Shown piece by piece: positions 1 to 64,000 of a DNA stretch of 64,000 bases. How positions within the stretch are numbered: position 1 is the first letter of the stretch; each line of letters starts with the position of its first letter. The translations under genes were made by a program, and so were the position numbers. The DNA is from Janthinobacterium psychrotolerans (GTDB lineage Bacteria > Pseudomonadota > Gammaproteobacteria > Burkholderiales > Burkholderiaceae_D). The notes beneath the pieces were generated by a model that was not told the DNA's origin, ran no database searches, and saw only the letters and a program-made list of their open reading frames with translations. The stretch covers positions 310,001-374,000 of the forward strand of contig NZ_LOCQ01000061.1 in assembly GCF_001677885.1 (NCBI RefSeq), read 5' to 3'.

Positions 1-39
1 TTTTGGAGACCGACGCTCTGCCAATTGAGCTACGTCCCT
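1..39 (-). tRNA. tRNA-Trp (CCA anticodon), 5' part only
   Basis: On the minus strand the sequence begins AGGGACGTAGCTCAATTGG and runs through a D arm and an anticodon loop reading CT-CCA-AA, the tryptophan anticodon, before the window ends. The 3' half lies outside. It sits 66 bp downstream of tuf, the usual place for tRNA-Trp in this array, where secE-nusG normally follow (family knowledge, not visible here). Confidence 0.93.
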
Positions 40-63
40 ACGTAAAACTTTTGTGGAGTGCTA

Positions 64-90
64 TTCTACCACCTGAGACGCCCCAGGTGG
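64..90 (-). promoter_or_regulatory. Hairpin and -10-like box between tuf and tRNA-Trp
   Basis: A 7-bp inverted repeat (CCACCTG at 69-75, CAGGTGG at 84-90, 8-nt loop) follows the tuf stop without a U-tract. Right after it on the minus strand is TAGAAT (64-69), which could be a -10 box for tRNA-Trp, but no good -35 is visible. It may be a processing or attenuation hairpin in a continuous tuf-trnW transcript. The role is inferred. Confidence 0.3.
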
Positions 91-105
91 AAGCATAACG
101 TTTCC

Positions 106-1296
106 TTATGCGAGGATTTTTGCAACCACGCCGGCGCCAACGGTACGGCCGCCTTCACGGATAGCGAAGCGCAGGCCTTCTTCCATCGCGATCGGGTTGA
201 TCAGCTTGACGGTGATCGACACGTTATCGCCTGGCATGACCATTTCTTTGTCTGCTGGCAACTCGATCGAACCGGTCACGTCCGTCGTACGGAAGTAGAA
301 CTGTGGACGATAGTTGTTGAAGAATGGCGTGTGACGGCCGCCTTCGTCTTTCGACAGCACATAGATCTCGCCGGTGAAGTGGTTGTGCGGCTTGATCGAG
401 CCTGGCTTTGCCAGCACCTGACCACGCTGCACGTCTTCACGCTTGGTGCCGCGCAGCAGCAGACCAACGTTGTCGCCTGCCTGACCCTGGTCCAGCAGTT
501 TGCGGAACATTTCCACGCCGGTGCAAGTCGTTTTGACGGTATCGATGATGCCGACGATTTCGATCTCTTCGCCGACCTTGATGATGCCGCGTTCGATACG
601 ACCGGTCACAACGGTACCGCGACCCGAGATCGAGAACACGTCTTCCACTGGCATCAGGAATGCACCGTCAACAGCGCGCTCTGGGGTTGGGATGTAGGAA
701 TCGAGGGCATCGGCCAGACGCAGCACTGCGTCAACGCCCATTTCGCCTTCTTTGCCTTCCAGCGCCATACGGGCCGAACCTTTGATGATAGGCACGTCGT
801 CGCCTGGGAATTCATATTTCGACAACAGCTCGCGCACTTCCATTTCAACCAGTTCCAGCAGTTCCGCGTCGTCGACCAGGTCGCACTTGTTCAGGAACAC
901 GATGATGTATGGAACGCCAACCTGGCGGGCCAGCAGGATGTGTTCGCGGGTCTGTGGCATTGGGCCGTCAGCTGCCGAGCACACCAGGATCGCGCCGTCC
1001 ATCTGGGCTGCGCCGGTAATCATGTTCTTGATGTAATCGGCGTGGCCTGGGCAGTCAACGTGCGCGTAGTGACGCGAAGCCGTTTCGTACTCGACGTGGG
1101 CGGTGTTGATGGTAATGCCGCGTGCTTTTTCTTCCGGAGCCGCATCGATCTGGTCGTATGCTTTGGCTTCGCCGCCGAATTTCTTCGACAGAACCGTTGC
1201 GATTGCAGCGGTCAGCGTGGTTTTACCGTGGTCGACGTGGCCGATGGTGCCGACGTTGACGTGCGGCTTGGTCCGTTCGAATTTACCTTTTGCCAT
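106..1296 (-). CDS. tuf: Elongation factor Tu
   Basis: 396-residue EF-Tu, full length for the family. This cytoplasmic GTPase delivers aminoacyl-tRNA to the ribosomal A site. The G1 P-loop GHVDHGKT is at residues 19-26, DCPGH (G3) at 81-85 and NKCD (G4) at 136-139, followed by the two beta-barrel domains. The ATG follows an AGGAG Shine-Dalgarno. It lies between tRNA-Thr upstream and tRNA-Trp downstream, so it is probably transcribed from the tandem promoters ahead of tRNA-Tyr. Such genomes usually carry a second tuf in the str operon; it is not in this window. A long antisense reading frame opposite tuf is a codon-bias shadow. Confidence 0.99.
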
Positions 1297-1384
1297 TTTG
1301 AACTCCTAATGATTTGATTAGATTGCTCAGGCACACGCCCGACGGTCTGGTTTGAATTGCTTCTGTGTTGCCTGCTGCGAATTC

Positions 1385-1459
<75 letters not shown>

Positions 1460-1502
1460 TGTAATTTTGCTGCATGGATGCATAAAGCATCTGAACGGGA
1501 AC

Positions 1503-1576
1503 TGGAGCGGGTGAAGGGAATCGAACCCTCGTCGTAAGCTTGGAAGGCTTCTGCTCTACCATTGAGCTACACCCGC
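1503..1576 (-). tRNA. tRNA-Gly (TCC anticodon)
   Basis: Acceptor stem GCGGGTG/CACCCGC, discriminator T, encoded CCA (1503-1505) and anticodon loop CT-TCC-AA. It is the second tRNA of the array and is transcribed with tRNA-Tyr and tRNA-Thr. Confidence 0.97.
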
Positions 1577-1629
1577 GAGGTATCGTTCACTTATCTTCAC
1601 TTGCTTTACCCAGTTTTTTTGCAAAAACT

Positions 1630-1713
<84 letters not shown>

Positions 1714-1726
1714 GCGGGAACCGCAG

Positions 1727-1755
1727 AGTATGAAGCATCTACTCACAACTGTCAA
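1727..1755 (-). promoter_or_regulatory. Sigma70 promoter of the tRNA-tuf operon (proximal)
   Basis: On the minus strand there is a perfect TTGACA (1750-1755), a 17-bp spacer and CATACT (1727-1732), followed by a GC-rich discriminator. The start point should be about 7 bp upstream of tRNA-Tyr. A GC-rich discriminator is typical of growth-rate/ppGpp-controlled stable RNA promoters. That control is inferred. Confidence 0.85.
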
Positions 1756-1820
1756 CCTTGTTTCGCATCGCTTGCTGCTGCATTTGCTTATAAAGAAGAA
1801 GTTGGCTGCTTCGGGGCGTG

Positions 1821-1850
1821 ATTATAAGCCCCCAAATTAATAATGTGCAA
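1821..1850 (-). promoter_or_regulatory. Second upstream promoter of the tRNA-tuf operon
   Basis: TTGCAC (1845-1850), an 18-bp AT-rich spacer and a perfect TATAAT (1821-1826), then a GC-rich discriminator. It lies about 95 bp upstream of the proximal promoter, in the tandem arrangement known from rRNA and tRNA operons. Confidence 0.65.
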
Positions 1851-1855
1851 GGGTT

Positions 1856-1885
1856 GGCGAAAAAAATTCGCATTTTTTTTGCGCC
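1856..1885. terminator. AT-rich hairpin, possible terminator
   Basis: GGCG, an A-run, TTCGC, a T-run and GCGCC form an inverted repeat between the end of the REC-TPR gene and the tRNA promoters. Read on the plus strand, a GCGAA/TTCGC hairpin is followed by eight T. Read on the minus strand, a weaker pairing could end the REC-TPR operon. Confidence 0.4.
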
Positions 1886-1924
1886 CCCTGCTTGCACCCC
1901 GCATTTCTCCGTCAAAACCGCATG

Positions 1925-3598
1925 CTACCGGGCGTCAGGCGGGTGCATCCAGGCCGCACCGCCCGGTTTGTACTTGCGCAGCAGCTGCTGGTGCAGGCCC
2001 GACAGCACCGGCAATTTGGGGTTGCGCGGGTCGAGCCGGCGCACGCCGGCGATCAGCCCCAGCACCTGCTGGCCCAGGCGCTCGTCCCAGCCTTCGTGTT
2101 CCAGGCATTTCAGCACGGCGACGGCGGCATTGAACACCACTTGCGGATTGTCGGGCAGACGCGTGACGGCCTCCCCCATCAACTCGACGGCGCCGCGGAA
2201 GTCGCCCTGCCCCGCCTTCGCCGCGCCGGCCGCCACCATGTCGGCCACTTCCTGGCGGCTTTGCCGCGCCAGCGCCCTGGCCAGCTCGTCGCAGCCGGCT
2301 TGCTCAAATACTTCCATGGCGCGTGTCATGGCCGCGCTGTCGGGCGCGTTGCGCATCACTTCGCGCATCACCTCGGCGGCGCCATCCTCGCGGCCATGGG
2401 CCAGGCAATAGCGCGCCAGCTCCGTCTTGACGGCGTTCGAGGCGCCGCCGCTGTGGCGGTTGGCGGCCAGCGCCGCGTCGAGCGACTCGGCCAGCCGCAC
2501 CTGGTTGCCGGTCTGGCCGTGCAGCATGGCGCTGCACAGGGCGCTGCACAGTTCCGTGTTCGGCTGGCCGCCCATGGTGCGGTCCAGCTCGCGGATCACG
2601 GCGCCGGCCTGCAGCGGATCGTTCTTGCGCACCAGGGTTTGCACCAGGCGCACATGGTCTTCCGGGTCGCGAAACTCCGAGTACTTGGCCTTGCTGACCA
2701 CCAGCTTCAGCGCTTTTTCCGCCGTCTCGACATCGTCGGCCGCCAGCGCCGCTTCGCCCAGGCGGCGCAGGCGGCGCACCGCATGCGGCGACAGGGCCAC
2801 CGCCTCGGCCAGCGCGTTTTGCGCGTCCTGCGCGCGGCCCTGGGCCTGGTGCGTGCGCGCCAGCCAGTCATAGGCGTCGAGAAAACGCTTGTTGCTGTCG
2901 ATCAGTTCTTCCAGCATCGCCTGCGCCGCCGGATAGTGCCCTTGCATGAACTGCGTCTTGGCCTGCCCCAGGCGCGCCCAGCCGATCGTTTTGGCGTCGT
3001 ACAGCGAGGCGTAGATCGGTTCGGCTTCGGCCGCTTCGCCCAGCAGCAGATGCAGTTCGGCGCGCAGGCGCAGGAAATCGGTGGCGTAGCGCGGATACAG
3101 GCCGGCGCCTTCGCCGCAGGCGGCGATCGCGCCGCGTTCATTGCCGACATCGATCAGCTGGTGGATCGGCATGAAGGCGGCGCGCTTGTCGACGGCGCGG
3201 CCGATGCGCTCGAGCATGTTGTCGGCCGTGAACGGCTTCAGGATGTAGTCGGTCGGCAGCAGCTCGACGGCGCTGACCACCTTGGCAAAGCTGCCTTCGC
3301 CGGTGACCATGAAAAACATGGTCGAAGGATGGATCAGGCGGTGGTGGCGCAGGTCTTCCAGCATCTGCTGGCCGTCCTGGCCGCCTTCGAGGTCGTATTC
3401 GCACAGGATCAGGTCATAGCTGCGGTTGCCCAGCATGCGGATGGCCTGGCTGGAACTGCCGGCGTCGTCGATCTTGGCCAGGCCGCACAGATTGAGCATA
3501 TTGTGCAGGCTCGAGCGCATGCCGCCATGCGGCTCGATGATCAGGGCGGACAGCCCCTTGAAGTCTTTCATGGAGTACGCGGCTGCATCAGAGGGCAT
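1925..3598 (-). CDS. Receiver (REC) domain protein with tetratricopeptide repeats
   Basis: 557 residues. A receiver-like domain (about 15-130) precedes a long alpha-helical region with TPR-like repeats, an architecture like the VieB group of response regulators. Two canonical REC features are altered. The phospho-acceptor position reads LCEYD, giving Glu67 instead of Asp, and strand 1 has only one acidic residue (IIEPHGG). The Thr99 and Lys121 (YILKPF) switch residues remain. Phosphorylation is therefore doubtful, and the protein may act as a constitutive partner or scaffold. The start overlaps the stop of the upstream REC-HD-GYP gene by 11 bp, so the two are translationally coupled. An alternative ATG lies nine codons in (3571). 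Confidence 0.85.
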   Translation of the reverse strand: MPSDAAAYSMKDFKGLSALIIEPHGGMRSSLHNMLNLCGLAKIDDAGSSSQAIRMLGNRSYDLILCEYDLEGGQDGQQMLEDLRHHRLIHPSTMFFMVTGEGSFAKVVSAVELLPTDYILKPFTADNMLERIGRAVDKRAAFMPIHQLIDVGNERGAIAACGEGAGLYPRYATDFLRLRAELHLLLGEAAEAEPIYASLYDAKTIGWARLGQAKTQFMQGHYPAAQAMLEELIDSNKRFLDAYDWLARTHQAQGRAQDAQNALAEAVALSPHAVRRLRRLGEAALAADDVETAEKALKLVVSKAKYSEFRDPEDHVRLVQTLVRKNDPLQAGAVIRELDRTMGGQPNTELCSALCSAMLHGQTGNQVRLAESLDAALAANRHSGGASNAVKTELARYCLAHGREDGAAEVMREVMRNAPDSAAMTRAMEVFEQAGCDELARALARQSRQEVADMVAAGAAKAGQGDFRGAVELMGEAVTRLPDNPQVVFNAAVAVLKCLEHEGWDERLGQQVLGLIAGVRRLDPRNPKLPVLSGLHQQLLRKYKPGGAAWMHPPDAR

Positions 3599-5180
3599 GC
3601 TCCGGATGCCACAGCAGGGGTTCGTGATCGATCAGGTCGAGCAGCGCGGCCACCACTTGCGGATCGAACTGGCTGCCGCTGCGCTGTTCGATATACGCGC
3701 GCACCTGCGGATACGGCCACGCTTCCTTGTAGGGCCGCTCATGCAGCAGCGCGTCGAACACGTCGACCACGGCGACGATGCGCGCGGCCAGCGGGATCTC
3801 GCGCCCCTTCAGGCCGTTCGGATAGCCGGTGCCGTCGAAGTGCTCATGGTGGCCGCCGGCGATCTGCGCGCCATAGGTCAGGTAGCTGACGCCGTCGACC
3901 ATATTGGCGGCCCGTTCCAGGATGGTACGCCCGACGCTGGCGTGCAACCGCATCTGTGCGCGCTCCGCGTCGGTATGCAAGCCCGGCTTCAACAGCACCG
4001 CGTCGGGCGTGGCGACCTTGCCGACATCGTGCAGGATGCTGGCCAGGCCTATCATGTCGAGCAATTGCGGCGTCAGCTCGTCGGCATACACGCCGCGCTG
4101 GCGCAGGCGATGGGCGATGGCGTCGGACAACTGCTGCACCCGCCGCACATGGCCGCCGGTGTCGCTGTCGCGAAATTCGGCCAGGTCGGCCAGCGCCACC
4201 ACGGTTGCTTCCTGGGCCTTGCGCAGCTGGCCGAACATGTACAGATTGTCAAAGGCGGCGGCGATGCGTTCGCAAAATACTTCCAGCAAGTCGCGCTGGA
4301 TCGGCGCCAGCGGCCAGGGCGGCGTGATCGAAATGGCCAGCTCGCGGTCGCTGGCCGTATGGATGAACAGCACGTTGGCGGGATGCTCGAACTGGCTGCG
4401 CTTTTCCGCAAACGCCTTGTCGATGGCTGACGCCAGCGCGTGCTCGGGCGGCATCGCGTTTGATTCGGCCAGCGCCGCATAGGTGCCGGTGGCGGCCACC
4501 ACCTCGGGCCGCCCGGCGCCGCCCTGCATCAGGCACAGCACGCCGTCGGCGCCCACGTCGAGGATGGCGCTGACCTGGTTCAGCACGCCGGAAGCAAATT
4601 CGCGCAGGGAATGGATCTGGTACAGATTGGTGGCGCCAGCGAGGATCTTGCCCAGGCCGATGCGGCTGCGCTCGAGCATCATCAGGCTTTCATAGGCGCG
4701 CAATGCCGAGATCACGGTGGTAAACAGCTTTTGCGTGGTCAGCTCGGTCTTGGCCTTGTAGTCGTTGATGTCGTACTCGACGATCACGCGCTGCTCGGGC
4801 GCCTGGCCCGGCTGGCCCGTGCGCAGCACCACGCGCACGATATGGTTGTTCAGTTCGGCGCGGATGCGCTTGGCCAGGATCAGGCCGGCGTCGTCCGTTT
4901 CCATCACCACGTCGAGCAGCACCAGCGCGATATCGGGCGTATCGCGCAAGATATCGAACGCTTCGCGGCCGCTGTAGGCGGAAAACAGTTCCAGCTCGCG
5001 ACCCTTGAAATTGACATTGCGCAGCGCCAGCCGCGTTACCGCATGCACATCGACGTCATCGTCGACGATCAGCACGCGCCACAGGCGCTGTTCAGGCGCC
5101 GCTGCTCCCGTCGGGGCCACCACGGGCTCATCCTCGTCGAGCAGCCAGTTATCGTCTGCATCGGCTGTGAGGTCGGTCAT
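3588..5180 (-). CDS. Response regulator with DUF3369 and HD-GYP domains (c-di-GMP phosphodiesterase)
   Basis: 530 residues. The receiver domain (about 33-160) has acidic residues at VDDD and phospho-acceptor Asp90 (LLDVVM), then a DUF3369 linker, then a C-terminal HD-GYP domain. HDVGK at 384-388 and HHEHFDGTGYPNG with GYP at 452-454 are intact, so hydrolysis of cyclic di-GMP is expected. I chose the ATG at 5180 because GGGAG stands 5 nt upstream; an in-frame TTG at 5192 is less likely. The gene overlaps the downstream REC-TPR gene. No histidine kinase gene is nearby, so the upstream input is unknown. Confidence 0.93.
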   Translation of the reverse strand: MTDLTADADDNWLLDEDEPVVAPTGAAAPEQRLWRVLIVDDDVDVHAVTRLALRNVNFKGRELELFSAYSGREAFDILRDTPDIALVLLDVVMETDDAGLILAKRIRAELNNHIVRVVLRTGQPGQAPEQRVIVEYDINDYKAKTELTTQKLFTTVISALRAYESLMMLERSRIGLGKILAGATNLYQIHSLREFASGVLNQVSAILDVGADGVLCLMQGGAGRPEVVAATGTYAALAESNAMPPEHALASAIDKAFAEKRSQFEHPANVLFIHTASDRELAISITPPWPLAPIQRDLLEVFCERIAAAFDNLYMFGQLRKAQEATVVALADLAEFRDSDTGGHVRRVQQLSDAIAHRLRQRGVYADELTPQLLDMIGLASILHDVGKVATPDAVLLKPGLHTDAERAQMRLHASVGRTILERAANMVDGVSYLTYGAQIAGGHHEHFDGTGYPNGLKGREIPLAARIVAVVDVFDALLHERPYKEAWPYPQVRAYIEQRSGSQFDPQVVAALLDLIDHEPLLWHPEHAL

Positions 5181-5252
5181 GGATACTCCCAAGGATTAAA
5201 TACGCAAGACACAAGAAACCCTATTGCTTGATGCCTGTCAAGGATAATCAGA

Positions 5253-6320
5253 TTAGATGCTGCTTACAACAGGATTTTGTGTCTCTTCCTGTGGCCTTGG
5301 CAGGCCGGGCGGTGGCGTGGCGGCGCTGCCGCTGCTGCTTTTGCCGCCACAGCCTTCACTGCCGGGCTCGACCGCCTGGTAGCGCACTTCATACTTGCCG
5401 GTCGCCAGTTGCTCGACGGTCAGCTTGTCATGCGCCAGCAGGTACAGATAGCGCACATTGGCGCCCCGTTCCAGGTCGAACAGCTTGACGAACACGGGGG
5501 TGGCATTGGCGCTGTTGTCGAGCGTGACGGACAGGTCGTCGCCCTTGTTGCCGATGGCAAAGCCGCTGACATAACCGGACTGCTGCGGCCACGGCTCGCC
5601 ATTGGGCGCCACCAGCGCCTGCGCCGCGCCATCGCAGGCGGGCAGGCCCGCTTTCAGGCTCAGCTGAGCCACGGCCAGCACCTTGATCTCGGGTATTTTT
5701 GGCTGCGCCGGCTCGGGCGCATAGGGCTTGCCGACGGCCCAGCTGTCGATCGCCACGGCCTCCGGCTTGGTCTCGGCCCTGACCTCCGGCTTGTGTTCCT
5801 CAGCGGCGTCGGCTTTCACGCCATCGCGCGCCAGGCCGGTCCAGGCCGAAGCCAGTGCGGCCGGCACCTGCGGCGAGCTGCCCTGCACCAGCAAGGCGCC
5901 CAGCCAGCCCAGCAGCAGGCAGGCAAGCAAACTCAGCCACCAGCGCCAGTCGCGCCAAACGGGCATCGCGCCGCGCCGCGCCTTGGACGGCGGCACATCC
6001 TGCGCCCAGCCATGCTCATGCTGTGCGCCCGACGCGCGGCCATCCTTGTGCCGCCCTTCTTCCTGGTGGGTGCTTTCCAGCCATTCGATTTCCCATTCCT
6101 CGGCGGCGATCCACTCGTCATGCTCCTTGCGGCGCAGCGGGTCGGACAGGGTGCCATAGGCGCTGTTGAGGATGGCCATGATGCGGGCCGCCTTCTCGTC
6201 GCCGGGATTCTTGTCGGGATGGTATTTCTGGCTCAGGGCCTTGTACGCGGCACGTATGACTTCCTGCGGCGCCAAACGCGCCACTTTCAGGTTGTCATAG
6301 TGTGTATGTATCTTTCCCAT
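5253..6320 (-). CDS. Membrane-anchored J-domain protein
   Basis: 355 residues. An N-terminal J domain (about 7-75) carries HPD at 34-36, the motif that stimulates DnaK ATPase. A charged linker follows, then one hydrophobic segment (about 127-147), then a roughly 200-residue C-terminal part predicted to lie outside the cytoplasm. There is no G/F region or zinc finger, so this is a type III (DnaJ-like) co-chaperone, not DnaJ. The C-terminal part is not recognised. It is 72 bp downstream of the HD-GYP gene start and on the same strand, but need not be in that operon. Confidence 0.85.
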   Translation of the reverse strand: MGKIHTHYDNLKVARLAPQEVIRAAYKALSQKYHPDKNPGDEKAARIMAILNSAYGTLSDPLRRKEHDEWIAAEEWEIEWLESTHQEEGRHKDGRASGAQHEHGWAQDVPPSKARRGAMPVWRDWRWWLSLLACLLLGWLGALLVQGSSPQVPAALASAWTGLARDGVKADAAEEHKPEVRAETKPEAVAIDSWAVGKPYAPEPAQPKIPEIKVLAVAQLSLKAGLPACDGAAQALVAPNGEPWPQQSGYVSGFAIGNKGDDLSVTLDNSANATPVFVKLFDLERGANVRYLYLLAHDKLTVEQLATGKYEVRYQAVEPGSEGCGGKSSSGSAATPPPGLPRPQEETQNPVVSSI

Positions 6321-6412
6321 CGTTCTATCTTGAAATCCGTGCGCGGCGACGGGTTCTTGCCGGCTGCAGCCAGGCGGTAGCGGTCATGATATACGATTTG
6401 ACAAGACGAACC

Positions 6413-6444
6413 ACGGCCGGCGGCGAAATTTCGCCAGCCGCCGT
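6413..6444. other. Imperfect inverted repeat after the MidA-like gene
   Basis: ACGGC and GGCGAAA, followed by their complements TTTCGCC and GCCGT, form a 12-bp interrupted hairpin 7 bp past the midA stop. It has no T-run, so its terminator role is uncertain. Confidence 0.35.
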
Positions 6445-6450
6445 GTCAAT

Positions 6451-7602
6451 TCACAGCCGGTGGCTGCGGTCGGCCGCCGACAGCGCATCGGGCAAGCTGA
6501 CGCCATGCCCCACCGCCAGCACCTTGAACAATTCGCCCATCTCGGCCGGCGAGACCAGCTTTTGCAGCGCGATCGATTGCGGCAAAAAGGTTGTCGCCTG
6601 TTCCGGATCGCTGCGCATCAGCAGTTCGCCGATGCCGGCGCCGAGCAAAAAGCTGGCCTGGTTCATGTAGGCCAGCACATCGAGGCCCGCGTCCTGGGCC
6701 GCGACCGCCATCGCCGTAAAATCGACGTGGGCCGTGATGTCCTGCAGACCAGGCAAATAGAACGGGTCGGCATGCGCATGGTGGCGGTAATGGCACATCA
6801 GGGTGCCGGTCGCGCGCAGGTCCAGGTAATACTCGTGGGCCGGAAAGCCGTAGTCGAACAACAAGGCCGCGCCGCCACGGCCCGCCGTCAGCATGCGCGC
6901 CAGCGAGCGCATGAAGCCGCAGGCCACGCCGTGGATTTCGGTCACGTAGCCGACCGGCAGTAGCTCGGCCTCGGGAATTTGCGCGGCGATCTGCGCGGCA
7001 ATCTCCGCACCCGCCAAGCGCTCGATATGGACAAACCGTCCATCGGCAATGCCGACGTCGAGCTCGCACCAGCCGGCCGGGGTTTTGCTGACCAGGCTGA
7101 CGGGCATGGCGTCGAGCACTTCATTGCCGAACACGGCGCCTTCGAAACTGTCGGGAAAGCCATCGAGCCAGACGACTTGTGCAAACGCGGCCAGGGCAAG
7201 CTCCTGGCGCGCGCGCAATTCGCCCGACAATTCGACGATCGCATACTGTTCGATAACGATGCCGGCGCTGGCCGCCTCGGTCAGGATGTCAAATGCCAGC
7301 TTGCCGGTACCGGCGCCAAATTCCAGGATGCGCGGGGCCGTTTGCGCCATAATAGCGGCTGCCACATGGGCCAGGGTGGCGCCAAACAACGGCGATATTT
7401 CAGGTGCGGTTGTAAAATCGCCATGTTCGCCCAGCTTGGCGGCGCCGCCGCTATAGTAACCAAGGTCAGGCGCATACAGCGCCAGCTCCATGAAACGGGC
7501 AAACGGAATGGCGCCGTCGTGCCGCGCGATCTCGGCGGCAATCAGGTGCTGCAAGGCATGGGACGCGGCCAGCGCGTCGCTATCGGGTTCGGGTAGGGAC
7601 AT
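6451..7602 (-). CDS. Class I SAM-dependent methyltransferase, MidA/NDUFAF7 family
   Basis: 383 residues from the ATG at 7602. The N-terminal FARFMELALYAPDLGYY signature and the SAM-binding LEFGAGTG (93-100) are typical of the MidA/NDUFAF7 family, whose mitochondrial member methylates an arginine of complex I subunit NDUFS2. The bacterial substrate is not established. The frame stays open to 7710, with other ATGs near 7641. I prefer 7602 because the family N-terminus begins about there and it leaves a 59-bp divergent promoter region to the SDR gene. Shine-Dalgarno support is weak. Confidence 0.88.
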   Translation of the reverse strand: MSLPEPDSDALAASHALQHLIAAEIARHDGAIPFARFMELALYAPDLGYYSGGAAKLGEHGDFTTAPEISPLFGATLAHVAAAIMAQTAPRILEFGAGTGKLAFDILTEAASAGIVIEQYAIVELSGELRARQELALAAFAQVVWLDGFPDSFEGAVFGNEVLDAMPVSLVSKTPAGWCELDVGIADGRFVHIERLAGAEIAAQIAAQIPEAELLPVGYVTEIHGVACGFMRSLARMLTAGRGGAALLFDYGFPAHEYYLDLRATGTLMCHYRHHAHADPFYLPGLQDITAHVDFTAMAVAAQDAGLDVLAYMNQASFLLGAGIGELLMRSDPEQATTFLPQSIALQKLVSPAEMGELFKVLAVGHGVSLPDALSAADRSHRL

Positions 7603-7661
7603 TCCCGCATTGTAACGAATCGGCCGGCCCGCCGTCTCCATCACCATACGCATAAAAGTAC

Positions 7662-8450
7662 ATGAACCACACTTCGACAGACACAACCGGCACGCCTCCC
7701 AAGGTCGCACTCGTCACGGGCGCCGCGCGCCGCATCGGCCGCGCCATCGCGCTGGGCCTGGCGCGCGAGGGCTGGGATATCGCCGTGCATTACCGCGCTT
7801 CGCGCGAGGAAGCATTGACCCTGGTCGACGAGCTGACCGCCCTGGGCCGGCGCGCCCAGGCCTTCCGGTGCGACCTGGCGCAGGAAGCGCAGGTGCGCCA
7901 GCTGCTGCCGCAGGCGCAGCAACAGCTGGGCCGCATTACTTGCGTGGTCAACAACGCTTCGTTGTTTGAATACGACAATGCCGGCGATTTTTCCTGCACC
8001 GCGCTCGACGCCCACATGCACGCCAACCTGGCCGCGCCGGTGCTGCTGGCCCAGGCGCTGTACCAGGCCACGCCATCCGGCGAACAAGCCGTGGTGATCA
8101 ACTTGCTGGACCAAAAACTGTACAATCTCAATCCTGATTTTTTGTCGTACACCTTGTCCAAGGCCGCGCTGCTGTCGGCGACCACCATGCTGGCCCAGGC
8201 GCTGGCGCCGACAGTGCGCGTGGTCGGCATCGCCCCCGGCATCACCATGGTGTCGGGCGAGCAAAGCGAAGCGAACTTCGTCAAGGCGCACGAAAACACC
8301 CCGCTGGGGCGCTCGAGCACGCCGCAGGATATTGCCGACTGCGTGTGCTACGTGGCCGGCGCGCGCGCGCTGACCGGCACCACCTTGCTGGTCGATGGCG
8401 GCCAGCACCTGATCGGCTTGCCGCGCGACGTCATGTTCCTGACCAAATGA
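7662..8450 (+). CDS. SDR oxidoreductase, pteridine reductase/dihydromonapterin reductase (FolM) type
   Basis: 262 residues, Rossmann-fold SDR. TGAARRIG at 19-26 binds the NADP(H) and matches the pteridine reductase variant of the glycine motif. NNAS is at 97-100. The usual catalytic Ser is replaced by Asp150, exactly 13 residues before Tyr163 (YTLSK, Lys167), as in PTR1-type pteridine reductases. Directly downstream (54 bp) is folB, supporting a role in reducing dihydropterins such as dihydromonapterin or dihydrofolate. This is a confident family call; the exact substrate is inferred. Confidence 0.86.
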   Translation: MNHTSTDTTGTPPKVALVTGAARRIGRAIALGLAREGWDIAVHYRASREEALTLVDELTALGRRAQAFRCDLAQEAQVRQLLPQAQQQLGRITCVVNNASLFEYDNAGDFSCTALDAHMHANLAAPVLLAQALYQATPSGEQAVVINLLDQKLYNLNPDFLSYTLSKAALLSATTMLAQALAPTVRVVGIAPGITMVSGEQSEANFVKAHENTPLGRSSTPQDIADCVCYVAGARALTGTTLLVDGGQHLIGLPRDVMFLTK

Positions 8451-8504
8451 ATCAGCCGATCCACCGGCTACCCCAACATACAAGCATCATTAAAAGGTAA
8501 AACC

Positions 8505-8903
8505 ATGTCCTCCGCCCTGTTCCACCCCCGCCTGGCCGATTGCCGGCGCCTGTTCCTGCGCAATTACGAAGTGCTGATCAATATCGGCGTCTACGACTTC
8601 GAGAAAAAGGGCGAGCAGCGCGTCCTGATCAATGTCGACCTGTATATTCCGCTGGCCCAGTCGACGCCGAAAGACGATCAGCTCGACGAAGTGGTCGACT
8701 ACGACTTCATGCGCGACACGATTGCCAAGCGCATGGCGCAAGGCCATGTGCAGCTGCAGGAAACCCTGGTTGACGACGTGCTGGCCGCCATGCTGGCGCA
8801 CCCGCGCGTGCGCGCCGCGCGCGTGTCGTCGATGAAACCCGACGTCTACCCGGACTGCGAAGGCGTGGGCGTGGAAGTATTCCAGATCAAGGATGCGGCA
8901 TGA
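8505..8903 (+). CDS. folB: Dihydroneopterin aldolase family protein
   Basis: 132 residues, full length for FolB/FolX. The fold starts with [20 protein letters not shown] and includes [10 protein letters not shown], typical of the tunnelling-fold aldolase/epimerase that converts dihydroneopterin to 6-hydroxymethyl-dihydropterin and glycolaldehyde in folate synthesis. It has an AAAGG Shine-Dalgarno 6 nt upstream. It follows the pteridine-reductase-like SDR and overlaps ttcA by 4 bp, making a three-gene unit. A FolX-like epimerase role is possible. Confidence 0.88.
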
Positions 8904-9862
8904 ACGAGGCGACGATGGAAATGACGACGACGGCGGTGGAAATTCCGGCCAATATCGAAGCGCAGAAACTGGCGCGCAAGAAGGCCGAAAAGATCGCGCT
9001 GGAAAACAACAAGCTGCACAAGCGTTTGTGCCGCCTGGTGGGCCAGGCGATCGGCGACTTCAACATGATCGAAGAGGGCGACAAGGTGATGGTGTGCCTG
9101 TCCGGCGGCAAGGACAGCTACGCCCTGCTCGACATCCTGATGACCTTGCGCGAGCGCGCGCCGATCCACTTCGATATCGTGGTGGTCAACCTGGACCAGA
9201 AGCAGCCCAACTTCCCGCCCGAGATCCTGCCGGCCTACCTGACGGAACTGGGCGTGGCCTTCCATATCGAGAACCAGGACACCTACAGCATCGTCAAGCG
9301 CCTGATCCCGGAAGGCAAGACCACCTGCTCGCTGTGCTCGCGCCTGCGCCGCGGCATCCTGTACCGCGTGGCCGACGAGCTGGGCGCGACCAAGATCGCG
9401 CTGGGCCACCACCGCGACGATATCCTGGAAACCTTTTTCCTCAATATGTTCTTTGGTGGAAAACTGAAAGGCATGCCGGCCAAGCTGGTGTCCGACGACG
9501 GCAAGCACATGGTGATCCGCCCGATGGCGTATGTAAAAGAAGAAGACACCGAGCGCTATGCCGAAGTGAAGGGTTTCCCCATCATTCCATGCGACCTGTG
9601 CGGTTCGCAGGAAAACCTGCAGCGCAAGCAGATCAAGGCCATGATGCGCGACTGGGACAAGAAATTCCCGGGCCGCGTGGAAAGCATCTTCTCGGCCATG
9701 TCCAACGTGGCGCCGTCGCACCTGATGGACGGCAAGCTGTTCGGCTTTGGCGACCTGAAGGCGGACGGCCTGGCCAATCCGATGGGCGATATCGCGTTCG
9801 ATGAAGAGCCGTGCTCGACGCCAACGACGTTTGGCGCGACGATCCCGCTGCAGTCGGTGTAA
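8900..9862 (+). CDS. ttcA: tRNA 2-thiocytidine(32) synthetase
   Basis: 320 residues. The PP-loop SGGKDS is at 68-73, [12 protein letters not shown] gives Cys143 and Cys146, and CDLCG gives Cys231 and Cys234, the ligands of the Fe-S cluster used by TtcA to thiolate C32 of certain tRNAs. The N-terminus has an extra 20-30 residues compared with short homologues. The ATG overlaps the folB stop (ATGA), so translation is coupled. Confidence 0.95.
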
Positions 9863-9911
9863 GGCCTGGCGGCGCCATCGCGATGAGGTCGCCGCCATGA
9901 AGACTTACTGA

Positions 9912-10154
9912 TTAAAACTCTTCCCGGTCATCGCCGCCGCGCAGGACTTTGCACAGCGCCTCCTGGCCAGGGAACCGGGTGCGCTGGCGGCCTACCTGAA
10001 GATGCTCAGTTCGGGCGGATCAAGCTATCCATATGAGCTGGTGAAGGCGGCCGGGGTCGACCTGGCCACGCCGAAACCGTACCAGGCGCTGGTGGCGCGC
10101 ATGAATGGCATCATGGACCGCATCGAGGCGATCGAGAGCAAGCGCGGGAAATAA
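9912..10154 (+). pseudogene. C-terminal remnant of an M3-family oligoendopeptidase F
   Basis: The frame from 9912 to a TAA at 10152-10154 has no good start and encodes about 80 residues. They resemble the C-terminus of PepF/M3 peptidases: AAYLKMLSSGGSSYPYELV, then AGVDLATPKPYQAL, then an acidic/basic tail. The HExxH catalytic part is absent; an in-frame TGA stands just upstream (9909). It fills most of the 304-bp gap between ttcA and the Kef-type gene and seems to be what is left after deletion of the 5' two-thirds or more. The identification rests on recalled family motifs. Confidence 0.72.
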
Positions 10155-10166
10155 CCGCGACAGCGA

Positions 10167-11981
10167 TCATTGAGGGCGGCCGTTTTCGCCTTCCGCAGCG
10201 GCAAACGCCGCGGCATCGCTCTCGAACATGTCTTCCAGTTCCTCGCGCGCCTTGCGCGTGAGGGACATGACTTTCTGCTGGTCCTGGAAATGCGGCGCCA
10301 CGTCAAGCAGGGTTTTCAGGTTGTGCGTGCGGAAGATGGCGGCCGCGCGTTCGGCCCGCTCGGCGCTGTAGCCGGCCTGGCGCAGGGTCTGCTCGCCCAG
10401 CAGCAGCGCGGCGGCAAAGGTCTCGCGCTCGATCAGGGTCACGCCGCGGTTCATCAGTTCATAGTAATGCGTGACGTTGCGCGCGCGCGCCAGGATGGTC
10501 AGGTGCGGCAGGCGCAGGCGCACGGCGTCGACCAGCGCCAGGCTGTCGTCGACATCGTCGATGGCGATCACCAGCGCTTTCGCCTTTTCGATGCCGGCCG
10601 CCACCAGCAGGTCGACCCGCGTGGCGTCGCCATAAAACACCTTGAAGCCAAACTTGCGCAGCAAGTCGATCTGGTCCGGGTCGTGGTCGAGCACCGTCAC
10701 GCCGATCTTGTTGGCGGCCAGCAGGCGGCCGATGATCTGGCCGAAGCGGCCGAAGCCGGCGATCATGATGGGGTTGTCCTGCGCTTGCATGGTGTCGTCG
10801 GGCCGGCGCTTCTTGTCGCTGCGCAGGCGCGGCGCCACCAGCTTGTCGTGCGCCAGCAGCAGCAAGGGCGTGGCCACCATCGACACCGTCACCACCACCA
10901 CCAGCACGGCGCTGGTTTCGGGCGTGAAGACGTGGACGGCCAGCGCGGCGGCGAACACCACGAAGGCGAATTCGCCGCCCTGCGACAGCAGCAGCGCAAA
11001 GAACAGCTGCTGGCCGCGTGGAATATCGAACAGCTTGGACAGGCCATACAGCAACGCGATCTTGATGGCCAGCAGGCCGGCCACCAGCGCCAGGATCAGC
11101 AGCGGCTGGGCGCGCAGCACGCCGAAGTCGACCGACATGCCCACGGCGATAAAGAACAGGCCCAGCAACAGCCCCTTGAATGGTTCCAGGTCGCTGATCA
11201 GTTCCTGGCGGTATTCCGAGTCGGCCAGCAGCACGCCGGCGACAAAGGTGCCGAGCGCCATCGACAGGCCCACCGATTCCATCAGCACGCAGATGGCGAT
11301 CACCAGCATCAGCGCAAAGGCGGTGAAAATTTCGCGCAATTCCGTCCTGGCGATAAAGCGCAGGATCGGATTGACGAGGAAACGCCCGGCCACTACCAGG
11401 GCCGCCAGCACGGCCACCAGTTTCAAGACCCGCAGCCAGCCCGGCGCATCGCTATGCGTGGCCAGGCCGCCCAGCAGCGGCACCAGCGCGATCATCGGGA
11501 TGGCGGCGATATCCTGGAACAGCAGAATGGAAAAACCGGCCGAGCCGGCCGGCGTCGACATCAGCTTGCGCTCGCCCAGAGTGGCGAGCACGATGGCGGT
11601 CGACGACAGCGACAAGCCCAGGGCACCCACCAGCGCCGTGCGCCAGTCGACGCCCAAGGCCATGGCGCCGGCGCACAGGCCGGCGCTGACCAGCGCCACT
11701 TGCGCGCCGCCCCAGCCGAAGATGGGCCGGCGCAGCAGCCAGAGCCGCTTCGGTTCCAGTTCCAGGCCGATCAGGAACATCAGCAGCACCACGCCGAACT
11801 CGGAAAAGCTGAGGATCACGTCGACGTTGTTGATCAGGCCCAGGCCAAACGGCCCGATGATGACGCCGGCGACCAGGTAGCCCAGCACGGCGCCCATGCC
11901 CAGGCGTTTGGCCAGCGGCACCATGACGATGGCGGCGACCAGGTAAAACAGGATATTGAGTAGAAAACTGTGGTGTTCCAT
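10167..11981 (-). CDS. CPA2 cation:proton antiporter with RCK/TrkA-N domain (KefB/KefC-like)
   Basis: 604 residues from the ATG at 11981 (an upstream in-frame start would add 11 residues). About 12 membrane segments of the Na+/H+ exchanger fold fill residues 1-385. A cytoplasmic TrkA-N nucleotide-binding domain follows from about 400, with GFGRFG as the Rossmann glycine motif and LDHDPDQID at the end of strand 2. Family members export K+ or other monovalent cations, some gated by glutathione conjugates. No KefF/KefG ancillary gene is adjacent, so gating is unknown. Confidence 0.9.
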   Translation of the reverse strand: MEHHSFLLNILFYLVAAIVMVPLAKRLGMGAVLGYLVAGVIIGPFGLGLINNVDVILSFSEFGVVLLMFLIGLELEPKRLWLLRRPIFGWGGAQVALVSAGLCAGAMALGVDWRTALVGALGLSLSSTAIVLATLGERKLMSTPAGSAGFSILLFQDIAAIPMIALVPLLGGLATHSDAPGWLRVLKLVAVLAALVVAGRFLVNPILRFIARTELREIFTAFALMLVIAICVLMESVGLSMALGTFVAGVLLADSEYRQELISDLEPFKGLLLGLFFIAVGMSVDFGVLRAQPLLILALVAGLLAIKIALLYGLSKLFDIPRGQQLFFALLLSQGGEFAFVVFAAALAVHVFTPETSAVLVVVVTVSMVATPLLLLAHDKLVAPRLRSDKKRRPDDTMQAQDNPIMIAGFGRFGQIIGRLLAANKIGVTVLDHDPDQIDLLRKFGFKVFYGDATRVDLLVAAGIEKAKALVIAIDDVDDSLALVDAVRLRLPHLTILARARNVTHYYELMNRGVTLIERETFAAALLLGEQTLRQAGYSAERAERAAAIFRTHNLKTLLDVAPHFQDQQKVMSLTRKAREELEDMFESDAAAFAAAEGENGRPQ

Positions 11982-12065
11982 GCGAATTCCGGTAAAACGT
12001 GACTGGAATCGCAATCATGCCTGAACTTGCCTGCGGCGTGACCCAGCCGAAGGCCAGGCCCGCCG

Positions 12066-12653
12066 CTATTTTTTCGCCGCCACCCGCGCGCGCAGCGCAT
12101 CGAACATTTTCGGGATGCTGTCGCGGCTCATGCTGTCGACGATCCAGCCAAAACCCATCGGCACCGGACCTGGGTCGGTGTACACCTGGTATTTGATGGC
12201 GGTGGCGCCGGCATCCTGCGGGTCGGGCGACAGCTGCCAGTAGCCGCTGGTATCAAAGATGGTGTCCTCGATTTTCACGCCCTCCATCGGCACGAGCTTC
12301 CAGGCCAGGTTGCAGCTGGCGTCGCCGGTTTTCGGCGTCATCTTCAGGCGGTACTGCTTGACTTTCCCCATCGGCAGCTTGAGCGTGACGTCGACCAGCG
12401 AGGCGCCGCCGCCGGCGGGAGCGACCTTGATCTTGTCGACGTTGGGCATGAACTGCGGGTAGCCGGCAAAATCCTGGATCGCCGCGCAGACGGCAGCCAC
12501 GCTGGCCGGCATGCTGGTGCTGGCGGCAAAGGCCTTGCCGGGCACGCCGGGCTTGCTGACATCGACCAGGTTGACGGAGACAGCGGCGGCGGCTGTGGCG
12601 GTGAACGCGGCCAGCGGGCCACAGGCAGCCAATACGAACAGCAGGGTCTTCAT
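12066..12653 (-). CDS. Secreted START/SRPBCC-like protein
   Basis: 195 residues with an N-terminal signal peptide (MKTLLFVLAACGPLAAFTAT, cleavage near 23). The rest resembles a START/polyketide-cyclase fold: FAASTSMPASVAAVCAAIQD, FAGYPQFMPNV and a C-terminal helix. Such domains bind lipids or other hydrophobic ligands in a closed cavity; the ligand is unknown. The ATG overlaps the phosphatase stop by 4 bp. It is the last gene of the four-gene GT28 operon. Confidence 0.75.
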   Translation of the reverse strand: MKTLLFVLAACGPLAAFTATAAAAVSVNLVDVSKPGVPGKAFAASTSMPASVAAVCAAIQDFAGYPQFMPNVDKIKVAPAGGGASLVDVTLKLPMGKVKQYRLKMTPKTGDASCNLAWKLVPMEGVKIEDTIFDTSGYWQLSPDPQDAGATAIKYQVYTDPGPVPMGFGWIVDSMSRDSIPKMFDALRARVAAKK

Positions 12654-13249
12654 GGTTTTTCCTGGTCGATCTGCGCGCGGATCGCTTCCACGTCGACGCG
12701 CTTGAGGTATTTTTCGATATTTCTCCACACCGCGTGGTAGCCGTAGCCGCCGTTCTTCAGCTCGTCGATGGCCTTTTCGCGCGGCCAGCCCTGGTACAGC
12801 ATGCGGTACATGGCCGTCATCATGCCGGTACGGTCGGCGCCGTGCAGGCAGTGCAGCAGCACCGGGCCTTGTTCTTCGGCGGCGCGGATGCTGCGCATCG
12901 CTTCGATCACATGGCGGTCGCGAATCGCCCAGGTATTGATGGGGATGCGCACGGTGCGGATGCCGCTGTCCTTCAGCACTTCGGTATCCGAATGAAACGA
13001 GCGCAGGCTGATCACGGTTTTCACGCCCAGCGACTGCAGCTGCGCCACATCGGCGCGATCGAGCATGGCGCTGCGGTACAGCACCGGCGTGACCTGGTGC
13101 AGGTTCGACACATGCGGCATCGGCGTGGCCCAGTCGGGATGGCGCTCGGGCTTGGCGGAAGAGCCAGGAGCCTGGCTGTTCGCCGGCGCCATCATCAGGC
13201 CGAACGACAGCGCCAGCAAGGCGGCGGAAATGAAGCGGATGGAGCTCAT
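12650..13249 (-). CDS. Exported dual-specificity/tyrosine-type phosphatase
   Basis: 199 residues. Signal peptide or anchor at about 1-25, then a compact cysteine-phosphatase domain with the P-loop HCLHGADRTG (His133, Cys134, Arg140) and an upstream TWAIRDRH region that could supply the general acid. Substrates of this group range from phosphoproteins to phospholipids and phosphoinositides. Its place between a lipid-type glycosyltransferase operon partner and a START-like protein suggests a lipid or glycolipid phosphate, which is inference. It overlaps both neighbours by 4 bp. Confidence 0.82.
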   Translation of the reverse strand: MSSIRFISAALLALSFGLMMAPANSQAPGSSAKPERHPDWATPMPHVSNLHQVTPVLYRSAMLDRADVAQLQSLGVKTVISLRSFHSDTEVLKDSGIRTVRIPINTWAIRDRHVIEAMRSIRAAEEQGPVLLHCLHGADRTGMMTAMYRMLYQGWPREKAIDELKNGGYGYHAVWRNIEKYLKRVDVEAIRAQIDQEKP

Positions 13250-13728
13250 GATTTTCTCCGGTAAGAAAAGTACAGCAGCGCGCTGGCCGCCAGCAGCGAG
13301 ACCCAGTAATCGGTCGGTGCAAACAGCATCCAGTGCTTGTGCCAGGCGATGTGGGCCGGGCTGAAATGCGCCACGCCATAGGCGGGATTCATCACGAACC
13401 ACAGATAGTCCTCGATTACCCAGAACAGCATGATGCAGCCGATGGCGCGCGCTTCCAGGCGCCACGACCACTGCCCCAGAAACAGCAGCGGAAAATGAAA
13501 GAACAGCGCAACAAACGGAAACACCCAGGCATGGTAGCCGGTCATGGGGCGGCCGCCCCAGAAGATATCGAGCAGCCAGTGGTGTTCGATGCGCCAGGTG
13601 GGCAGGTTGGCGGCCCAGCCGGCCGCGCCTTCGATCTGGATTTCCACCTGTGCGAAAAACAGGCCCAGCAAGGCGACCCAGGCCAGGGTCGCGGCGATCT
13701 GCCACGGTTTGACGGTACTGCCCGTCAT
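13246..13728 (-). CDS. Uncharacterised four-helix membrane protein
   Basis: 160 residues rich in Trp, His and Phe, with about four hydrophobic segments and a basic C-terminus (SYRRKS). Conserved-looking polar clusters are GRPMTGYHAW in the first loop and HIAWHKHWM near the third-fourth helix. I recognise no family. It overlaps the GT28 gene and the phosphatase gene by 4 bp each, so it is co-translated with them and is probably a membrane partner in the same pathway. Confidence 0.75.
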   Translation of the reverse strand: MTGSTVKPWQIAATLAWVALLGLFFAQVEIQIEGAAGWAANLPTWRIEHHWLLDIFWGGRPMTGYHAWVFPFVALFFHFPLLFLGQWSWRLEARAIGCIMLFWVIEDYLWFVMNPAYGVAHFSPAHIAWHKHWMLFAPTDYWVSLLAASALLYFSYRRKS

Positions 13729-14891
13729 GCCTGCGCCTGCGGCACTGTGGCCAGCACTTTGGCCAGCACCTCCAGCGCGGCGCGCGGGCGGCCCAGCGCC
13801 AGCGCCCGTTCACGCATCGCCTGCAACTGTTCCGGGTGATCGAGCAGATGGCGCACGCGGTATTCCAGGCTGGCGCCGTCGAGCGCCTTCAGGGCCACGC
13901 CCTGTTCCAGCAGGAAGTCGGCATTGCGCTCTTCCTGGCCGGGAATCGGCGAATTGACGATCATCGGCAAGCCGAGCGCCAGGCACTCGGAGGTGGTCAG
14001 GCCGCCCGGCTTGGTGATGACCAGGTCGGCGCAGGCCATCAGCCGTTCGACTTCGCTGGTAAAACCCTGCGCCAGCAAACGGCCCGGATATTGCGCGGCC
14101 AGCGCCGTCAGTTTCGCCAGCGCGGCCGCGTTTTTGCCGGCCAGCACGATCAGCTGGAAGTCGCCTTCGAGAAGGAGCAGGCCTGCGGCGATGGTGTCGA
14201 GGCTGCCCAGGCCGGCGCCGCCGCCCATCAGCAAAATGGTCTTGCGCTGCGGGTCCAGCCCGAACGCCTGCGCGCACTGCATGCGCTTCGGTGCCTGCGC
14301 AAAGGCCGGCATGATGGGAATGCCCGTCACGTGGATGCGCTCAAAGGCGATGCCTTCGTGGCGCATGCGGAACGCCACTTCATCGGTGGCGGCAAAATAG
14401 CCCTGCATATGGTCGAGCACCCACATGCGGTGCAGGTCGAAGTCCGTCACCTGCACCCACACGGGGCAGTCCAGCTGGTGATCGCGCAGCGCGCGCGACA
14501 GCAGTTCGGCCGGCAGGAAATGCGTGCAGACGATGGCGTCGGGCGCAAACGCGGCGATCTGCGCCATCAGCGCGCGCGTGTTGAGGCGCTCGATGGCGCG
14601 GCGCACGCGCTGCATCGAGCTGTCTTTCGGCGCATCGTGCGTGGCGTGGTACAGATAGCCCCACAGCGCTGGCGCCTTGTTGACCAGCTTGATGTAAAAG
14701 TCGGTGTACAGCTTGCGAAACGCGGGCGTGACGAAATCCATCACGTCGATATGGCGCGCGGTGGCCAGCGGGCCGGTGCCGTCCGCTCCATCATGCCCCG
14801 CATACGCCTCGATCGCCTGCGCGGCGCGCAAATGGCCGGCGCCGGCCGAGACGCTGAGAATCAGGATTTTTTTGGGTGGGTGCTGCGGCAT
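13725..14891 (-). CDS. GT28-type glycosyltransferase, MGDG synthase/UgtP-like
   Basis: 388 residues. The N-terminal lobe has SVSAGAGHLRAAQAIEAY (SAGAGH 15-20), the signature of monogalactosyl/glucosyl-diacylglycerol synthases. The C-terminal lobe has MGGGAGLGS and the nucleotide-sugar motif KPGGLTTSECLALGLP. Relatives add hexose from a UDP-sugar to diacylglycerol at the inner membrane. It is first of four genes joined by 4-bp overlaps, followed by a membrane protein, a phosphatase and a START-like protein, so a glycolipid pathway is plausible. The true acceptor is not known. Confidence 0.85.
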   Translation of the reverse strand: MPQHPPKKILILSVSAGAGHLRAAQAIEAYAGHDGADGTGPLATARHIDVMDFVTPAFRKLYTDFYIKLVNKAPALWGYLYHATHDAPKDSSMQRVRRAIERLNTRALMAQIAAFAPDAIVCTHFLPAELLSRALRDHQLDCPVWVQVTDFDLHRMWVLDHMQGYFAATDEVAFRMRHEGIAFERIHVTGIPIMPAFAQAPKRMQCAQAFGLDPQRKTILLMGGGAGLGSLDTIAAGLLLLEGDFQLIVLAGKNAAALAKLTALAAQYPGRLLAQGFTSEVERLMACADLVITKPGGLTTSECLALGLPMIVNSPIPGQEERNADFLLEQGVALKALDGASLEYRVRHLLDHPEQLQAMRERALALGRPRAALEVLAKVLATVPQAQA

Positions 14892-14989
14892 GTGCGTGCG
14901 CTCCAGGTAAGCCTTATCGGGAAAGCAAGCACAATAGCATCAACTGCCGCGCGCACATTACATCTTCGCAAGCGACCCGCAATTTGCCC

Positions 14990-16765
14990 TTATTTGACTG
15001 CCGGCGCCACGTCGGTGCGCAGTACCGGATACAGATTCAGGCGCTCGTCCCACGAAGCATGGCGGCGCGCGAAAAACGCCAGCCGCGCTTTCGGATTGCC
15101 GGCAAAGGCAGGATCGTCGGCCAGCTTCTGGCGGAACTGGGCCGCCAGCGCCGGGTCCGCCGCCAGCTGCGCGCGCGCCACGTCTTCGGCCACATAATCT
15201 TCCATGTATTCCTTGGCCTCGTAGGCTGTGTTGAAACTGCCCCAGGCCTGCAGCGAATCGGGCGCGCGTGGCTCCAGCAGCGCCAGCACCAGGCGCGCCT
15301 TGGGCTGGTTGACCGGCACATACAGGGCGCCGGCGCCTATCGTACGCCGCTCGGCTTGCCATTCGCCCGTCACCTGCGCCGTCTGGCGGCCTTCGAACGA
15401 TTGCGCGCCGAATGTCACGCCGCTGGCGCGAAAGGTCTCGACCATCTGCTTGTCCAGCTCTGTGCGCAGCACCTGATAGCGCACGCCGTGCTGGCGCAGT
15501 TTTTCCGCCACCATGGCGGCGCGCGCGGCCGGTACCAGGTAGCCGGCCTTCGGCGCCGTGACCTGCAGGTCGGGCACGATCTCGTCGCGCAGCGGCACCG
15601 TCCACAATTGCGGCGTGGTCTCGTCGTAGCGCGTCATCAGGGCGCCTGAAATCCCGGATGGCGTGCGCGTATAGGCGTAGCCGCGAAAGTCGATCATGCG
15701 GGTTTTGTCGGTGGTTTTATAACTGAGCGGCACGCTGGTGCCGGCCAGCTGCTGCGCGCGCGCGTCCGCCGCCAGGGCCGTGCCGCGCCAAACGGCGCCG
15801 TGCCGCGCCACGTGTTCCAGCAGCGAGACGATGGTGTTGCGCGTGAGGCGCACACGGGTCGGGTAGTCCTTCCACGAATGGGTTTCCACCAGCACGCCGA
15901 AGCGGTTGCGCAGCTGGAAGTAGCCGTGCGAAAAGCGCGGGTTCGGTGCGCCGTCGACAAAGCCCGACTGCGGATTGTCTTCCTCGGCAAACGAGATATA
16001 GAACGGCTTCGGATCGGAACCCTGTTTCGCCAGGTCGGCCAGCACGCCGTCACGCAAGGCAGTGCCGGCCTGGCGCAGGTCCATGTCGCCCGTATGCACG
16101 GGTTCGACCTGGATCGAGATATCGGGTTCGAACTGGGCGCCGTCGGTCACATGCAGGTCGACATAGGCCAATGGGTCCCAGGCGTTGAGCAGCGCCAGCA
16201 TCTGCTGCATTTCGGGCGCGTCGGCCTTCATGTAATCGCGGTTCAGGTTGAAATTTTGCGCCGTGCTGCGCCAGCCCATTTCCACCGGGCCGCGCTGGTT
16301 GGGACGGTTCCACTGGCCGAAGCGCTCGTGGCCGTCAACGTTAAACACCGGCACGAACAGCAGCACCTGCTTGTCGAGCGCGCCGGGCGCCGCCTTGCCG
16401 TCCAACACTTCGCGCAGCGCCAGGAAGCCCGCATCCTTGCCATCGATCTCGCCGGCATGGATGCCGCCCTGCACCAGCAGCACCGGCAGCTTGCGCCGCG
16501 CCGCTTCCTGCGCGCTCAAGGCGCCCGTGTTCGACACCGCCAGCGCCAGCATCGGCCGGTTTTCAGGCGTGCGGCCAAATTCAAAGCAGCGCACCTGCTG
16601 CGGATAGCGGGCCTGGAACTGCCGGCACAGCGTTTCCACCTCGGCATAGCGGCCCGTGTGCAAAAAGCCCGAGCGTTCGGCCACCGTGGCCAAGGACGTG
16701 GCGGCTTGCGCAGGCAGGGCAAAGGTGGACAGCAAGGCGGCGGACAGCAGGGCGTGGCGTAGCAT
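14990..16765 (-). CDS. M14-family zinc carboxypeptidase, exported
   Basis: 591 residues from the ATG at 16765, which has GGAG 8 nt upstream. A signal peptide with an ALPAQA-A cleavage site (about 22) precedes the catalytic domain. The zinc ligands are visible as His103 and Glu106 (HAGEIDGKD) and His205 (DLHVTDG). NLNRD at 173-177 is the substrate carboxylate site. The C-terminal 250 residues are extra to the minimal M14 domain. It probably acts in the periplasm on peptides or peptidoglycan fragments; the substrate is unknown. Confidence 0.9.
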   Translation of the reverse strand: MLRHALLSAALLSTFALPAQAATSLATVAERSGFLHTGRYAEVETLCRQFQARYPQQVRCFEFGRTPENRPMLALAVSNTGALSAQEAARRKLPVLLVQGGIHAGEIDGKDAGFLALREVLDGKAAPGALDKQVLLFVPVFNVDGHERFGQWNRPNQRGPVEMGWRSTAQNFNLNRDYMKADAPEMQQMLALLNAWDPLAYVDLHVTDGAQFEPDISIQVEPVHTGDMDLRQAGTALRDGVLADLAKQGSDPKPFYISFAEEDNPQSGFVDGAPNPRFSHGYFQLRNRFGVLVETHSWKDYPTRVRLTRNTIVSLLEHVARHGAVWRGTALAADARAQQLAGTSVPLSYKTTDKTRMIDFRGYAYTRTPSGISGALMTRYDETTPQLWTVPLRDEIVPDLQVTAPKAGYLVPAARAAMVAEKLRQHGVRYQVLRTELDKQMVETFRASGVTFGAQSFEGRQTAQVTGEWQAERRTIGAGALYVPVNQPKARLVLALLEPRAPDSLQAWGSFNTAYEAKEYMEDYVAEDVARAQLAADPALAAQFRQKLADDPAFAGNPKARLAFFARRHASWDERLNLYPVLRTDVAPAVK

Positions 16766-16799
16766 GGGAAAAGCTCCAGCGGCAGATGGGAAGCGGGCA

Positions 16800-16865
16800 A
16801 TTATAGTGGTAGCAGTCAGGCAGAGCAGCAAGCCGGAAATGCAGTGCTGCAATCCCGGCCTTTTT
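16800..16865. promoter_or_regulatory. -10 box of the M14 gene and an adjacent plus-oriented hairpin
   Basis: On the minus strand a perfect TATAAT (16800-16805) lies 35 bp before the M14 start, without a clear -35. Just upstream, 16832-16859 folds into an imperfect hairpin (GCCGG...CCGGC with a GCAG/CTGC core). On the plus strand it is followed by five T (16861-16865), like a terminator, although no plus-strand gene precedes it. Confidence 0.5.
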
Positions 16866-16912
16866 ATCCCGACATTGCAGCTAGTGTCACGGGCAACGAT
16901 ACCGCGCCGCCA

Positions 16913-18448
16913 TCAAGGCTGGCGGCCGATGGCGATTTCCTTGTATTGCGGGCGCAGCAGGCGGGCAGCGACCGTCTCCGAACTTTCCACCGTGCCGAGC
17001 AGCCGGCTCATGCCGGTCGGCAAAGTGCAACGGCCGGTATTGCGGTATTGCAGGGCGGCCGCCAGCATGGCTTCATTGGCGTCGCCGAGCGCATGCTGGT
17101 AGTCGTCGGCCACGGCGCAGGTGGGCGCCATGCCGTCGGCATAGTCGCCAAAGCCCTTGGCGTTGACGCCCTGGAACTGCACCGCAAAATAGGTGGTGCC
17201 GCAGTTCGGCTGCGGATAGAAGCCATAGGGCTTGCCGCAGGTCGTGCCGCCGATCAGATTGACCTCGACATCGACGCCGCGCAAGCCGTTGATGATCGCT
17301 TCGCTGGCCGAGCAAGTATTGCCGGTGGTCAGCAAGGTGACGCGCTTGAGGCCGAGATAGGGCAGCGCCGTGCCCTTGGCCAGCGGATTGGCCGAGGCCA
17401 GGCCCTGGCTTTGCGCATGGAAACCCAATGGTGCTTCGCGCCGGATCTTGTCGTTGGCGATGATCTGCTCGAAGGTCTTGCCGCTGGTCGTTTGCGGACC
17501 GGCGATCATGTAGGCCAGTTCGCTGGCGACATCGAGCAGGCCGCCGCCGTTGTAGCGTACGTCGAGCACCAGGTCGCTGATGCCGGCCGCCTGGAAGCGG
17601 CGCATGGTGTCGACCAGCTGGCGCTCGGCCACATTGTTATGCGTATTGAAGGTCAGATAGCCGACCTTGCCGGTGGGCGTATCGATGATGCGCTCATTCT
17701 GCACGGCGCTGGTATTGACTGCAATCGACTGCAAGCTGGCGTTGATGCTGGCGCCGTTGCGCAGGAAGCTCACCGTGTGCCTGCCTTGCGCCGCCGGGAA
17801 CAAAGCGGCATTGATGGTATCGACGCTGGCCTGGCCGGCCGCGTTGACGAAGTCGACGCCATCGACGGTTTGCAGCACATCGCCGCGCTGCAGGCCGGCC
17901 AGCGCCGCCGGCGAGCCCGGCTCGACGATCGTGATCACCGCCTTGCGGGGCGGCGTGGTCTGCGTCAGCGCCAGCAGCATGCCGTAGCCGAGCTCGACAC
18001 CCTTGAGCGAGGCTTCCCATTCGGCCGTCGTGTAGGTGAAATGAAACCGGTCCTTGAGCTTGCCCGAGGCGGTGGTGGCCGGGGTTTTCAGCACATTGAA
18101 ATAGGCGATCGGGGTGCTGAAGTTCTGCGGCAAATACGTGGTCGGCACTTCCTTGTACCAGAGATAGCTCTCGTCGATCCAGCTGCGCACCCAAGTCAGC
18201 TCATTGAGCAGGCTGCCCTGGCGGTCGCTGGCGTTGCCGCTGCGCGGTTTTTCGCACAGGTTTTGCACGGTATTCGAGGCAACAATGGCCGGCGTAAGGT
18301 CGCCGCTACCCGGTGTCGGCGTGCTCGCCGCTGGCGGCGTCGACGTGTCGCTGACGGCCGGACTGCCGCCGCCTCCTCCGCCGCCACAGGCACTGAGCAA
18401 CACGAACAAGGGAGCCGCCAGCAGGGACACATCGCGCAAGGTTTTCAC
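16913..18448 (-). CDS. S41-family serine protease, PDZ-containing lipoprotein
   Basis: 511 residues. It starts with GTG after a GGAAAA stretch. A lipobox LLSAC puts the lipidated Cys at 21, followed by a glycine run and a Pro/Thr/Ser-rich linker. A PDZ domain (GSPAALAGLQRGDVLQTVDG) and an S41 protease core follow, with LDVRYNGGG and the nucleophile region CSASEAIINGL. Processing proteases of this family cleave C-termini of envelope proteins. It is distinct from the CtpA-like gene at 61200-62702 and is alone between a promoter and the M14 gene. Confidence 0.88.
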   Translation of the reverse strand: MKTLRDVSLLAAPLFVLLSACGGGGGGGSPAVSDTSTPPAASTPTPGSGDLTPAIVASNTVQNLCEKPRSGNASDRQGSLLNELTWVRSWIDESYLWYKEVPTTYLPQNFSTPIAYFNVLKTPATTASGKLKDRFHFTYTTAEWEASLKGVELGYGMLLALTQTTPPRKAVITIVEPGSPAALAGLQRGDVLQTVDGVDFVNAAGQASVDTINAALFPAAQGRHTVSFLRNGASINASLQSIAVNTSAVQNERIIDTPTGKVGYLTFNTHNNVAERQLVDTMRRFQAAGISDLVLDVRYNGGGLLDVASELAYMIAGPQTTSGKTFEQIIANDKIRREAPLGFHAQSQGLASANPLAKGTALPYLGLKRVTLLTTGNTCSASEAIINGLRGVDVEVNLIGGTTCGKPYGFYPQPNCGTTYFAVQFQGVNAKGFGDYADGMAPTCAVADDYQHALGDANEAMLAAALQYRNTGRCTLPTGMSRLLGTVESSETVAARLLRPQYKEIAIGRQP

Positions 18449-18478
18449 AATTATTTTCCGCAGAGAAACTATCTGAAG

Positions 18479-18506
18479 ATTATAAGCCTTTTCAAGAAAA
18501 GTTAAC
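18479..18506 (-). promoter_or_regulatory. Promoter of the S41 lipoprotein gene
   Basis: A perfect TATAAT (18479-18484) lies 30 bp upstream of the GTG start. The -35 is poor: GTTAAC at 18501-18506 with 16 bp spacing. Confidence 0.6.
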
Positions 18507-18530
18507 CATTACAATACTGAAATAAACATG

Positions 18531-18557
18531 TAAAAATGGCGCCCGCAGGCGCCATTT
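18531..18557 (-). terminator. Rho-independent terminator of the indolepyruvate oxidoreductase gene
   Basis: A perfect 10-bp stem (AAATGGCGCC/GGCGCCATTT, 18534-18543 with 18548-18557) has a 4-nt loop and is followed on the minus strand by TTTTTA. It lies 19 bp beyond the stop codon. Confidence 0.92.
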
Positions 18558-18575
18558 CATGAGGTCGTTATTTTA

Positions 18576-21500
18576 TCAAGCCACCGTGGCCGGCAGCGGT
18601 GGCGCCACCGGCGCACTGGCCGGCACCGGCACCGGGGAATTGAACGCGCTCAGCAGGCTCGCTTCCTTCTCCTTGGCCGCTTTCAAGTGGCGCTCCTTGA
18701 CATGGCCATAGCCGCGGATATCTTCCGGAATGCTGGCGATGGCCACCGCCTGCGCCAGTTTGGCCGTGGTCAGTTTCGGCAACAGGGCGCCCACCGTGCG
18801 GCGGTAGTCATCGATCAGCGCGCGCTCCATCTTGCGCTCGGCCGTGTAGCCGAAGATATCGAACGCGCCGCCGCGCAAGCCCTTCATTTTCGCCAGCACA
18901 CCGAACGCCTTCATCATCCACGGGCCAAATTCCTTTTTCACCAGGTGGCCCTGGGCGTCGGTTTTCGCCATGATCGGCGGCGCCAGGTGGAACTTGAGCT
19001 TGATGTCGCCTTCGAACATGGCGGCGATCTTGGCCTGGAACGCGCCATCGGTATACAACCGCGCCACTTCGTACTCGTCCTTGTAGGCCATCAGCTTGTA
19101 GAAGTAGCGCGCCACGGCTTCCGTCAAACGCAGCTGCGGGCCGTTCAGGGCGGTTTCGGCGGCGCGCACCTGGCCCACGAAGTCCAGATACTGCTGTGCA
19201 TAGGCGCGGTCCTGGTAGGCCGTCAGCAGGTGCACGCGTTTTTCGATGATGTCGTCGAGCGTGTCGATGCGCTTGAATTCCACCACCTTGGCCGGCGCCG
19301 TCATGCGCTGCAGGCTGGCGGTATCGTGGGCGCCCGCGCGGCCCCAGTTGAAGGCCGCCTTGTTGAAGGCCACCGACACGTTGTTCAGGTCGATTGCCTT
19401 CATGATCGCCGCTTCACTGAGCGGTACCTTGCCCTTTTGCCAGGCGTAACCGAGCATGAACATATTGGTGGCGATCGAGTCGCCCATCAGCGCCGTGGCG
19501 ATCTGGCCCGCGTCGATAAACTCCACATGGTCCTTGCCGCAGGCTTTTTCGATTTCCATGCGCGCGGAAGCACCCGGGAACTGCCAGTCCGGGTTTTTCA
19601 CAAAGGCCGCCGTCGACGAACTGGTCGAGTTGATCATGGCCCAGCTGCGGCCCTCGCCCATGCGCGACAAGGCGTCGCGGCTGGCCGTGACGATCAGATC
19701 GCAGCCGATCACCAGGTCGGCCGCGCCGGTGCCGACGCGCGTCGAATGGATATCTTCCTGGCGGTCCGCCAGGCGCACGTGCGACATCACCGGACCGCCC
19801 TTTTGCGCCAGGCCGCTCATGTCGAGCACGGAACAGCCCTTGCCTTCGACATGCGCCGCCATCGCCAGGATCTGGCCGACGGTGACCACGCCGGTGCCGC
19901 CGATGCCGGTCACCAGAATGCCGAACGGTTCGGCCGTCGACGGTATCACCGGCGTCGGCAAAGCCGGCACTTCCGGGCCGCCCTGATCAAAGCTGGCCGC
20001 TTTTTTCGGCTTTTTCAAGCCGCCGCCTTCGACCGTCACAAAGCTCGGGCAGAAACCGGTGGTGCACGAAAAATCCTTGTTGCAGGACGACTGGTTGATC
20101 TGGCGCTTGCGGCCCAGCTCGGTTTCCAGCGGCTCGACCGACAGGCAGTTCGATTGCACGGAACAGTCGCCGCAGCCTTCGCAGACGGCTTCGTTGATCA
20201 CGGCGCGCTTGGCCGGGTCCGGGTATTCATTGCGTTTGCGGCGGCGGCGTTTTTCCGAGGCGCAGGTCTGGTCATAAATCATGGCCGACACGCCCGGCAT
20301 GTCGCGCAGTTCGCGCTGCACGTCCATCAGTTCGGAACGGTGGCGCACGGTCACGCCCTCGGCCCAGGCGTAGCCGGACGGGTATTTTTCCGGTTCGTCG
20401 GTGACGACGATGATCGGGCCCACGCCTTCGGCGGCGATCTGGCGCGAGATGATGGCTGGCGACAATGGCCCATCGAATTCCTGGCCGCCCGTCATCGCCA
20501 CCGCATCGTTGAACAGAATCTTGTAGGTGATATTGACCTTGGCCGACACCGCCGCGCGGATCGCCAGGATGCCCGAGTGAAAATATGTGCCATCACCGAG
20601 GTTGGTAAACACGTGCTTTTCATTGGTGAACGGCGCCTGGCCGACCCAGGTGACGCCTTCGGCGCCCATATGGGTAAACGTCGACGTTTCGCGGTCCATC
20701 CACAGCACCATATAGTGGCAACCGATGCCGGCCAGGGCGCGCGAGCCTTCGGGCACCTTGGTCGAACTGTTGTGCGGGCAACCCGAGCAGAAGAACGGCG
20801 TGCGGTCCTTTTGCGGATCGGGTTTCACGCTGATCGCTTTGAGGACGTTTTCTTTCGCTTCCAGGTAGGCGATGCGTTGCTTGACGCGCTGCTCGACCGG
20901 ATGGCCGGCGTAGTAGCGCGAAATACGGCTGGCGATCGCACGCGCGATCATGGCCGGGTTCAGTTCATAGGTGGCCGGCAGCAGCCAGTCGCCGTGGCCG
21001 GTGCCCTTCTGGTTGCTCCATTCGCCCGTGTCGTCGAACTTGCCGACCACGCGCGGACGCTCGCCATCCTTGAGGTTGTACAGCTCTTCCTTCAGGGCGT
21101 ATTCGAGGATTTGCCGTTTTTCTTCCACCACCAGGATCTCGTCCAGACCCTTGGCAAACTCATGCACGCCGTCCGCTTCCAGCGGCCAGGTCATGCCGAT
21201 CTTGTAGAGGCGAATGCCGATATCGGAGGCGGTCTGCTCGTCGATGCCGAGGTCGGCCAGCGCCTGGCGCGTGTCCAGATACGATTTGCCGGCGGTAATG
21301 ATGCCGATGCGCGCCTTCGGGCTGTCCCAGATGATTTTATTGAGCTTGTTGGCGCGCGCATAGGCCAGCGCGGCATACCATTTGTAGCTGTTCATCCGTA
21401 CTTCCTGGTCCAGCACGGTGTCCGGCCAGCGGATGTTCAGGCCACCGGCGGGCAGCTCGAAGTCGGTCGGCAGGGTGATCTGCACGCGGTCCGGATCGAA

Positions 21501-22178
21501 ATCGACGGCCGCGCCCGACTCGATAATGTCGGTCACGCATTTCATCGACACCCATAGCCCCGTGTAGCGGCTCATGGCCCAGGCGTGCAGGCCGTAATCG
21601 ATATATTCCTGCACCGACGACGGGTACAGCACGGGGATGCCGCAGGCGTTCAGGATATGGTCGGACTGGTGCGCGGTGGACGAGGATTTGGCCGCATGGT
21701 CGTCGCCGGCCAGCACCAGCACGCCGCCATGTTTGGCGGAACCGGCATTGTTGGCGTGCTTGAACACATCGCCGCAGCGGTCCACGCCAGGGCCCTTGCC
21801 GTACCACATGCCGAATACACCGTCGTATTTGGCGTCTTCGAACAGATTGGTCTGCTGCGTGCCCCACACGGCCGTGGCCGCCAGGTCTTCGTTCAGGCCA
21901 GGGTGGAATTTGACGTGGTGTTCGTCGAGGTATTTCTTGGCTTTCACGGCCGTCATGTCGACGCTGGTGACGGGCGAGCCGCGGTAGCCGGTGATATAGC
22001 CGGCCGTATTGAGGCCGGCCTTGAGGTCGCGTTCGCGCTGCATCATCGGCAGGCGGATCAGCGCCTGGGTGCCGGTCATGAACGCGCGGCCGCGCTCCAG
22101 GGTGTATTTGTCGTTCAGGGAAATCTCGGACGCGGGCGCGCCCGGCTCAAGAATCGAGCCCTTGATCGGTGCATTCAT
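18576..22178 (-). CDS. Indolepyruvate ferredoxin oxidoreductase, fused form
   Basis: 1200 residues, the single-chain proteobacterial type. The N-terminal and central parts carry the 2-oxoacid oxidoreductase alpha/beta units, with a thiamine-diphosphate region at CSGCPHNSST. A cysteine-rich cluster site follows (CEGCGDCSVQSNC), then the gamma unit with GIGGTGVVTVGQ, then a C-terminal DUF6537-like part. It oxidatively decarboxylates aryl pyruvates to aryl-acetyl-CoA with reduction of an electron carrier. Start ATG with GGAGA upstream. It lies after hpd on the same strand, consistent with breakdown of phenylalanine/tyrosine or tryptophan pyruvates. Stop is followed by a strong terminator. Confidence 0.93.
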   Translation of the reverse strand: MNAPIKGSILEPGAPASEISLNDKYTLERGRAFMTGTQALIRLPMMQRERDLKAGLNTAGYITGYRGSPVTSVDMTAVKAKKYLDEHHVKFHPGLNEDLAATAVWGTQQTNLFEDAKYDGVFGMWYGKGPGVDRCGDVFKHANNAGSAKHGGVLVLAGDDHAAKSSSTAHQSDHILNACGIPVLYPSSVQEYIDYGLHAWAMSRYTGLWVSMKCVTDIIESGAAVDFDPDRVQITLPTDFELPAGGLNIRWPDTVLDQEVRMNSYKWYAALAYARANKLNKIIWDSPKARIGIITAGKSYLDTRQALADLGIDEQTASDIGIRLYKIGMTWPLEADGVHEFAKGLDEILVVEEKRQILEYALKEELYNLKDGERPRVVGKFDDTGEWSNQKGTGHGDWLLPATYELNPAMIARAIASRISRYYAGHPVEQRVKQRIAYLEAKENVLKAISVKPDPQKDRTPFFCSGCPHNSSTKVPEGSRALAGIGCHYMVLWMDRETSTFTHMGAEGVTWVGQAPFTNEKHVFTNLGDGTYFHSGILAIRAAVSAKVNITYKILFNDAVAMTGGQEFDGPLSPAIISRQIAAEGVGPIIVVTDEPEKYPSGYAWAEGVTVRHRSELMDVQRELRDMPGVSAMIYDQTCASEKRRRRKRNEYPDPAKRAVINEAVCEGCGDCSVQSNCLSVEPLETELGRKRQINQSSCNKDFSCTTGFCPSFVTVEGGGLKKPKKAASFDQGGPEVPALPTPVIPSTAEPFGILVTGIGGTGVVTVGQILAMAAHVEGKGCSVLDMSGLAQKGGPVMSHVRLADRQEDIHSTRVGTGAADLVIGCDLIVTASRDALSRMGEGRSWAMINSTSSSTAAFVKNPDWQFPGASARMEIEKACGKDHVEFIDAGQIATALMGDSIATNMFMLGYAWQKGKVPLSEAAIMKAIDLNNVSVAFNKAAFNWGRAGAHDTASLQRMTAPAKVVEFKRIDTLDDIIEKRVHLLTAYQDRAYAQQYLDFVGQVRAAETALNGPQLRLTEAVARYFYKLMAYKDEYEVARLYTDGAFQAKIAAMFEGDIKLKFHLAPPIMAKTDAQGHLVKKEFGPWMMKAFGVLAKMKGLRGGAFDIFGYTAERKMERALIDDYRRTVGALLPKLTTAKLAQAVAIASIPEDIRGYGHVKERHLKAAKEKEASLLSAFNSPVPVPASAPVAPPLPATVA

Positions 22179-22368
22179 TACTTGTCTCCATTATTCTCTG
22201 TGCTACGCGTGCAAAGTCGGTTGAACTCACACGTACCGCCATGCCTTGTAAGCGCGACGGTGCGGAAAAATGACTTGTTTGTCGTAGACTACCACAGGAA
22301 TGCGCGCAGTTCTTTTGCTGCACTGCACTCCTGCTTTGGTACTTTTTGATGCCTCTTTTTGCTGGCAA

Positions 22369-22443
22369 TGTCGGATTACGCTGCGCTAATCCGACCTACA
22401 TCACGAGCGTAGGTCGGGTTAGCCGGAACGGCGTAACCCGACA
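22369..22443. repeat. REP doublet (REPIN-like) between hpd and the oxidoreductase gene
   Basis: Two related palindromic units face each other. The first (22369-22399) reads GTAGGTCGGATTAG... on the minus strand. The second (22409-22443) reads GTAGGTCGGGTTAG... on the plus strand. Each starts with GTAG, then an imperfect palindrome ending CCGACA, and they are 9 bp apart. This is the form of repetitive extragenic palindromes mobilised by RAYT transposases. No RAYT gene is in the window. Confidence 0.8.
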
Positions 22444-22458
22444 AGCACCAGCAATGCG

Positions 22459-23577
<1,119 letters not shown>

Positions 23578-23603
23578 GATGTCTCCTCCTAGAAGTAGGG
23601 CAC

Positions 23604-23635
23604 AGTATAGGCGGGGCCGGCCGGCATTAAATGCC
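23604..23635 (-). promoter_or_regulatory. hpd promoter with overlapping palindrome
   Basis: TATACT (23604-23609) is a -10 candidate 27 bp ahead of the hpd start. A perfect 6-1-6 palindrome, GGCATT-A-AATGCC (23623-23635), covers the region where the -35 should be. That placement fits an operator. Confidence 0.6.
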
Positions 23636-23662
23636 AAAGATCTCCCGAACAAGCATGATTTG

Positions 23663-23677
23663 CGCAATAATATTGCG
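23663..23677. promoter_or_regulatory. Palindromic operator candidate for the Lrp/AsnC regulator
   Basis: A perfect 6-3-6 palindrome, CGCAAT-AAT-ATTGCG, lies 26 bp upstream of the regulator ATG in the divergent hpd/regulator region. AT-rich 15-bp palindromes are the normal target of Lrp/AsnC dimers, so autoregulation and control of hpd are plausible. Confidence 0.6.
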
Positions 23678-23702
23678 TGAAACAAGTCCCACGGAGGTAC
23701 GC

Positions 23703-24233
23703 ATGAGCAAAATTACGCTGGATAAAACCGACCGCAAGATCCTCTCGGTGCTGCAGGCCGACGGCCGTCTGTCGAACCAGGATGTGGCCGAACAGGTCAG
23801 CCTGTCGCCGTCGCCGTGCTTGCGGCGGGTAAAACGGCTGGAGGAAGCGGGCGTGATCCGCCAGTACGTGGCCCTGCTGGACCCGGAAAAGATCGGCCTG
23901 GGGCTATTGGCTTATGTCAACGTGCGGCTGGAAAAGCACAGCGACGCCTCGGCCCATGCGCACAGCACGGCGCGCGTGCTGGCGCCCAACCTGGTGACCA
24001 ATACCTCGCCGCGCGCCGACTTTGCGGTGGCCGTGGCGCAGTGGCCGGAAGTGGTGGCCTGCTATGCGATGACGGGCGAAATGGATTATCTGCTGCGCGT
24101 GCATGTGGAAGACATGGAGCATTTTTCGCGCTTCATGATGGCGACCCTGCTGCGCCACCCGGCCGTGCTGGACGTGAAATCGAGCTTTGCCCTGCAGCGT
24201 ATCAAGGACACCACCGCCCTGCCCTTATTGTGA
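23703..24233 (+). CDS. Lrp/AsnC family transcriptional regulator
   Basis: 176 residues from the ATG at 23703 with GGAGG 6 nt upstream. N-terminal winged helix-turn-helix (LDKTDRKILSVLQADGRLSNQDVAEQVSLSPSPCLRRVKRL, split across helices at about 5-60), then the RAM ligand-binding domain (YVNVRLEKH..., GEMDYLLRV). It is divergent from hpd, so control of tyrosine/phenylalanine catabolism is likely, and the ligand would be an aromatic amino acid (inference). The last 9 bp overlap the 3' end of the convergent GNAT gene. Confidence 0.92.
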   Translation: MSKITLDKTDRKILSVLQADGRLSNQDVAEQVSLSPSPCLRRVKRLEEAGVIRQYVALLDPEKIGLGLLAYVNVRLEKHSDASAHAHSTARVLAPNLVTNTSPRADFAVAVAQWPEVVACYAMTGEMDYLLRVHVEDMEHFSRFMMATLLRHPAVLDVKSSFALQRIKDTTALPLL

Positions 24234-24929
24234 TGGCGGGCCGGGCTTCTTCTTGCGGCCCGGCAAGCGATCCCACAGCTTGGAGGCGGCGCGCGCATTG
24301 GCCTTGAGCGTATAGTCGAACATGGCGAACTGTTCCTGCACCGCCTCCTGCAGCATGCTGCCCGGATTCGGCGGCAGCAGTTTCAAGTAGGCGTCCGCTT
24401 CGCCATATTCGCGCTGGATTTCCATGCCCGCCTTCCTGGCGATATGCATCATCGTCTTGTTCGACGACAGACAGTGCATATACAGGGTGTCGACATCATT
24501 GTTGCGGCAGTGTATCGCCGCCCGCTCGAACAATTTCGAGCCCACGCCCCTGCCGCGCATCGATGGCGACACCGACACACCAAACTCGGCCACCTGCTCC
24601 TTGCTCGTCACCACGCTTTTGGCGGGCGACTGGTCTTTCGGCGCGAACGCCAGGTGGCCCACGCCGACCAGCTTGAAACTGCTGCTGTAGACGCCGTAGA
24701 CCATGTCGCGCGAAAAATCCATCTTCTGCACGTATTGCGCCACCAGCTCATCGGGCAAGGCGCTGCCAAAGCGCAGCAGGCGGTCGCTTTTTTCCAGCGA
24801 CAGGAAATGCTTCATCATCCGACGCCGGTCGCGCTCATGCAGCTGCTTGACCAGCACGGCGGGACGGCCGTCGCCGTTTTTTTGCAGCCAGCGGCGCAAG
24901 GGATTCTGGAACAATTTGGGCAGGGTCAT
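24225..24929 (-). CDS. GNAT-family N-acetyltransferase
   Basis: 234 residues. The acetyl-CoA signature is SPSMRGRGVGSKLFERAAIHC, preceded by a beta strand EFGVSVS. It also has an N-terminal RRMMKHFLSLEKSDRLLRFG stretch seen in a GNAT subgroup of unknown substrate. The ATG overlaps the cca stop by 4 bp, so it is coupled to CCA-adding enzyme. Its own 3' end overlaps the regulator gene. The substrate cannot be told from sequence. Confidence 0.85.
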   Translation of the reverse strand: MTLPKLFQNPLRRWLQKNGDGRPAVLVKQLHERDRRRMMKHFLSLEKSDRLLRFGSALPDELVAQYVQKMDFSRDMVYGVYSSSFKLVGVGHLAFAPKDQSPAKSVVTSKEQVAEFGVSVSPSMRGRGVGSKLFERAAIHCRNNDVDTLYMHCLSSNKTMMHIARKAGMEIQREYGEADAYLKLLPPNPGSMLQEAVQEQFAMFDYTLKANARAASKLWDRLPGRKKKPGPPSQ

Positions 24930-26041
24930 GGCCGTTCCGTGTTGCTGATAACATTGATGACAGCCTCGACCCGCGCAGCATGGATCACGCCCGGAATGCG
25001 TTTCGGCTCCTGTGCGCACGACAGCGCCAAGGCGCCCGCATCGACGCCGCGCACGGCCGCCAGCACCGCCTGCAGCCAGCCAGACTGCGGAAAAGCGCCA
25101 ACTTGCCGAACGCGGGCATCGCATTCCACCGCCTGCAGCAGTTGCACAAAGCGCTGCGGCTTGCGCAGGCCGTCGCAGCGCTCGCATAACCGCACCAGTT
25201 CCTCGGCGCTCAAGGCCAGGGCGCTGCTTATGGCTGCCTGTTCACGCGCCGCCATCACGGCCAGTTCGCGGCAATCGTTGGGCACGCGCAGGCGCTCGCT
25301 CAATATGTTGATTTTTGCCACCGGCACGGCCAGCATCAGCACGGCAAAACGCACGCACAGCTCATGGTTTTCGCTAGCGGCGCGGTCGACCACCTGCAGC
25401 AGGTGTTGGTTAACGGTCAGTTCCGGCAGAATGCGCGCCAGCGCGCCGCAGTCCTGCAGCACCGTCAGCATGCGCGACGGTTGCGCTTCCATCAGGCCTT
25501 TGGCCACTTCCTGCCAGACGCGCTCGGCCACCAGGGCGTCGACTTCGCCCTGCGCCACCATGGCGCGCATCAGCTCCATGGTCGCCGGCGCCACCTTGAA
25601 GTCGCCGAAGCGGGCCGCAAAGCGGGCCAGGCGCAGCACGCGCACCGGGTCTTCGCCAAAGGCGTCGGACACATGGCGAAACACCTTGTTCCTGATATCG
25701 TCGACGCCGCCAAACGGATCGGTGAGCGCACCGTCTTCATCGCGGGCAATCGCGTTGATGGTGAGATCACGCCGCACCAGGTCGTCTTCCAGCGTGACGT
25801 CGGGCGCCGCATGGAACACGAAGCCGCGGTAGCCGGGTGCGGTCTTGCGCTCGGTGCGGGCCAGTGCGTATTCTTCCTGGGTGGCCGGATGCAGGAACAC
25901 GGGGAAATCCTTGCCGACCGGACGGAAACCCCGGCGCAGCATCTGCTCGGGCGTGGCCCCCACCACCACATGGTCATGGTCCTTGACCGGCAGGCCCAGC
26001 AAGGCGTCGCGCACGGCGCCGCCGACCGTATAAATCTTCAT
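24926..26041 (-). CDS. cca: CCA tRNA nucleotidyltransferase
   Basis: 371 residues. Class II nucleotidyltransferase: GGAVRDALL, catalytic Asp21 and Asp23 (KDHDHVVVG), RRDLTINAIA, and the tRNA-binding head EDPVRVLRLARFAARFG. It repairs or adds the 3'-CCA of tRNA. It is shorter than the E. coli enzyme (412) and lacks an HD phosphohydrolase signature at the C-terminus. The tRNAs seen here already encode CCA, so its job is mainly repair. 17 bp downstream of the GST gene. Confidence 0.95.
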   Translation of the reverse strand: MKIYTVGGAVRDALLGLPVKDHDHVVVGATPEQMLRRGFRPVGKDFPVFLHPATQEEYALARTERKTAPGYRGFVFHAAPDVTLEDDLVRRDLTINAIARDEDGALTDPFGGVDDIRNKVFRHVSDAFGEDPVRVLRLARFAARFGDFKVAPATMELMRAMVAQGEVDALVAERVWQEVAKGLMEAQPSRMLTVLQDCGALARILPELTVNQHLLQVVDRAASENHELCVRFAVLMLAVPVAKINILSERLRVPNDCRELAVMAAREQAAISSALALSAEELVRLCERCDGLRKPQRFVQLLQAVECDARVRQVGAFPQSGWLQAVLAAVRGVDAGALALSCAQEPKRIPGVIHAARVEAVINVISNTERP

Positions 26042-26058
26042 GTCAAACAAGGTCTCAT

Positions 26059-26775
26059 CTAGTCGGGCAGATCGGCATCGTGCCTGGCCGCCACTTCGGT
26101 TTCGGCCAGCGCTTCGCTGATCCAGCGCGCCACGGCCGGGTGCGCCTGCACGCGCTCGCAATAGGCGTTCAGGGCCGGCGCCAGCGATACGCCATAGGTC
26201 CGGAAACGCATGACGACGGGCGCGAAATAGGCGTCGGCAATCGAAAACTCGCCGAACAGGAACTGGTGGTGGCCGAAACGCGACAAACACTCTTCCCAGA
26301 TTTCGCTGATGCGGCCGATATCGGCCTGGGCGCCCGGCGTGCGGCCGCGGCCCGGCAGATGCGCCTTGATATGCATGGACATCGCGTTGCGCAGGTCGGT
26401 AAAACCCGAATGCATTTCGGCGCAGATGCAGCGCGCCATGGCGCGCGCGGCCACGTCCTGCGGCCACAGATGTTTATCCGGGAACTGTTCGGCCAGGTAT
26501 TCGCAAATGGCCAGGCTGTCCCAGATGGTGATCTCGCCGGCCAGCAATACCGGCACCCGGCCACAGGCCGAATATTCGGCGATCTTGCTCGACGTGTCTT
26601 TCTGGTCGAGCAAGACGCGCACTTCCTGGAAAGGAATGCCGAAGGCGGTCAGCGCCACCCACGGGCGCATCGACCACGAGGAATAATTCTTGTTGCCAAT
26701 GATAAGAGTCAGGCCTGGCTCGCGGGCGCTGGCCAGCGCTTGCGTCAGGCTGGGGTCGAGAACGGTGGTTTGCAT
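26059..26775 (-). CDS. Glutathione S-transferase family protein
   Basis: 238 residues. The N-terminal thioredoxin-like domain has NYSSWSMRPW, giving a serine-type catalytic position, and GRVPVLLAGEITIWDSLAICEYLAE, where the SL pair contacts the gamma-glutamyl group. The all-helical C-terminal domain includes FSIADAYFAPVVMRF. It has an N-terminal extension of about 20 residues. Substrate unknown. It is followed closely by cca, without a functional link being obvious. Confidence 0.9.
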   Translation of the reverse strand: MQTTVLDPSLTQALASAREPGLTLIIGNKNYSSWSMRPWVALTAFGIPFQEVRVLLDQKDTSSKIAEYSACGRVPVLLAGEITIWDSLAICEYLAEQFPDKHLWPQDVAARAMARCICAEMHSGFTDLRNAMSMHIKAHLPGRGRTPGAQADIGRISEIWEECLSRFGHHQFLFGEFSIADAYFAPVVMRFRTYGVSLAPALNAYCERVQAHPAVARWISEALAETEVAARHDADLPD

Positions 26776-26799
26776 GATCGGCTGTCAGTTCAGTTAAAG

Positions 26800-28779
26800 T
26801 TAAGGCAAATCGGCGGCAATCGCACTGTTCTTCGGCCCCACCGTGCCCAGCCGCGCTTTGAGCGACTGCGGGCTTTTCTCGAACAGGGCCGCATAATAGG
26901 TGGCGTTGGACATCACGTTTTTCACATAGGTGCGCGTTTCCGTGTAAGGGATGATCTCGGCAAACACGGCCCCTTCCAGCGGGCGCGTCATGGTGGCGCG
27001 CCAGGTGCGCAAGCGGCCGGGCCCGGCGTTATAGGCAGCGCTGGCCAGCACCTGCGAGCCGTCCAGGCCGCCCAATACCATGTTCAGGTAGTTGGTGCCC
27101 AGCATGACGTTGGTGCGCACATCGCTCAGGGTTTCCGTGACAAAATCGGTCAGGCCGATCTTCTTGGCCACATAGCGCGCCGTCGACGGCATCACCTGCA
27201 TCAGGCCGGAAGCGCCCACATGCGACTGGGCATCCATGATAAAGCGCGATTCCTGGCGGATCAGGCCATACACCCAGGCCTTGTCCAGCCCCAGGCTCTT
27301 GGTGGCCGGATGCATCACATCGTCATGCGGCGTCGGGTAGCGCTGCGTATAGTCCACTTCCAGGCGCGTGCGGTCGGAGGTGTTGACCATGCGGTCGAGC
27401 ACGTTGTTCTGGCGCGCAAATTCTGCGGCCGCCAGGTGCTGGCGATCCGTCATCGAGCGCAATTCCCAGTTCCACTCGCGCGTGCCTTCGAAGCGCAGGC
27501 GCATATTGAAAAATTTCAAGGCCCGCTGCAAGCCCGGGTTGGCGGCCATGGCGGCGATTTCCGCCGGGGTGATCGCCTGGCCCGGCGGCGGCAACACCAG
27601 ATGGTTGCCCAGCTCTTCGTTGGCCAGCAAGCCGTAGAAATTCGACTGGTCATTGATGCTGCGGTACAACTTGTCGGCCTGGGCGTTCGGGCGGCCCGGA
27701 GTTTCCGCCTGCAGCGCACGCGCCAGCCAGTAAACCCAGGCCGGGTCCTGGCGCAGGGGCGACGGCATGGTCTCGATGGTCGATTTCACCAGCGGCCAGT
27801 TGCCTTCACGCAGGGCAATCCTGGTCTTCCATTGCATCTGCTCCTGGCTCAGCGGTGCGCCAGCCGACTTTTGCCAATAATCAAACGCGTCCGGCGACAG
27901 CGAATACGAAGCCTGCAAGGCCACATTGGACCAGCCGATCGCCTGCTCCTGCGCCGTCAATTGCGACAGGTTCTTTTGCAGCGCCACCACGCCCAATCTG
28001 AGCGTGCTGCGGGCCATGCGGCCGACGGCCACCAGGTACATTTCATGGTCGGCGCGGCTGTCGCCCGGCCCCTTGGCCAGCGCCAGCGCCGGCAAATCGA
28101 TGGCCTGCGCCACTTTCGCGTCCGACGCGCCGAGCAGCAGCGCGACGCGGCGCGCCGGGCCAGTGGCATTGCTCTGGCCGGCCAGGCGCAGCTGCGCCCA
28201 CAGGTCGTTGCTGTCGAACTGGCCGCTTTGCGCCAGCGCCGTGATCAGGCTGCCGCACGCTTCGCCATAGCCGGCTGGCGATACCAGCAGCTTGCGCGCC
28301 TCGTCGGCCACTTTCTGGCCCTTGGCCACGCGCGACATCAGGGCATAGCATTTCAACTGGGTATCGTCATCGAGCGCAAACTGCGGATATTGATCATCGA
28401 AAATCACCCAGTTGCGCTGGCGGCCCAGCTCCAGCAGCCAGTCGTTGCGGAAGCGGTCGGCGATCGCGCTGCCCTTGTAGCGGGCCAGGTAATCGCGAAA
28501 TTGTGCTTCCGTCAGCTGCCGGATGCGCGGTTTGAGCCGATAATAGTCGACATAGGACGGCACCTGGTAATTGGCCAGGCGGCTGGCGTAAAAGTCGACC
28601 TTTTCAAGATCGTCCTTGCGCGCGGCGTCGCGCAGCAGCAGGAAAGCGTCATCTTCGCTGCGCGTATCGGGCACGGCCGGATTGACTGGGGTGGCGGCCT
28701 GGGCAAATGCGGCCAGGGGGGAGAAGGCGGATGCAACACACAGCATCGTACCGGCAATCCATTTCAGTGGGGAAATCAA
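26800..28779 (-). CDS. slt: Soluble lytic murein transglycosylase
   Basis: 659 residues. Signal peptide (MISPLKWIAGTMLCV..., cleavage near AFAQA), a long superhelical U/L domain, then the lysozyme-like catalytic domain with Glu at about 510 (IRQESRF), HVGASGLMQVMPSTA and SAAYNAGPGR. It cleaves peptidoglycan glycan strands to 1,6-anhydro products in the periplasm. The start appears to be TTG with GAGAG 7 nt upstream; the next ATG (28746) would remove the basic part of the signal peptide. It is divergent from the formyl-THF ligase gene with only 32 bp between starts. Confidence 0.95.
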   Translation of the reverse strand: MISPLKWIAGTMLCVASAFSPLAAFAQAATPVNPAVPDTRSEDDAFLLLRDAARKDDLEKVDFYASRLANYQVPSYVDYYRLKPRIRQLTEAQFRDYLARYKGSAIADRFRNDWLLELGRQRNWVIFDDQYPQFALDDDTQLKCYALMSRVAKGQKVADEARKLLVSPAGYGEACGSLITALAQSGQFDSNDLWAQLRLAGQSNATGPARRVALLLGASDAKVAQAIDLPALALAKGPGDSRADHEMYLVAVGRMARSTLRLGVVALQKNLSQLTAQEQAIGWSNVALQASYSLSPDAFDYWQKSAGAPLSQEQMQWKTRIALREGNWPLVKSTIETMPSPLRQDPAWVYWLARALQAETPGRPNAQADKLYRSINDQSNFYGLLANEELGNHLVLPPPGQAITPAEIAAMAANPGLQRALKFFNMRLRFEGTREWNWELRSMTDRQHLAAAEFARQNNVLDRMVNTSDRTRLEVDYTQRYPTPHDDVMHPATKSLGLDKAWVYGLIRQESRFIMDAQSHVGASGLMQVMPSTARYVAKKIGLTDFVTETLSDVRTNVMLGTNYLNMVLGGLDGSQVLASAAYNAGPGRLRTWRATMTRPLEGAVFAEIIPYTETRTYVKNVMSNATYYAALFEKSPQSLKARLGTVGPKNSAIAADLP

Positions 28780-28811
28780 TGTACGACTCTCAATGGTAAC
28801 TTGATGGTGAT

Positions 28812-29432
28812 ATGAATAGCGACCCTAGAATAACATGCGATCCTGCCAGCTCGCCAGCCATTGCTCTACAGGAAAAGGCCAGCCTGCGCAAAGCCCTGCT
28901 GGCCACCCGCCGCGCGCTGCCCGCAGCCACGCGCGCGCAATGGGATGCGGCCATCGCGCAGCGCCTGCTCGACTGGTGTACAACTGCAAACATTCCAGCG
29001 CTGGCCGTCTACTGGCCCCTGCATGGCGAACCGGACCTGCATGCTGCTTATGCAGAGCTGGCCGCGCGCGGCGTGGCGCTGGCTTTGCCGGTGGTACTGG
29101 AAAAACACGCGCCGCTGGCGTTTGCCAGCTGGACCCCGGGCGAGCCCATGGTCAAGGACGGCATGGGCGTGGCCGTGCCGGCCCATCTGCGCCTGCTGCC
29201 GGCGCCGCCGGTGCTGCTGGTGCCCTGCCTCGGTTTCAATGCCGAACGCTACCGGCTCGGCTACGGCGGCGGCTACTACGACCGCACGTTGGAACATGCG
29301 CCGCGCCCGCGCACCGTGGGCATCGCCTATGCTTGCCTGCAGGCGCAGTTTGCCAGCGGCCCATACGACATCGCCCTCGATCAAGTCGTGACCGAGGGCG
29401 ATCTGCTGCAGCAAGCCGGAGGGATTACTTGA
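28812..29432 (+). CDS. fau: 5-formyltetrahydrofolate cyclo-ligase
   Basis: 206 residues. The family signature PCLGFNAERYRLGYGGGYYDRTL is split by a turn and clearly present; KASLRK near the N-terminus binds ATP. It converts 5-formyl-THF to 5,10-methenyl-THF, returning it to the folate pool. It is convergent with metF and overlaps its 3' end by 8 bp. The N-terminus carries about 18 extra residues. In many bacteria it is linked to 6S RNA; I saw no such RNA here. Confidence 0.95.
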   Translation: MNSDPRITCDPASSPAIALQEKASLRKALLATRRALPAATRAQWDAAIAQRLLDWCTTANIPALAVYWPLHGEPDLHAAYAELAARGVALALPVVLEKHAPLAFASWTPGEPMVKDGMGVAVPAHLRLLPAPPVLLVPCLGFNAERYRLGYGGGYYDRTLEHAPRPRTVGIAYACLQAQFASGPYDIALDQVVTEGDLLQQAGGIT

Positions 29433-30255
29433 CCAGCCGCTGCCACAAGGCGGTGGTGGGCGCCGCCTGGTTCATGCTGTAGAAATGCAGGCCCGGGGCG
29501 CCGCCTTCGAGCAAACGTTCGCACAGGCTGGTGACCACATCCAGGCCAAACGCCTTGATCGAGGCGCTGTCGTCGCCAAAGCTGGCCAGCTTCAGCCGCA
29601 CCCAGCGTGGAATTTCCGCGCCGCACATGTCGGAAAAGCGCATCAGCTGCGTGTAGTTGGTGATCGGCATGATGCCGGCCACGATGGGCACGTTGATGCC
29701 CAGCTTCCGGGTCTGCTCGACAAACTGGAAATACGCGTCGGCATTGTAGAAGTACTGGGTAATGGCTGCGTCCGCACCGGCCTGTACCTTGCGCGCAAAC
29801 GCCTGCAGATCGTCTTGCGGCGAGCGCGCCTGCGGGTGCACTTCCGGATAGGCCGCCACTTCGATATGGAAATGGTCGCCCGTCTCGGCGCGGATGAATT
29901 CCACCAGTTCGTTGGCGTAACGGAATTCACCCGAAGCGCCATAGCCACTGGGCAAGTCGCCGCGCAAGGCGACGATGCGGTTCACGCCGGCCGCCTTGAA
30001 GTCGGCCAGCACGGCGCGGATCGATTCGCGCGAACCGCCGACGCAGGACAGGTGCGGCGCGGCTTGTTCGCCGGCCGCCAGGATCTCGCGCACGGTGTCC
30101 AGGGTGCCCTGCTGCGTGGTGCCGCCGGCGCCGAAGGTCACCGAAAAATACTTCGGTTGCAATTCGGACAGCCTGGCGCGCGTGGCACGCAGTTTTTCCG
30201 CCCCTTCCGGGGTTTTCGGCGGGAAAAACTCAATACTGAAGTTATGGGTTGCCAT
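29425..30255 (-). CDS. metF: Methylenetetrahydrofolate reductase
   Basis: 276 residues, TIM-barrel FAD enzyme. FSIEFFPPKT, VTFGAGGTTQQGT and ALRGDLPSGYG are characteristic, and NADAYFQFVEQ and GIMPITNYTQL complete the barrel. It makes 5-methyl-THF for methionine synthase. The start overlaps the upstream small membrane protein gene by 14 bp. In the same direction, ahcY and metK lie upstream, forming a SAM-cycle neighbourhood. Confidence 0.97.
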   Translation of the reverse strand: MATHNFSIEFFPPKTPEGAEKLRATRARLSELQPKYFSVTFGAGGTTQQGTLDTVREILAAGEQAAPHLSCVGGSRESIRAVLADFKAAGVNRIVALRGDLPSGYGASGEFRYANELVEFIRAETGDHFHIEVAAYPEVHPQARSPQDDLQAFARKVQAGADAAITQYFYNADAYFQFVEQTRKLGINVPIVAGIMPITNYTQLMRFSDMCGAEIPRWVRLKLASFGDDSASIKAFGLDVVTSLCERLLEGGAPGLHFYSMNQAAPTTALWQRLVK

Positions 30256-30598
30256 CGCTTTTACTCAAAAGTAAGGTCGACAAGGCCCAGGAAATGATGC
30301 TGTACAGAATGGCGCCACCCACGGCCGACCAGAAACTGGCGACATGAAAGCCATCGACCACCTGTGCGACCAGCCAGAACAGGAAACCGTTGATAATCAG
30401 GATAAACAAGCCCAGCGAGACGAACGTCACGGGCAGGGTCAGCAGGACCAGCAAGGGACGGATCAGGGCGTTGACCAGCCCCAGCACGGCAGCGGCCAGC
30501 AGCGCGGTCCAGCCGCTGCTCATGCTCACCGAATGCATCAGGTAGGGAACGGCAAACAGGGCTGCCGCGTTGATCAACCAAATCAGGAGCAAGCGCAT
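30242..30598 (-). CDS. Small membrane protein, phage-holin-like superfamily (Phage_holin_4_2 type)
   Basis: 118 residues with about four transmembrane segments. The composition and NALIRPLLVLLTLPVTFVSLGLF-type core fit the widespread chromosomal family annotated as phage holin family protein; nothing else phage-like is near. The name is by homology and no lytic role is implied. It lies between ahcY and metF and overlaps the metF start by 14 bp. Confidence 0.8.
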   Translation of the reverse strand: MRLLLIWLINAAALFAVPYLMHSVSMSSGWTALLAAAVLGLVNALIRPLLVLLTLPVTFVSLGLFILIINGFLFWLVAQVVDGFHVASFWSAVGGAILYSIISWALSTLLLSKSDGNP

Positions 30599-30610
30599 TT
30601 CTCTAGCCTG

Positions 30611-30647
30611 TCAAAAAGAAGAGTCAGGCCGGCGCCAGGCGCCGGCC
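30611..30647 (-). terminator. Terminator-like hairpin after ahcY
   Basis: A 10-bp GC-rich inverted repeat (30627-30636 with 30638-30647) is followed on the minus strand by a T-rich stretch ending in TTTTT. It is 31 bp past the ahcY stop and likely ends or attenuates the ahcY transcript before the membrane protein gene. Confidence 0.6.
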
Positions 30648-30678
30648 CCGGGAGGGTGATGTACAGCCCGCCTATCGA

Positions 30679-32103
30679 TCAGTAACGATAATGCTCTGGC
30701 TTGTAAGGGCCTTCTTGACGCACGCCGATGTAAGCGGCTTGCTCTTCAGTCAGTTCCGTCAGCTGCGCATTCAACTTTTTGAGTTGCAGGCGCGCGACTT
30801 TTTCATCGAGATGTTTCGGCAAGGTGTAGACGCCGACCGGGTAGTTGGCCGTGTTGGCGTACAGTTCGATCTGGGCGATCGTCTGGTTGGCGAACGACGA
30901 GCTCATCACGTACGACGGGTGGCCGGTACCGCAACCGAGGTTGACCAAACGGCCTTCGGCCAGCAGGATGATGCGGCGGCCCGACGGGAAGATGATGTGG
31001 TCGACTTGCGGCTTGATGTTTTCCCACTCGTATTGCTTGAGCGAGGCGACGTCGATTTCATTGTCGAAGTGACCAATGTTGCAGACGATGGCCTGGTCTT
31101 TCATGCGCGTCAGGTGGTCGTGCGTGAGGATATGGTAGTTGCCGGTGCAGGTGACAAAGATGTCGCCATGCTCGCAAGCATAATCCATGGTCACCACGCG
31201 GTAGCCTTCCATCGCCGCCTGCAGCGCGCAGATCGGATCGACTTCGGTCACCCACACTTGCGCCGACAGCGCGCGCATGGCCTGGGCCGAACCCTTGCCG
31301 ACGTCACCATAACCGGCGATCACGGCCACTTTACCGGCGATCATCACGTCGGTGGCGCGCTTGATGCCGTCAACCAGCGATTCGCGGCAGCCATACAGGT
31401 TGTCGAATTTCGATTTGGTCACGGAATCGTTGACGTTAATCGCCGGGAAAGCCAGCTTGCCTTCCTTGTGCATCTGGTACAGGCGGTGCACGCCGGTGGT
31501 GGTTTCTTCGGTCACGCCGAGGATTTCCGGCAGGCGCTTCGAGTACCAGGTCGGGTCAACCAGCAGGCGCTGCTTGATCGAGTTGTACAGGCAGACTTCT
31601 TCGTCCGAGGTCGGGTTCGACAGTACCGAAGCATCGCTCTCGGCGCGCACGCCCAGGTGCAGCAGCAAGGTGGCGTCGCCGCCATCGTCGAGGATCATGT
31701 TCGAGTAGACAGCCTTGCCGTCGACCGAAGGCCATTCGAAGATGCGGTGCGTGTATTCCCAGTAGTCGTCGAGCGACTCGCCCTTGACGGCGAACACCGG
31801 CGTGCCGGCGGCGGCGATGGCGGCGGCGGCATGGTCTTGCGTGGAATAAATATTGCACGACGCCCAGCGCACTTGCGCGCCCAGTGCTTCCAGCGTCTGG
31901 ATCAGCACGGCGGTCTGGATGGTCATGTGGATGGAACCGGTAATGCGCGCGCCCTTCAACGGCTGCGCCGCGGCGAATTCTTCGCGGATGGCCATCAGGC
32001 CAGGCATTTCCGTTTCAGCAATCTTGATTTCTTTGTCGCCCCATGCGGCCAAGGTGATATCGGCGATGGTGTAGTCGTGTTGCGATTTGAGTACGGCGTT
32101 CAT
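30679..32103 (-). CDS. ahcY: S-adenosylhomocysteine hydrolase
   Basis: 474 residues. It splits SAH into adenosine and homocysteine, relieving inhibition of methyltransferases. The NAD-binding motif is [10 protein letters not shown], the N-terminal substrate domain has [18 protein letters not shown], and the C-terminal PEHYRY tail is the family end that completes the neighbouring active site. The start is the ATG at 32103, 5 nt after GGAGG; a GTG just upstream is too close. An SAH riboswitch occupies the 5' leader. Confidence 0.98.
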
Positions 32104-32133
32104 CACGCCCTCCTTTCAGTTGTGAAAAAAGTA

Positions 32134-32194
32134 CGTGAGCGCAGTTGCAGGATATTCCGAGCCTGGCGAATTTCTTCGTCGCAACGCTCCTCGG
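32134..32194 (-). ncRNA. S-adenosylhomocysteine (SAH) riboswitch
   Basis: In the leader of ahcY the minus strand reads CCGAGGAGCGTTGCGACG, then a small CGAA/TTCG hairpin, then CCAGGCTCGG, and ends TGCAACTGCGCTCACG. GAGCG pairs with CGCTC, and CCGAG can pair with CTCGG. This matches the consensus of the SAH riboswitch (Rfam RF01057), an ON switch found in front of ahcY in Beta- and Gammaproteobacteria. Confidence 0.93.
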
Positions 32195-32201
32195 ACTGTG
32201 T

Positions 32202-32231
32202 ATCTTACCATCGGCCAGGCGTCAAGGGCAA
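32202..32231 (-). promoter_or_regulatory. Probable promoter of the ahcY leader
   Basis: TAAGAT (32202-32207) lies 7 bp upstream of the riboswitch start, with TTGCCC (32226-32231) 18 bp further as a possible -35. Confidence 0.5.
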
Positions 32232-32260
32232 CCTTTAGCATGCCCAACAGCAAGCTTGTT

Positions 32261-32764
32261 TTACGGCTTGAGCGTCCAGTTCTTGCCCAGACTGAGGCAT
32301 TTGGCGCGCTCGTCGTCATCGAGGCGCTGGGCCATTTCATCGGCCATGCCACGCAGCATCTCGGCCGAGGTTTTATCTTCCCGGCTGCCGTCAAGCGGAT
32401 AGTTGGCGGCGCGCATGGCCCAGGTGCAGGTGATCACGGGATCGGGCTTGGTATTGCTACGCCAGGCATCGGGGTCCGTCGCCAGAAAACCACTGTCGGC
32501 GTAGATCGTGAGCACATACAGACTCTGCCGCACCGTCAATTGCCCCATCAGCTCGCTCAGTTCAGGCCCCGTGTCGATCACGCTGGTCAGGCCACCGTCG
32601 GGAAAAACCAGCTTGCCGCCCGCCGCCAGCATCAGCAGGGACTGGCGGTCGCCCTGCTCGGCACGCTCCAGTAATTGCCCTACCGTTATCGGCGCGGCGG
32701 CCGATGCCAGGCCGGACAGCGTCAACAAGATGGCAGAGAAGATAGCGGCGCGCAGAGCGGACAT
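32261..32764 (-). CDS. Hypothetical exported protein
   Basis: 167 residues from the ATG at 32764, which has AAGGAA 4 nt upstream. A signal peptide (MSALRAAIFSAILLTLSGLASA) is clear; the mature part has no motif I recognise, with two Cys (ITCTWAMR, AKCLSLG) that could form a disulfide. It lies between metK and ahcY on the same strand but is separated from metK by a terminator. Function unknown. Confidence 0.72.
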   Translation of the reverse strand: MSALRAAIFSAILLTLSGLASAAAPITVGQLLERAEQGDRQSLLMLAAGGKLVFPDGGLTSVIDTGPELSELMGQLTVRQSLYVLTIYADSGFLATDPDAWRSNTKPDPVITCTWAMRAANYPLDGSREDKTSAEMLRGMADEMAQRLDDDERAKCLSLGKNWTLKP

Positions 32765-32830
32765 GGCATTCCTTGATGAATTTATGTTCAATATTGCATC
32801 CTATCATCATGATCGGCATGCCGGCGCGCC

Positions 32831-32869
32831 AATAAAAAAGCGCCCTCAGCCTTGCGGCGAGGGCGCTTT
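32831..32869 (-). terminator. Rho-independent terminator of metK
   Basis: An 11-bp stem (AAAGCGCCCTC/GAGGGCGCTTT, 32837-32847 with 32859-32869) is followed on the minus strand by TTTTTTATT. It stands 18 bp past the metK stop. Confidence 0.92.
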
Positions 32870-32887
32870 CTCAAGCAGCAGATACAA

Positions 32888-34054
32888 TTATTTCAGGCCG
32901 GCCGCATCGCGCAGCAGCGCCACCTTGTCGGTGCGCTCCCATGTGAATTCCGGCTCTTCGCGGCCGAAGTGGCCGTAGGCGGCGCTCTTCTGGTAGATCG
33001 GGCGCAGCAGGTCGAGCATCTGCACGATGCCTTTCGGGCGCAAATCAAAATGCGCCAGCACCAGCTTGGCGATTTCGGTGTCGGGAATCACGCCCGTGCC
33101 TTCGGTGTAGACGGTGATATTGATCGGCTTGGCCACGCCGATGGCGTAGCTGACCTGCACCTGGCACTGGCGCGCCAGGCCGGCGGCGACGATGTTTTTC
33201 GCCACGTAGCGCGCGGCGTAGGCAGCCGAACGGTCGACTTTCGACGGGTCCTTGCCCGAAAACGCGCCGCCGCCGTGGGGCGCTGCGCCACCGTAGGTGT
33301 CGACGATGATCTTGCGGCCGGTCAGGCCGCAATCGCCTTGCGGGCCGCCGATGACGAAGCGGCCGGTCGGGTTGACCAGGAAGATGGTGTCGTTCAGCCA
33401 TTCACGCGGCAGGATCGGCTTGATGATCTCTTCGACCACCGCTTCCTTGATCTGCGCATGCGTCATTTCCGGCGCATGCTGGGTCGACAGCACCACCGTG
33501 TGCACGCCGACCGGGCGGCCGTCGACATAGCGCAGTGTCACCTGCGATTTGGCGTCCGGACGCAGCCATGGCAGGCGGCCGTCCTTGCGCAGCTGCGACT
33601 GGCGCTCGACCAGGCGGTGCGCGTAATGGATGGCGGCCGGCATCAGCTCGGCCGTTTCGTCGCAGGCGTAGCCGAACATCAGGCCCTGGTCGCCGGCGCC
33701 CTGGTCGAGATCAATGCCCGCGCCTTCATCGACGCCTTGCGCGATGTCGGGCGATTGCTTGTCGTAGGCCACCAGCACGGCGCAACCCTTGTAGTCGATG
33801 CCGTATTCGGTGTTGTCGTAGCCGATGCGTTTGATGGTCTCGCGCGCAACTTGAATATAATCCACATTGGCGTGGGTGGTAATTTCACCGGCCAGCACCA
33901 CCAGACCGGTGTTGCACAGCGTTTCGGCGGCCACGCGGGCGTTCGGGTCTTCGGTCAGGATGGCGTCGAGAATGGCGTCGGAAATTTGATCGGCAACCTT
34001 GTCGGGGTGGCCTTCGGAGACGGATTCGGAGGTGAAGAGATAATCGTTGGACAT
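32888..34054 (-). CDS. metK: S-adenosylmethionine synthetase
   Basis: 388 residues, full length. [19 protein letters not shown] (His of the ATP site), [12 protein letters not shown] and [19 protein letters not shown] are the family signatures. It makes SAM from methionine and ATP. It is divergent from the lpxL-type acyltransferases, as in many Burkholderiales, and has a leader of about 60 nt with a hairpin. Confidence 0.98.
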
Positions 34055-34084
34055 GCAAGCTCCTGTTTACTAGGTGAATGTTCT

Positions 34085-34151
34085 GTCGCAGTAAAGAGGA
34101 TTTGCCTGCGACGCTTTAGCGATATTTATATTCCGCTTCGCAAGTTGTCTA
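34085..34151 (-). promoter_or_regulatory. metK promoter and leader hairpin
   Basis: On the minus strand TAGACA (34146-34151) and TATAAA (34125-34130) are spaced 15 bp, or 17 bp to an overlapping TAAATA. The leader then contains a 7-bp hairpin, GTCGCAG/CTGCGAC (34106-34112 with 34085-34091), with a 14-nt loop. It does not match a SAM riboswitch I know. The hairpin may be a regulatory leader; this is not established. Confidence 0.5.
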
Positions 34152-34240
34152 TTAACTCAGCGGGTACTACAACGTGGTATTTTACGCTTCTTAAAAAATT
34201 TTGGCAGTGCAACACGCCATACTTTAGAAACAGATCATTC

Positions 34241-35104
34241 ATGCTCGTCCCCATCTTCCGCTTTTTATCCCGCTTTCCCCTGCCCTTCCTGCATGCGCTC
34301 GGCGCTGCGATGGGCTGGGCGATTTATGCCATTTCACCATCGTACCGCCGCCGCATGCGCGAGAACATGGCCGGTGCGGGGTTTTCGCAACACTTGCATG
34401 CGGCCGTGGCCGAAGCGGGCAAGAGCGTGCTGGAATTGCCTTTTATCTGGTGCGCGCCAGCCGAGCGCGTGGCGCGCCATGCGACGGTGGAAAACTGGCA
34501 ACTGGTCGAACAGGCGCTGGCGCATGGCCGCGGCATCGTGTTCCTGACACCGCACCTGGGCTGCTTCGAGATCGTCGCCCAGCAGATCGCGCTGCGCACG
34601 GCGCTCACCGTCATGTACCGCCCACCCAAGCGCGCCGCCCTGAAACCCTTGATCGAAGGCGCACGCGCGCGTGAAAACCTGATGCTGGCGCCAGCCAATA
34701 TGTCGGGCGTGCGCATCTTTGCCAAATGCCTCAAGAAGGGCCAGCCGATCGGCCTGCTGCCCGACCAGGTGCCGCAGGAAGGCGAAGGCGTGTGGGCCGA
34801 ATTCTTCGGCCGCCCCGCCTACACCATGACGCTGCCGGCCAAGCTGGCGCAGATGGGCGGCGCCGAAGTCATCATTACCTATGCCGAGCGGCTGCCAGGC
34901 GGACGCGGCTACCGCGTGCATTTCGTGCCGTTTACCGGCTCGCTCGACGGCAGCTCGGCCGAACAGGCGCGCACCATCAATGCCGCCATGGAACAATTGA
35001 TCGCGCGCAGCCCGGCGCAGTACCTGTGGAGCTACAACCGCTACAAGGTGCCGCGCGGCGCGCCGCCGCCGACACCGGCCACCACGGACGGAGCGCGAAC
35101 ATGA
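34241..35104 (+). CDS. Lipid A biosynthesis acyltransferase (LpxL/HtrB family), first copy
   Basis: 287 residues. N-terminal hydrophobic anchor, then the HX4E acyltransferase motif at His105-Glu110 (HLGCFE), GLLPDQVPQEGEGVWAEFFG and a C-terminal QYLWSYNRYK. It transfers an acyl chain from acyl-ACP to a Kdo2-lipid A precursor at the inner membrane. I chose the ATG at 34241; the long open frame upstream runs antisense to metK. It overlaps the second acyltransferase by 4 bp. Confidence 0.92.
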   Translation: MLVPIFRFLSRFPLPFLHALGAAMGWAIYAISPSYRRRMRENMAGAGFSQHLHAAVAEAGKSVLELPFIWCAPAERVARHATVENWQLVEQALAHGRGIVFLTPHLGCFEIVAQQIALRTALTVMYRPPKRAALKPLIEGARARENLMLAPANMSGVRIFAKCLKKGQPIGLLPDQVPQEGEGVWAEFFGRPAYTMTLPAKLAQMGGAEVIITYAERLPGGRGYRVHFVPFTGSLDGSSAEQARTINAAMEQLIARSPAQYLWSYNRYKVPRGAPPPTPATTDGART

Positions 35105-35991
35105 GGCTGCTGATCGGCTTGATGTGGCTGCTGCACTGGCTGCCCCTGCCCATTCTCGGCCGTTTCGGCGCCGGCATCGGCAATATTTTGTTTCTCGTGA
35201 TGGGTCCGCGGCGCAAGATCGCCCTGACCAATTTGCGCCTGTGCATGCCGGAACTGACGGAACAGCAGCGCCGCACGCTGGCGCGCCAGCATTTCCAGGC
35301 GTATTCGCGCAGCGTCTGGGAGCGCAGCATCTTGTGGTGGGCCTCGGAAGCGCGCCTGAACCGCCTGATCAAAAAAGTGCCGGCGTTTCCCGGCCAGCAG
35401 ATCGCCGACAAGCCGACCATTCTGCTGTGCCCGCATTTTGTCTGCCTGGACGTGGCCGGCGCCGCCACCGCCATGGAAATCGAAGCGTCGTCAATGTATG
35501 TGCAGCAAAAAAACGCCGTCTTCGACCAGGCGCTGCGCAACGGCCGCTCGCGCTTCAAGCCGTCGCGGCTGTTTACGCGCCAGGACGGCATCAAGACGAT
35601 CTTGCGCGCGCTGCGCGACGGCCTGCCCTACTTCATGCTGCCGGACATGGATTTCGGCGAAAAAGACGCCGAATTCGTGCCGTTTTTCGGCGTGCCGGCC
35701 GCCACCCTGACGGCCACGGCGCGCCTGGCCATGGCCGCGCGCGCCCAGGTGATACCCGTGATTGCCACCTTTTTGCCCAATTACCAGGGCTGGCAGGTGA
35801 CCTATTACCCGGCCTGGGACGACTATCCGGGCGACGATGTCACGGCCGCCACGCGCCGCATGAACGAATTCATCGAAGAGCGCGTGCGCGAAGCGCCGGC
35901 CGAATATTTCTGGACGCATAAACGCTTCAAGACGCGCCCGGCAGGCGAAGCGTCGTTCTACAACCAGCCCAAGCAAGGCAGCACAGCATGA
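35101..35991 (+). CDS. Lipid A biosynthesis acyltransferase family, second copy
   Basis: 296 residues, paralogous to its neighbour but diverged. The motif is His112-X4-Asp117 (HFVCLD) instead of HX4E, also seen in a subgroup of these enzymes. [25 protein letters not shown] and the C-terminal [10 protein letters not shown] fit the family. It probably adds the other secondary chain of lipid A. The pair and dapF are linked by 4-bp overlaps. Which copy acts as LpxL or LpxM cannot be decided here. Confidence 0.9.
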
Positions 35992-36851
35992 AACTGAACT
36001 TTACCAAGATGCACGGCGCCGGCAATGACTTCATCGTCATCGACGCCATCAGCCAGCAAATCGATTTCACGCCCCAACAGTGGCAGCGCCTGGCCGACCG
36101 CCGTTTCGGCATCGGCGCCGACCAGATCCTGGTGGTGGAAGCGGCGCGCCTGCCCGGCTGCGATTTCCGCTACCGCATCTATAACAACGATGGCGGCGAA
36201 GTCGAGCAGTGCGGCAACGGCGCGCGCGCGTTTGTCAAATTCGTCAGCGAAAAAGGCTTGTCCGCCAAGCGCAGCATCAGCGTCGAAACCATGGCCGGCG
36301 TGATCGCGCCGCGCCTGGAACTCGATGGCAGCATCACGGTCGACATGGGCGCGCCGGTGCTCGATCCGGCCCTGGTGCCGTTCGACGCCAGCGGCCTGGA
36401 CGGCGTCATGCAGGGCAATGACACGGCCTGGCCGCTCACCATCGCCTTGCCGGGGCAAGATGCAACGGTGCTGGTGTCGGTGGTGTCGATGGGCAACCCG
36501 CACGCGGTGCAGGTGGTCGATGATGTTGATGCGCAAGACCTGGAGACCTCGGGTCCGCTGATCGAACACCATCCGCGCTTTCCACGCCGGGTCAACGCCG
36601 GCTACATGCAGGTGCTCGACCGCCATCATGTGAAGTTGCGCGTGTATGAGCGGGGCGCCGGCGAAACCCTGGCCTGCGGCACCGGCGCCTGCGCCGCCGC
36701 CGCGGCCGGCATCCTGCGCGGCCTGCTCGACTCCCCGGTACGCATCAGCGCGCGCGGCGGCGAACTGTCGATCGCCTGGCAGGGACCAGGCCAGCCGGTC
36801 CTGATGACCGGCCCGGCCGTGACGGTGTTCGAAGGCCAGATCGAGGTTTAG
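35988..36851 (+). CDS. dapF: Diaminopimelate epimerase
   Basis: 287 residues. The two catalytic cysteines are visible: Cys75 ([15 protein letters not shown]) and Cys230 ([12 protein letters not shown]). It interconverts LL- and meso-diaminopimelate for lysine and peptidoglycan. The ATG overlaps the preceding acyltransferase stop by 4 bp. In many relatives dapF is directly followed by DUF484 and xerC; here a Sel1 gene and a porin intervene. Confidence 0.98.
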
Positions 36852-36986
36852 AGCGCCTATCAAAACCTGCTGCGCGTCGGCATTTGCGGTCTGCGATGCT
36901 CACTGCCTCGGCGGCCCCGTACCTCCGTACCGTTGCGCTTCTCAACCACAACTACCTTCCGCTCGCTACGGTTTTGTCAGGCGTAG
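36852..36986. other. Intergenic region between dapF and the Sel1-repeat gene
   Basis: 135 bp between convergent genes. I see no T-run terminator. The segment (GCATTTGCGGTCTGCGATGC, then GTACCTCCGTACCG) has the look of an interspersed non-coding repeat, but a second copy is not present in this window. Confidence 0.3.
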
Positions 36987-38450
36987 TTAAGCGGCCAGGG
37001 CCTCCTGCTCCTGCGGCGCGTCCAGTTCCGCCAGATAGCATTTCAGGCGGTACAGACGCTGCCGGTAATTGCCCTCCGGACCGTCCAGGCCACAATCGAC
37101 GCGTTCGAACGTGCGCAGCACCTGGTCGAGCACCTGGCGTTCCTGGGCCGAGCCGATCAGCGCCAGTCGCCGCTTGCCGCGGCCATGCGCGGCGCTGATA
37201 TCGATCAGCAAGCAATGTCCCTGGTCCGCCGCATGGATATCGAGCAACAGCGCTTCGGCGCGCGTCAGGTGGAAGCAGCGCGCCAGCGCCAGCCGCCCCG
37301 CCAGCAAGGGCTGGCTCAGGTCGAGGTCGCGCTTGAGCGCGGCATTGGGGGCGCTGGCAAACTGGCCCCAGTCGCCCGGCTCGGCGCGCGGCGCGATTTT
37401 TGCCAGTACCGCTTCGGCCTCGCCGCTGCCTTGCGACTGCGCCTGCAGCAGCCAGTAGGCGGCGCGCACGTCGCTGTTGACGCCGTCGCGGCGGTTACGC
37501 CAGGCATGCATGCCGCATTCGAGCTGGGCCGGCCCATGGCCCAGGTCGGCGGCGCGTTCCAGGCAGCAATGCGCTTCGACCACATTACGCTGGGAAAATT
37601 CGGGTTTGGTATAAATGCGCGACAGCACGAACCAGGCTTCGGCCAGGCCCTGCTCGCCGGCCTGCGTCAGCCAGCGCACGGCGCGCTTGAAATTGGCGGC
37701 GCCATTGCGTGCGGCCAGCTTGCGGCCATGGGCGTCCATGCGCGCATAGCCGAGACCCAGTTCCAGCTGCGCGGCGCGGTCGCCGCCATGCGCCGCCAGT
37801 TCGCAGCACTGCCAGCTCTCGGTGCAGCCAGTGGGCGCCAGCGCCTGCGCGCAGCGCGACAGCAGCAGCACCTGGGCCGGTGTCAGGGCGATGCTGCGCG
37901 CGCCGTTGACGGGCTGGCGCTGCAGCAATTCGCGCGCCAGCGGCATCGCATGCGTGAGAAAGCCGGCCTGGTCGCCCGACAGCCAGGCCTGCTCCAGCCA
38001 CGCTTCGCCGCCGCGCTGTGCCACCGGACCTTGCGCGCCGTCCTGCCGCGACAGCAGCCATTGCGCATCGGGCAAGCCGGCCCGCGCCGCCGCTTCCAGT
38101 CCCAGCCTGGCCTTGGCGCGTATCGCCTCGCCGTGGCTGGCGCAGTCGGCCAGCACCAGTTGCGCCAGTACCAGGCCGGCCTGCGCCAGGCCGGCGTCAA
38201 ACGCCTGTTCATAATAGGGGATCAGCGCCCTGGCGCCCGCTTGCGCCAGTTCGAACGGCACATGCGTGCCGATCAACAGACACGCCTCCTCGCTGCCGTC
38301 CTGCGCCGCGCGCGCCAGCCAGTGCAAGGCCGTCGGCACGCTTTTCGGCACGCCGTGGCCAAACAGATACACTCTGCCCAGCGCCAGCTGGCAACTGACA
38401 TCGCCCGCACGCGCTCCCTTGATCAATCCTAAAATTTCGCGATTTGCCAT
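36987..38450 (-). CDS. Sel1-like (TPR-type) repeat protein
   Basis: 487 residues from the ATG at 38450. Several Sel1/TPR-like helical repeats are visible, such as CQLALGRVYLFGHGVPKSVPTALHWLARAAQDGSEEA in two helices near 20-60, and QLELGLGYARMDAHG and QLECGMHAWRN further on. No signal peptide or catalytic domain is seen. The C-terminal 130 residues do not look repetitive. Such proteins are protein-interaction scaffolds. It is divergent from the porin gene and convergent with dapF; its task is unknown. Confidence 0.82.
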   Translation of the reverse strand: MANREILGLIKGARAGDVSCQLALGRVYLFGHGVPKSVPTALHWLARAAQDGSEEACLLIGTHVPFELAQAGARALIPYYEQAFDAGLAQAGLVLAQLVLADCASHGEAIRAKARLGLEAAARAGLPDAQWLLSRQDGAQGPVAQRGGEAWLEQAWLSGDQAGFLTHAMPLARELLQRQPVNGARSIALTPAQVLLLSRCAQALAPTGCTESWQCCELAAHGGDRAAQLELGLGYARMDAHGRKLAARNGAANFKRAVRWLTQAGEQGLAEAWFVLSRIYTKPEFSQRNVVEAHCCLERAADLGHGPAQLECGMHAWRNRRDGVNSDVRAAYWLLQAQSQGSGEAEAVLAKIAPRAEPGDWGQFASAPNAALKRDLDLSQPLLAGRLALARCFHLTRAEALLLDIHAADQGHCLLIDISAAHGRGKRRLALIGSAQERQVLDQVLRTFERVDCGLDGPEGNYRQRLYRLKCYLAELDAPQEQEALAA

Positions 38451-38894
38451 CGATTCTCTATATTGAGTCAATGATTCTAATAATCTGCTGTCTCCACGCT
38501 TGTCACGGTATCACGCGCGTTGAAAACGCTGTCACGCCGTGCAAACTGTTACATAGTGTAACGTCGTTACGTGCCGAATCGCCCATGGACGATGGGGAAA
38601 TTGATTAATCGCAATATTTTCTTTGCTTACAAGAGCAGCGGACGGACACCAATAAAGGCACGCCAAGGGGCAGTGACAGGGCCAGGCGCAGCACACGGGA
38701 AAAAGCCGGCGTTACGAAAATACAACAGCACAAGCTGCTTGTTGGGCTTTCCACCAATTTTTTCATCCATATTTGACCAATCCCACGCGTGCGCCGTGCC
38801 GAAGAATTAAGGTTGACTCATCGAAACGCGGCACTCGGCGCCTTTCACTCTGCTCGGATCTCTGACGGAAACCACTTTAACTAGGGAAAAAGAC
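38451..38894. promoter_or_regulatory. 444-bp divergent intergenic region of the Sel1 and porin genes, with palindrome
   Basis: No convincing gene lies here. A perfect 6-3-6 palindrome, GTTACA-TAG-TGTAAC, is at 38548-38562, followed by a further CGTTACG. It could be an operator for either gene. An AGGGA Shine-Dalgarno precedes the porin ATG. I found no unambiguous -35/-10 pair. A 79-residue open frame at 38571-38810 has no family features and weak start context and was not called. Confidence 0.5.
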
Positions 38895-39986
38895 ATGAAA
38901 AAATCACTCGTTGCCCTCGCCCTCTTCGGCGCCTTCGCCGCTACCGCGCAAGCACAATCGTCGGTTCAGATCTACGGCACCATCGATGCCGGCCTGGGCA
39001 AGACGACGGGCTCGACCACCGCTGTCACCAAGCGCGATAACAACAAGCTGGGTTTCAAGGGTACGGAAGATCTGGGCAATGGCCTGAAAGCTATTTTCCA
39101 ACTGGAAATCCGCTATGAATCGGACACCGGTACACTGGAAAGCAATGCGCGCCCACTGTTCCAGGGCCAGAGCCGCGTCGGCCTGCAAGGCAACTTCGGT
39201 ACCATCCGCCTGGGCCGTGGCCTGACCGCCTTCCAGGAATCGAGCACCGCATTCGAACCATGGTCCGGCATGCCGACCCGCGCTGGTTTCCAGACCGATA
39301 TCACGGTCGCTGGCTATACCAGTGATCCGCTGAGCCCGGCAGGCAATTCGCAGAACCGTTTCTCGAACGCCGTGTTCTATAACTCGACAGTGTTCAGCGG
39401 CTTCCAGTTCAACGCCACCGTGGCGGCCAAGGAAGCGAACGGCAACGCCGCCGTGGGTGGTACCCTGCGCAACGCGATCAGCAACCCGAACGGCAACTTT
39501 GTCGTGCCAGGCAACGTCGCGCCGGCTTCGAACCCTTACTCGATGTCGCTCACCTATAACTACGGCCAGTTCGCCGCCATGGGCGCCTACGAGCGCAATG
39601 GCCTGCAAGCCAAGCTGTGGTCGGTTGCCGCCTCGTTCAATCCGGTGCCAGAACTGAAACTGATGGCGTCGTACCAGCATCAGGACGACAGCAACTTCAA
39701 GATCGTCAATACCGACACCAAGGCATGGCTGATCGGCGCCAACTACGACGTCGGACCGGGCAAGATTCGCGTAGGTTATGGCCAGAAAACGCCGGACGGC
39801 GTGGTCAAGACCAAGCAGGCATCGCTGGGCTATGACTACAACCTGTCGAAACGCACCTACCTCTACGCTGATATTTCAAATAAGAAACTGGCCAATTACT
39901 CGGTCAACGCCGGCGTCTATACCGGCAACTATAATGTTTCGCGTACCGACAATTACGTCGGCATCGGCTTGCATCACAACTTCTGA
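38895..39986 (+). CDS. Outer membrane porin (Gram-negative porin family, betaproteobacterial type)
   Basis: 363 residues. Signal peptide MKKSLVALALFGAFAATAQA cleaved before QSSVQIYG, the standard mature N-terminus SSVQIYGTIDAGLGK, alternating amphipathic beta strands and a C-terminal Phe (LHHNF) recognised by the BAM complex. 16-stranded trimeric porins of this family allow diffusion of small solutes. Substrate preference is unknown. It has its own terminator and stands alone, between genes that are usually neighbours. Confidence 0.96.
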   Translation: MKKSLVALALFGAFAATAQAQSSVQIYGTIDAGLGKTTGSTTAVTKRDNNKLGFKGTEDLGNGLKAIFQLEIRYESDTGTLESNARPLFQGQSRVGLQGNFGTIRLGRGLTAFQESSTAFEPWSGMPTRAGFQTDITVAGYTSDPLSPAGNSQNRFSNAVFYNSTVFSGFQFNATVAAKEANGNAAVGGTLRNAISNPNGNFVVPGNVAPASNPYSMSLTYNYGQFAAMGAYERNGLQAKLWSVAASFNPVPELKLMASYQHQDDSNFKIVNTDTKAWLIGANYDVGPGKIRVGYGQKTPDGVVKTKQASLGYDYNLSKRTYLYADISNKKLANYSVNAGVYTGNYNVSRTDNYVGIGLHHNF

Positions 39987-40028
39987 TGACCTGAGCCGCC
40001 AGGCCTGACCGGCGGCACATGGAAGACC

Positions 40029-40058
40029 AAGCGGCATGGGCAACCATGCCGCTTTTTT
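40029..40058 (+). terminator. Rho-independent terminator of the porin gene
   Basis: An 11-bp stem (AAGCGGCATGG/CCATGCCGCTT) with loop GCAA is followed by TTTTTT. It is 43 bp past the porin stop. Confidence 0.95.
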
Positions 40059-40142
40059 CATGGCCGCACGCTTTTGCCGCATCCTGCGGCGCGCTGTCGG
40101 TTAGAATCAGGCGATTTCCATGACTACTGATTGCCTCCATCA

Positions 40143-40814
40143 ATGACCGCACCACTCGACGCAAACACTGTCGCCCAGTATCTGAGCGAGCATCCGAACT
40201 TTTTCGAAGAACACACCGCCCTGCTCGGTGAGGTCAAGCTGAGCAGCCCGATCACGGGGCGCACCATCTCGCTGCAGGAACGGCAGATGGAAGTGATGCG
40301 CGACAAGTACAAGGCGCTCGAGCTGCGCATGTCCAACCTCAGCCGCGTGGCCCAGGAAAACGGCGCCATCGCCAACAAATTCCATGGCTGGAACCAGGCC
40401 ATGCTGCAGGTACGCGACGACGGCGCCATGCCGCGCGTGCTGGTCGACGCCCTGCAAAGCCATTTTGACGTACCCCATGCCAGCCTGCGGCTGTGGCAGC
40501 TGGCGCCCGAGTTCAACGACGCCTGGTACGCCCAGGATGTGACGGCCGACGTGCGCATGTTCGCCAACAGCCTGCAAACCCCGTATTGCGGCAGCAACCG
40601 CGATTTCGAAGCCGTGCACTGGCTGCAATCGGACAAGATCGCCTCGACCGTGATGATCGCCCTGCGCGCACCGGGCGGCAGCGGCACCTTCGGCCTGCTG
40701 GTGCTCGGTTCGCCCGACAGCGAACGCTTCACCTCCAGCATGGGTACCGATTTCCTCGTGCATATCGGCGCCACCGCCAGCGCGGCGCTGGCCGCCTTGC
40801 GCGCGCCGGCGTAA
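40143..40814 (+). CDS. DUF484 family protein
   Basis: 223 residues from the ATG at 40143. The N-terminal VAQYLSEHPNFFEEH and a helical segment precede a GAF-like domain, ending GTDFLVHIGATASAALAAL. DUF484 (YigA type) is a conserved neighbour of xerC and dapF in many Proteobacteria; its function is unknown. It is 4 bp from xerC, so the two are co-transcribed. Confidence 0.92.
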   Translation: MTAPLDANTVAQYLSEHPNFFEEHTALLGEVKLSSPITGRTISLQERQMEVMRDKYKALELRMSNLSRVAQENGAIANKFHGWNQAMLQVRDDGAMPRVLVDALQSHFDVPHASLRLWQLAPEFNDAWYAQDVTADVRMFANSLQTPYCGSNRDFEAVHWLQSDKIASTVMIALRAPGGSGTFGLLVLGSPDSERFTSSMGTDFLVHIGATASAALAALRAPA

Positions 40815-40818
40815 GGCC

Positions 40819-41766
40819 ATGAGCACGGCGCGCGGCAAGGCCGAGTGGCTGGCCGCTTACCTGGCGCAGCTGGCCACCCAGCGCAAGCTGTCGCCGCACA
40901 CCGTGGCGGCCTACGGGCGCGACCTGCGCGAATTGCTGGTGCTGAGCGGCGATATCGCCTGGGATGCGCTGGCGCACAACGAGCTGCGCCGCTACACCTC
41001 GAAACTGCACGCGGGCGGCCTGGAACCGCGTTCCATCGCCCGCAAGCTGTCGGCCTGGCGCGGCTTTTTCGACTGGCTCAGCGGCGAGACGGTACTGGCC
41101 GCCAACCCGGTCGACGGCATCCGCGCGCCCAAGCGCTCAAAGAGCTTGCCCAAGGCCCTGTCGGTCGATGACGCAGTGCGCCTGGTGGCGCCCGCGCCGC
41201 ACCAGCAGGGCAAGGCCGAGCGTGAAGAACTGTGCAGCCGCGCCATGTTCGAACTGCTGTATTCGAGCGGCCTGCGCGTGTCGGAACTGACCAGCCTGGA
41301 CACCCATTATCACAAGGCCGGGGACGGCCAGCCCGCGTCACTGGGCTGGATCGACATGGCCAGCTTTGAAGTGGTGGTAACCGGCAAGGGCAACAAGATG
41401 CGCAAGGTGCCGGTCGGCAAGGCCGCCCTGGTCGCCCTGGCGGCCTGGCTGGCCGTGCGCCCGCCTTCGAGCGACGGCAGCGCGGCGCTGTTTTTGAGCC
41501 GCCGCGGCACGCGCATCTCGCCGCGCGTGCTGCAGCTGCGCCTGAAAGCCCATGGACTGGCGACCGGCATTCCCGCCAATGTGCATCCGCACGTGCTGCG
41601 CCACTCGTTCGCCTCGCATGTGCTGCAATCGTCGGGCGACTTGCGGGCGGTGCAGGAAATGCTGGGCCACGCGAGCATCACCTCGACCCAGGTGTATACG
41701 GCGCTCGACTTCCAGCACCTGTCGCAGGTGTACGACAAGACCCATCCGCGCGCCAAGGTCAAGTAA
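40819..41766 (+). CDS. xerC: Tyrosine recombinase XerC
   Basis: 315 residues. N-terminal SAM-like core-binding domain (TQRKLSPHTVAAYGRDL) and C-terminal catalytic domain. The pentad is visible as Arg in SSGLRVSEL, Lys in TGKGNKMRKVP, His-x-x-Arg in HVLRHSFASH, His in MLGHASIT and the nucleophile Tyr in QVYTALD. It resolves chromosome dimers at dif with XerD and FtsK. No dif site is in the window. Confidence 0.96.
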   Translation: MSTARGKAEWLAAYLAQLATQRKLSPHTVAAYGRDLRELLVLSGDIAWDALAHNELRRYTSKLHAGGLEPRSIARKLSAWRGFFDWLSGETVLAANPVDGIRAPKRSKSLPKALSVDDAVRLVAPAPHQQGKAEREELCSRAMFELLYSSGLRVSELTSLDTHYHKAGDGQPASLGWIDMASFEVVVTGKGNKMRKVPVGKAALVALAAWLAVRPPSSDGSAALFLSRRGTRISPRVLQLRLKAHGLATGIPANVHPHVLRHSFASHVLQSSGDLRAVQEMLGHASITSTQVYTALDFQHLSQVYDKTHPRAKVK

Positions 41767-41817
41767 AAGACCCGCAAGCTCGGTGGTGTGATCCATGTCA
41801 AGCCGATTCCCGCGCAT

Positions 41818-41847
41818 TTGCAAGCATTTGTGAAATTCCGGCATAAT
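41818..41847 (+). promoter_or_regulatory. Promoter of the COG0523 GTPase gene
   Basis: TTGCAA (41818-41823), an 18-bp spacer and CATAAT (41842-41847), about 59 bp before the ATG. I saw no clear Zur-box palindrome over it. Confidence 0.55.
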
Positions 41848-41905
41848 CGTCCGGATACGCCGACAACAACGGCGGCAACATCGACTCACCGCATAGGTTT
41901 ATTAC

Positions 41906-43000
41906 ATGGCAATGATCCCCGCTACCATCCTCACCGGCTTCCTGGGCGCCGGCAAAACCACGTTGCTCAACCGCATCTTGCAGGAAGACCACGGCATGCG
42001 CATCGCCGTGATCGAAAATGAATTTGGCCAGGAAAACATCGACAATGAAATCCTGGTGCAGGATAGCAGCGAACAGATCATTGAAATGAACAACGGCTGC
42101 ATCTGCTGCACCGTGCGCGGCGACCTGATCGTGGCGCTGACGGCGCTGGCGCAAAAGCGCGATGCGGGCACCTTGTCCTTTGACCGCGTCGTCATCGAAA
42201 CGACGGGCCTGGCCAATCCCGGGCCGGTGGCGCAAACCTTTTTTGTCGATGAAGAAGTGGGCAGCCATTACATGCTCGACGCCATCATCACCGTGGTCGA
42301 CGCGCGCCATGCCATGCAGCAACTCGACGACTACGAGGAGGCCCAGCGCCAGGTCGGCTTTGCCGACAAGCTGCTGCTGTCGAAAACCGATCTGGTCAGT
42401 GCAGACGAGCTCGATACCCTGAGCCGCCGCCTGAAACGCATCAATCCGCGCGCACCGATAGGCAAAGTCGACTTCGGCCGCGCGCCGATCGCCGAAGTGC
42501 TCGATATCCGCGGCTTCAACCTGAACGAAAAGCTGGAACTGGACCCGGATTTCCTGGCCACCGAAAGCGCGCATGTCCATGATCATGACCATCCGCACGC
42601 GCACGGACATGAGCACGGAGATGAGCACGGAGATGAGCATGAGCACAGCGATGCCTGCGCCACCGATTGCGGCCATGCCGACCACCATCACGCACATCAC
42701 AGCGACGATATTGCCGCCTTTGTTTTCAAGAGCACGCAGCCGTTCGACAGCGCCAGGCTCGACGAATTCCTCGGTGGCCTGGTGCAGGTGTATGGCCCGC
42801 GCATGCTGCGCTACAAGGGCGTCCTGCTGATGCAGGGCGCCGAGCGCAAGGTGGTGTTCCAGGGCGTGCACCAGCTGATGGGCAGTGACCTGGGCGCCAA
42901 ATGGGGCGAGGATGAAGTACGCGGCAGCAAAATGGTATTTATTGGCAAAAATCTACCAAAAGATATTTTTATTCGCGGACTCGAACAGTGTTTGGTATAA
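41906..43000 (+). CDS. COG0523 (CobW/ZNG1-type) metallochaperone GTPase
   Basis: 364 residues. P-loop GFLGAGKTT at 11-19, the metal-binding CICC at 65-68, the switch region VIETTGLANPGP and the guanine-specificity motif SKTD at 159-162. A His/Asp/Glu-rich segment at about 223-265 (many HxH and HxD units plus CATDC) is expected to bind zinc. The C-terminal CobW_C domain follows. Family members deliver zinc to client enzymes, often when zinc is scarce. Its neighbour is a DksA with an incomplete zinc site. Confidence 0.93.
   Translation: MAMIPATILTGFLGAGKTTLLNRILQEDHGMRIAVIENEFGQENIDNEILVQDSSEQIIEMNNGCICCTVRGDLIVALTALAQKRDAGTLSFDRVVIETTGLANPGPVAQTFFVDEEVGSHYMLDAIITVVDARHAMQQLDDYEEAQRQVGFADKLLLSKTDLVSADELDTLSRRLKRINPRAPIGKVDFGRAPIAEVLDIRGFNLNEKLELDPDFLATESAHVHDHDHPHAHGHEHGDEHGDEHEHSDACATDCGHADHHHAHHSDDIAAFVFKSTQPFDSARLDEFLGGLVQVYGPRMLRYKGVLLMQGAERKVVFQGVHQLMGSDLGAKWGEDEVRGSKMVFIGKNLPKDIFIRGLEQCLV
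42611..42634 (+). repeat. 12-bp tandem repeat inside the His-rich segment
   Basis: GAGCACGGAGAT occurs twice in direct tandem and is followed by a related GAGCATGAGCAC. It encodes EHGD units. Copy-number change would be in frame and would lengthen or shorten the metal-binding stretch. Confidence 0.8.
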
Positions 43001-43475
43001 ACTAGCCGGGTTTTGCGATTTACCCATTGCAAACAAGCAAGGGAAAGTCAAGCATGCTTTCCCGCTGTCCGCAGGCAAACTTGCCGGTATCAACCGAGAG
43101 GGGCGACAGATGATCGCTCCGGCAACAAATCGGGATGGCAATATACCGCAAAGCGTGCCAAAATCAGCGACGAAAACGGCCCCTGTCGTGAGCCTGTCAT
43201 GAAAGGCTGGCAAACTGCCCATGGCGGCACGCCAGGCATGCAACCGATCCACCCAACACGCCCGTCGACGCCCCTGCAGCGAGACTGGCATAAAGCGGTA
43301 AAAAGTTATCAACATGGCACCATGATCGGACCCTGGTCCGGACCGGTGCCGGCAAGCCAAGGTCGCAAGCAGTACATCCGGACAGCAATGCCCAGCGGAA
43401 CCTGTACAGTTGCTCGGCATCGCCGCATCAACTGATCAATTTGAAAACTCTGTCGTATCGAAGGTAAGCGAAGTC
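43001..43475. other. 475-bp intergenic region before dksA
   Basis: No credible gene is seen; small open frames on both strands lack family features. It contains a 7-bp hairpin GGGAAAG/CTTTCCC (43041-43063) soon after the GTPase stop, without a T-run, and a CGGACC-CT-GGTCCG palindrome (43327-43340). The dksA promoter should be here, but no clear -35/-10 pair stands out. Confidence 0.5.
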
Positions 43476-43928
43476 ATGACCAAAACTAATAAATCGACCC
43501 CGGCCGCCAATCAGGACATCCCTGTCATCAGCGAAGAAGCGATTCGCGCCATGAGCGAGGATGACTACATGAATCCGGCGCAACTGGCATTCTTCAAGGC
43601 GCGCCTGCAACAGCTGGAAAAAGAGCTGCTGAAAAACGCCGGCGAAACCACCGAACACCTGCGCGAAACCGTGCTGGTACCCGATCCGGCCGACCGCGCC
43701 ACCATCGAGGAAGAGCATGCGCTGGAACTGCGCACGCGCGACCGCGAACGCAAACTGCTGAAAAAAGTGCAGCAATCGATCGCCAGCATCGACGCCGGCG
43801 ACTATGGCTGGTGCGAAGAAACGGGCGAGCCGATCGGCATTCCGCGCCTGATCGCGCGCCCGACCGCCACCCTGTCGCTGGAAGCGCAGCAACGGCGCGA
43901 ACTGAAACAGAAACTGTACGGCGACTGA
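43476..43928 (+). CDS. dksA: RNA polymerase-binding factor DksA (one-cysteine form)
   Basis: 150 residues. The coiled coil has the tip aspartates Asp70 and Asp73 (VPDPADRAT) needed for action at the polymerase secondary channel, then the globular domain GDYGWCEETGEPIGIPRL. In E. coli four Cys bind zinc; here the positions read Cys113, Thr116, Ser134 and Ala137, so no C4 zinc finger can form. This seems usual for Burkholderiales DksA. It works with ppGpp in the stringent response. The start at 43476 lacks a strong Shine-Dalgarno. Confidence 0.95.
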   Translation: MTKTNKSTPAANQDIPVISEEAIRAMSEDDYMNPAQLAFFKARLQQLEKELLKNAGETTEHLRETVLVPDPADRATIEEEHALELRTRDRERKLLKKVQQSIASIDAGDYGWCEETGEPIGIPRLIARPTATLSLEAQQRRELKQKLYGD

Positions 43929-43954
43929 TTTTCCCGTCGTCCTGGCGCAGGTAA

Positions 43955-43986
43955 AAGCATGCGGCTGCGGCCGCATGCTTTTTTTT
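43955..43986 (+). terminator. Rho-independent terminator of dksA
   Basis: An 11-bp stem (AAGCATGCGGC/GCCGCATGCTT) with loop TGCG and eight T at its end, 26 bp beyond the dksA stop. Confidence 0.95.
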
Positions 43987-44093
43987 CGTCCCTGCGCAGC
44001 CGTTGTCCATATCGCTTGCAATTGCCTGAACCATCCCCACTTTTGAGCCATCACGGCGCAATCGCCGGCTCGGCACGACACTTTGAGGGCACT

Positions 44094-44630
44094 ATGGAAC
44101 AATTTCACGGCACTACCATCCTCTGCGTACGGCGCGGCAAACAAGTCGCGCTCGGCGGCGACGGCCAGGTTACCCTGGGCAACATCGTCATGAAGGGCAC
44201 GGCCCGCAAGGTACGCAAGCTGTACCAGGGCAAGGTCCTGGTCGGCTTTGCCGGCGGCACCGCCGACGCGTTTACCCTGCTCGACCGCTTCGAAGGCAAG
44301 CTGGAAAAACACCAGGGCAATCTGCTGCGCGCCTCGGTCGAACTGGCCAAGGACTGGCGCACCGACCGCGTGCTGCGCCGCCTGGAAGCGATGCTGCTGG
44401 TGGCCGACAGCGAGTCGACCCTGGTGATCACCGGTAACGGCGACGTGCTGGAACCGGAAGACGGCATCGGCGCCATCGGCTCGGGCGGCACCTACGCCCA
44501 GTCGGCCGCCAAGGCGCTGCAGGAAAACACCGACCTGTCGCCGGCCGAAGTGGTCAAGAAGTCGCTGACCATCGCCGGCGAACTGTGCATCTATACGAAT
44601 ATGTCGCACATCATTGAAACGTTGGATTAA
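44094..44630 (+). CDS. hslV: ATP-dependent protease subunit HslV
   Basis: 178 residues. The propeptide MEQFHG is removed to expose the catalytic Thr7 (TTILCVRRG). GGDGQVTLG and [10 protein letters not shown] are typical of this proteasome-beta-like peptidase. It forms a dodecamer capped by HslU hexamers. hslU begins 20 bp downstream, in the same operon. The gene is separated from dksA by a terminator, so it must have its own promoter. Confidence 0.98.
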
Positions 44631-44650
44631 GTCGGAAAGCTGAGCAGAAT

Positions 44651-46012
44651 ATGATCATGAACATGACCCCGTCGGAAATCGTCACCGAACTCGACAAACA
44701 CGTGGTGGGCCAGGCCCGGGCCAAGCGCGCCGTCGCCATTGCCTTGCGCAACCGCTGGCGCCGCCAGCAGGTGGCCGAGCCGCTGCGCCATGAAATCACG
44801 CCCAAGAATATCCTGATGATCGGCCCCACCGGCGTCGGCAAGACCGAGATCGCGCGCCGCCTGGCCAAGCTGGCCGAGGCGCCCTTCATCAAGATCGAAG
44901 CGACCAAATTTACCGAAGTCGGTTACGTGGGCCGCGATGTCGACACCATCATCCGCGACCTGATCGACATCGGCATCAAGCAGACGCGTTCACTGGAAAT
45001 GAAAAAAGTGCGCGCACGCGCCGAGGATGCGGCCGAAGACCGCGTGATCGATATCCTGGTGCCGCCGGCGCGCGACTTCGGCTTTACGCCGAATGCGCCG
45101 GCGGCGGTCGATACCGGCAGCGGCGACAGCACGCGCCAGACCTTCCGCAAGCGCCTGCGCCAGGGCGAGCTGGACGACAAGGAAATCGAAATCGACCTGG
45201 CCGAAGCCGGTCCGCAGATCGACTTCATGGCGCCACCGGGCATGGAAGAGATGACCGAACAGATCAAGTCGATGTTTTCGGGCGCCGGCGGCGGCGCACG
45301 CAAGAAGGCGCGCAAGGTCAAGATCAAGGACGCGCTCAAATTGCTGGTCGAGGAAGAAGCGGCCAAGCTGGTCAACGAAGATGAACTGAAGCAGAAAGCG
45401 ATCCAGAACGTCGAACAGAACGGCATCGTGTTCCTCGACGAGATCGACAAGATCGCCTCGCGGTCGGAATCGGGCAACGCCGACATTTCGCGCGCCGGCG
45501 TGCAGCGCGACCTGCTGCCGCTGGTCGAAGGCACCACCGTCAATACCAAGTACGGCATGATACGCACCGACCATATCCTGTTCATCGCGTCGGGCGCGTT
45601 TCATCTGTCCAAGCCGTCGGACCTGATTCCGGAACTGCAGGGACGCTTCCCGATCCGGGTCGAGCTCGAATCGCTGTCGATCGCCGATTTCGAACGCATC
45701 CTGACCAGCACCGACGCCTGCCTGACGATGCAGTACGAAGCGCTGCTGGCGACCGAAAACCTGAAGCTGGAGTTCGCGCCCGAAGGCATCACGCGGCTGG
45801 CTGAAATCGCCTATTCGGTCAACGAGCGCACGGAAAACATCGGTGCGCGGCGCCTGCACACGGTGATGGAAAAGCTGCTGGAAGAAGTGTCGTTTACAGC
45901 CAGCGAAGGCAGCAGCGCCGGCGAGAACCTGCTGGTCATCGATGCGGCCTATGTCAACGAGCGCCTCGAAGCGCTGTCGGTCAACGAAGACCTGTCGCGC
46001 TACGTACTGTAA
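44651..46012 (+). CDS. hslU: HslU, ATPase subunit of the HslUV protease
   Basis: 453 residues. AAA+ unfoldase with Walker A GPTGVGKT at 58-65, Walker [12 protein letters not shown], an intermediate domain rich in charged residues, the pore-loop GYVGRD and a C-terminal RYVL tail that activates HslV. Three ATG codons are close together (44651, 44657, 44663); I kept the first. A GC-rich hairpin lies beyond the stop. Confidence 0.97.
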
Positions 46013-46033
46013 GCACGCAGGCAGGCCGCCTGA

Positions 46034-46055
46034 GGACGCCCCCGGTGGGGCGTCC
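46034..46055 (+). terminator. GC-rich hairpin after hslU
   Basis: A perfect 9-bp stem GGACGCCCC/GGGGCGTCC with a 4-nt loop, 22 bp past the stop. There is no T-run, so intrinsic termination would be weak. Confidence 0.5.
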
Positions 46056-46156
46056 CCGATCAGGCCATCGGATGCCGCCAGGCTGTTCGGTGCCACGTAC
46101 CGTCGCCGGCACGCGCGATCACAGTGTCGATGTTTTTCCTCCGAAGTCCTATCAGC

Positions 46157-46217
46157 TTGTGCAAAGTGGCATTAACAGCTACATTTGGTATCGCCATACG
46201 GAACCAAACTTGCACAA
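46157..46217. promoter_or_regulatory. Nested inverted repeats upstream of the XRE regulator
   Basis: TTGTGCAA (46157-46164) and its complement TTGCACAA (46210-46217) flank a second pair, TTTGGT (46184-46189) and ACCAAA (46203-46208). The right arm ends 10 bp before the regulator ATG. They could be operator half-sites for autoregulation or form a leader hairpin. Confidence 0.45.
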
Positions 46218-46227
46218 AGGATAGATC

Positions 46228-47013
46228 ATGAGCTCCCCCGAACTGGTACTGCGCGTGCTGCGCACCGAGCTGCGCGCCGTCGGCATGACCTACAAGGTGC
46301 TGGCCGCGCGCATCGGCATGAGCGAGTCGAGCGTCAAGCGCATGTTCGGCCAGCACGACATGTCGCTGTCGCGCCTGGCCCTGATCTGCAAGGCGGCCGG
46401 CATCGCCATGGAGGACGTGCTGCGCGGCGCGGCCGACATCACGCCGCACGCCGATACGCTGACCCTGGTGCAGGAAAAATCCCTGGTGGCGCAGCCGCGC
46501 CTGCTGCTGGTGGCGATCTGCTGCCTGGGCCACTGGAACCTGGAACAGGTGGTGGAGACCTATGCGCTGACGCAGGCCGAGTGCATCGTCTACCTGGCCG
46601 AACTGGACCGCCTGGGCCTGATCGAATTGAAGCCGCTGAACCGCTACAGCCTGCGCGTGTCGAACGCCTTTCACTGGCTGGCCGACGGCCCGGTGCAGCA
46701 GTATTTCCGCGAGCATGTGGTGGCCGATTACTTCAGCGGCCATTTTGACGGCGCCGGCGAAACGCTGATGTGCATTCCAGCCCGCCTGAGCCTGCCCAGC
46801 GCGCAGGAGATGGTGCAAAAGATCCGCCAGCTGGCCGAGGAACTGGCGCGGCTGCACCAGAGTGACCGGCGCCTGGCGGCCGACGAGCGCGACGGATTCA
46901 CACTGCTGCTGGGCTTTCGCTCATGGGAGTTTGCCGCATTTACCGCCTTGCGCCGCAGCGCGCCGGCGGCCGCCGCACCCGCCTCTCACCAGGCCGGTCC
47001 GAGGAACAGATAA
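46228..47013 (+). CDS. XRE-type helix-turn-helix regulator with C-terminal sensory part
   Basis: 261 residues. N-terminal helix-turn-helix at about 8-62 (LRTELRAVGMTYKVLAARIG, SESSVKRMFGQHDMSLSRL). The remaining 190 residues contain a second winged-helix-like stretch (LTQAECIVYLAELDRLGLIELK) and an all-helical end. It has AAAGGA upstream of the ATG. The 3' end overlaps the convergent patatin gene by 28 bp, and the last residues (APAAAAPASHQAGPRNR) are encoded largely in that overlap. Target unknown; control of the adjacent secreted protein is possible. Confidence 0.85.
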   Translation: MSSPELVLRVLRTELRAVGMTYKVLAARIGMSESSVKRMFGQHDMSLSRLALICKAAGIAMEDVLRGAADITPHADTLTLVQEKSLVAQPRLLLVAICCLGHWNLEQVVETYALTQAECIVYLAELDRLGLIELKPLNRYSLRVSNAFHWLADGPVQQYFREHVVADYFSGHFDGAGETLMCIPARLSLPSAQEMVQKIRQLAEELARLHQSDRRLAADERDGFTLLLGFRSWEFAAFTALRRSAPAAAAPASHQAGPRNR

Positions 47014-49241
47014 AGCGTGCCCTCGCCGCCCTTGGACGCGCCGCCGGCCACATACACGGGACCGAAACGCGTGTCGACCGAAATAAAGGCGCTGCCGGCC
47101 TGGGTGAATTTGCTGGCCTTCCAGCGTTCGCTCTGATCGAAGCCGCCGCCCATCTCCAGCGAAAAGCCGGCGCGCACGGCGCCGCCCAGGGTGCTCGGCA
47201 GCGAGCCGATACGGCGCGCCATCACCAGCCGCGCCAGCGCCACGCTGCGCCCCGTCACCGATTCGAATTCGGTGCCCGACAGGCGCAGGAAGCCGCCCAG
47301 GTCCAGCGGCGCCTCGCCATGCTGGGCACGCGCCCATTCGCCATACACATGGCCGGCCCAGTTGCCACGGCCAAACGCCTTCATGGCCTTGACCGACGAA
47401 CGGCCCAGGCCGGTTTCGCCGACGCCGGATGACGGCGAGTGCATCCAGGTGGCGTCGAGCAGCACGCCACGCGTGGGAAAGCCGGTGCCGTCGAGCGTAT
47501 CGACGCGAAACTGCACGAACTGACTGGTATCGGTCGCGCGCTGTTCCGGCAGGCCGGGATCGGCCGGTATCACCACGCTGCCTTTGACACGGCTGCGAAT
47601 GACGCCCAGTTGCAGGTCGCCCCAGTAGCCGAACTGGCGGCCCAGCACCAGCGAGGCGCCATGGGCGCGATAGGCCATGCGCTCGCTGCGCCGGCCCCGG
47701 TCGAACAGGTCGAACGCCGACGAGGTGTATTGCAAGCTGGGCGCGATATACCACGGATTGCCGGCCCCCAGCGGCTGCCAGAACTGCACCCCGAAGTCGC
47801 GCGTGGTGCCGATCTGCGCGATGCTGCGCAATTCGCCGCCCCAGCTGTTCAGGTTCGAGGCCACGTGCAGCAGTTTCAATGCAAAGGTATTGCTGTCCTT
47901 GAAGTCGCTGCCCAGCTCCAGCCCCACGCGCAGGCGGTTGCTGGCCCACGGCGCTTCGACCGCGTTGATGGTCACCGTGCGCTGCTCGCCGGCGTCGACC
48001 ACCGCCGTCTCAACACGGGCGATATCGCCACGGCCATACAGGCGCGCCGCCGCCGTCTGCACGTCGGCCTGGCTGACCATCTGGCCTTGCACCAGGCCAG
48101 CTTGCGCCTGCAGGGTGCGCGGATTGATATCGCCCTCGCTTTCGAGCGCCAGGCGCGTCAGCGGCAGGGCCACGTCCAGCAAGGCCGGCGCGGCCAGGCG
48201 CAGCTGCTCGCGCGCCGCATATTGTTCCGGCGGCAGCGCCAGCGGCGCCAGGCGCGCGGCCAGCGCCTGCGCCGCCTGTTCGCCGGCGCGCATGGCGCGC
48301 GCATAGTTCGCAAAATCGAGAAAACTGACGCCTGACAGGTCGGGCGCCACCAGGATATCGCTTGGGCGCAGCTCCTTCAGCGAGCGCTGCACGTTCTGCT
48401 CGGTGAGAATCTGCAGCATCTGCTGCGCCACGCCGATTGCGCTGCCCAGCTCTTTTTCGGGCGCCAGCGGCGTGCCGACGTTGACGGCGATAATGATGTC
48501 GGCGCCCATGGCGCGCGCCATGTCCACCGGCAGGTTGCGCACCAGGCCGCCATCGACCACCAGGCGGTTGTTGACGCGTACTGGCGAAAACACCCCGGGC
48601 ACGGCCAGCGAGGCGCGCATCGACAGGAACAGCGGCGTGTCGACCAGTTCCACCAGCTCGCCGTTGACGAGGTCCGAGGCGACCGAACGAAATGGCAGCG
48701 GCAGGGCGTTGGCGGGACGGTCGCGCATGCCGGCGGGCAGCAAACGGCCCAGGGCCACCTCCAGCGCCGCATTGCTGGCGGCCGCCGGCGGCGTCGAAAT
48801 GCCGTCGCGGCTGACGCCGAACTCGATGCGTGACGACAGCAGCAAGTCTTCCTCGCGGCGCCGGAACGCCAGCTCCTCGCGCGGCGGGCGGTCAGCCACC
48901 ACGCGCTCCCAATTGGTATCGCGAACCATTTTTTCCAGCTCCGCCACCGAGGCGCCGGCCGCATAGGCGCCGCCGACCACGCCACCCATGCTGGTACCGA
49001 CCACCATGTCGATCGGCACATGCAGCTCTTGCAGCACCTTCAATACGCCGATATGGGCAAAGCCGCGCGCGCCGCCGCCCGACAGCACCAGCGCCACGCG
49101 CGGACGCGCGCTGTTGGCGGCGGTGGTTGCGGCCGCTGCGCCAGATGCGGCAGCGGCGTCCGGCGCGGCATGGGCGGCGGCCAGCGGCAGGCAGCACAAG
49201 GCCGCCATGCAGCCGGCAAGAACGGCACGCAGTGACAACAT
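46986..49241 (-). CDS. Patatin-like phospholipase with outer-membrane barrel (PlpD/type Vd secretion)
   Basis: 751 residues from the ATG at 49241 with AGGAG upstream. Signal peptide (about 1-26), then a patatin domain with the oxyanion GGGARGF (55-61), nucleophile Ser84 in GTSMG and catalytic Asp230 in VVDGG. A POTRA-like region (EGDINPRTLQAQAGLVQGQMV split over a strand-helix pair) and a C-terminal beta-barrel ending in GPAW follow. This is the one-chain layout of P. aeruginosa PlpD. It lies 29 bp after gspC and is probably read through from the type II secretion operon. Confidence 0.92.
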   Translation of the reverse strand: MLSLRAVLAGCMAALCCLPLAAAHAAPDAAAASGAAAATTAANSARPRVALVLSGGGARGFAHIGVLKVLQELHVPIDMVVGTSMGGVVGGAYAAGASVAELEKMVRDTNWERVVADRPPREELAFRRREEDLLLSSRIEFGVSRDGISTPPAAASNAALEVALGRLLPAGMRDRPANALPLPFRSVASDLVNGELVELVDTPLFLSMRASLAVPGVFSPVRVNNRLVVDGGLVRNLPVDMARAMGADIIIAVNVGTPLAPEKELGSAIGVAQQMLQILTEQNVQRSLKELRPSDILVAPDLSGVSFLDFANYARAMRAGEQAAQALAARLAPLALPPEQYAAREQLRLAAPALLDVALPLTRLALESEGDINPRTLQAQAGLVQGQMVSQADVQTAAARLYGRGDIARVETAVVDAGEQRTVTINAVEAPWASNRLRVGLELGSDFKDSNTFALKLLHVASNLNSWGGELRSIAQIGTTRDFGVQFWQPLGAGNPWYIAPSLQYTSSAFDLFDRGRRSERMAYRAHGASLVLGRQFGYWGDLQLGVIRSRVKGSVVIPADPGLPEQRATDTSQFVQFRVDTLDGTGFPTRGVLLDATWMHSPSSGVGETGLGRSSVKAMKAFGRGNWAGHVYGEWARAQHGEAPLDLGGFLRLSGTEFESVTGRSVALARLVMARRIGSLPSTLGGAVRAGFSLEMGGGFDQSERWKASKFTQAGSAFISVDTRFGPVYVAGGASKGGEGTLYLFLGPAW

Positions 49242-49270
49242 GGCAACTCCTGGAGTAAGGGCGGTCAAAC

Positions 49271-49846
49271 TCAATTCGACGGCGGCTGGCTGGTCGTGAC
49301 CTGCCCGGCCGGCGCCACCGTCACGGGCGGACGCGCTTCCATCGGCAGCGGCGGCGGCACCAGGGACGCCGCCGGGGCTGGCGCCGGCGTTGGCGTTGGC
49401 GGCGCCACGCTGGCCGGCAGCGGCGTCATCGACGGCAGCGCCAGCGCCTTGTCGTCGGCCACCAGTTCGATGCGACGGCTCGCGCCGCCATCCTGCAGCA
49501 GCACGTAGCGCGCCTGCACCTCGCGCACCGTCACGCCGGGCGCCACTTCGGCACCGCTCGGATAGGCCTTGGCCGGCTGGCCGTCGGTGGCGATGATGGC
49601 CACGCTGCCGCGGCCATTGGCGGCCGCCACCACGCCGCGCAACTGGTAATTGCTGGCGGTGGCCACGCTGACCTGGCCGCCGAACAGCGCCGCCCCCGCC
49701 TCCACGCTGGCGTCCTGCACCACAGGCACCGGCGGCGGATTGATCGGCCGTTGCGGCGCCTTGAACAGCTGCATGGCCCAATAGGCCAGCGACACGGACA
49801 GCGCCACCAGGGCGAGCAAAGTTACAAATTGAGGCAGACGCTTCAT
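49271..49846 (-). CDS. gspC: Type II secretion protein GspC (without PDZ domain)
   Basis: 191 residues. One transmembrane helix (about 9-27), a Pro-rich periplasmic linker, then an HR domain (ASNYQLRGVVAAANGRGSVAII) that contacts GspD. A Pro/Ala-rich tail replaces the PDZ domain found in longer GspC proteins. It is the last gene of the operon, after gspF, not the first as in many bacteria. Confidence 0.88.
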   Translation of the reverse strand: MKRLPQFVTLLALVALSVSLAYWAMQLFKAPQRPINPPPVPVVQDASVEAGAALFGGQVSVATASNYQLRGVVAAANGRGSVAIIATDGQPAKAYPSGAEVAPGVTVREVQARYVLLQDGGASRRIELVADDKALALPSMTPLPASVAPPTPTPAPAPAASLVPPPLPMEARPPVTVAPAGQVTTSQPPSN

Positions 49847-49864
49847 GATTTTCCAGATTCTTTT

Positions 49865-51085
49865 TTAACGCACTAACTGATTGATTTCAATAATCGGCAT
49901 CAGCACGGCCAGCACGATCAGCAGCACCACCACGCCCATCGCCAGGATCAGGGCCGGTTCGAGCAGGCCGGCAATGGTCAGGGTGCGCCGTTCGAGGTCC
50001 TGCTCCTGGGCGCTGGCGGCGCGTTCCAGCATGGCCGGCAGTTCGCCGGTGATTTCGCCGGCCCGTATCATGTGGATCAGCATCGGCGGAAAGTGCTTTT
50101 GCGCCGACAGCGCGCGCGCCAGGCTGACGCCCTCGCGCACGGCGCCGCTGGCCTCGGCTACCAGCTCCTGCATCGCCACATTGGTCAGGGTGTCGCGGCT
50201 GGTGTCGAGCGCACGCAAAATCGGCACGCCCGAACCGGTGGTAATGGCCAGGGTGCTGGCGAAACGCGCCGTGTTCAGGCTGCGTTCGAACTTGCCGTAC
50301 AGCGGCGCCGTCAGCAGCCAGGTATGCCAGCGCCGTTTCAACGCCGGCTGCTGCAGGGCCCGGCGCCAGGCCACCCAGGCGCCGACCAGCGCAACACCCA
50401 CCACCAGGCCGTAGTGGCGCACGAAGTCCGACAGCGCCAGCATGATCACGGTCAGCAGCGGCAGCTTCTGCTTGGTGTTGGCAAACACCGAGACGATCTG
50501 CGGCACCACGTAGGTGAGCAGGAAGATCACGATCGAAAACGCCACCACCGTGACGATGGCCGGATAGGTAAACGCCAGTTTCACCTTCTGCACCAGCGCA
50601 TTGCGCCGCTCGATATAGTCGGCCAGGCGCGACAGCACGCGCGACAAATGGCCGATCTGCTCGCCCGAGGCCACCAGCGCGCGGTAGATCTCGGCAAAGT
50701 CGCGCGGATGGCGCGCCAGCACGTCGGAAAACGCCGCGCCACCGATCACTTCGGAGCGGATCGAGGCGATCAGGTCGCGCAAATAGGGCCGCTCGGCCTG
50801 TTCCAGCAGGGCGGAAAACGCCTGCTCCAGCGGCAGGCCCGCTTCGAGCAGGCTGGCCAGCTGGCGCGTAAACAGCGCCAGCTCGGTGGTCGACAGGCGC
50901 TCGCCGAAGCCGCGCCGGCGCGTCACGCCGGCCGCATCGACTTGCGCGGCGATCAGGTCGACGGCCAGCGGCACCAGGCCTTGCAGGCGCAGTTCGGCGC
51001 GCGCGGCGCGCGGGCTGTCGGCATTGAGCACGCCCTTGCGGGTGGCGCCGACGGCGTCGACGGCTTCATAGCGGAATGCGGGCAT
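49865..51085 (-). CDS. gspF: Type II secretion inner membrane protein GspF
   Basis: 406 residues, full length. Two homologous T2SF halves, each with a cytoplasmic helical bundle followed by membrane segments (YPAIVTVVAFSIVIFLLTYVV and the last helix LEPALILAMGVVVLLIVLAVL). It forms the platform with GspL/M and works with the GspE ATPase. 10 bp after gspE. Confidence 0.97.
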   Translation of the reverse strand: MPAFRYEAVDAVGATRKGVLNADSPRAARAELRLQGLVPLAVDLIAAQVDAAGVTRRRGFGERLSTTELALFTRQLASLLEAGLPLEQAFSALLEQAERPYLRDLIASIRSEVIGGAAFSDVLARHPRDFAEIYRALVASGEQIGHLSRVLSRLADYIERRNALVQKVKLAFTYPAIVTVVAFSIVIFLLTYVVPQIVSVFANTKQKLPLLTVIMLALSDFVRHYGLVVGVALVGAWVAWRRALQQPALKRRWHTWLLTAPLYGKFERSLNTARFASTLAITTGSGVPILRALDTSRDTLTNVAMQELVAEASGAVREGVSLARALSAQKHFPPMLIHMIRAGEITGELPAMLERAASAQEQDLERRTLTIAGLLEPALILAMGVVVLLIVLAVLMPIIEINQLVR

Positions 51086-51095
51086 GGTGGCGGGC

Positions 51096-52517
51096 CTAGT
51101 CTTTGGTCACGCGCAGCAGCTCGGCCTGCGTGGTGGTGCCGTCGCGCAGCCAGCGTTCGCCGTCCTCGCGCATGCCGCTCATGCCGTCCTGCAGGGCCAC
51201 GGCGCGCACCTCCGCTTCCGAGGCGCGGTTGTGGATCTGCGCGCGGATCTGCTCGGTCGTGCGCAGCAGTTCATAGACACCCACGCGGCCCTGGTAGCCG
51301 GTGTGGCCGCACTGCTCGCAGCCGGCCGCCTGCCAGTATTGGCCATCGAAGGTCTTGCAGGCGCCACAGAGTTTGCGCACCAGCCGCTGCGCCAGCACGC
51401 CCAAGAGCGACGACGACAGCAGGAACGGCTCGATGCCCATGTCGAGCAGGCGCGTGACGGCCGCCGACGCGTCGTTGGTGTGCAGGGTGGCCAGCACCAG
51501 GTGGCCCGTGAGGGACGCCTGCACGGCGATCTGCGCCGTTTCCAGGTCGCGGATCTCGCCGATCATGATCACGTCCGGGTCCTGGCGCAAAATTGCGCGC
51601 AGGGCCTTGGCGAACGTCATGTCGATGCGCGCATTGACCTGCGTCTGGCCCACGCCCGCCAGGTCGTACTCGATCGGATCTTCCACCGTCAGGATATTGG
51701 TGGTGGTGGCGTTGAGCATCGACAGCGCCGCATACAGGGTGGTGGTCTTGCCCGACCCGGTCGGGCCGGTGACCAGCACGATGCCGTGCGGCTGGGTGAG
51801 CAGGCCGTCGAACTGCTTCAGCATGGGCGCGCTCATGCCCAGGTGCTGCAGGTCGAGCCGCCCGGCCTCCTTGTCCAGCAAACGCAACACGGCGCGTTCA
51901 CCGTGGCCGGTGGGCAGGGTCGAGACGCGCACGTCGACCGGCTTGCCGCCGACGCGCAAGGTGATGCGGCCGTCCTGCGGCAGGCGTTTTTCGGCGATGT
52001 CGAGCTGCGCCATGATCTTGATGCGCGAGATCAGCGAACCGTGGATGGCTTTTCTGGGGCGCACCACGTCGCGCAGGCTGCCGTCGATGCGAAAGCGCAC
52101 CACCGAGGTCTGCTCGAACGGCTCGATATGGATGTCGGAGGCGCCTTCGCGCAGCGCCTGCGTAAGCAGCGCATTGATCATGCGGATCACCGGCGCGTCG
52201 TCGGACGACTCGAGCAAATCCTCGATCGCCGGCACGTCCTGCAGCAGCTTGGTCAAGTCCAGATCGGCGTCGAATTCGTCGGCCATCTGGGTCGCGTTGC
52301 CGCCCCCACCGGCGTAGGCGCCGGCAATGGCCGCGTCGAGTTCCTCGCGCGCAAGCACTTTCAACTGGATCTGGCCGAAACGGCGCGACACTTCGGCGAT
52401 CGCCGACGGCGCCGTCGACACGGCCACCAGCACCTCGACCGCGCCACCGTCCTGCGCGCCGGCCCGGGCCAGCAGGCCAAAATCGCGCGCGTAGGCGTAA
52501 GGAAGCAAATTACTCAT
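51096..52517 (-). CDS. gspE: Type II secretion ATPase GspE
   Basis: 473 residues. Walker A GPTGSGKT at 251-258, the Asp box and Walker B region ([14 protein letters not shown]), the His box (TLHTNDA) and a zinc-binding loop with Cys384, Cys387, Cys400 and Cys403. The N-terminal domain that binds GspL is shorter than in Vibrio EpsE. It powers pseudopilus assembly. It lies 10 bp downstream of gspD. Confidence 0.97.
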
Positions 52518-52527
52518 GGCTGACCGA

Positions 52528-54798
52528 TCACTGTTGCGGATTTTGCGGTGGATTCTGCTGCCGGTTTTGCTGCTGGTACTGCTGCAGCATGGTCGGCGGC
52601 GTGGCGGCGTTGGCCGGCGCGCCTGGCGGCGGCAATGGCGCCGCCGGCACCGGACGCGTCACCATATTGCCGCCCACCGGCTGGCCATCGTGCAGCGCCG
52701 GCAGCACCGGCGTGCCCAGGTCCTTGAGCATCAGGTTGCCGGTGGCCGGCACCGCCGCCGATTCGGCCGCGCGCATGTAGTCGTAGCGGTCCGACGCCAG
52801 CGTGCCGCTCTGCTCCTTGTTGCGCACGATGACAGGGCGCAAGAAGATCATCAGATTGGTTTTCTTGCGCTCGCGCGTCTGGTACTTGAACAGATTGCCC
52901 AGCAGCGGAATGTCGCCGAGGCCGCGCACTTTTTCCGCGTTGTCGCCGGTGCTGTCCTCGATCAGGCCACCGAGCACGATGATCTGGCCATCGTCGGCCA
53001 GCACATTGTTTTCGATCACGCGGTTGTTGATGGTGATGCCGCTGGCGGCCGACGCCGTCGACTTGTCGACGCTCGAGGTCTCGTGATAGATGCCCAGCTT
53101 GATGGTGCCGCCTTCGGAAATCTGCGGGCGCACTTTCAAGGTCAGGCCCACCTCCTTGCGGTCGATGGTCTGGAACGGGTTGGTATTGGTGCCGGACGAA
53201 CTGGTGAACTGGCCCGTCAGGATAGGCACGTTCTGGCCCACCTTGATGGTGGCCAGCTCGTTGTCGAGCGTGATCAGGTTCGGCGTCGACAGGATGTTGG
53301 CGTTGCCGTCGGACTCCAGCGCATGGGCCAGCGCGCCCAGTCCCAGCGCGCCGTTGATCTGCTTGAAGATGCCCAGCGTCAGGCCGCCGGTCGGCAGCAC
53401 GGCGCCCTTGCCGGTGGCCAGCGCGGCGATATTGTTGGTGGTGCCGCTGGCGAACGACTGCAAGGCGCCGACGCGGTAATTGCTGGTGCTGTCGCCGGAC
53501 AGGCCGAGCCACTGCACGCCGAATTCGGAGGCCTTGGCGGACGTCACTTCGACGATCAGCGCCTCGATATACACCTGGGCGCGGCGCACGTCGAGCTGGT
53601 CGATCACGGCGCGCAGGTTGCGATACACAGCTTCATTACAGGTGAGGATCAGGGTATTGGTCGACGCGTCGGCCTGGATAAAGCCGGCCGCGCCGCCCGA
53701 GGACAGCTGCTGCGGACCGTTGTTGAGCGAGGCGCCGCCGGTGGTGCCGCTTTGCGTGCCGCCGCCCAGGCCCGAGCTGTTCATGCCGCTGTTGTTGATG
53801 CCCTGATTGCCGTTGTTATTGAGCGAATTGTTATTGTTGCTGGTGCCCTGCTGCGCGGTGGCGGCCGAGCCGTCCGAGGTCACCACCGAGCGCAGCGTCT
53901 GCGCCAGCTTGGTGGCGTCGGCGTTCTTCAGGTACACCACGTGCACATTGCCCAGCTGCGTGGTGGGCTGGTCCAGCTTGGAGATCAGCGACTTGGCCAG
54001 GTTGGCGCGCGCCGCCGAGGGCGCGCGCAGCACCAGCGAATTGGTGCGCGGGTCGGCCAGCACCGACACCTTGCCGCTATCGGCTGCCGCGCCGGCGGCG
54101 CCGGCATTGCCGCCCTCCATCAGCTTGTTGACCATCGCCGCCAGGTCCGAGGCGATCGCATAGCGCACCGGGATCACGTCCATGTCGGTCGAGGCCGGCA
54201 CGTCGAGCGCGGCGATGATTTTCGCCATGCGCTTGAGGTTGTCGGCATAGTCGGTGATCACCAGCGAGTTGTTGCCCGGGTTGGCATTGATCGTGTTGTT
54301 CGGCGAGATCAGCGGGCGCAGCACGGCCAGCAGGTTGGCCGACGATTCATAGTTCAGGTAAAACACCTGGGTGGCGATCTGGTCGCCCTTGACCTGGCTG
54401 CTGCCATTGCCCACCTGGGTTGGCACCGACTGCAGCTTGGCGTCCGCTTCCGGCACCACCTTGGCGTAGCCGTCGCCCGACACCACCGCATAGCCTTGCA
54501 GGCGCAGGGCCGAGGCCAGCAGCGCAAAGGCCTGGGTCTTGCTGATCGATTTTTCCGACACCAGCGTGATCGTGCCCTTGACGCGCGGGTCGATCACGAA
54601 ATTGATGTTGGTGTAATGGCCGACCGCCTTGATCACCGATTCGATGTCGGCGGCGACGAAGTTGAGCGCCGCCTCGTCGCCGGGCGCGGACCAGGCCGGC
54701 GCCGGCATGCCGGCCACCGAACAGCACAGCAGGGCGGCGGCGGACAGGCGGCGCAGCGAGAAGGAAAATGGAATTGGGCTCACGGATGATTTTTTCAT
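52528..54798 (-). CDS. gspD: Type II secretion secretin GspD
   Basis: 756 residues. Signal peptide, N0 domain ([20 protein letters not shown], about 44-115), N1-N3 repeats with NPGNNSLVI and DPRTNSLV motifs, and the secretin core ([51 protein letters not shown]). An Asn/Gly/Ser-rich insertion at about 312-345 interrupts the N3 region. The C-terminus is Pro/Gln-rich. It is the outer-membrane channel. Its start overlaps the gspN stop by 4 bp. Confidence 0.97.
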
Positions 54799-55571
54799 TG
54801 TCTAAACTCTAGGGCGATAATGTTTTTTTCGCTATTGCTACGGCGCTGTCCCAGCAAATTCAACAAACTCGCCAAGGTCTCTTCATATCCTGCTGCGGCC
54901 TGGGCCTGGCCGGAAAACTGCATGCGCCCGTGATTGAGGCTGCCGCTGCCGTCAAGCAGCAGCGGGCCTTTCATCGAGCGCAATGTCAACTGGGCCTGCT
55001 GCCCCTGCCAGTCGAAATCGAGTTCATAACTGCCCAGCGGGCGCAGCGACGACAGGCGCGACGCCATGTCCGTCATCTGCAAGGTGGTACGCCCGACGGC
55101 CGAAAACTGCTGCTGCTCCAGGGCCAGCTGCAAGGTGCTCCACGACAGGCGCATGCTGCCGGTCGGCGCCACCGTATTCAGGGGCGCGCCCAGGCCGCCC
55201 AGGCCATCGGCCGGCAGCAGCAGCGCCGCCGGGCTGACCTGCCAGTGCGACCAGGAGCCGCGCAGATTGACCGGCTGCGACAGCGCTTCGGCATTTTGCA
55301 GTTCGACGTCGACCGATCCCCACAGCACCGACGGCGCAATGCGCCAGTTGAAGCGGCCAGGCAACAATGGCGTGACGGCGCCGCCGGCACTGGCCGCGCC
55401 GCCGACAAAGGCCGAACCGCGCCACAGGGTACCTTGCGCGTCGCCCAAGGTCAAACGCCCGCCGGTCTGCTTTTCAACGATGGTGGCAACCCAGGCGGCC
55501 GGGAAAAACACCAGCAGGGTCAGGCACACGCTGACGACGATCGCCAGCAGCCACAGCACCGCGCGCTTCAT
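54795..55571 (-). CDS. gspN: Type II secretion protein GspN
   Basis: 258 residues from the ATG at 55571. One N-terminal membrane helix (VLWLLAIVVSVCLTLLVFFPA), then a periplasmic domain with LTLGDAQGTLWRGSA, the GspN signature. GspN is a non-universal inner membrane component of uncertain role. It overlaps gspM upstream and gspD downstream by 4 bp each. Confidence 0.9.
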   Translation of the reverse strand: MKRAVLWLLAIVVSVCLTLLVFFPAAWVATIVEKQTGGRLTLGDAQGTLWRGSAFVGGAASAGGAVTPLLPGRFNWRIAPSVLWGSVDVELQNAEALSQPVNLRGSWSHWQVSPAALLLPADGLGGLGAPLNTVAPTGSMRLSWSTLQLALEQQQFSAVGRTTLQMTDMASRLSSLRPLGSYELDFDWQGQQAQLTLRSMKGPLLLDGSGSLNHGRMQFSGQAQAAAGYEETLASLLNLLGQRRSNSEKNIIALEFRQ

Positions 55572-56101
55572 CGTGTCACGCCCGGGCTCTGGTGCAGCGA
55601 CAAGGTGGCGTCGACCATGCCCGCCTTGCCTTGCGCCGTGATCTTCGCGTCCTGCACCGCGATGCGGCCTTCGCGGCGCAAGCCGTCCAGCCACAGCATG
55701 ACGCTGGCAAACGGCACGCCGTTCAACTGCACGCGCGCATATTCACCGGTCAGTGACAGCGACTGCGGCGCCAGGCCGCGCGCTTTCAGCGACGCATCGA
55801 GGCTCTCGCGGTTCATGGGCGCCACCTGCACCGGCGCCTGGCGCGACAATTCTCCCGCTTCGCGCGCCAGCGATTGCAGCACGGCCGCCTGCTGGCGCAG
55901 CTCGGGCAAGCTCTTTTGCAGCGCGATGCGGCCGTTCCAGGCCGGCTCGAACAACACCGCATACACCAGCGCCAGGCCGGCCACCACCGCGCCGATGGAA
56001 AGTAATTTGCGTTCCTGCGCCGTGCGTTCGGCCCAGAAGGCCAGCAGGGCCTGCTGGCGCGTGGCCAGTGCCGCGCGGCCCTTGTTCAATGCGATGCTCA
56101 T
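55568..56101 (-). CDS. gspM: Type II secretion protein GspM
   Basis: 177 residues from the ATG at 56101. N-terminal cytoplasmic part, one membrane helix (LLSIGAVVAGLALVYAVLF), then a coiled-coil and ferredoxin-like periplasmic domain. It stabilises GspL. It overlaps gspL and gspN by 4 bp. Confidence 0.9.
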   Translation of the reverse strand: MSIALNKGRAALATRQQALLAFWAERTAQERKLLSIGAVVAGLALVYAVLFEPAWNGRIALQKSLPELRQQAAVLQSLAREAGELSRQAPVQVAPMNRESLDASLKARGLAPQSLSLTGEYARVQLNGVPFASVMLWLDGLRREGRIAVQDAKITAQGKAGMVDATLSLHQSPGVTR

Positions 56102-57327
56102 GCTGATGCTCCCGTGGCGACCGTGATTTTCCACACGCCCGGCTCCGTCTCGTTCAAGGCCAGCTTGCGCGCGGCCAGCCCCTGTTTCACCTGCGCCTGG
56201 GCGCTGGCGTCGACCATGTCGGGCTTGATGCGCACGATCAGGCTGCGCTCGCGGTATTCGAGCGAGGCCACCACGCCGCGCCCGGCCAGGCCGCCCAGGG
56301 CCTCGCCCAGCGCCGCGCTCATGCTGGTGAAGTCATCCATGCTGGCCTGGCCGCCCTGCAAGCGCGCCGCGGCGATATTGCGCCGCATCTGTTCGGCTTC
56401 CAGGCCGAATACCGGCGCCTCGTTCGGGTACGCCGCCTTGAAGGTTTGCTGCATCGAGGTCTGCACCGTCGCCACTTCGCGCTTCAGGCGCGACCATTCG
56501 ATATTGAGGCCAGCGAGGTTGACGATCACCGCCAGGATCGCCAGGCGCAGCGGCCAGCGCCAGCGCGCCCAGTCGCGCGCGGCCGCGCCGCCCGCCCCCA
56601 GCGCAGGCGCCAGGTCCAGCGCGGCGGTGCGGCTGGCGGCGATCCAGTGCGCCCAGTGATCGACTTCCACCGTCACGCCTGCCACCTCCTGCGCCAGTTG
56701 CTGGTACTGCGCCAGTGCGTCCTGCGCCACGTAGAGCGTCAGCGGCACGTCGCCCGCAAACGCGCGCGTGGTCGCCAGCGCCTGTTGCGCGTCCAGCGGC
56801 AGCACCAGGCCCAGGCCTTCCTGCGGCGTCTGGCGCAAGGCCAGCTCAATGCCCTGGCTGCCCGCATGCAGGCTGGCCGATACACCGCCAGGCGGCAGCG
56901 GCAGGCACAGTTGCGATGGCAGCACGGCCACCTTGCGCGCGCCCTGCGCCAGCAAGGCCTGCACCAGCACTTCGACCCAGGCGCGCTGCGCCACGGCCAC
57001 CGTGCGCAGGCCGGCGGCGTCAGGCGCGCCGGCGGCCAGCACGCAGTCCTGCGCGTCGCCGAGGATATGTTCTTCCACCAGGCCAGGCAGGGCCGCGCGC
57101 AGGCGCGCGCCGGCCAGCGGCGGGGTTTTCAGGCGCAGCAGGGTCACGTCGGCCGCCGCCAGCAGCAGCACCACGCGCTGCGCGCCGGCGATCAGCTGGC
57201 CCAGGCTGCCCAGCGCGGCATTGCCCTGCTGCTGCAGCGCGCCGCCGTCGCCGGCCAGCACAAAGGCGCATGCGGCGGCAGCGTCAAGGGACGCCTTGGC
57301 CGGGTGGCGGATATACAAAGTTGTCAA
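56098..57327 (-). CDS. gspL: Type II secretion protein GspL
   Basis: 409 residues. A cytoplasmic actin-like domain (ARLRAALPGLVEEHILGDAQD), a membrane helix near 275 (LRLAILAVIVNLAGLNI) and a periplasmic ferredoxin-like domain. It couples GspE to the membrane. The start seems to be TTG at 57327: no in-frame ATG or GTG lies between the gspK stop and the conserved N-terminus TLYIRHP. Confidence 0.9.
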   Translation of the reverse strand: MTTLYIRHPAKASLDAAAACAFVLAGDGGALQQQGNAALGSLGQLIAGAQRVVLLLAAADVTLLRLKTPPLAGARLRAALPGLVEEHILGDAQDCVLAAGAPDAAGLRTVAVAQRAWVEVLVQALLAQGARKVAVLPSQLCLPLPPGGVSASLHAGSQGIELALRQTPQEGLGLVLPLDAQQALATTRAFAGDVPLTLYVAQDALAQYQQLAQEVAGVTVEVDHWAHWIAASRTAALDLAPALGAGGAAARDWARWRWPLRLAILAVIVNLAGLNIEWSRLKREVATVQTSMQQTFKAAYPNEAPVFGLEAEQMRRNIAAARLQGGQASMDDFTSMSAALGEALGGLAGRGVVASLEYRERSLIVRIKPDMVDASAQAQVKQGLAARKLALNETEPGVWKITVATGASA

Positions 57328-57346
57328 AGGGACTCGCTTTCAGGTT

Positions 57347-58315
57347 TTAATTTTCCCGCAACCAGACCAGGCTGGTGGTGCGCTGTGGATTCGGCTGGCG
57401 CCACACCAGCGCCTGCGCGTCGAGCGCGGCGCGGTCCAGCCGCACCCGGATCACGGTCAGGAAGTACTGGCTCTTCACATCGATCTCCACGCCGTCAATC
57501 ACGTTCTTGCCATTAATATTATTCTTGAAGTTGCCCGCATCGACAAACTTTTTCCGCGGATTGGACAAGGTCAGCGCGCTCGCTTCGGACACCGACATGT
57601 CGGTGACGGCCGCCAGCACTTCGGCCGGGGCGGTATTGACGTTCACCGGCGTCACCTGCGGCAGCACGATCACGTAGTCGCGCAGCGCTTCGATCACTTG
57701 CGGGGTATAGCCGGGCACCGCCAGCAAATCCTCGATCTGCGTCATGGCCACCGGCTCGCTGCCGCCGGCGGTGGCGGTGTCGGTCTTCCTGCCGCCGCCG
57801 TCGCTGGCGGCCCGCGCCTTGGGACGCGCGCGCGCCACCGCATCGGCCGTGGCCTGCGCCAGGCCGCTGTCGAGCCGCAAGTTGCCCAGCAATCGCTGGT
57901 AGGCCCGCAGCTGCCCCGGGCTGGGCATGCCGGTGATATCGACCAGGTTGGTCAGATTGAAACGCGCCTGCGCATCGAGCGCGCGGCCCGACACGGTGGC
58001 GTCGAATTTTTCCATCTCGACCTTTTCGCGGTCGACGTAATCATCGAGCCGCGCTTCCTCGATCGGCGTGGCCCACACGCCATCCATCGCCGTCAGGGAC
58101 GGATTGTCCTGGCGCAGCCAGAAGCGGGCAAAGTCGACCATGCCGCGCATGGCCCACTGCGTCTGCAGGCGCTGGCGCTGGTTTTCCATCGAGCGCACCT
58201 GCACCTGCTGCTGCCAGAACAGGCTGGCCACCACCGTGATGGCCAGCGCCGTCAAGAGCAGGGCCGTGATGACGGCCACGCCGCGCTGGCGCGCCGGGCG
58301 ATTGAATGCTTTCAT
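57347..58315 (-). CDS. gspK: Type II secretion minor pseudopilin GspK
   Basis: 322 residues from the ATG at 58315. Prepilin leader cleaved after Gly12 (RQRG-VAVITALLLTALA). The usual Glu5 of mature pilins is absent, as expected for GspK. The large alpha domain and the calcium-binding-type segment (VNVNTAPAEVLAA) follow. It caps the pseudopilus tip with I and J. 4-bp overlap with gspJ. Confidence 0.93.
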   Translation of the reverse strand: MKAFNRPARQRGVAVITALLLTALAITVVASLFWQQQVQVRSMENQRQRLQTQWAMRGMVDFARFWLRQDNPSLTAMDGVWATPIEEARLDDYVDREKVEMEKFDATVSGRALDAQARFNLTNLVDITGMPSPGQLRAYQRLLGNLRLDSGLAQATADAVARARPKARAASDGGGRKTDTATAGGSEPVAMTQIEDLLAVPGYTPQVIEALRDYVIVLPQVTPVNVNTAPAEVLAAVTDMSVSEASALTLSNPRKKFVDAGNFKNNINGKNVIDGVEIDVKSQYFLTVIRVRLDRAALDAQALVWRQPNPQRTTSLVWLREN

Positions 58316-58956
58316 CCGGGCCCCAGCAAGAATACCTTGGACAGGCCGGCGGCCTGGCCGGGCAGCTGCAAGGTCACTTCGAGGCCGGCCAGGTCGCCGG
58401 TCTTGCTGCCGGCGCCCAGGGTGATCCAGTCGGGCGTGGTGTTGCTGGCCAGGCTGCGCTGGCCGCGCATCGCCATGCTGTCGACACCGCGCAGCAGCAC
58501 CACGCTGGCGTTGCCGGTATCGGTGTCGTCGCGCGCCGCCTGCCACAAGGTGTCGAGCACGGCCAGGTCGCGCGTGCCGATCGACTCGCGCCGCGTCAGC
58601 ACGCCGCCCACCAGGCGATAGGTCACCACCTGCAGCTGCTGCGGCTGCTGCTCGGCGACGGCCTGGCGCACCATCATCAGGCGGTCGGCCTCGGCCGACA
58701 GATAGCTGCGGCCATTGAGCAGGGTCTGGCTGCCGGCGGTGACGGCGCTGGAACCGGCCAGGTGGTCGCAATCGCTCTGCATCTGCGCAAATGTCAGCTG
58801 CATGCCGCGCGACTGTTCCAGCTGGGCGTTGAGCACTTCGCGCGAGCGCACGATGCTGTCGAGGCCACGCCAGCCCAGCACGGCGACCATCGCCAGGATG
58901 CCGATCGCCACCAGCAATTCGATCAGCGTAAAGCCGGCGGAACGTGGGCGCGCCAT
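58312..58956 (-). CDS. gspJ: Type II secretion minor pseudopilin GspJ
   Basis: 214 residues. Prepilin cleavage after Gly8 (SAG-FTLIELLVAIGILA) with Glu at mature position 5. A pilin globular domain follows. The start overlaps the gspI stop by 1 bp (TGATG). Confidence 0.93.
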   Translation of the reverse strand: MARPRSAGFTLIELLVAIGILAMVAVLGWRGLDSIVRSREVLNAQLEQSRGMQLTFAQMQSDCDHLAGSSAVTAGSQTLLNGRSYLSAEADRLMMVRQAVAEQQPQQLQVVTYRLVGGVLTRRESIGTRDLAVLDTLWQAARDDTDTGNASVVLLRGVDSMAMRGQRSLASNTTPDWITLGAGSKTGDLAGLEVTLQLPGQAAGLSKVFLLGPG

Positions 58957-59339
58957 CAGTCGTTGAACGCCAGCAGGACCAGGCGCACGATGCGCCGGGC
59001 CGGGTATTGCGCGTCATAGACGTTCACGCGCACCTGCCGCATGCGCGGATTCGGCGTGGCCACCACTTCTTCTTCGCAGATCAGTTTCAGGTCGCCCTGC
59101 GGACAATCCTCGCTGCGCTTGCCGGTCTGCGGAAAGGTCTTGGCCAGGCGCAGGCGCACCAGGTGGTTTTCGGCCGACCAGGTGGCCATCATGGCGCTGC
59201 GCAGGCCGTCGCTGTTCTGCGTCAGGCTGCCGACGGCGCGCAGGGACGCGCCCAGCGCGGTGCCGACGATCACCAGCGCGACGAGCACTTCGAGCAGCGT
59301 GAAACCGCGTTGCCGCTGGTGTCGTGTAGAGAGTGTCAT
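58956..59339 (-). CDS. gspI: Type II secretion minor pseudopilin GspI
   Basis: 127 residues. Prepilin cleavage after Gly12 (QRG-FTLLEVLVALVIVG) with Glu at mature position 5. WSAENHLVRLRL is typical of GspI. It overlaps gspH and gspJ by 1 bp each. Confidence 0.93.
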   Translation of the reverse strand: MTLSTRHQRQRGFTLLEVLVALVIVGTALGASLRAVGSLTQNSDGLRSAMMATWSAENHLVRLRLAKTFPQTGKRSEDCPQGDLKLICEEEVVATPNPRMRQVRVNVYDAQYPARRIVRLVLLAFND

Positions 59340-59821
59340 TATTGCTCGACCGTGAAGTGGCCGATGCCGTCGGCGCGGATGGAGACGCTGCGCTCGCCGC
59401 TGGCCAGGGTCAGCACAAAAGGCTTGTCGACCGGCTCGCGGCCGAACACGATGCGCAGCGGCTGGGCCACGGTGGTGGCCGGCTGCACGCTGAGCAGCAT
59501 CGGCGTATTGGCAAAGCTGCGCTCGCGCAGCAAATCATCCTTGGTCACGGCCTGCCAAAGTTTTTCATTGAGGACCAGAAAACGGTACTGGTTTTCGTCG
59601 GCTTCGAACGCCACCTGGCGGCTGCGCACGATGGCTTCGTCGCGCGCCAGCTGCAGCAGCAGGGCGATGCGCTCGGCCTCTTTTTGCAGCGCCTGCTGGC
59701 CGTTGGGCATGGCGTTGAGCGACACCAGCCCCAGGGTGACGCCGATGATGACCATCACCACCAGCAGTTCGATCAGCGTGAAGCCGCGCTGCAACTGGCG
59801 TTGGGCACGCATGACAGGCAT
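59339..59821 (-). CDS. gspH: Type II secretion minor pseudopilin GspH
   Basis: 160 residues. Prepilin cleavage after Gly13 (QRG-FTLIELLVVMVIIG), then LLLQLARDEAIVRSRQVAF, the GspH signature. It lies 10 bp after gspG. Confidence 0.92.
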   Translation of the reverse strand: MPVMRAQRQLQRGFTLIELLVVMVIIGVTLGLVSLNAMPNGQQALQKEAERIALLLQLARDEAIVRSRQVAFEADENQYRFLVLNEKLWQAVTKDDLLRERSFANTPMLLSVQPATTVAQPLRIVFGREPVDKPFVLTLASGERSVSIRADGIGHFTVEQ

Positions 59822-59831
59822 GGGATAAAAC

Positions 59832-60284
59832 TTACTGGTCCCAGGAGCCGATATCGGCGTCGTCGCCGCTACCGCCGGGCTGGCCGTCGGCGCCCAGCGA
59901 GATGATGTCGACTTCGCCTTTCAGGCCAGGCGACAGGTACTGGTAAGGATTGCCCCATGGGTCTTTCGGCATTTTTTCCAGGTAACCGCCCGCCTTCCAG
60001 CCATTCGCGGCCGGGCCGACGGTCGGTTTTTCCACCAGCGCGCGCAAGCCCTGCTCGGTGGTCGGATAGCGCTGGTTGTCCAGGCGATACAGTTTCAAGG
60101 CTTGCATCACGGTAGCGATGTCGACTTTCGCCGCCGCCACTTTCGATTCGCCGGTACGGGCGATCAGCTTGGGCACCACCAGCGAGGCGAGGATGCCCAT
60201 GATCACCACCACCACCATGATTTCAATCAGCGTGAAGCCGCGCGCGCGGCGCTGCGGTATCGAACGGGTTGCTGCGTTTTGCAT
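59832..60284 (-). CDS. gspG: Type II secretion major pseudopilin GspG
   Basis: 150 residues from the ATG at 60284. Leader of 16 residues, cleaved before FTLIEIMVVVVIMGILA. The C-terminal region has the calcium-site pattern DPWGNPYQYL and ISLGADGQPGGSGDDADIGSW. It is the first gene of the operon and the main pseudopilus subunit. No Shine-Dalgarno is seen in front of the ATG (the upstream stretch is CTCTCTTCTT), so initiation may use another mechanism or an upstream start. GspO, the prepilin peptidase, must be elsewhere. Confidence 0.95.
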   Translation of the reverse strand: MQNAATRSIPQRRARGFTLIEIMVVVVIMGILASLVVPKLIARTGESKVAAAKVDIATVMQALKLYRLDNQRYPTTEQGLRALVEKPTVGPAANGWKAGGYLEKMPKDPWGNPYQYLSPGLKGEVDIISLGADGQPGGSGDDADIGSWDQ

Positions 60285-60317
60285 AAGAAGAGAGAGAAGT
60301 AGGTCCGTGGAGTGCAG

Positions 60318-60360
60318 AGTATAAAGCCGAAATATGACAAAGCCTGTCATATGGGGACAA
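60318..60360 (-). promoter_or_regulatory. Promoter and palindrome of the type II secretion operon
   Basis: A perfect 8-5-8 inverted repeat, ATATGACA-AAGCC-TGTCATAT (60332-60352), lies 48 bp before gspG. Two promoter readings are possible. TATACT at 60318-60323 may be the -10, with the palindrome at -35. Or TTGTCC (60355-60360) and CATATT (60331-60336) may be spaced 18 bp, with the palindrome in the spacer. Both fit an operator. Confidence 0.6.
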
Positions 60361-60385
60361 TTTACGAAAATTTATCGCGCCGTGT

Positions 60386-61147
60386 TCAGACTGACAAGGC
60401 GGCGTCGCCACAGACGGCGCAACATGGATCGCGCGCCACGCGCATGCTGTTCCACTCCATATGCAGGCCGTCGAGCAGCAGCAAGCGCCCCGCCAGCGAC
60501 GCGCCGATGCCCATGATGAGCTTCAGCGCCTCGGCCGCCTGCATGCTGCCGACCACGCCCACCAGCGGCGCGAACACGCCCATGGTGGAGCAGGCTTCGT
60601 CGGTGAAGGCCTGGTCTTGCGGGAACAAACAGCTGTAGCACGGCTGGCTGCCCGTGCGCGGGTCGAACACGCTGACCTGGCCGTCGAAGCGGATCACGGC
60701 GCCCGACACCAGCGGCACCTGGTGCGCCACGCAGGCGCGGTTGACGGCGTGGCGGGTGGCGAAGTTGTCGGTACAGTCGAGCACCACGGTGCTGGCGGCC
60801 ACCAGTTCGGCCAGGCGCGCATCATCCACGCGCTCCTGCAGCGCAACGAGCGCTATCTCCGGATTGATATCGGCCAGCGTGATGCGCGCCGAAGCGGCTT
60901 TCGGCTGGCCCACGCGCTGCGTGGTATGGGCGATCTGGCGCTGCAGATTGGTCAGGTCGACCGTATCGTCGTCGACCAGGGTCAGCTGGCCAACGCCGGA
61001 CGCGGCCAGGTACATGGCGGCCGGCGAGCCGAGGCCGCCGGCGCCGATCACCAGCACCCGCGCGTCCAGCAGCGCCTGCTGGCCTTCGATGCCGATCTGG
61101 TCAAGCAGGATATGGCGCGAATAGCGCAGCAGCTGGTCGTCATTCAC
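60386..61147 (-). CDS. ThiF/MoeB/HesA-family adenylyltransferase
   Basis: 253 residues. E1-like fold: nucleotide motif GAGGLG at 35-40, the LTNLQRQ/KAASA ATP site, Cys186 as likely catalytic, and zinc ligands Cys170, Cys173, Cys243 and Cys246. It activates the C-terminal glycine of ThiS or MoaD for thiamine or molybdopterin synthesis; which one cannot be told. The start is GTG with no Shine-Dalgarno, because a perfect 12-bp hairpin directly abuts the start codon. Confidence 0.92.
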   Translation of the reverse strand: MNDDQLLRYSRHILLDQIGIEGQQALLDARVLVIGAGGLGSPAAMYLAASGVGQLTLVDDDTVDLTNLQRQIAHTTQRVGQPKAASARITLADINPEIALVALQERVDDARLAELVAASTVVLDCTDNFATRHAVNRACVAHQVPLVSGAVIRFDGQVSVFDPRTGSQPCYSCLFPQDQAFTDEACSTMGVFAPLVGVVGSMQAAEALKLIMGIGASLAGRLLLLDGLHMEWNSMRVARDPCCAVCGDAALSV

Positions 61148-61174
61148 GGGGTCAGACCCGCCGGGTCTGACCCC
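61148..61174. repeat. Perfect 27-nt palindrome at the thiF start (REP-like)
   Basis: GGGGTCAGACCC, loop GCC, GGGTCTGACCCC: a perfect 12-bp stem that ends at the base before the GTG start. It fills the 52-bp gap after the ctpA-like stop. It looks like a repetitive extragenic palindrome or a terminator without T-run; a second copy is not in this window. Confidence 0.75.
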
Positions 61175-61199
61175 AGCAGTGGCAGTTGGGGAATAAGCA

Positions 61200-62702
61200 T
61201 CACGGTTTCTGGACCGGTATCTTCTTGTCCTCGGCCTTGATATCGGACTTGATCTCGGGCTTGTCGCTGATCCTGGCCGCCTTGGCGTCGGCCTTGTGCT
61301 CGGCCTTGGACAACTGCACCGGCAGGCCCTGGAAGTGGTTCAGCGCCTGCTGCAGCTGGAAATCATCCTTGGCGCCGTATTCGAGCGGCTTGCGCTTTTT
61401 CGCCGTGGCGATCAAACGCTGCTCTTCTTCCAGCTGGTCGTGCACGGCGCCCAGGGTCGGCGCGGCCGCTTCGGGCTTGCCGTCATCGCTGTTCAGGTGT
61501 TTTTCCAGGTCCGCTTCGCGCACGCGCAGGCTGTTCCAGCCGTCGCCGTCGGCCGTTTCATCGACCAGCAGGTCGGGCACGATGCCGCGCGCCTGGATGG
61601 TGCGCCCTTTCGGCGTGTAGTAGCGCGCCGTGGTCAGCTTGACGGCGGTGTCGGCGGTCAGCTGGCGCAGGGTCTGCACCGAGCCCTTGCCGAAGGTTTG
61701 CGTACCGATCACGGTGGCGCGCTTGTAGTCCTGCAGCGCGCCGGCGACGATTTCCGAGGCCGAGGCCGAGCCGGCGTTGACCAGCACCACCAGCGGCACG
61801 GTTTTCAGCGCGGCCGGCAGCTTGGCCAGCGGGTCCGCCTTGGCGCCCGGCGGCGCATAGAATTCGCGCCGGCCATAGAACACCTGCTTCGATTCCGGCA
61901 GCTGGCCGCTGGTCGAGACGATCACCGAATTGCTGGGCAAGAAGGCGGCCGAGACGCCGATGGCGCCCGGCACCACGCCGCCCGGGTCGTTGCGCAGGTC
62001 CAGCACCAGGCCCTTGAGCTTGGGGTCCTGCGCATACAGGGCGTTGATCTTCCTGACCATGTCGTCGACGGTCGGCTCCTGGAACTGGGCGATGCGCAGC
62101 CAGGCGTAGCCGGGCGCGACCATTTTGGCCTTGACGCTTTGCACGCGGATTTCTTCGCGCACGATGGGAAACACCAGCGGCTTGCTGTCGCCCTTGCGCG
62201 ACACCGTCAGCACCAGCTTGCTGTTGGGCTGGCCGCGCATGCGCTTGATCACCTCGTCAAGCTGCAAGCCCTTGAGCGGCACATTGTCGAGGCGGGTGAT
62301 CAGGTCGCCGGCCTCGATGCCGGCCTTGGCGGCGGGACTGTCCTCGATCGGCGAGACCACCTTGACGTAGCCGTCTTCCATGCTCACTTCGATGCCGATG
62401 CCGACAAACTTGCCCTGCACGCTCTCGCGCATTTCCTTGAAGGCGTTCTTGTCCAGGTAGACCGAATGCGGGTCCAGCGACGACACCATGCCGGCGATCG
62501 CTTCGGACAGCAGCTTCTTGTCTGCCACCTTTTCAACGTAATCGGTCTTGATCAGGCCAAACACGTCGGACAGCTGGCGCAGCTCGTCGAGCGGCAGCGG
62601 CGCGCCCACTTTTTGCGCAATGGCCGGGAACTGCACCGTGGCGCCGATGCCGGCCAGCAGGCCCGCGCCGATCAAGACTATGCTTTTTACTGTGATGCCC
62701 AT
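61200..62702 (-). CDS. C-terminal processing protease, S41 family (CtpA/Prc type)
   Basis: 500 residues. N-terminal signal or anchor helix (IVLIGAGLLAGIGATV), PDZ domain (VSPIEDSPAAKAGIEAGDLITRLDN) and the protease core with catalytic Ser314 (GSASASE) and Lys339 (TFGKGS), 25 residues apart as in Prc. A C-terminal Lys/Asp-rich tail of about 60 residues is low complexity. It is 33 bp downstream of the EnvC-like gene, the usual pair in Burkholderiales. It likely trims or regulates peptidoglycan hydrolases in the periplasm. Confidence 0.95.
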   Translation of the reverse strand: MGITVKSIVLIGAGLLAGIGATVQFPAIAQKVGAPLPLDELRQLSDVFGLIKTDYVEKVADKKLLSEAIAGMVSSLDPHSVYLDKNAFKEMRESVQGKFVGIGIEVSMEDGYVKVVSPIEDSPAAKAGIEAGDLITRLDNVPLKGLQLDEVIKRMRGQPNSKLVLTVSRKGDSKPLVFPIVREEIRVQSVKAKMVAPGYAWLRIAQFQEPTVDDMVRKINALYAQDPKLKGLVLDLRNDPGGVVPGAIGVSAAFLPSNSVIVSTSGQLPESKQVFYGRREFYAPPGAKADPLAKLPAALKTVPLVVLVNAGSASASEIVAGALQDYKRATVIGTQTFGKGSVQTLRQLTADTAVKLTTARYYTPKGRTIQARGIVPDLLVDETADGDGWNSLRVREADLEKHLNSDDGKPEAAAPTLGAVHDQLEEEQRLIATAKKRKPLEYGAKDDFQLQQALNHFQGLPVQLSKAEHKADAKAARISDKPEIKSDIKAEDKKIPVQKP

Positions 62703-62734
62703 GTGTGATTCGCAATCTGCAAGTACGTTGTTAC

Positions 62735-64000
62735 TTAAAACTTGACCCAGGTGGCGGGATCGAAGGCACGGCCCTGATGGCGTAGCTCAAAGTATAGCCC
62801 CGATTCCTCGTTGCCGCCGCTGTTGCCCGCGCTGGCGATCGCGTCGCCGCTCCTGACGCTGTCGCCGGCGCGTTTCAGCAAGGACTGGTTATTGCCATAA
62901 ATACTCATGTACTGGCCGCCATGGTCGACGATGATCAGGTTGCCGAAGCCGCGCATCCAGTCCGAGAACACGACACGGCCGGCGGCGACGGCATGCACTT
63001 CGCTGCCTTCGCCGGTCTTGATGAACACGCCCTTCCAGGTGGGGCCGTCGCCGCGCTTGCTGCCGAAGCGGGCCGCGACCCGGCCCGAAACGGGCGCACG
63101 CAACTGCCCTTTCAGGCTGGCAAAGGCGCCGTCCGGCGGTGCGGGCGCCAGGGTAGGACGGGCCGCTTCCGGCTCGGGCTTGGGTTCCGGCCTCGGTTCG
63201 GGCTTCGGCTCCGGCTTGGGCTCGACCCTGGCGATCTGCGGCGGCTCGACGTTGTCGATCGGATCGAGTTTCACCGGCGGCGCAGGCACCGGCGCCGGCG
63301 CCGGAACCGGGACCGGGACCGGGACCGGTGCCGGCGTCTGCGGTTTGATCTTGCCCGATTTGCTCTGCTGCTCGCGCGCCAGGCGTTCGCGTTCGGCCAG
63401 TGCCCGTGCCTGCGCCTGGGCCTCCACCTTGGCGCGCGCGGCGAGCAAGCGCTCACGTTTTTCCTCGGCGGCCTTGGCGGCGGCGGCCGCTTTCGCGGCG
63501 GCACGTTGTTCTGCCAGCAATTGCTGGCGTTTCTTTTCAGCGGCGGCCGCGGCCGCCTGCTCTTCGATCAGCTTGGCCAGCTTGTCGACCAGGTTGCCCA
63601 TGCGCTGCTCGTCGCGCTCGACATTGCCCGCTTCCTTGCGCTTGGCCACCAGGCGCTGTGACAGGTTGGCCAGCATGCTGGCGCGGCGCGCCTTTTCCTG
63701 TTCCAGCACGACCTTCTGGTCGCGCTCTTCCTGGGCGATTTCTTCCAGCTCGTCCTTGGCGTTCTGCACGTCGGCCTGGTTTTTTTCCACCGCCAGCAAG
63801 TTCGCGCGCAGCGATTCGAGCAGGCGCGCCTGCGCCTGCGACACATAGGCCATCAGTTGCAGGTCGCGGTTGATGCGGTTCGGATTATCGCCCGACAGCA
63901 GCAGCTTCATGCGGTCTTCATTGCCGGCGACATATTGCTCGCGCAGCAATTTCGACAATTGTCCTTTTTGTTTTTCCACCGTCGCCGTCAGCTCGCGGTG
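62735..64000 (-). CDS. EnvC-like murein hydrolase activator, 5' end outside the window
   Basis: The reading frame runs past 64000 without a stop; 421 codons plus stop are visible. A long coiled coil (Ala/Glu/Arg/Lys-rich) is followed by a Pro-Val/Pro-Ala and Pro-Glu-Pro-Lys linker, then a LytM/M23 domain. The zinc-site residues are degenerate: WKGVFI replaces the first His/Asp motif and SGLYFELRH replaces HLHFE. It is therefore likely a non-catalytic activator of AmiA/B/C-type amidases in cell separation, as E. coli EnvC. Upstream residues (signal peptide, start of the coil) are missing. Confidence 0.92.
   Translation of the reverse strand, partial: HRELTATVEKQKGQLSKLLREQYVAGNEDRMKLLLSGDNPNRINRDLQLMAYVSQAQARLLESLRANLLAVEKNQADVQNAKDELEEIAQEERDQKVVLEQEKARRASMLANLSQRLVAKRKEAGNVERDEQRMGNLVDKLAKLIEEQAAAAAAEKKRQQLLAEQRAAAKAAAAAKAAEEKRERLLAARAKVEAQAQARALAERERLAREQQSKSGKIKPQTPAPVPVPVPVPAPAPVPAPPVKLDPIDNVEPPQIARVEPKPEPKPEPRPEPKPEPEAARPTLAPAPPDGAFASLKGQLRAPVSGRVAARFGSKRGDGPTWKGVFIKTGEGSEVHAVAAGRVVFSDWMRGFGNLIIVDHGGQYMSIYGNNQSLLKRAGDSVRSGDAIASAGNSGGNEESGLYFELRHQGRAFDPATWVKF

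What the first reader, a model, noticed from the sequence alone, without database searches (positions are those of the whole stretch)
12066..14891. Translationally coupled four-gene operon: GT28 glycosyltransferase, unknown membrane protein, exported phosphatase, START-like protein
All three junctions overlap by 4 bp (ATGA), implying fixed stoichiometry. A UgtP/MGDG-synthase-like transferase, a lipid-phosphatase-compatible Cys phosphatase, a four-helix membrane protein of no known family and a lipid-cavity protein together look like a dedicated envelope glycolipid synthesis, dephosphorylation and transport route that I cannot match to a named pathway. It is the best candidate here for an undescribed system.
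Basis: partly seen in the sequence, partly recalled or inferred. Interest (0 to 1): 0.6.

Follow-up and report, generated by a model that had tools for sequence, protein, structure and literature searches.

The report
Glycolipid-synthesis operon with unknown membrane partner
Four overlapping bacterial genes look like a module for making sugar-headed membrane lipids, built around a glycosyltransferase paired with a very conserved small membrane protein of unknown function that, in many related bacteria, sits under phosphate-starvation control.

Summary
The four genes are real: 12066-14891, minus strand, three ATGA overlaps. They are not one conserved unit. The core is a pair: an MGDG-synthase/UgtP-like glycosyltransferase (GT) and the 160-aa, four-helix membrane protein (MP), which has no match in Pfam, NCBIfam, PHROGs or PDB sequences. 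GT is directly upstream of MP in 70 of 80 named loci; in 116 family genomes every MP genome has the GT (52 of 52). The TpbA-like phosphatase follows in 29 of the 80, the START-fold protein in 2.

In many relatives the pair looks phosphate-regulated: Pho boxes enriched upstream (89-fold), operons with plcP-like and olsB-like genes, and phoBR, pst or ppk neighbours. GT-MP most likely makes phosphorus-free glycolipid, a GT28 counterpart of PlcP-Agt remodelling. The window's copy is a derived form: no Pho box (8/14) and no PlcP match in its genome, although an olsB-like gene there carries 12-13/14 boxes. No locus examined has the phosphatase together with a Pho box or plcP.

New part: MP. It also pairs with another glycosyltransferase family (PF13528) and occurs on a few viral contigs. 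Its reaction is unknown.

The parts
13725..14891 (-). Glycosyltransferase (GT), MGDG_synth N-domain plus GT28 C-domain, 388 aa
   Evidence: PF06925 9e-23, PF04101 6e-8; PDB 9wde processive DAG glucosyltransferase 5e-37, 4wyi Arabidopsis MGD1 5e-33; below the NCBIfam PRK13609 cut-off (205 of 500 bits)
13246..13728 (-). Membrane protein (MP), 160 aa, four helices, no known family; core partner of the GT
   Evidence: No hit in Pfam, NCBIfam, PHROGs, PDB sequences; AF2 pLDDT 85.7; 374 relatives reported in genome contigs, best 80 kept
12650..13249 (-). Exported TpbA-like PTP/DSP phosphatase, 199 aa, motif HCLHGADRTG
   Evidence: 4r0s/2m3v TpbA 8e-35, CX5R aligned; N-terminal signal peptide judged by eye
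12066..12653 (-). Exported START-fold (SRPBCC) protein, 195 aa
   Evidence: Polyketide_cyc2 4e-6; AF2 model matches 3qsz StAR-related lipid transfer protein, Foldseek 1.8e-9, TMq 0.71; signal peptide judged by eye
13725..13728 (-). ATGA overlap GT stop / MP start
   Evidence: start at -4 in 71 of 109 other GT-MP pairs
13246..13249 (-). ATGA overlap MP / phosphatase
12650..12653 (-). ATGA overlap phosphatase / START
14892..14989 (-). Leader of the operon: no Pho box and no sigma-70-like site found
   Evidence: best Pho-box match in the 300 bp upstream is 8/14, reached by 40 of 40 shuffles; promoter scan of 11700-15300 found 0

Best explanation
The operon is a lineage-specific form of a glycoglycerolipid module whose core is GT + MP. 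Inferred order of events: the GT, at the inner face of the cytoplasmic membrane, transfers a sugar from a UDP-sugar to diacylglycerol (as UgtP and MGD1 do). MP is then a dedicated small membrane enzyme or translocator that handles the new glycolipid, probably at the periplasmic face. In many relatives this appears to run under PhoB control and to make phosphorus-free lipids when phosphate is short, sometimes next to a PlcP-like enzyme (diacylglycerol from phospholipid) and an OlsB-like enzyme (ornithine lipid). In the window's genus the module lacks a Pho box and has an exported TpbA-like phosphatase and an exported START-fold lipid binder, which would act on or carry envelope lipids in the periplasm. 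Shown by computation: families, folds, adjacency, Pho boxes, partner exchange. Inferred: sugar, acceptor, MP's step, the roles of phosphatase and START.
For: GT family and solved relatives. MP genomes all have the GT: 52 of 52, against 4 of 64 MP-less genomes. GT directly upstream of MP in 70 of 80 named loci; in L110 and L118, without GT28 beside MP, a different glycosyltransferase (PF13528, 2.6e-104 and 1.1e-100) is directly upstream, and in L124 a member of the same protein cluster. PHO link: >=12/14 Pho boxes in the 200 bp upstream of GT, same strand, at 16 of 19,947 positions against 38 of the other 4.23 million, 89-fold (a few loci are duplicates or have two boxes); one perfect 14/14 (L072); boxes before whole plcP/olsB-GT-MP operons (L065, L077, L125, L131, L139). 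Neighbours: in a Lentisphaerae MAG PhoB-like, PhoR/PnpS-like (both below their NCBIfam cut-offs), GT, MP, then PstS, PstA, PstB, PhoU (over cut-offs); in Luteibacter PhoB, PhoR, Ppk (over cut-offs), GT, MP, a Ppx/GppA-family protein. OlsB-like protein in L075 (8e-48, 163 bits, below the 350-bit cut-off). MP: 35 positions >=97% conserved in 116 sequences, 32 of them in residues 25-68 and 106-141, which by the model's helix ends lie toward one membrane face. START fold.
Against: The window's operon has no Pho box and its genome no PlcP match at E<=1e-40, so phosphate control rests on relatives; of 111 distinct GTs only 18 have a box within 3.5 kb upstream and 28 a box or plcP. MP is rare in the phylum at large: 4 of 398 sampled genomes. 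MP can be absent: four genomes have the GT without MP, one in the same genus. In three planctomycete loci and L082 no glycosyltransferase was seen beside MP, L086 was left unresolved, and L082's genome gave no PF06925 match; neither did three viral contigs with MP. MP and PlcP are only weakly associated (32 of 52 against 27 of 64, p 0.04). The PlcP-like protein was not compared with a characterised PlcP. Topology is uncertain: the 113-138 loop, put outside, carries 2.0 K/R per sequence. No lipid, enzyme or expression data exist here.
Confidence: 0.6

Rival explanations
1. MP is not an enzyme but a membrane anchor or flippase that only recruits the GT or moves its product across the membrane.
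For: Small four-helix protein, pairing with GTs of two families, start-stop overlap in 71 of 109 pairs.
Against: The conserved polar residues (E29, E33, R46, R60, H66, E106, D107, N114, H130) sit toward one membrane face rather than along a path (inferred from helix ends, coordinates not inspected). UgtP/MGD1-type GTs are monotopic and need no anchor (recalled). No GT was seen beside MP in planctomycete loci and no PF06925 gene on three viral contigs with MP.
Confidence: 0.3
2. The window operon is an envelope or biofilm-signalling unit: the TpbA-like phosphatase controls a phosphoprotein (as TpbA does with TpbB) and the GT modifies a surface glycoconjugate, not a bulk lipid.
For: Closest solved relative of the phosphatase is TpbA (8e-35), periplasmic and acting on a GGDEF protein (PMC2691606, passages). 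Of 37 distinct GTs with the phosphatase, 0 show a Pho box (>=12/14, 3.5 kb upstream) or plcP nearby.
Against: The GT is far closer to diacylglycerol glycosyltransferases than to MurG; START and MP point to lipids. TpbA and this protein may share only the class of catalytic site.
Confidence: 0.15
3. MP supplies the diacylglycerol: it is a periplasmic-face phospholipid-headgroup hydrolase that replaces PlcP.
For: 20 of 52 MP genomes lack a PlcP match, including the window's; conserved carboxylate/histidine set toward one face.
Against: In 14 of the 32 genomes with both, PlcP lies within about 3 kb of MP (my count from the positions), where MP would be redundant; several lineages keep the GT without MP.
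Confidence: 0.1

Closest known systems
PlcP-Agt phosphate-limitation lipid remodelling (alphaproteobacteria, SAR11, Pseudomonas aeruginosa PA3219-PA3218/PA0842)
   Same: In relatives of the window: a putative diacylglycerol glycosyltransferase beside an LpxH-superfamily metallophosphoesterase (PlcP-like) and/or an OlsB-like gene, and Pho boxes (papers PMC4796936, PMC8528852, passages).
   Different: The GT is MGDG_synth/GT28, whereas Agt is GT4 (recalled); it comes with MP, which the passages read do not mention; the window's own copy lacks Pho box and PlcP.
UgtP / MGDG synthase (processive DAG glucosyltransferase; plant MGD1)
   Same: Two-domain architecture; phmmer 5e-37 and 5e-33.
   Different: Below the NCBIfam equivalog cut-off (205 of 500 bits); coupled to MP; sugar and processivity unknown.
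DAG glycosyltransferase near plcP in type Ia methanotrophs (Crenothrix, Methylobacter), likened to the Bacillus enzyme
   Same: Reported in PMC9239053 (passages); a Methylococcaceae MAG here has GT-MP (L145, GT 38% identical).
   Different: The passages read do not mention MP; function untested there; L145 was not shown to be the same locus.
TpbA (PA3885) periplasmic phosphatase
   Same: Sequence 8e-35, CX5R; signal peptide by eye.
   Different: Beside a GT and MP here; TpbA's partner TpbB was not sought.
StAR-related lipid transfer proteins (3qsz of Xanthomonas, StarD4)
   Same: Predicted fold, TMq 0.70-0.71.
   Different: 12-19% identity; ligand unknown.

Membership tests
PlcP-Agt lipid-remodelling pathway | PlcP phospholipase in the genome | tested here: not met
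   Window genome: no match at E<=1e-40 to the PlcP-like alignment; best single-sequence match 25%, 1.8e-8. In relatives 32 of 52 MP genomes. The query itself is PlcP-like by neighbourhood, not by comparison with a characterised PlcP.
PlcP-Agt lipid-remodelling pathway | Pho box upstream of the glycosyltransferase or its operon | tested here: not met
   Window best 8/14, while the olsB-like gene of the same genome has 12 and 13/14. In relatives 18 of 111 distinct GTs within 3.5 kb.
PlcP-Agt lipid-remodelling pathway | Agt-type glycosyltransferase | tested here: inconclusive
   Best Pfam match is MGDG_synth 9e-23, but Glycos_transf_1 also passes its cut-off (28.6 of 26.4 bits); no Agt sequence was compared.
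MGDG synthase / UgtP (GT28) | PF06925 N-domain and Glyco_tran_28_C above Pfam gathering scores | tested here: met
   81.6 bits (cut-off 25) and 33.3 bits (cut-off 22).
MGDG synthase / UgtP (GT28) | NCBIfam diglucosyl diacylglycerol synthase equivalog score | tested here: not met
   205 bits, cut-off 500: a relative, not the equivalog.
MGDG synthase / UgtP (GT28) | Sugar transfer to diacylglycerol | not testable with these tools
   Needs an assay.
TpbA-like PTP | CX5R catalytic loop aligned with TpbA | tested here: met
   HCLHGADRTG against HCKHGNNRTG.
TpbA-like PTP | Periplasmic, acts on a tyrosine-phosphorylated membrane protein | not testable with these tools
   Signal peptide seen by eye only.
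START / StAR-related lipid transfer | START fold | tested here: met
   Foldseek 1.8e-9 to 3qsz, TMq 0.71.
GtrA-type small flippase (considered for MP) | Profile match in Pfam | tested here: not met
   MP has 0 Pfam families at E<=1. A distant relation is not excluded.

The most novel reading that the evidence does not exclude
MP founds a new family of membrane enzymes devoted to bacterial glycoglycerolipids: it acts at the periplasmic face on the product of whichever glycosyltransferase it is paired with (GT28 or PF13528), is part of the phosphate-starvation response in more than one phylum, and has been taken up by phages and a giant virus to alter host membranes.
Probability: 0.3. Interest if true: 0.72.

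Novelty: new variant of a known kind. Interest (0 to 1): 0.52.

Why it matters
Replacing phospholipids by sugar lipids is how many bacteria cope with phosphate shortage. The best-described proteobacterial route uses PlcP and Agt. This looks like a second route with another type of glycosyltransferase and an extremely conserved membrane protein whose reaction is unknown. The conserved residues of MP and its exchange of glycosyltransferase partners make its role directly testable. Whether the genomes concerned also have Agt was not tested here.

Tried and rejected
A conserved four-gene block: rejected; GT-MP is the unit. A Pho box at the window operon: searched, not found. PlcP in the window genome: not found. 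An MP-GT fusion: none in 109 pairs; the ORF of L151 that spans both holds them in different frames by the positions. The gene divergent from MP in planctomycetes as a missing glycosyltransferase: pseudopilin-like (L090 by search; L083 and L084 by cluster and by eye). MP fold against the PDB: no Foldseek match at E<=0.001; VIA-align best Z 5.1 (4h54, rmsd 5.4, 97 aligned), within the range the tool calls common for helical bundles. MP in INPHARED phages: no match with the L036 protein. A promoter upstream: no sigma-70-like site.

Limits: the 80 named loci are the best 80 of 374 by similarity to one proteobacterial MAG's MP (L034) and over-represent Burkholderia; three come from one Noviherbaspirillum genome. 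Locus lengths differ, so an absent neighbour may lie beyond an end. The gene-picking script lost MP in about a third of the loci, so neighbour orders come from the rest. The phosphatase/Pho-box exclusion (p 1.5e-6) is not corrected for descent, and the phosphatase recurs in several GT clades. Ppk, Ppx, SixA and PstS and the Ppx-like gene were recognised by eye; one search tested L098 and L105 only.
Full report
WHAT IS THERE. The minus strand of 12066-14891 holds four intact genes with three ATGA overlaps. GT: MGDG_synth + GT28 C-domain, with Glycos_transf_1 also just over its cut-off; closest solved relatives a processive diacylglycerol glucosyltransferase (5e-37) and Arabidopsis MGD1 (5e-33). 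MP: 160 aa, no hit in Pfam, NCBIfam, PHROGs or PDB sequences. Phosphatase: TpbA-like, CX5R aligned. START: Polyketide_cyc2, START fold. The GT groups with Janthinobacterium sequences in the GT tree, so the window is probably from that genus.

THE CONSERVED UNIT IS THE PAIR GT-MP. Among 116 genomes of the family, MP is in 52 and the GT in 56; every MP genome has the GT (Fisher p 1e-28, not corrected for descent). The four with GT but no MP are G072, G044, G103 and G111; in G072 (same genus) the phosphatase follows the GT directly, in G111 START does. In G030 and G084 the GT and MP lie apart. The phosphatase is in 9 of 116 genomes (one weak, one partial), START in 12 of 116. In the phylum at large MP is rare: 4 of 398 sampled genomes. 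A scan of the GTDB species genomes reported 374 MP relatives and kept 80: Burkholderiales, Luteibacter/Dyella/Rhodanobacter, and MAGs labelled Planctomycetota, Lentisphaerae, Nitrospirae, Gemmatimonas and others. In these 80, the GT lies directly upstream of MP in 70, divergently in 1 (L130), downstream in 1 (L151), and no GT28 is seen in 8; the phosphatase follows in 29; START in 2, both Janthinobacterium, while a third Janthinobacterium locus (L156) lacks it.

PARTNER EXCHANGE. In two of the eight loci without GT28 (L110 Nitrospirae, L118) the gene directly upstream of MP is a glycosyltransferase of another family, PF13528, at 2.6e-104 and 1.1e-100; L124 (Lentisphaeria) has a member of the same cluster there. 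Three planctomycete loci have a pseudopilin-like gene beside MP instead, but their genomes have a PF06925 gene elsewhere; L082's genome gave no PF06925 match; L086 was not resolved. MP therefore tends to go with glycolipid-type glycosyltransferases rather than with one protein.

PHOSPHATE REGULON. Neighbours in other genera include an LpxH-superfamily metallophosphoesterase below the LpxH cut-offs (51 of 134 and 48 of 190 bits), which I read as PlcP-like, and an OlsB-like acyltransferase (8e-48; 163 bits, cut-off 350). A Lentisphaerae MAG (L105) has a PhoB-like regulator and a PnpS/PhoR-like kinase (both below cut-off), GT, MP, PstS, a permease-sized ORF that was not scanned, PstA, PstB, PhoU. 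Luteibacter (L098) has PhoB, PhoR, Ppk, GT, MP and a Ppx/GppA-family protein; four more Luteibacter loci show nearly the same cluster order, three others were lost by the script. Pho boxes (CTGTCATN4CTGTCAT; consensus as quoted in PMC8528852, passages): 14 of 109 loci (two of them one locus fetched twice) have >=12/14 within 300 bp upstream of the GT, and for these the share of 40 shuffles reaching the score was printed as 0.00. On the same strand within 200 bp the rate is 8.0e-4; that is 89-fold over the other positions of the loci. Boxes also precede whole plcP/olsB-GT-MP operons in L065, L077, L125 (three copies), L131 and L139. Most loci showed no such box: 18 of 111 distinct GTs have one within 3.5 kb. 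Across 116 genomes MP and PlcP are weakly associated: 32 of 52 against 27 of 64, p 0.04.

THE WINDOW COPY DIFFERS. Its best box is 8/14. Its genome has no PlcP match at E<=1e-40. Positive control: the olsB-like gene in the same genome (66% identical to that of L075) has boxes of 12 and 13/14, and a nearby Ppx-like gene 13 and 14/14. Over 111 distinct GTs, 37 have the phosphatase, 28 have a box or plcP, and none has both. This may reflect descent, though the phosphatase occurs in several GT clades.

HOW MP MIGHT WORK. The model (pLDDT 85.7) has long helices 8-33, 64-83, 89-113, 139-156. Of 35 positions conserved at >=97% in 116 sequences (rows with a stop, odd length or duplicates were dropped), 18 lie in 25-68 and 14 in 106-141; H78, F102 and W103 lie deeper. 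By the helix ends these 32 sit toward one face. Basic residues in the 84-93 loop (1.15 per sequence) and the C-terminus (1.41) and the acidic 29-63 loop favour N-in/C-in, so that face would be periplasmic; against this the 113-138 loop has 2.03 K/R per sequence. An E/H/D/R/N set at one interface looks more like a catalytic or binding site than a transport path, but coordinates were not inspected.

VIRUSES. Four IMG/VR contigs carry MP relatives; one has a UvsX-like recombinase next to it, and the three of them tested, possibly fragments, have no PF06925 gene. A Megaviridae protein matches the MP model (Foldseek 4.3e-5, TMq 0.70). No match in 50,697 phage records.

LITERATURE. Passages were read in PMC8528852, PMC4796936, PMC9239053, PMC2691606 and PMC11828411. 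PlcP-Agt remodelling is established; PMC9239053 notes another DAG glycosyltransferase, likened to that of Bacillus, near plcP in type Ia methanotrophs. I found no description of MP or of a GT28-MP pair in searches (open-access library only; listings).

VERDICT. A real operon and a good catch, but as a derived member of a wider GT-MP glycolipid module related in function to a known pathway. The unexplained and interesting part is MP.

Noticed in passing
L035, L036, L037, L175 (IMG/VR contigs): MP relatives (35-40% identical to the window's for L035-L037) on viral contigs; L035 has a UvsX-like recombinase next to it, and L036/L037 share a second small, apparently membrane, protein within 2 kb with no family hit. 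L175 was not inspected.
   Followed up: partly
BFVD A0A5J6VJU0: An uncharacterised Megaviridae protein has the MP fold (TMq 0.70, 24% identity).
   Followed up: no
L046, L051, L071, L072, L078: A HAD-family gene on the opposite strand downstream of MP has its own Pho box (12-14/14) near its start, so the neighbour also looks PHO-controlled (only the L046 member was scanned against Pfam).
   Followed up: partly
L177 6095-6123 and 9387-9415 (own genome, contig C11): Tandem Pho boxes before the olsB-like gene and before a Ppx-like gene in the window's own genome.
   Followed up: yes
window 43182: A 13/14 Pho-box-like site between a CobW-like GTPase gene and a DksA-like gene (both recognised by eye); meaning unknown.
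   Followed up: no
L122 (MAG labelled Desulfobulbus): Its GT nests with Azonexus/Zoogloeaceae in the tree; likely a misbinned contig.
   Followed up: no
L125, L127, L129 (Noviherbaspirillum autotrophicum): Three copies of plcP-like-GT-MP with the same GT in one assembly; real duplication or assembly artefact.
   Followed up: no
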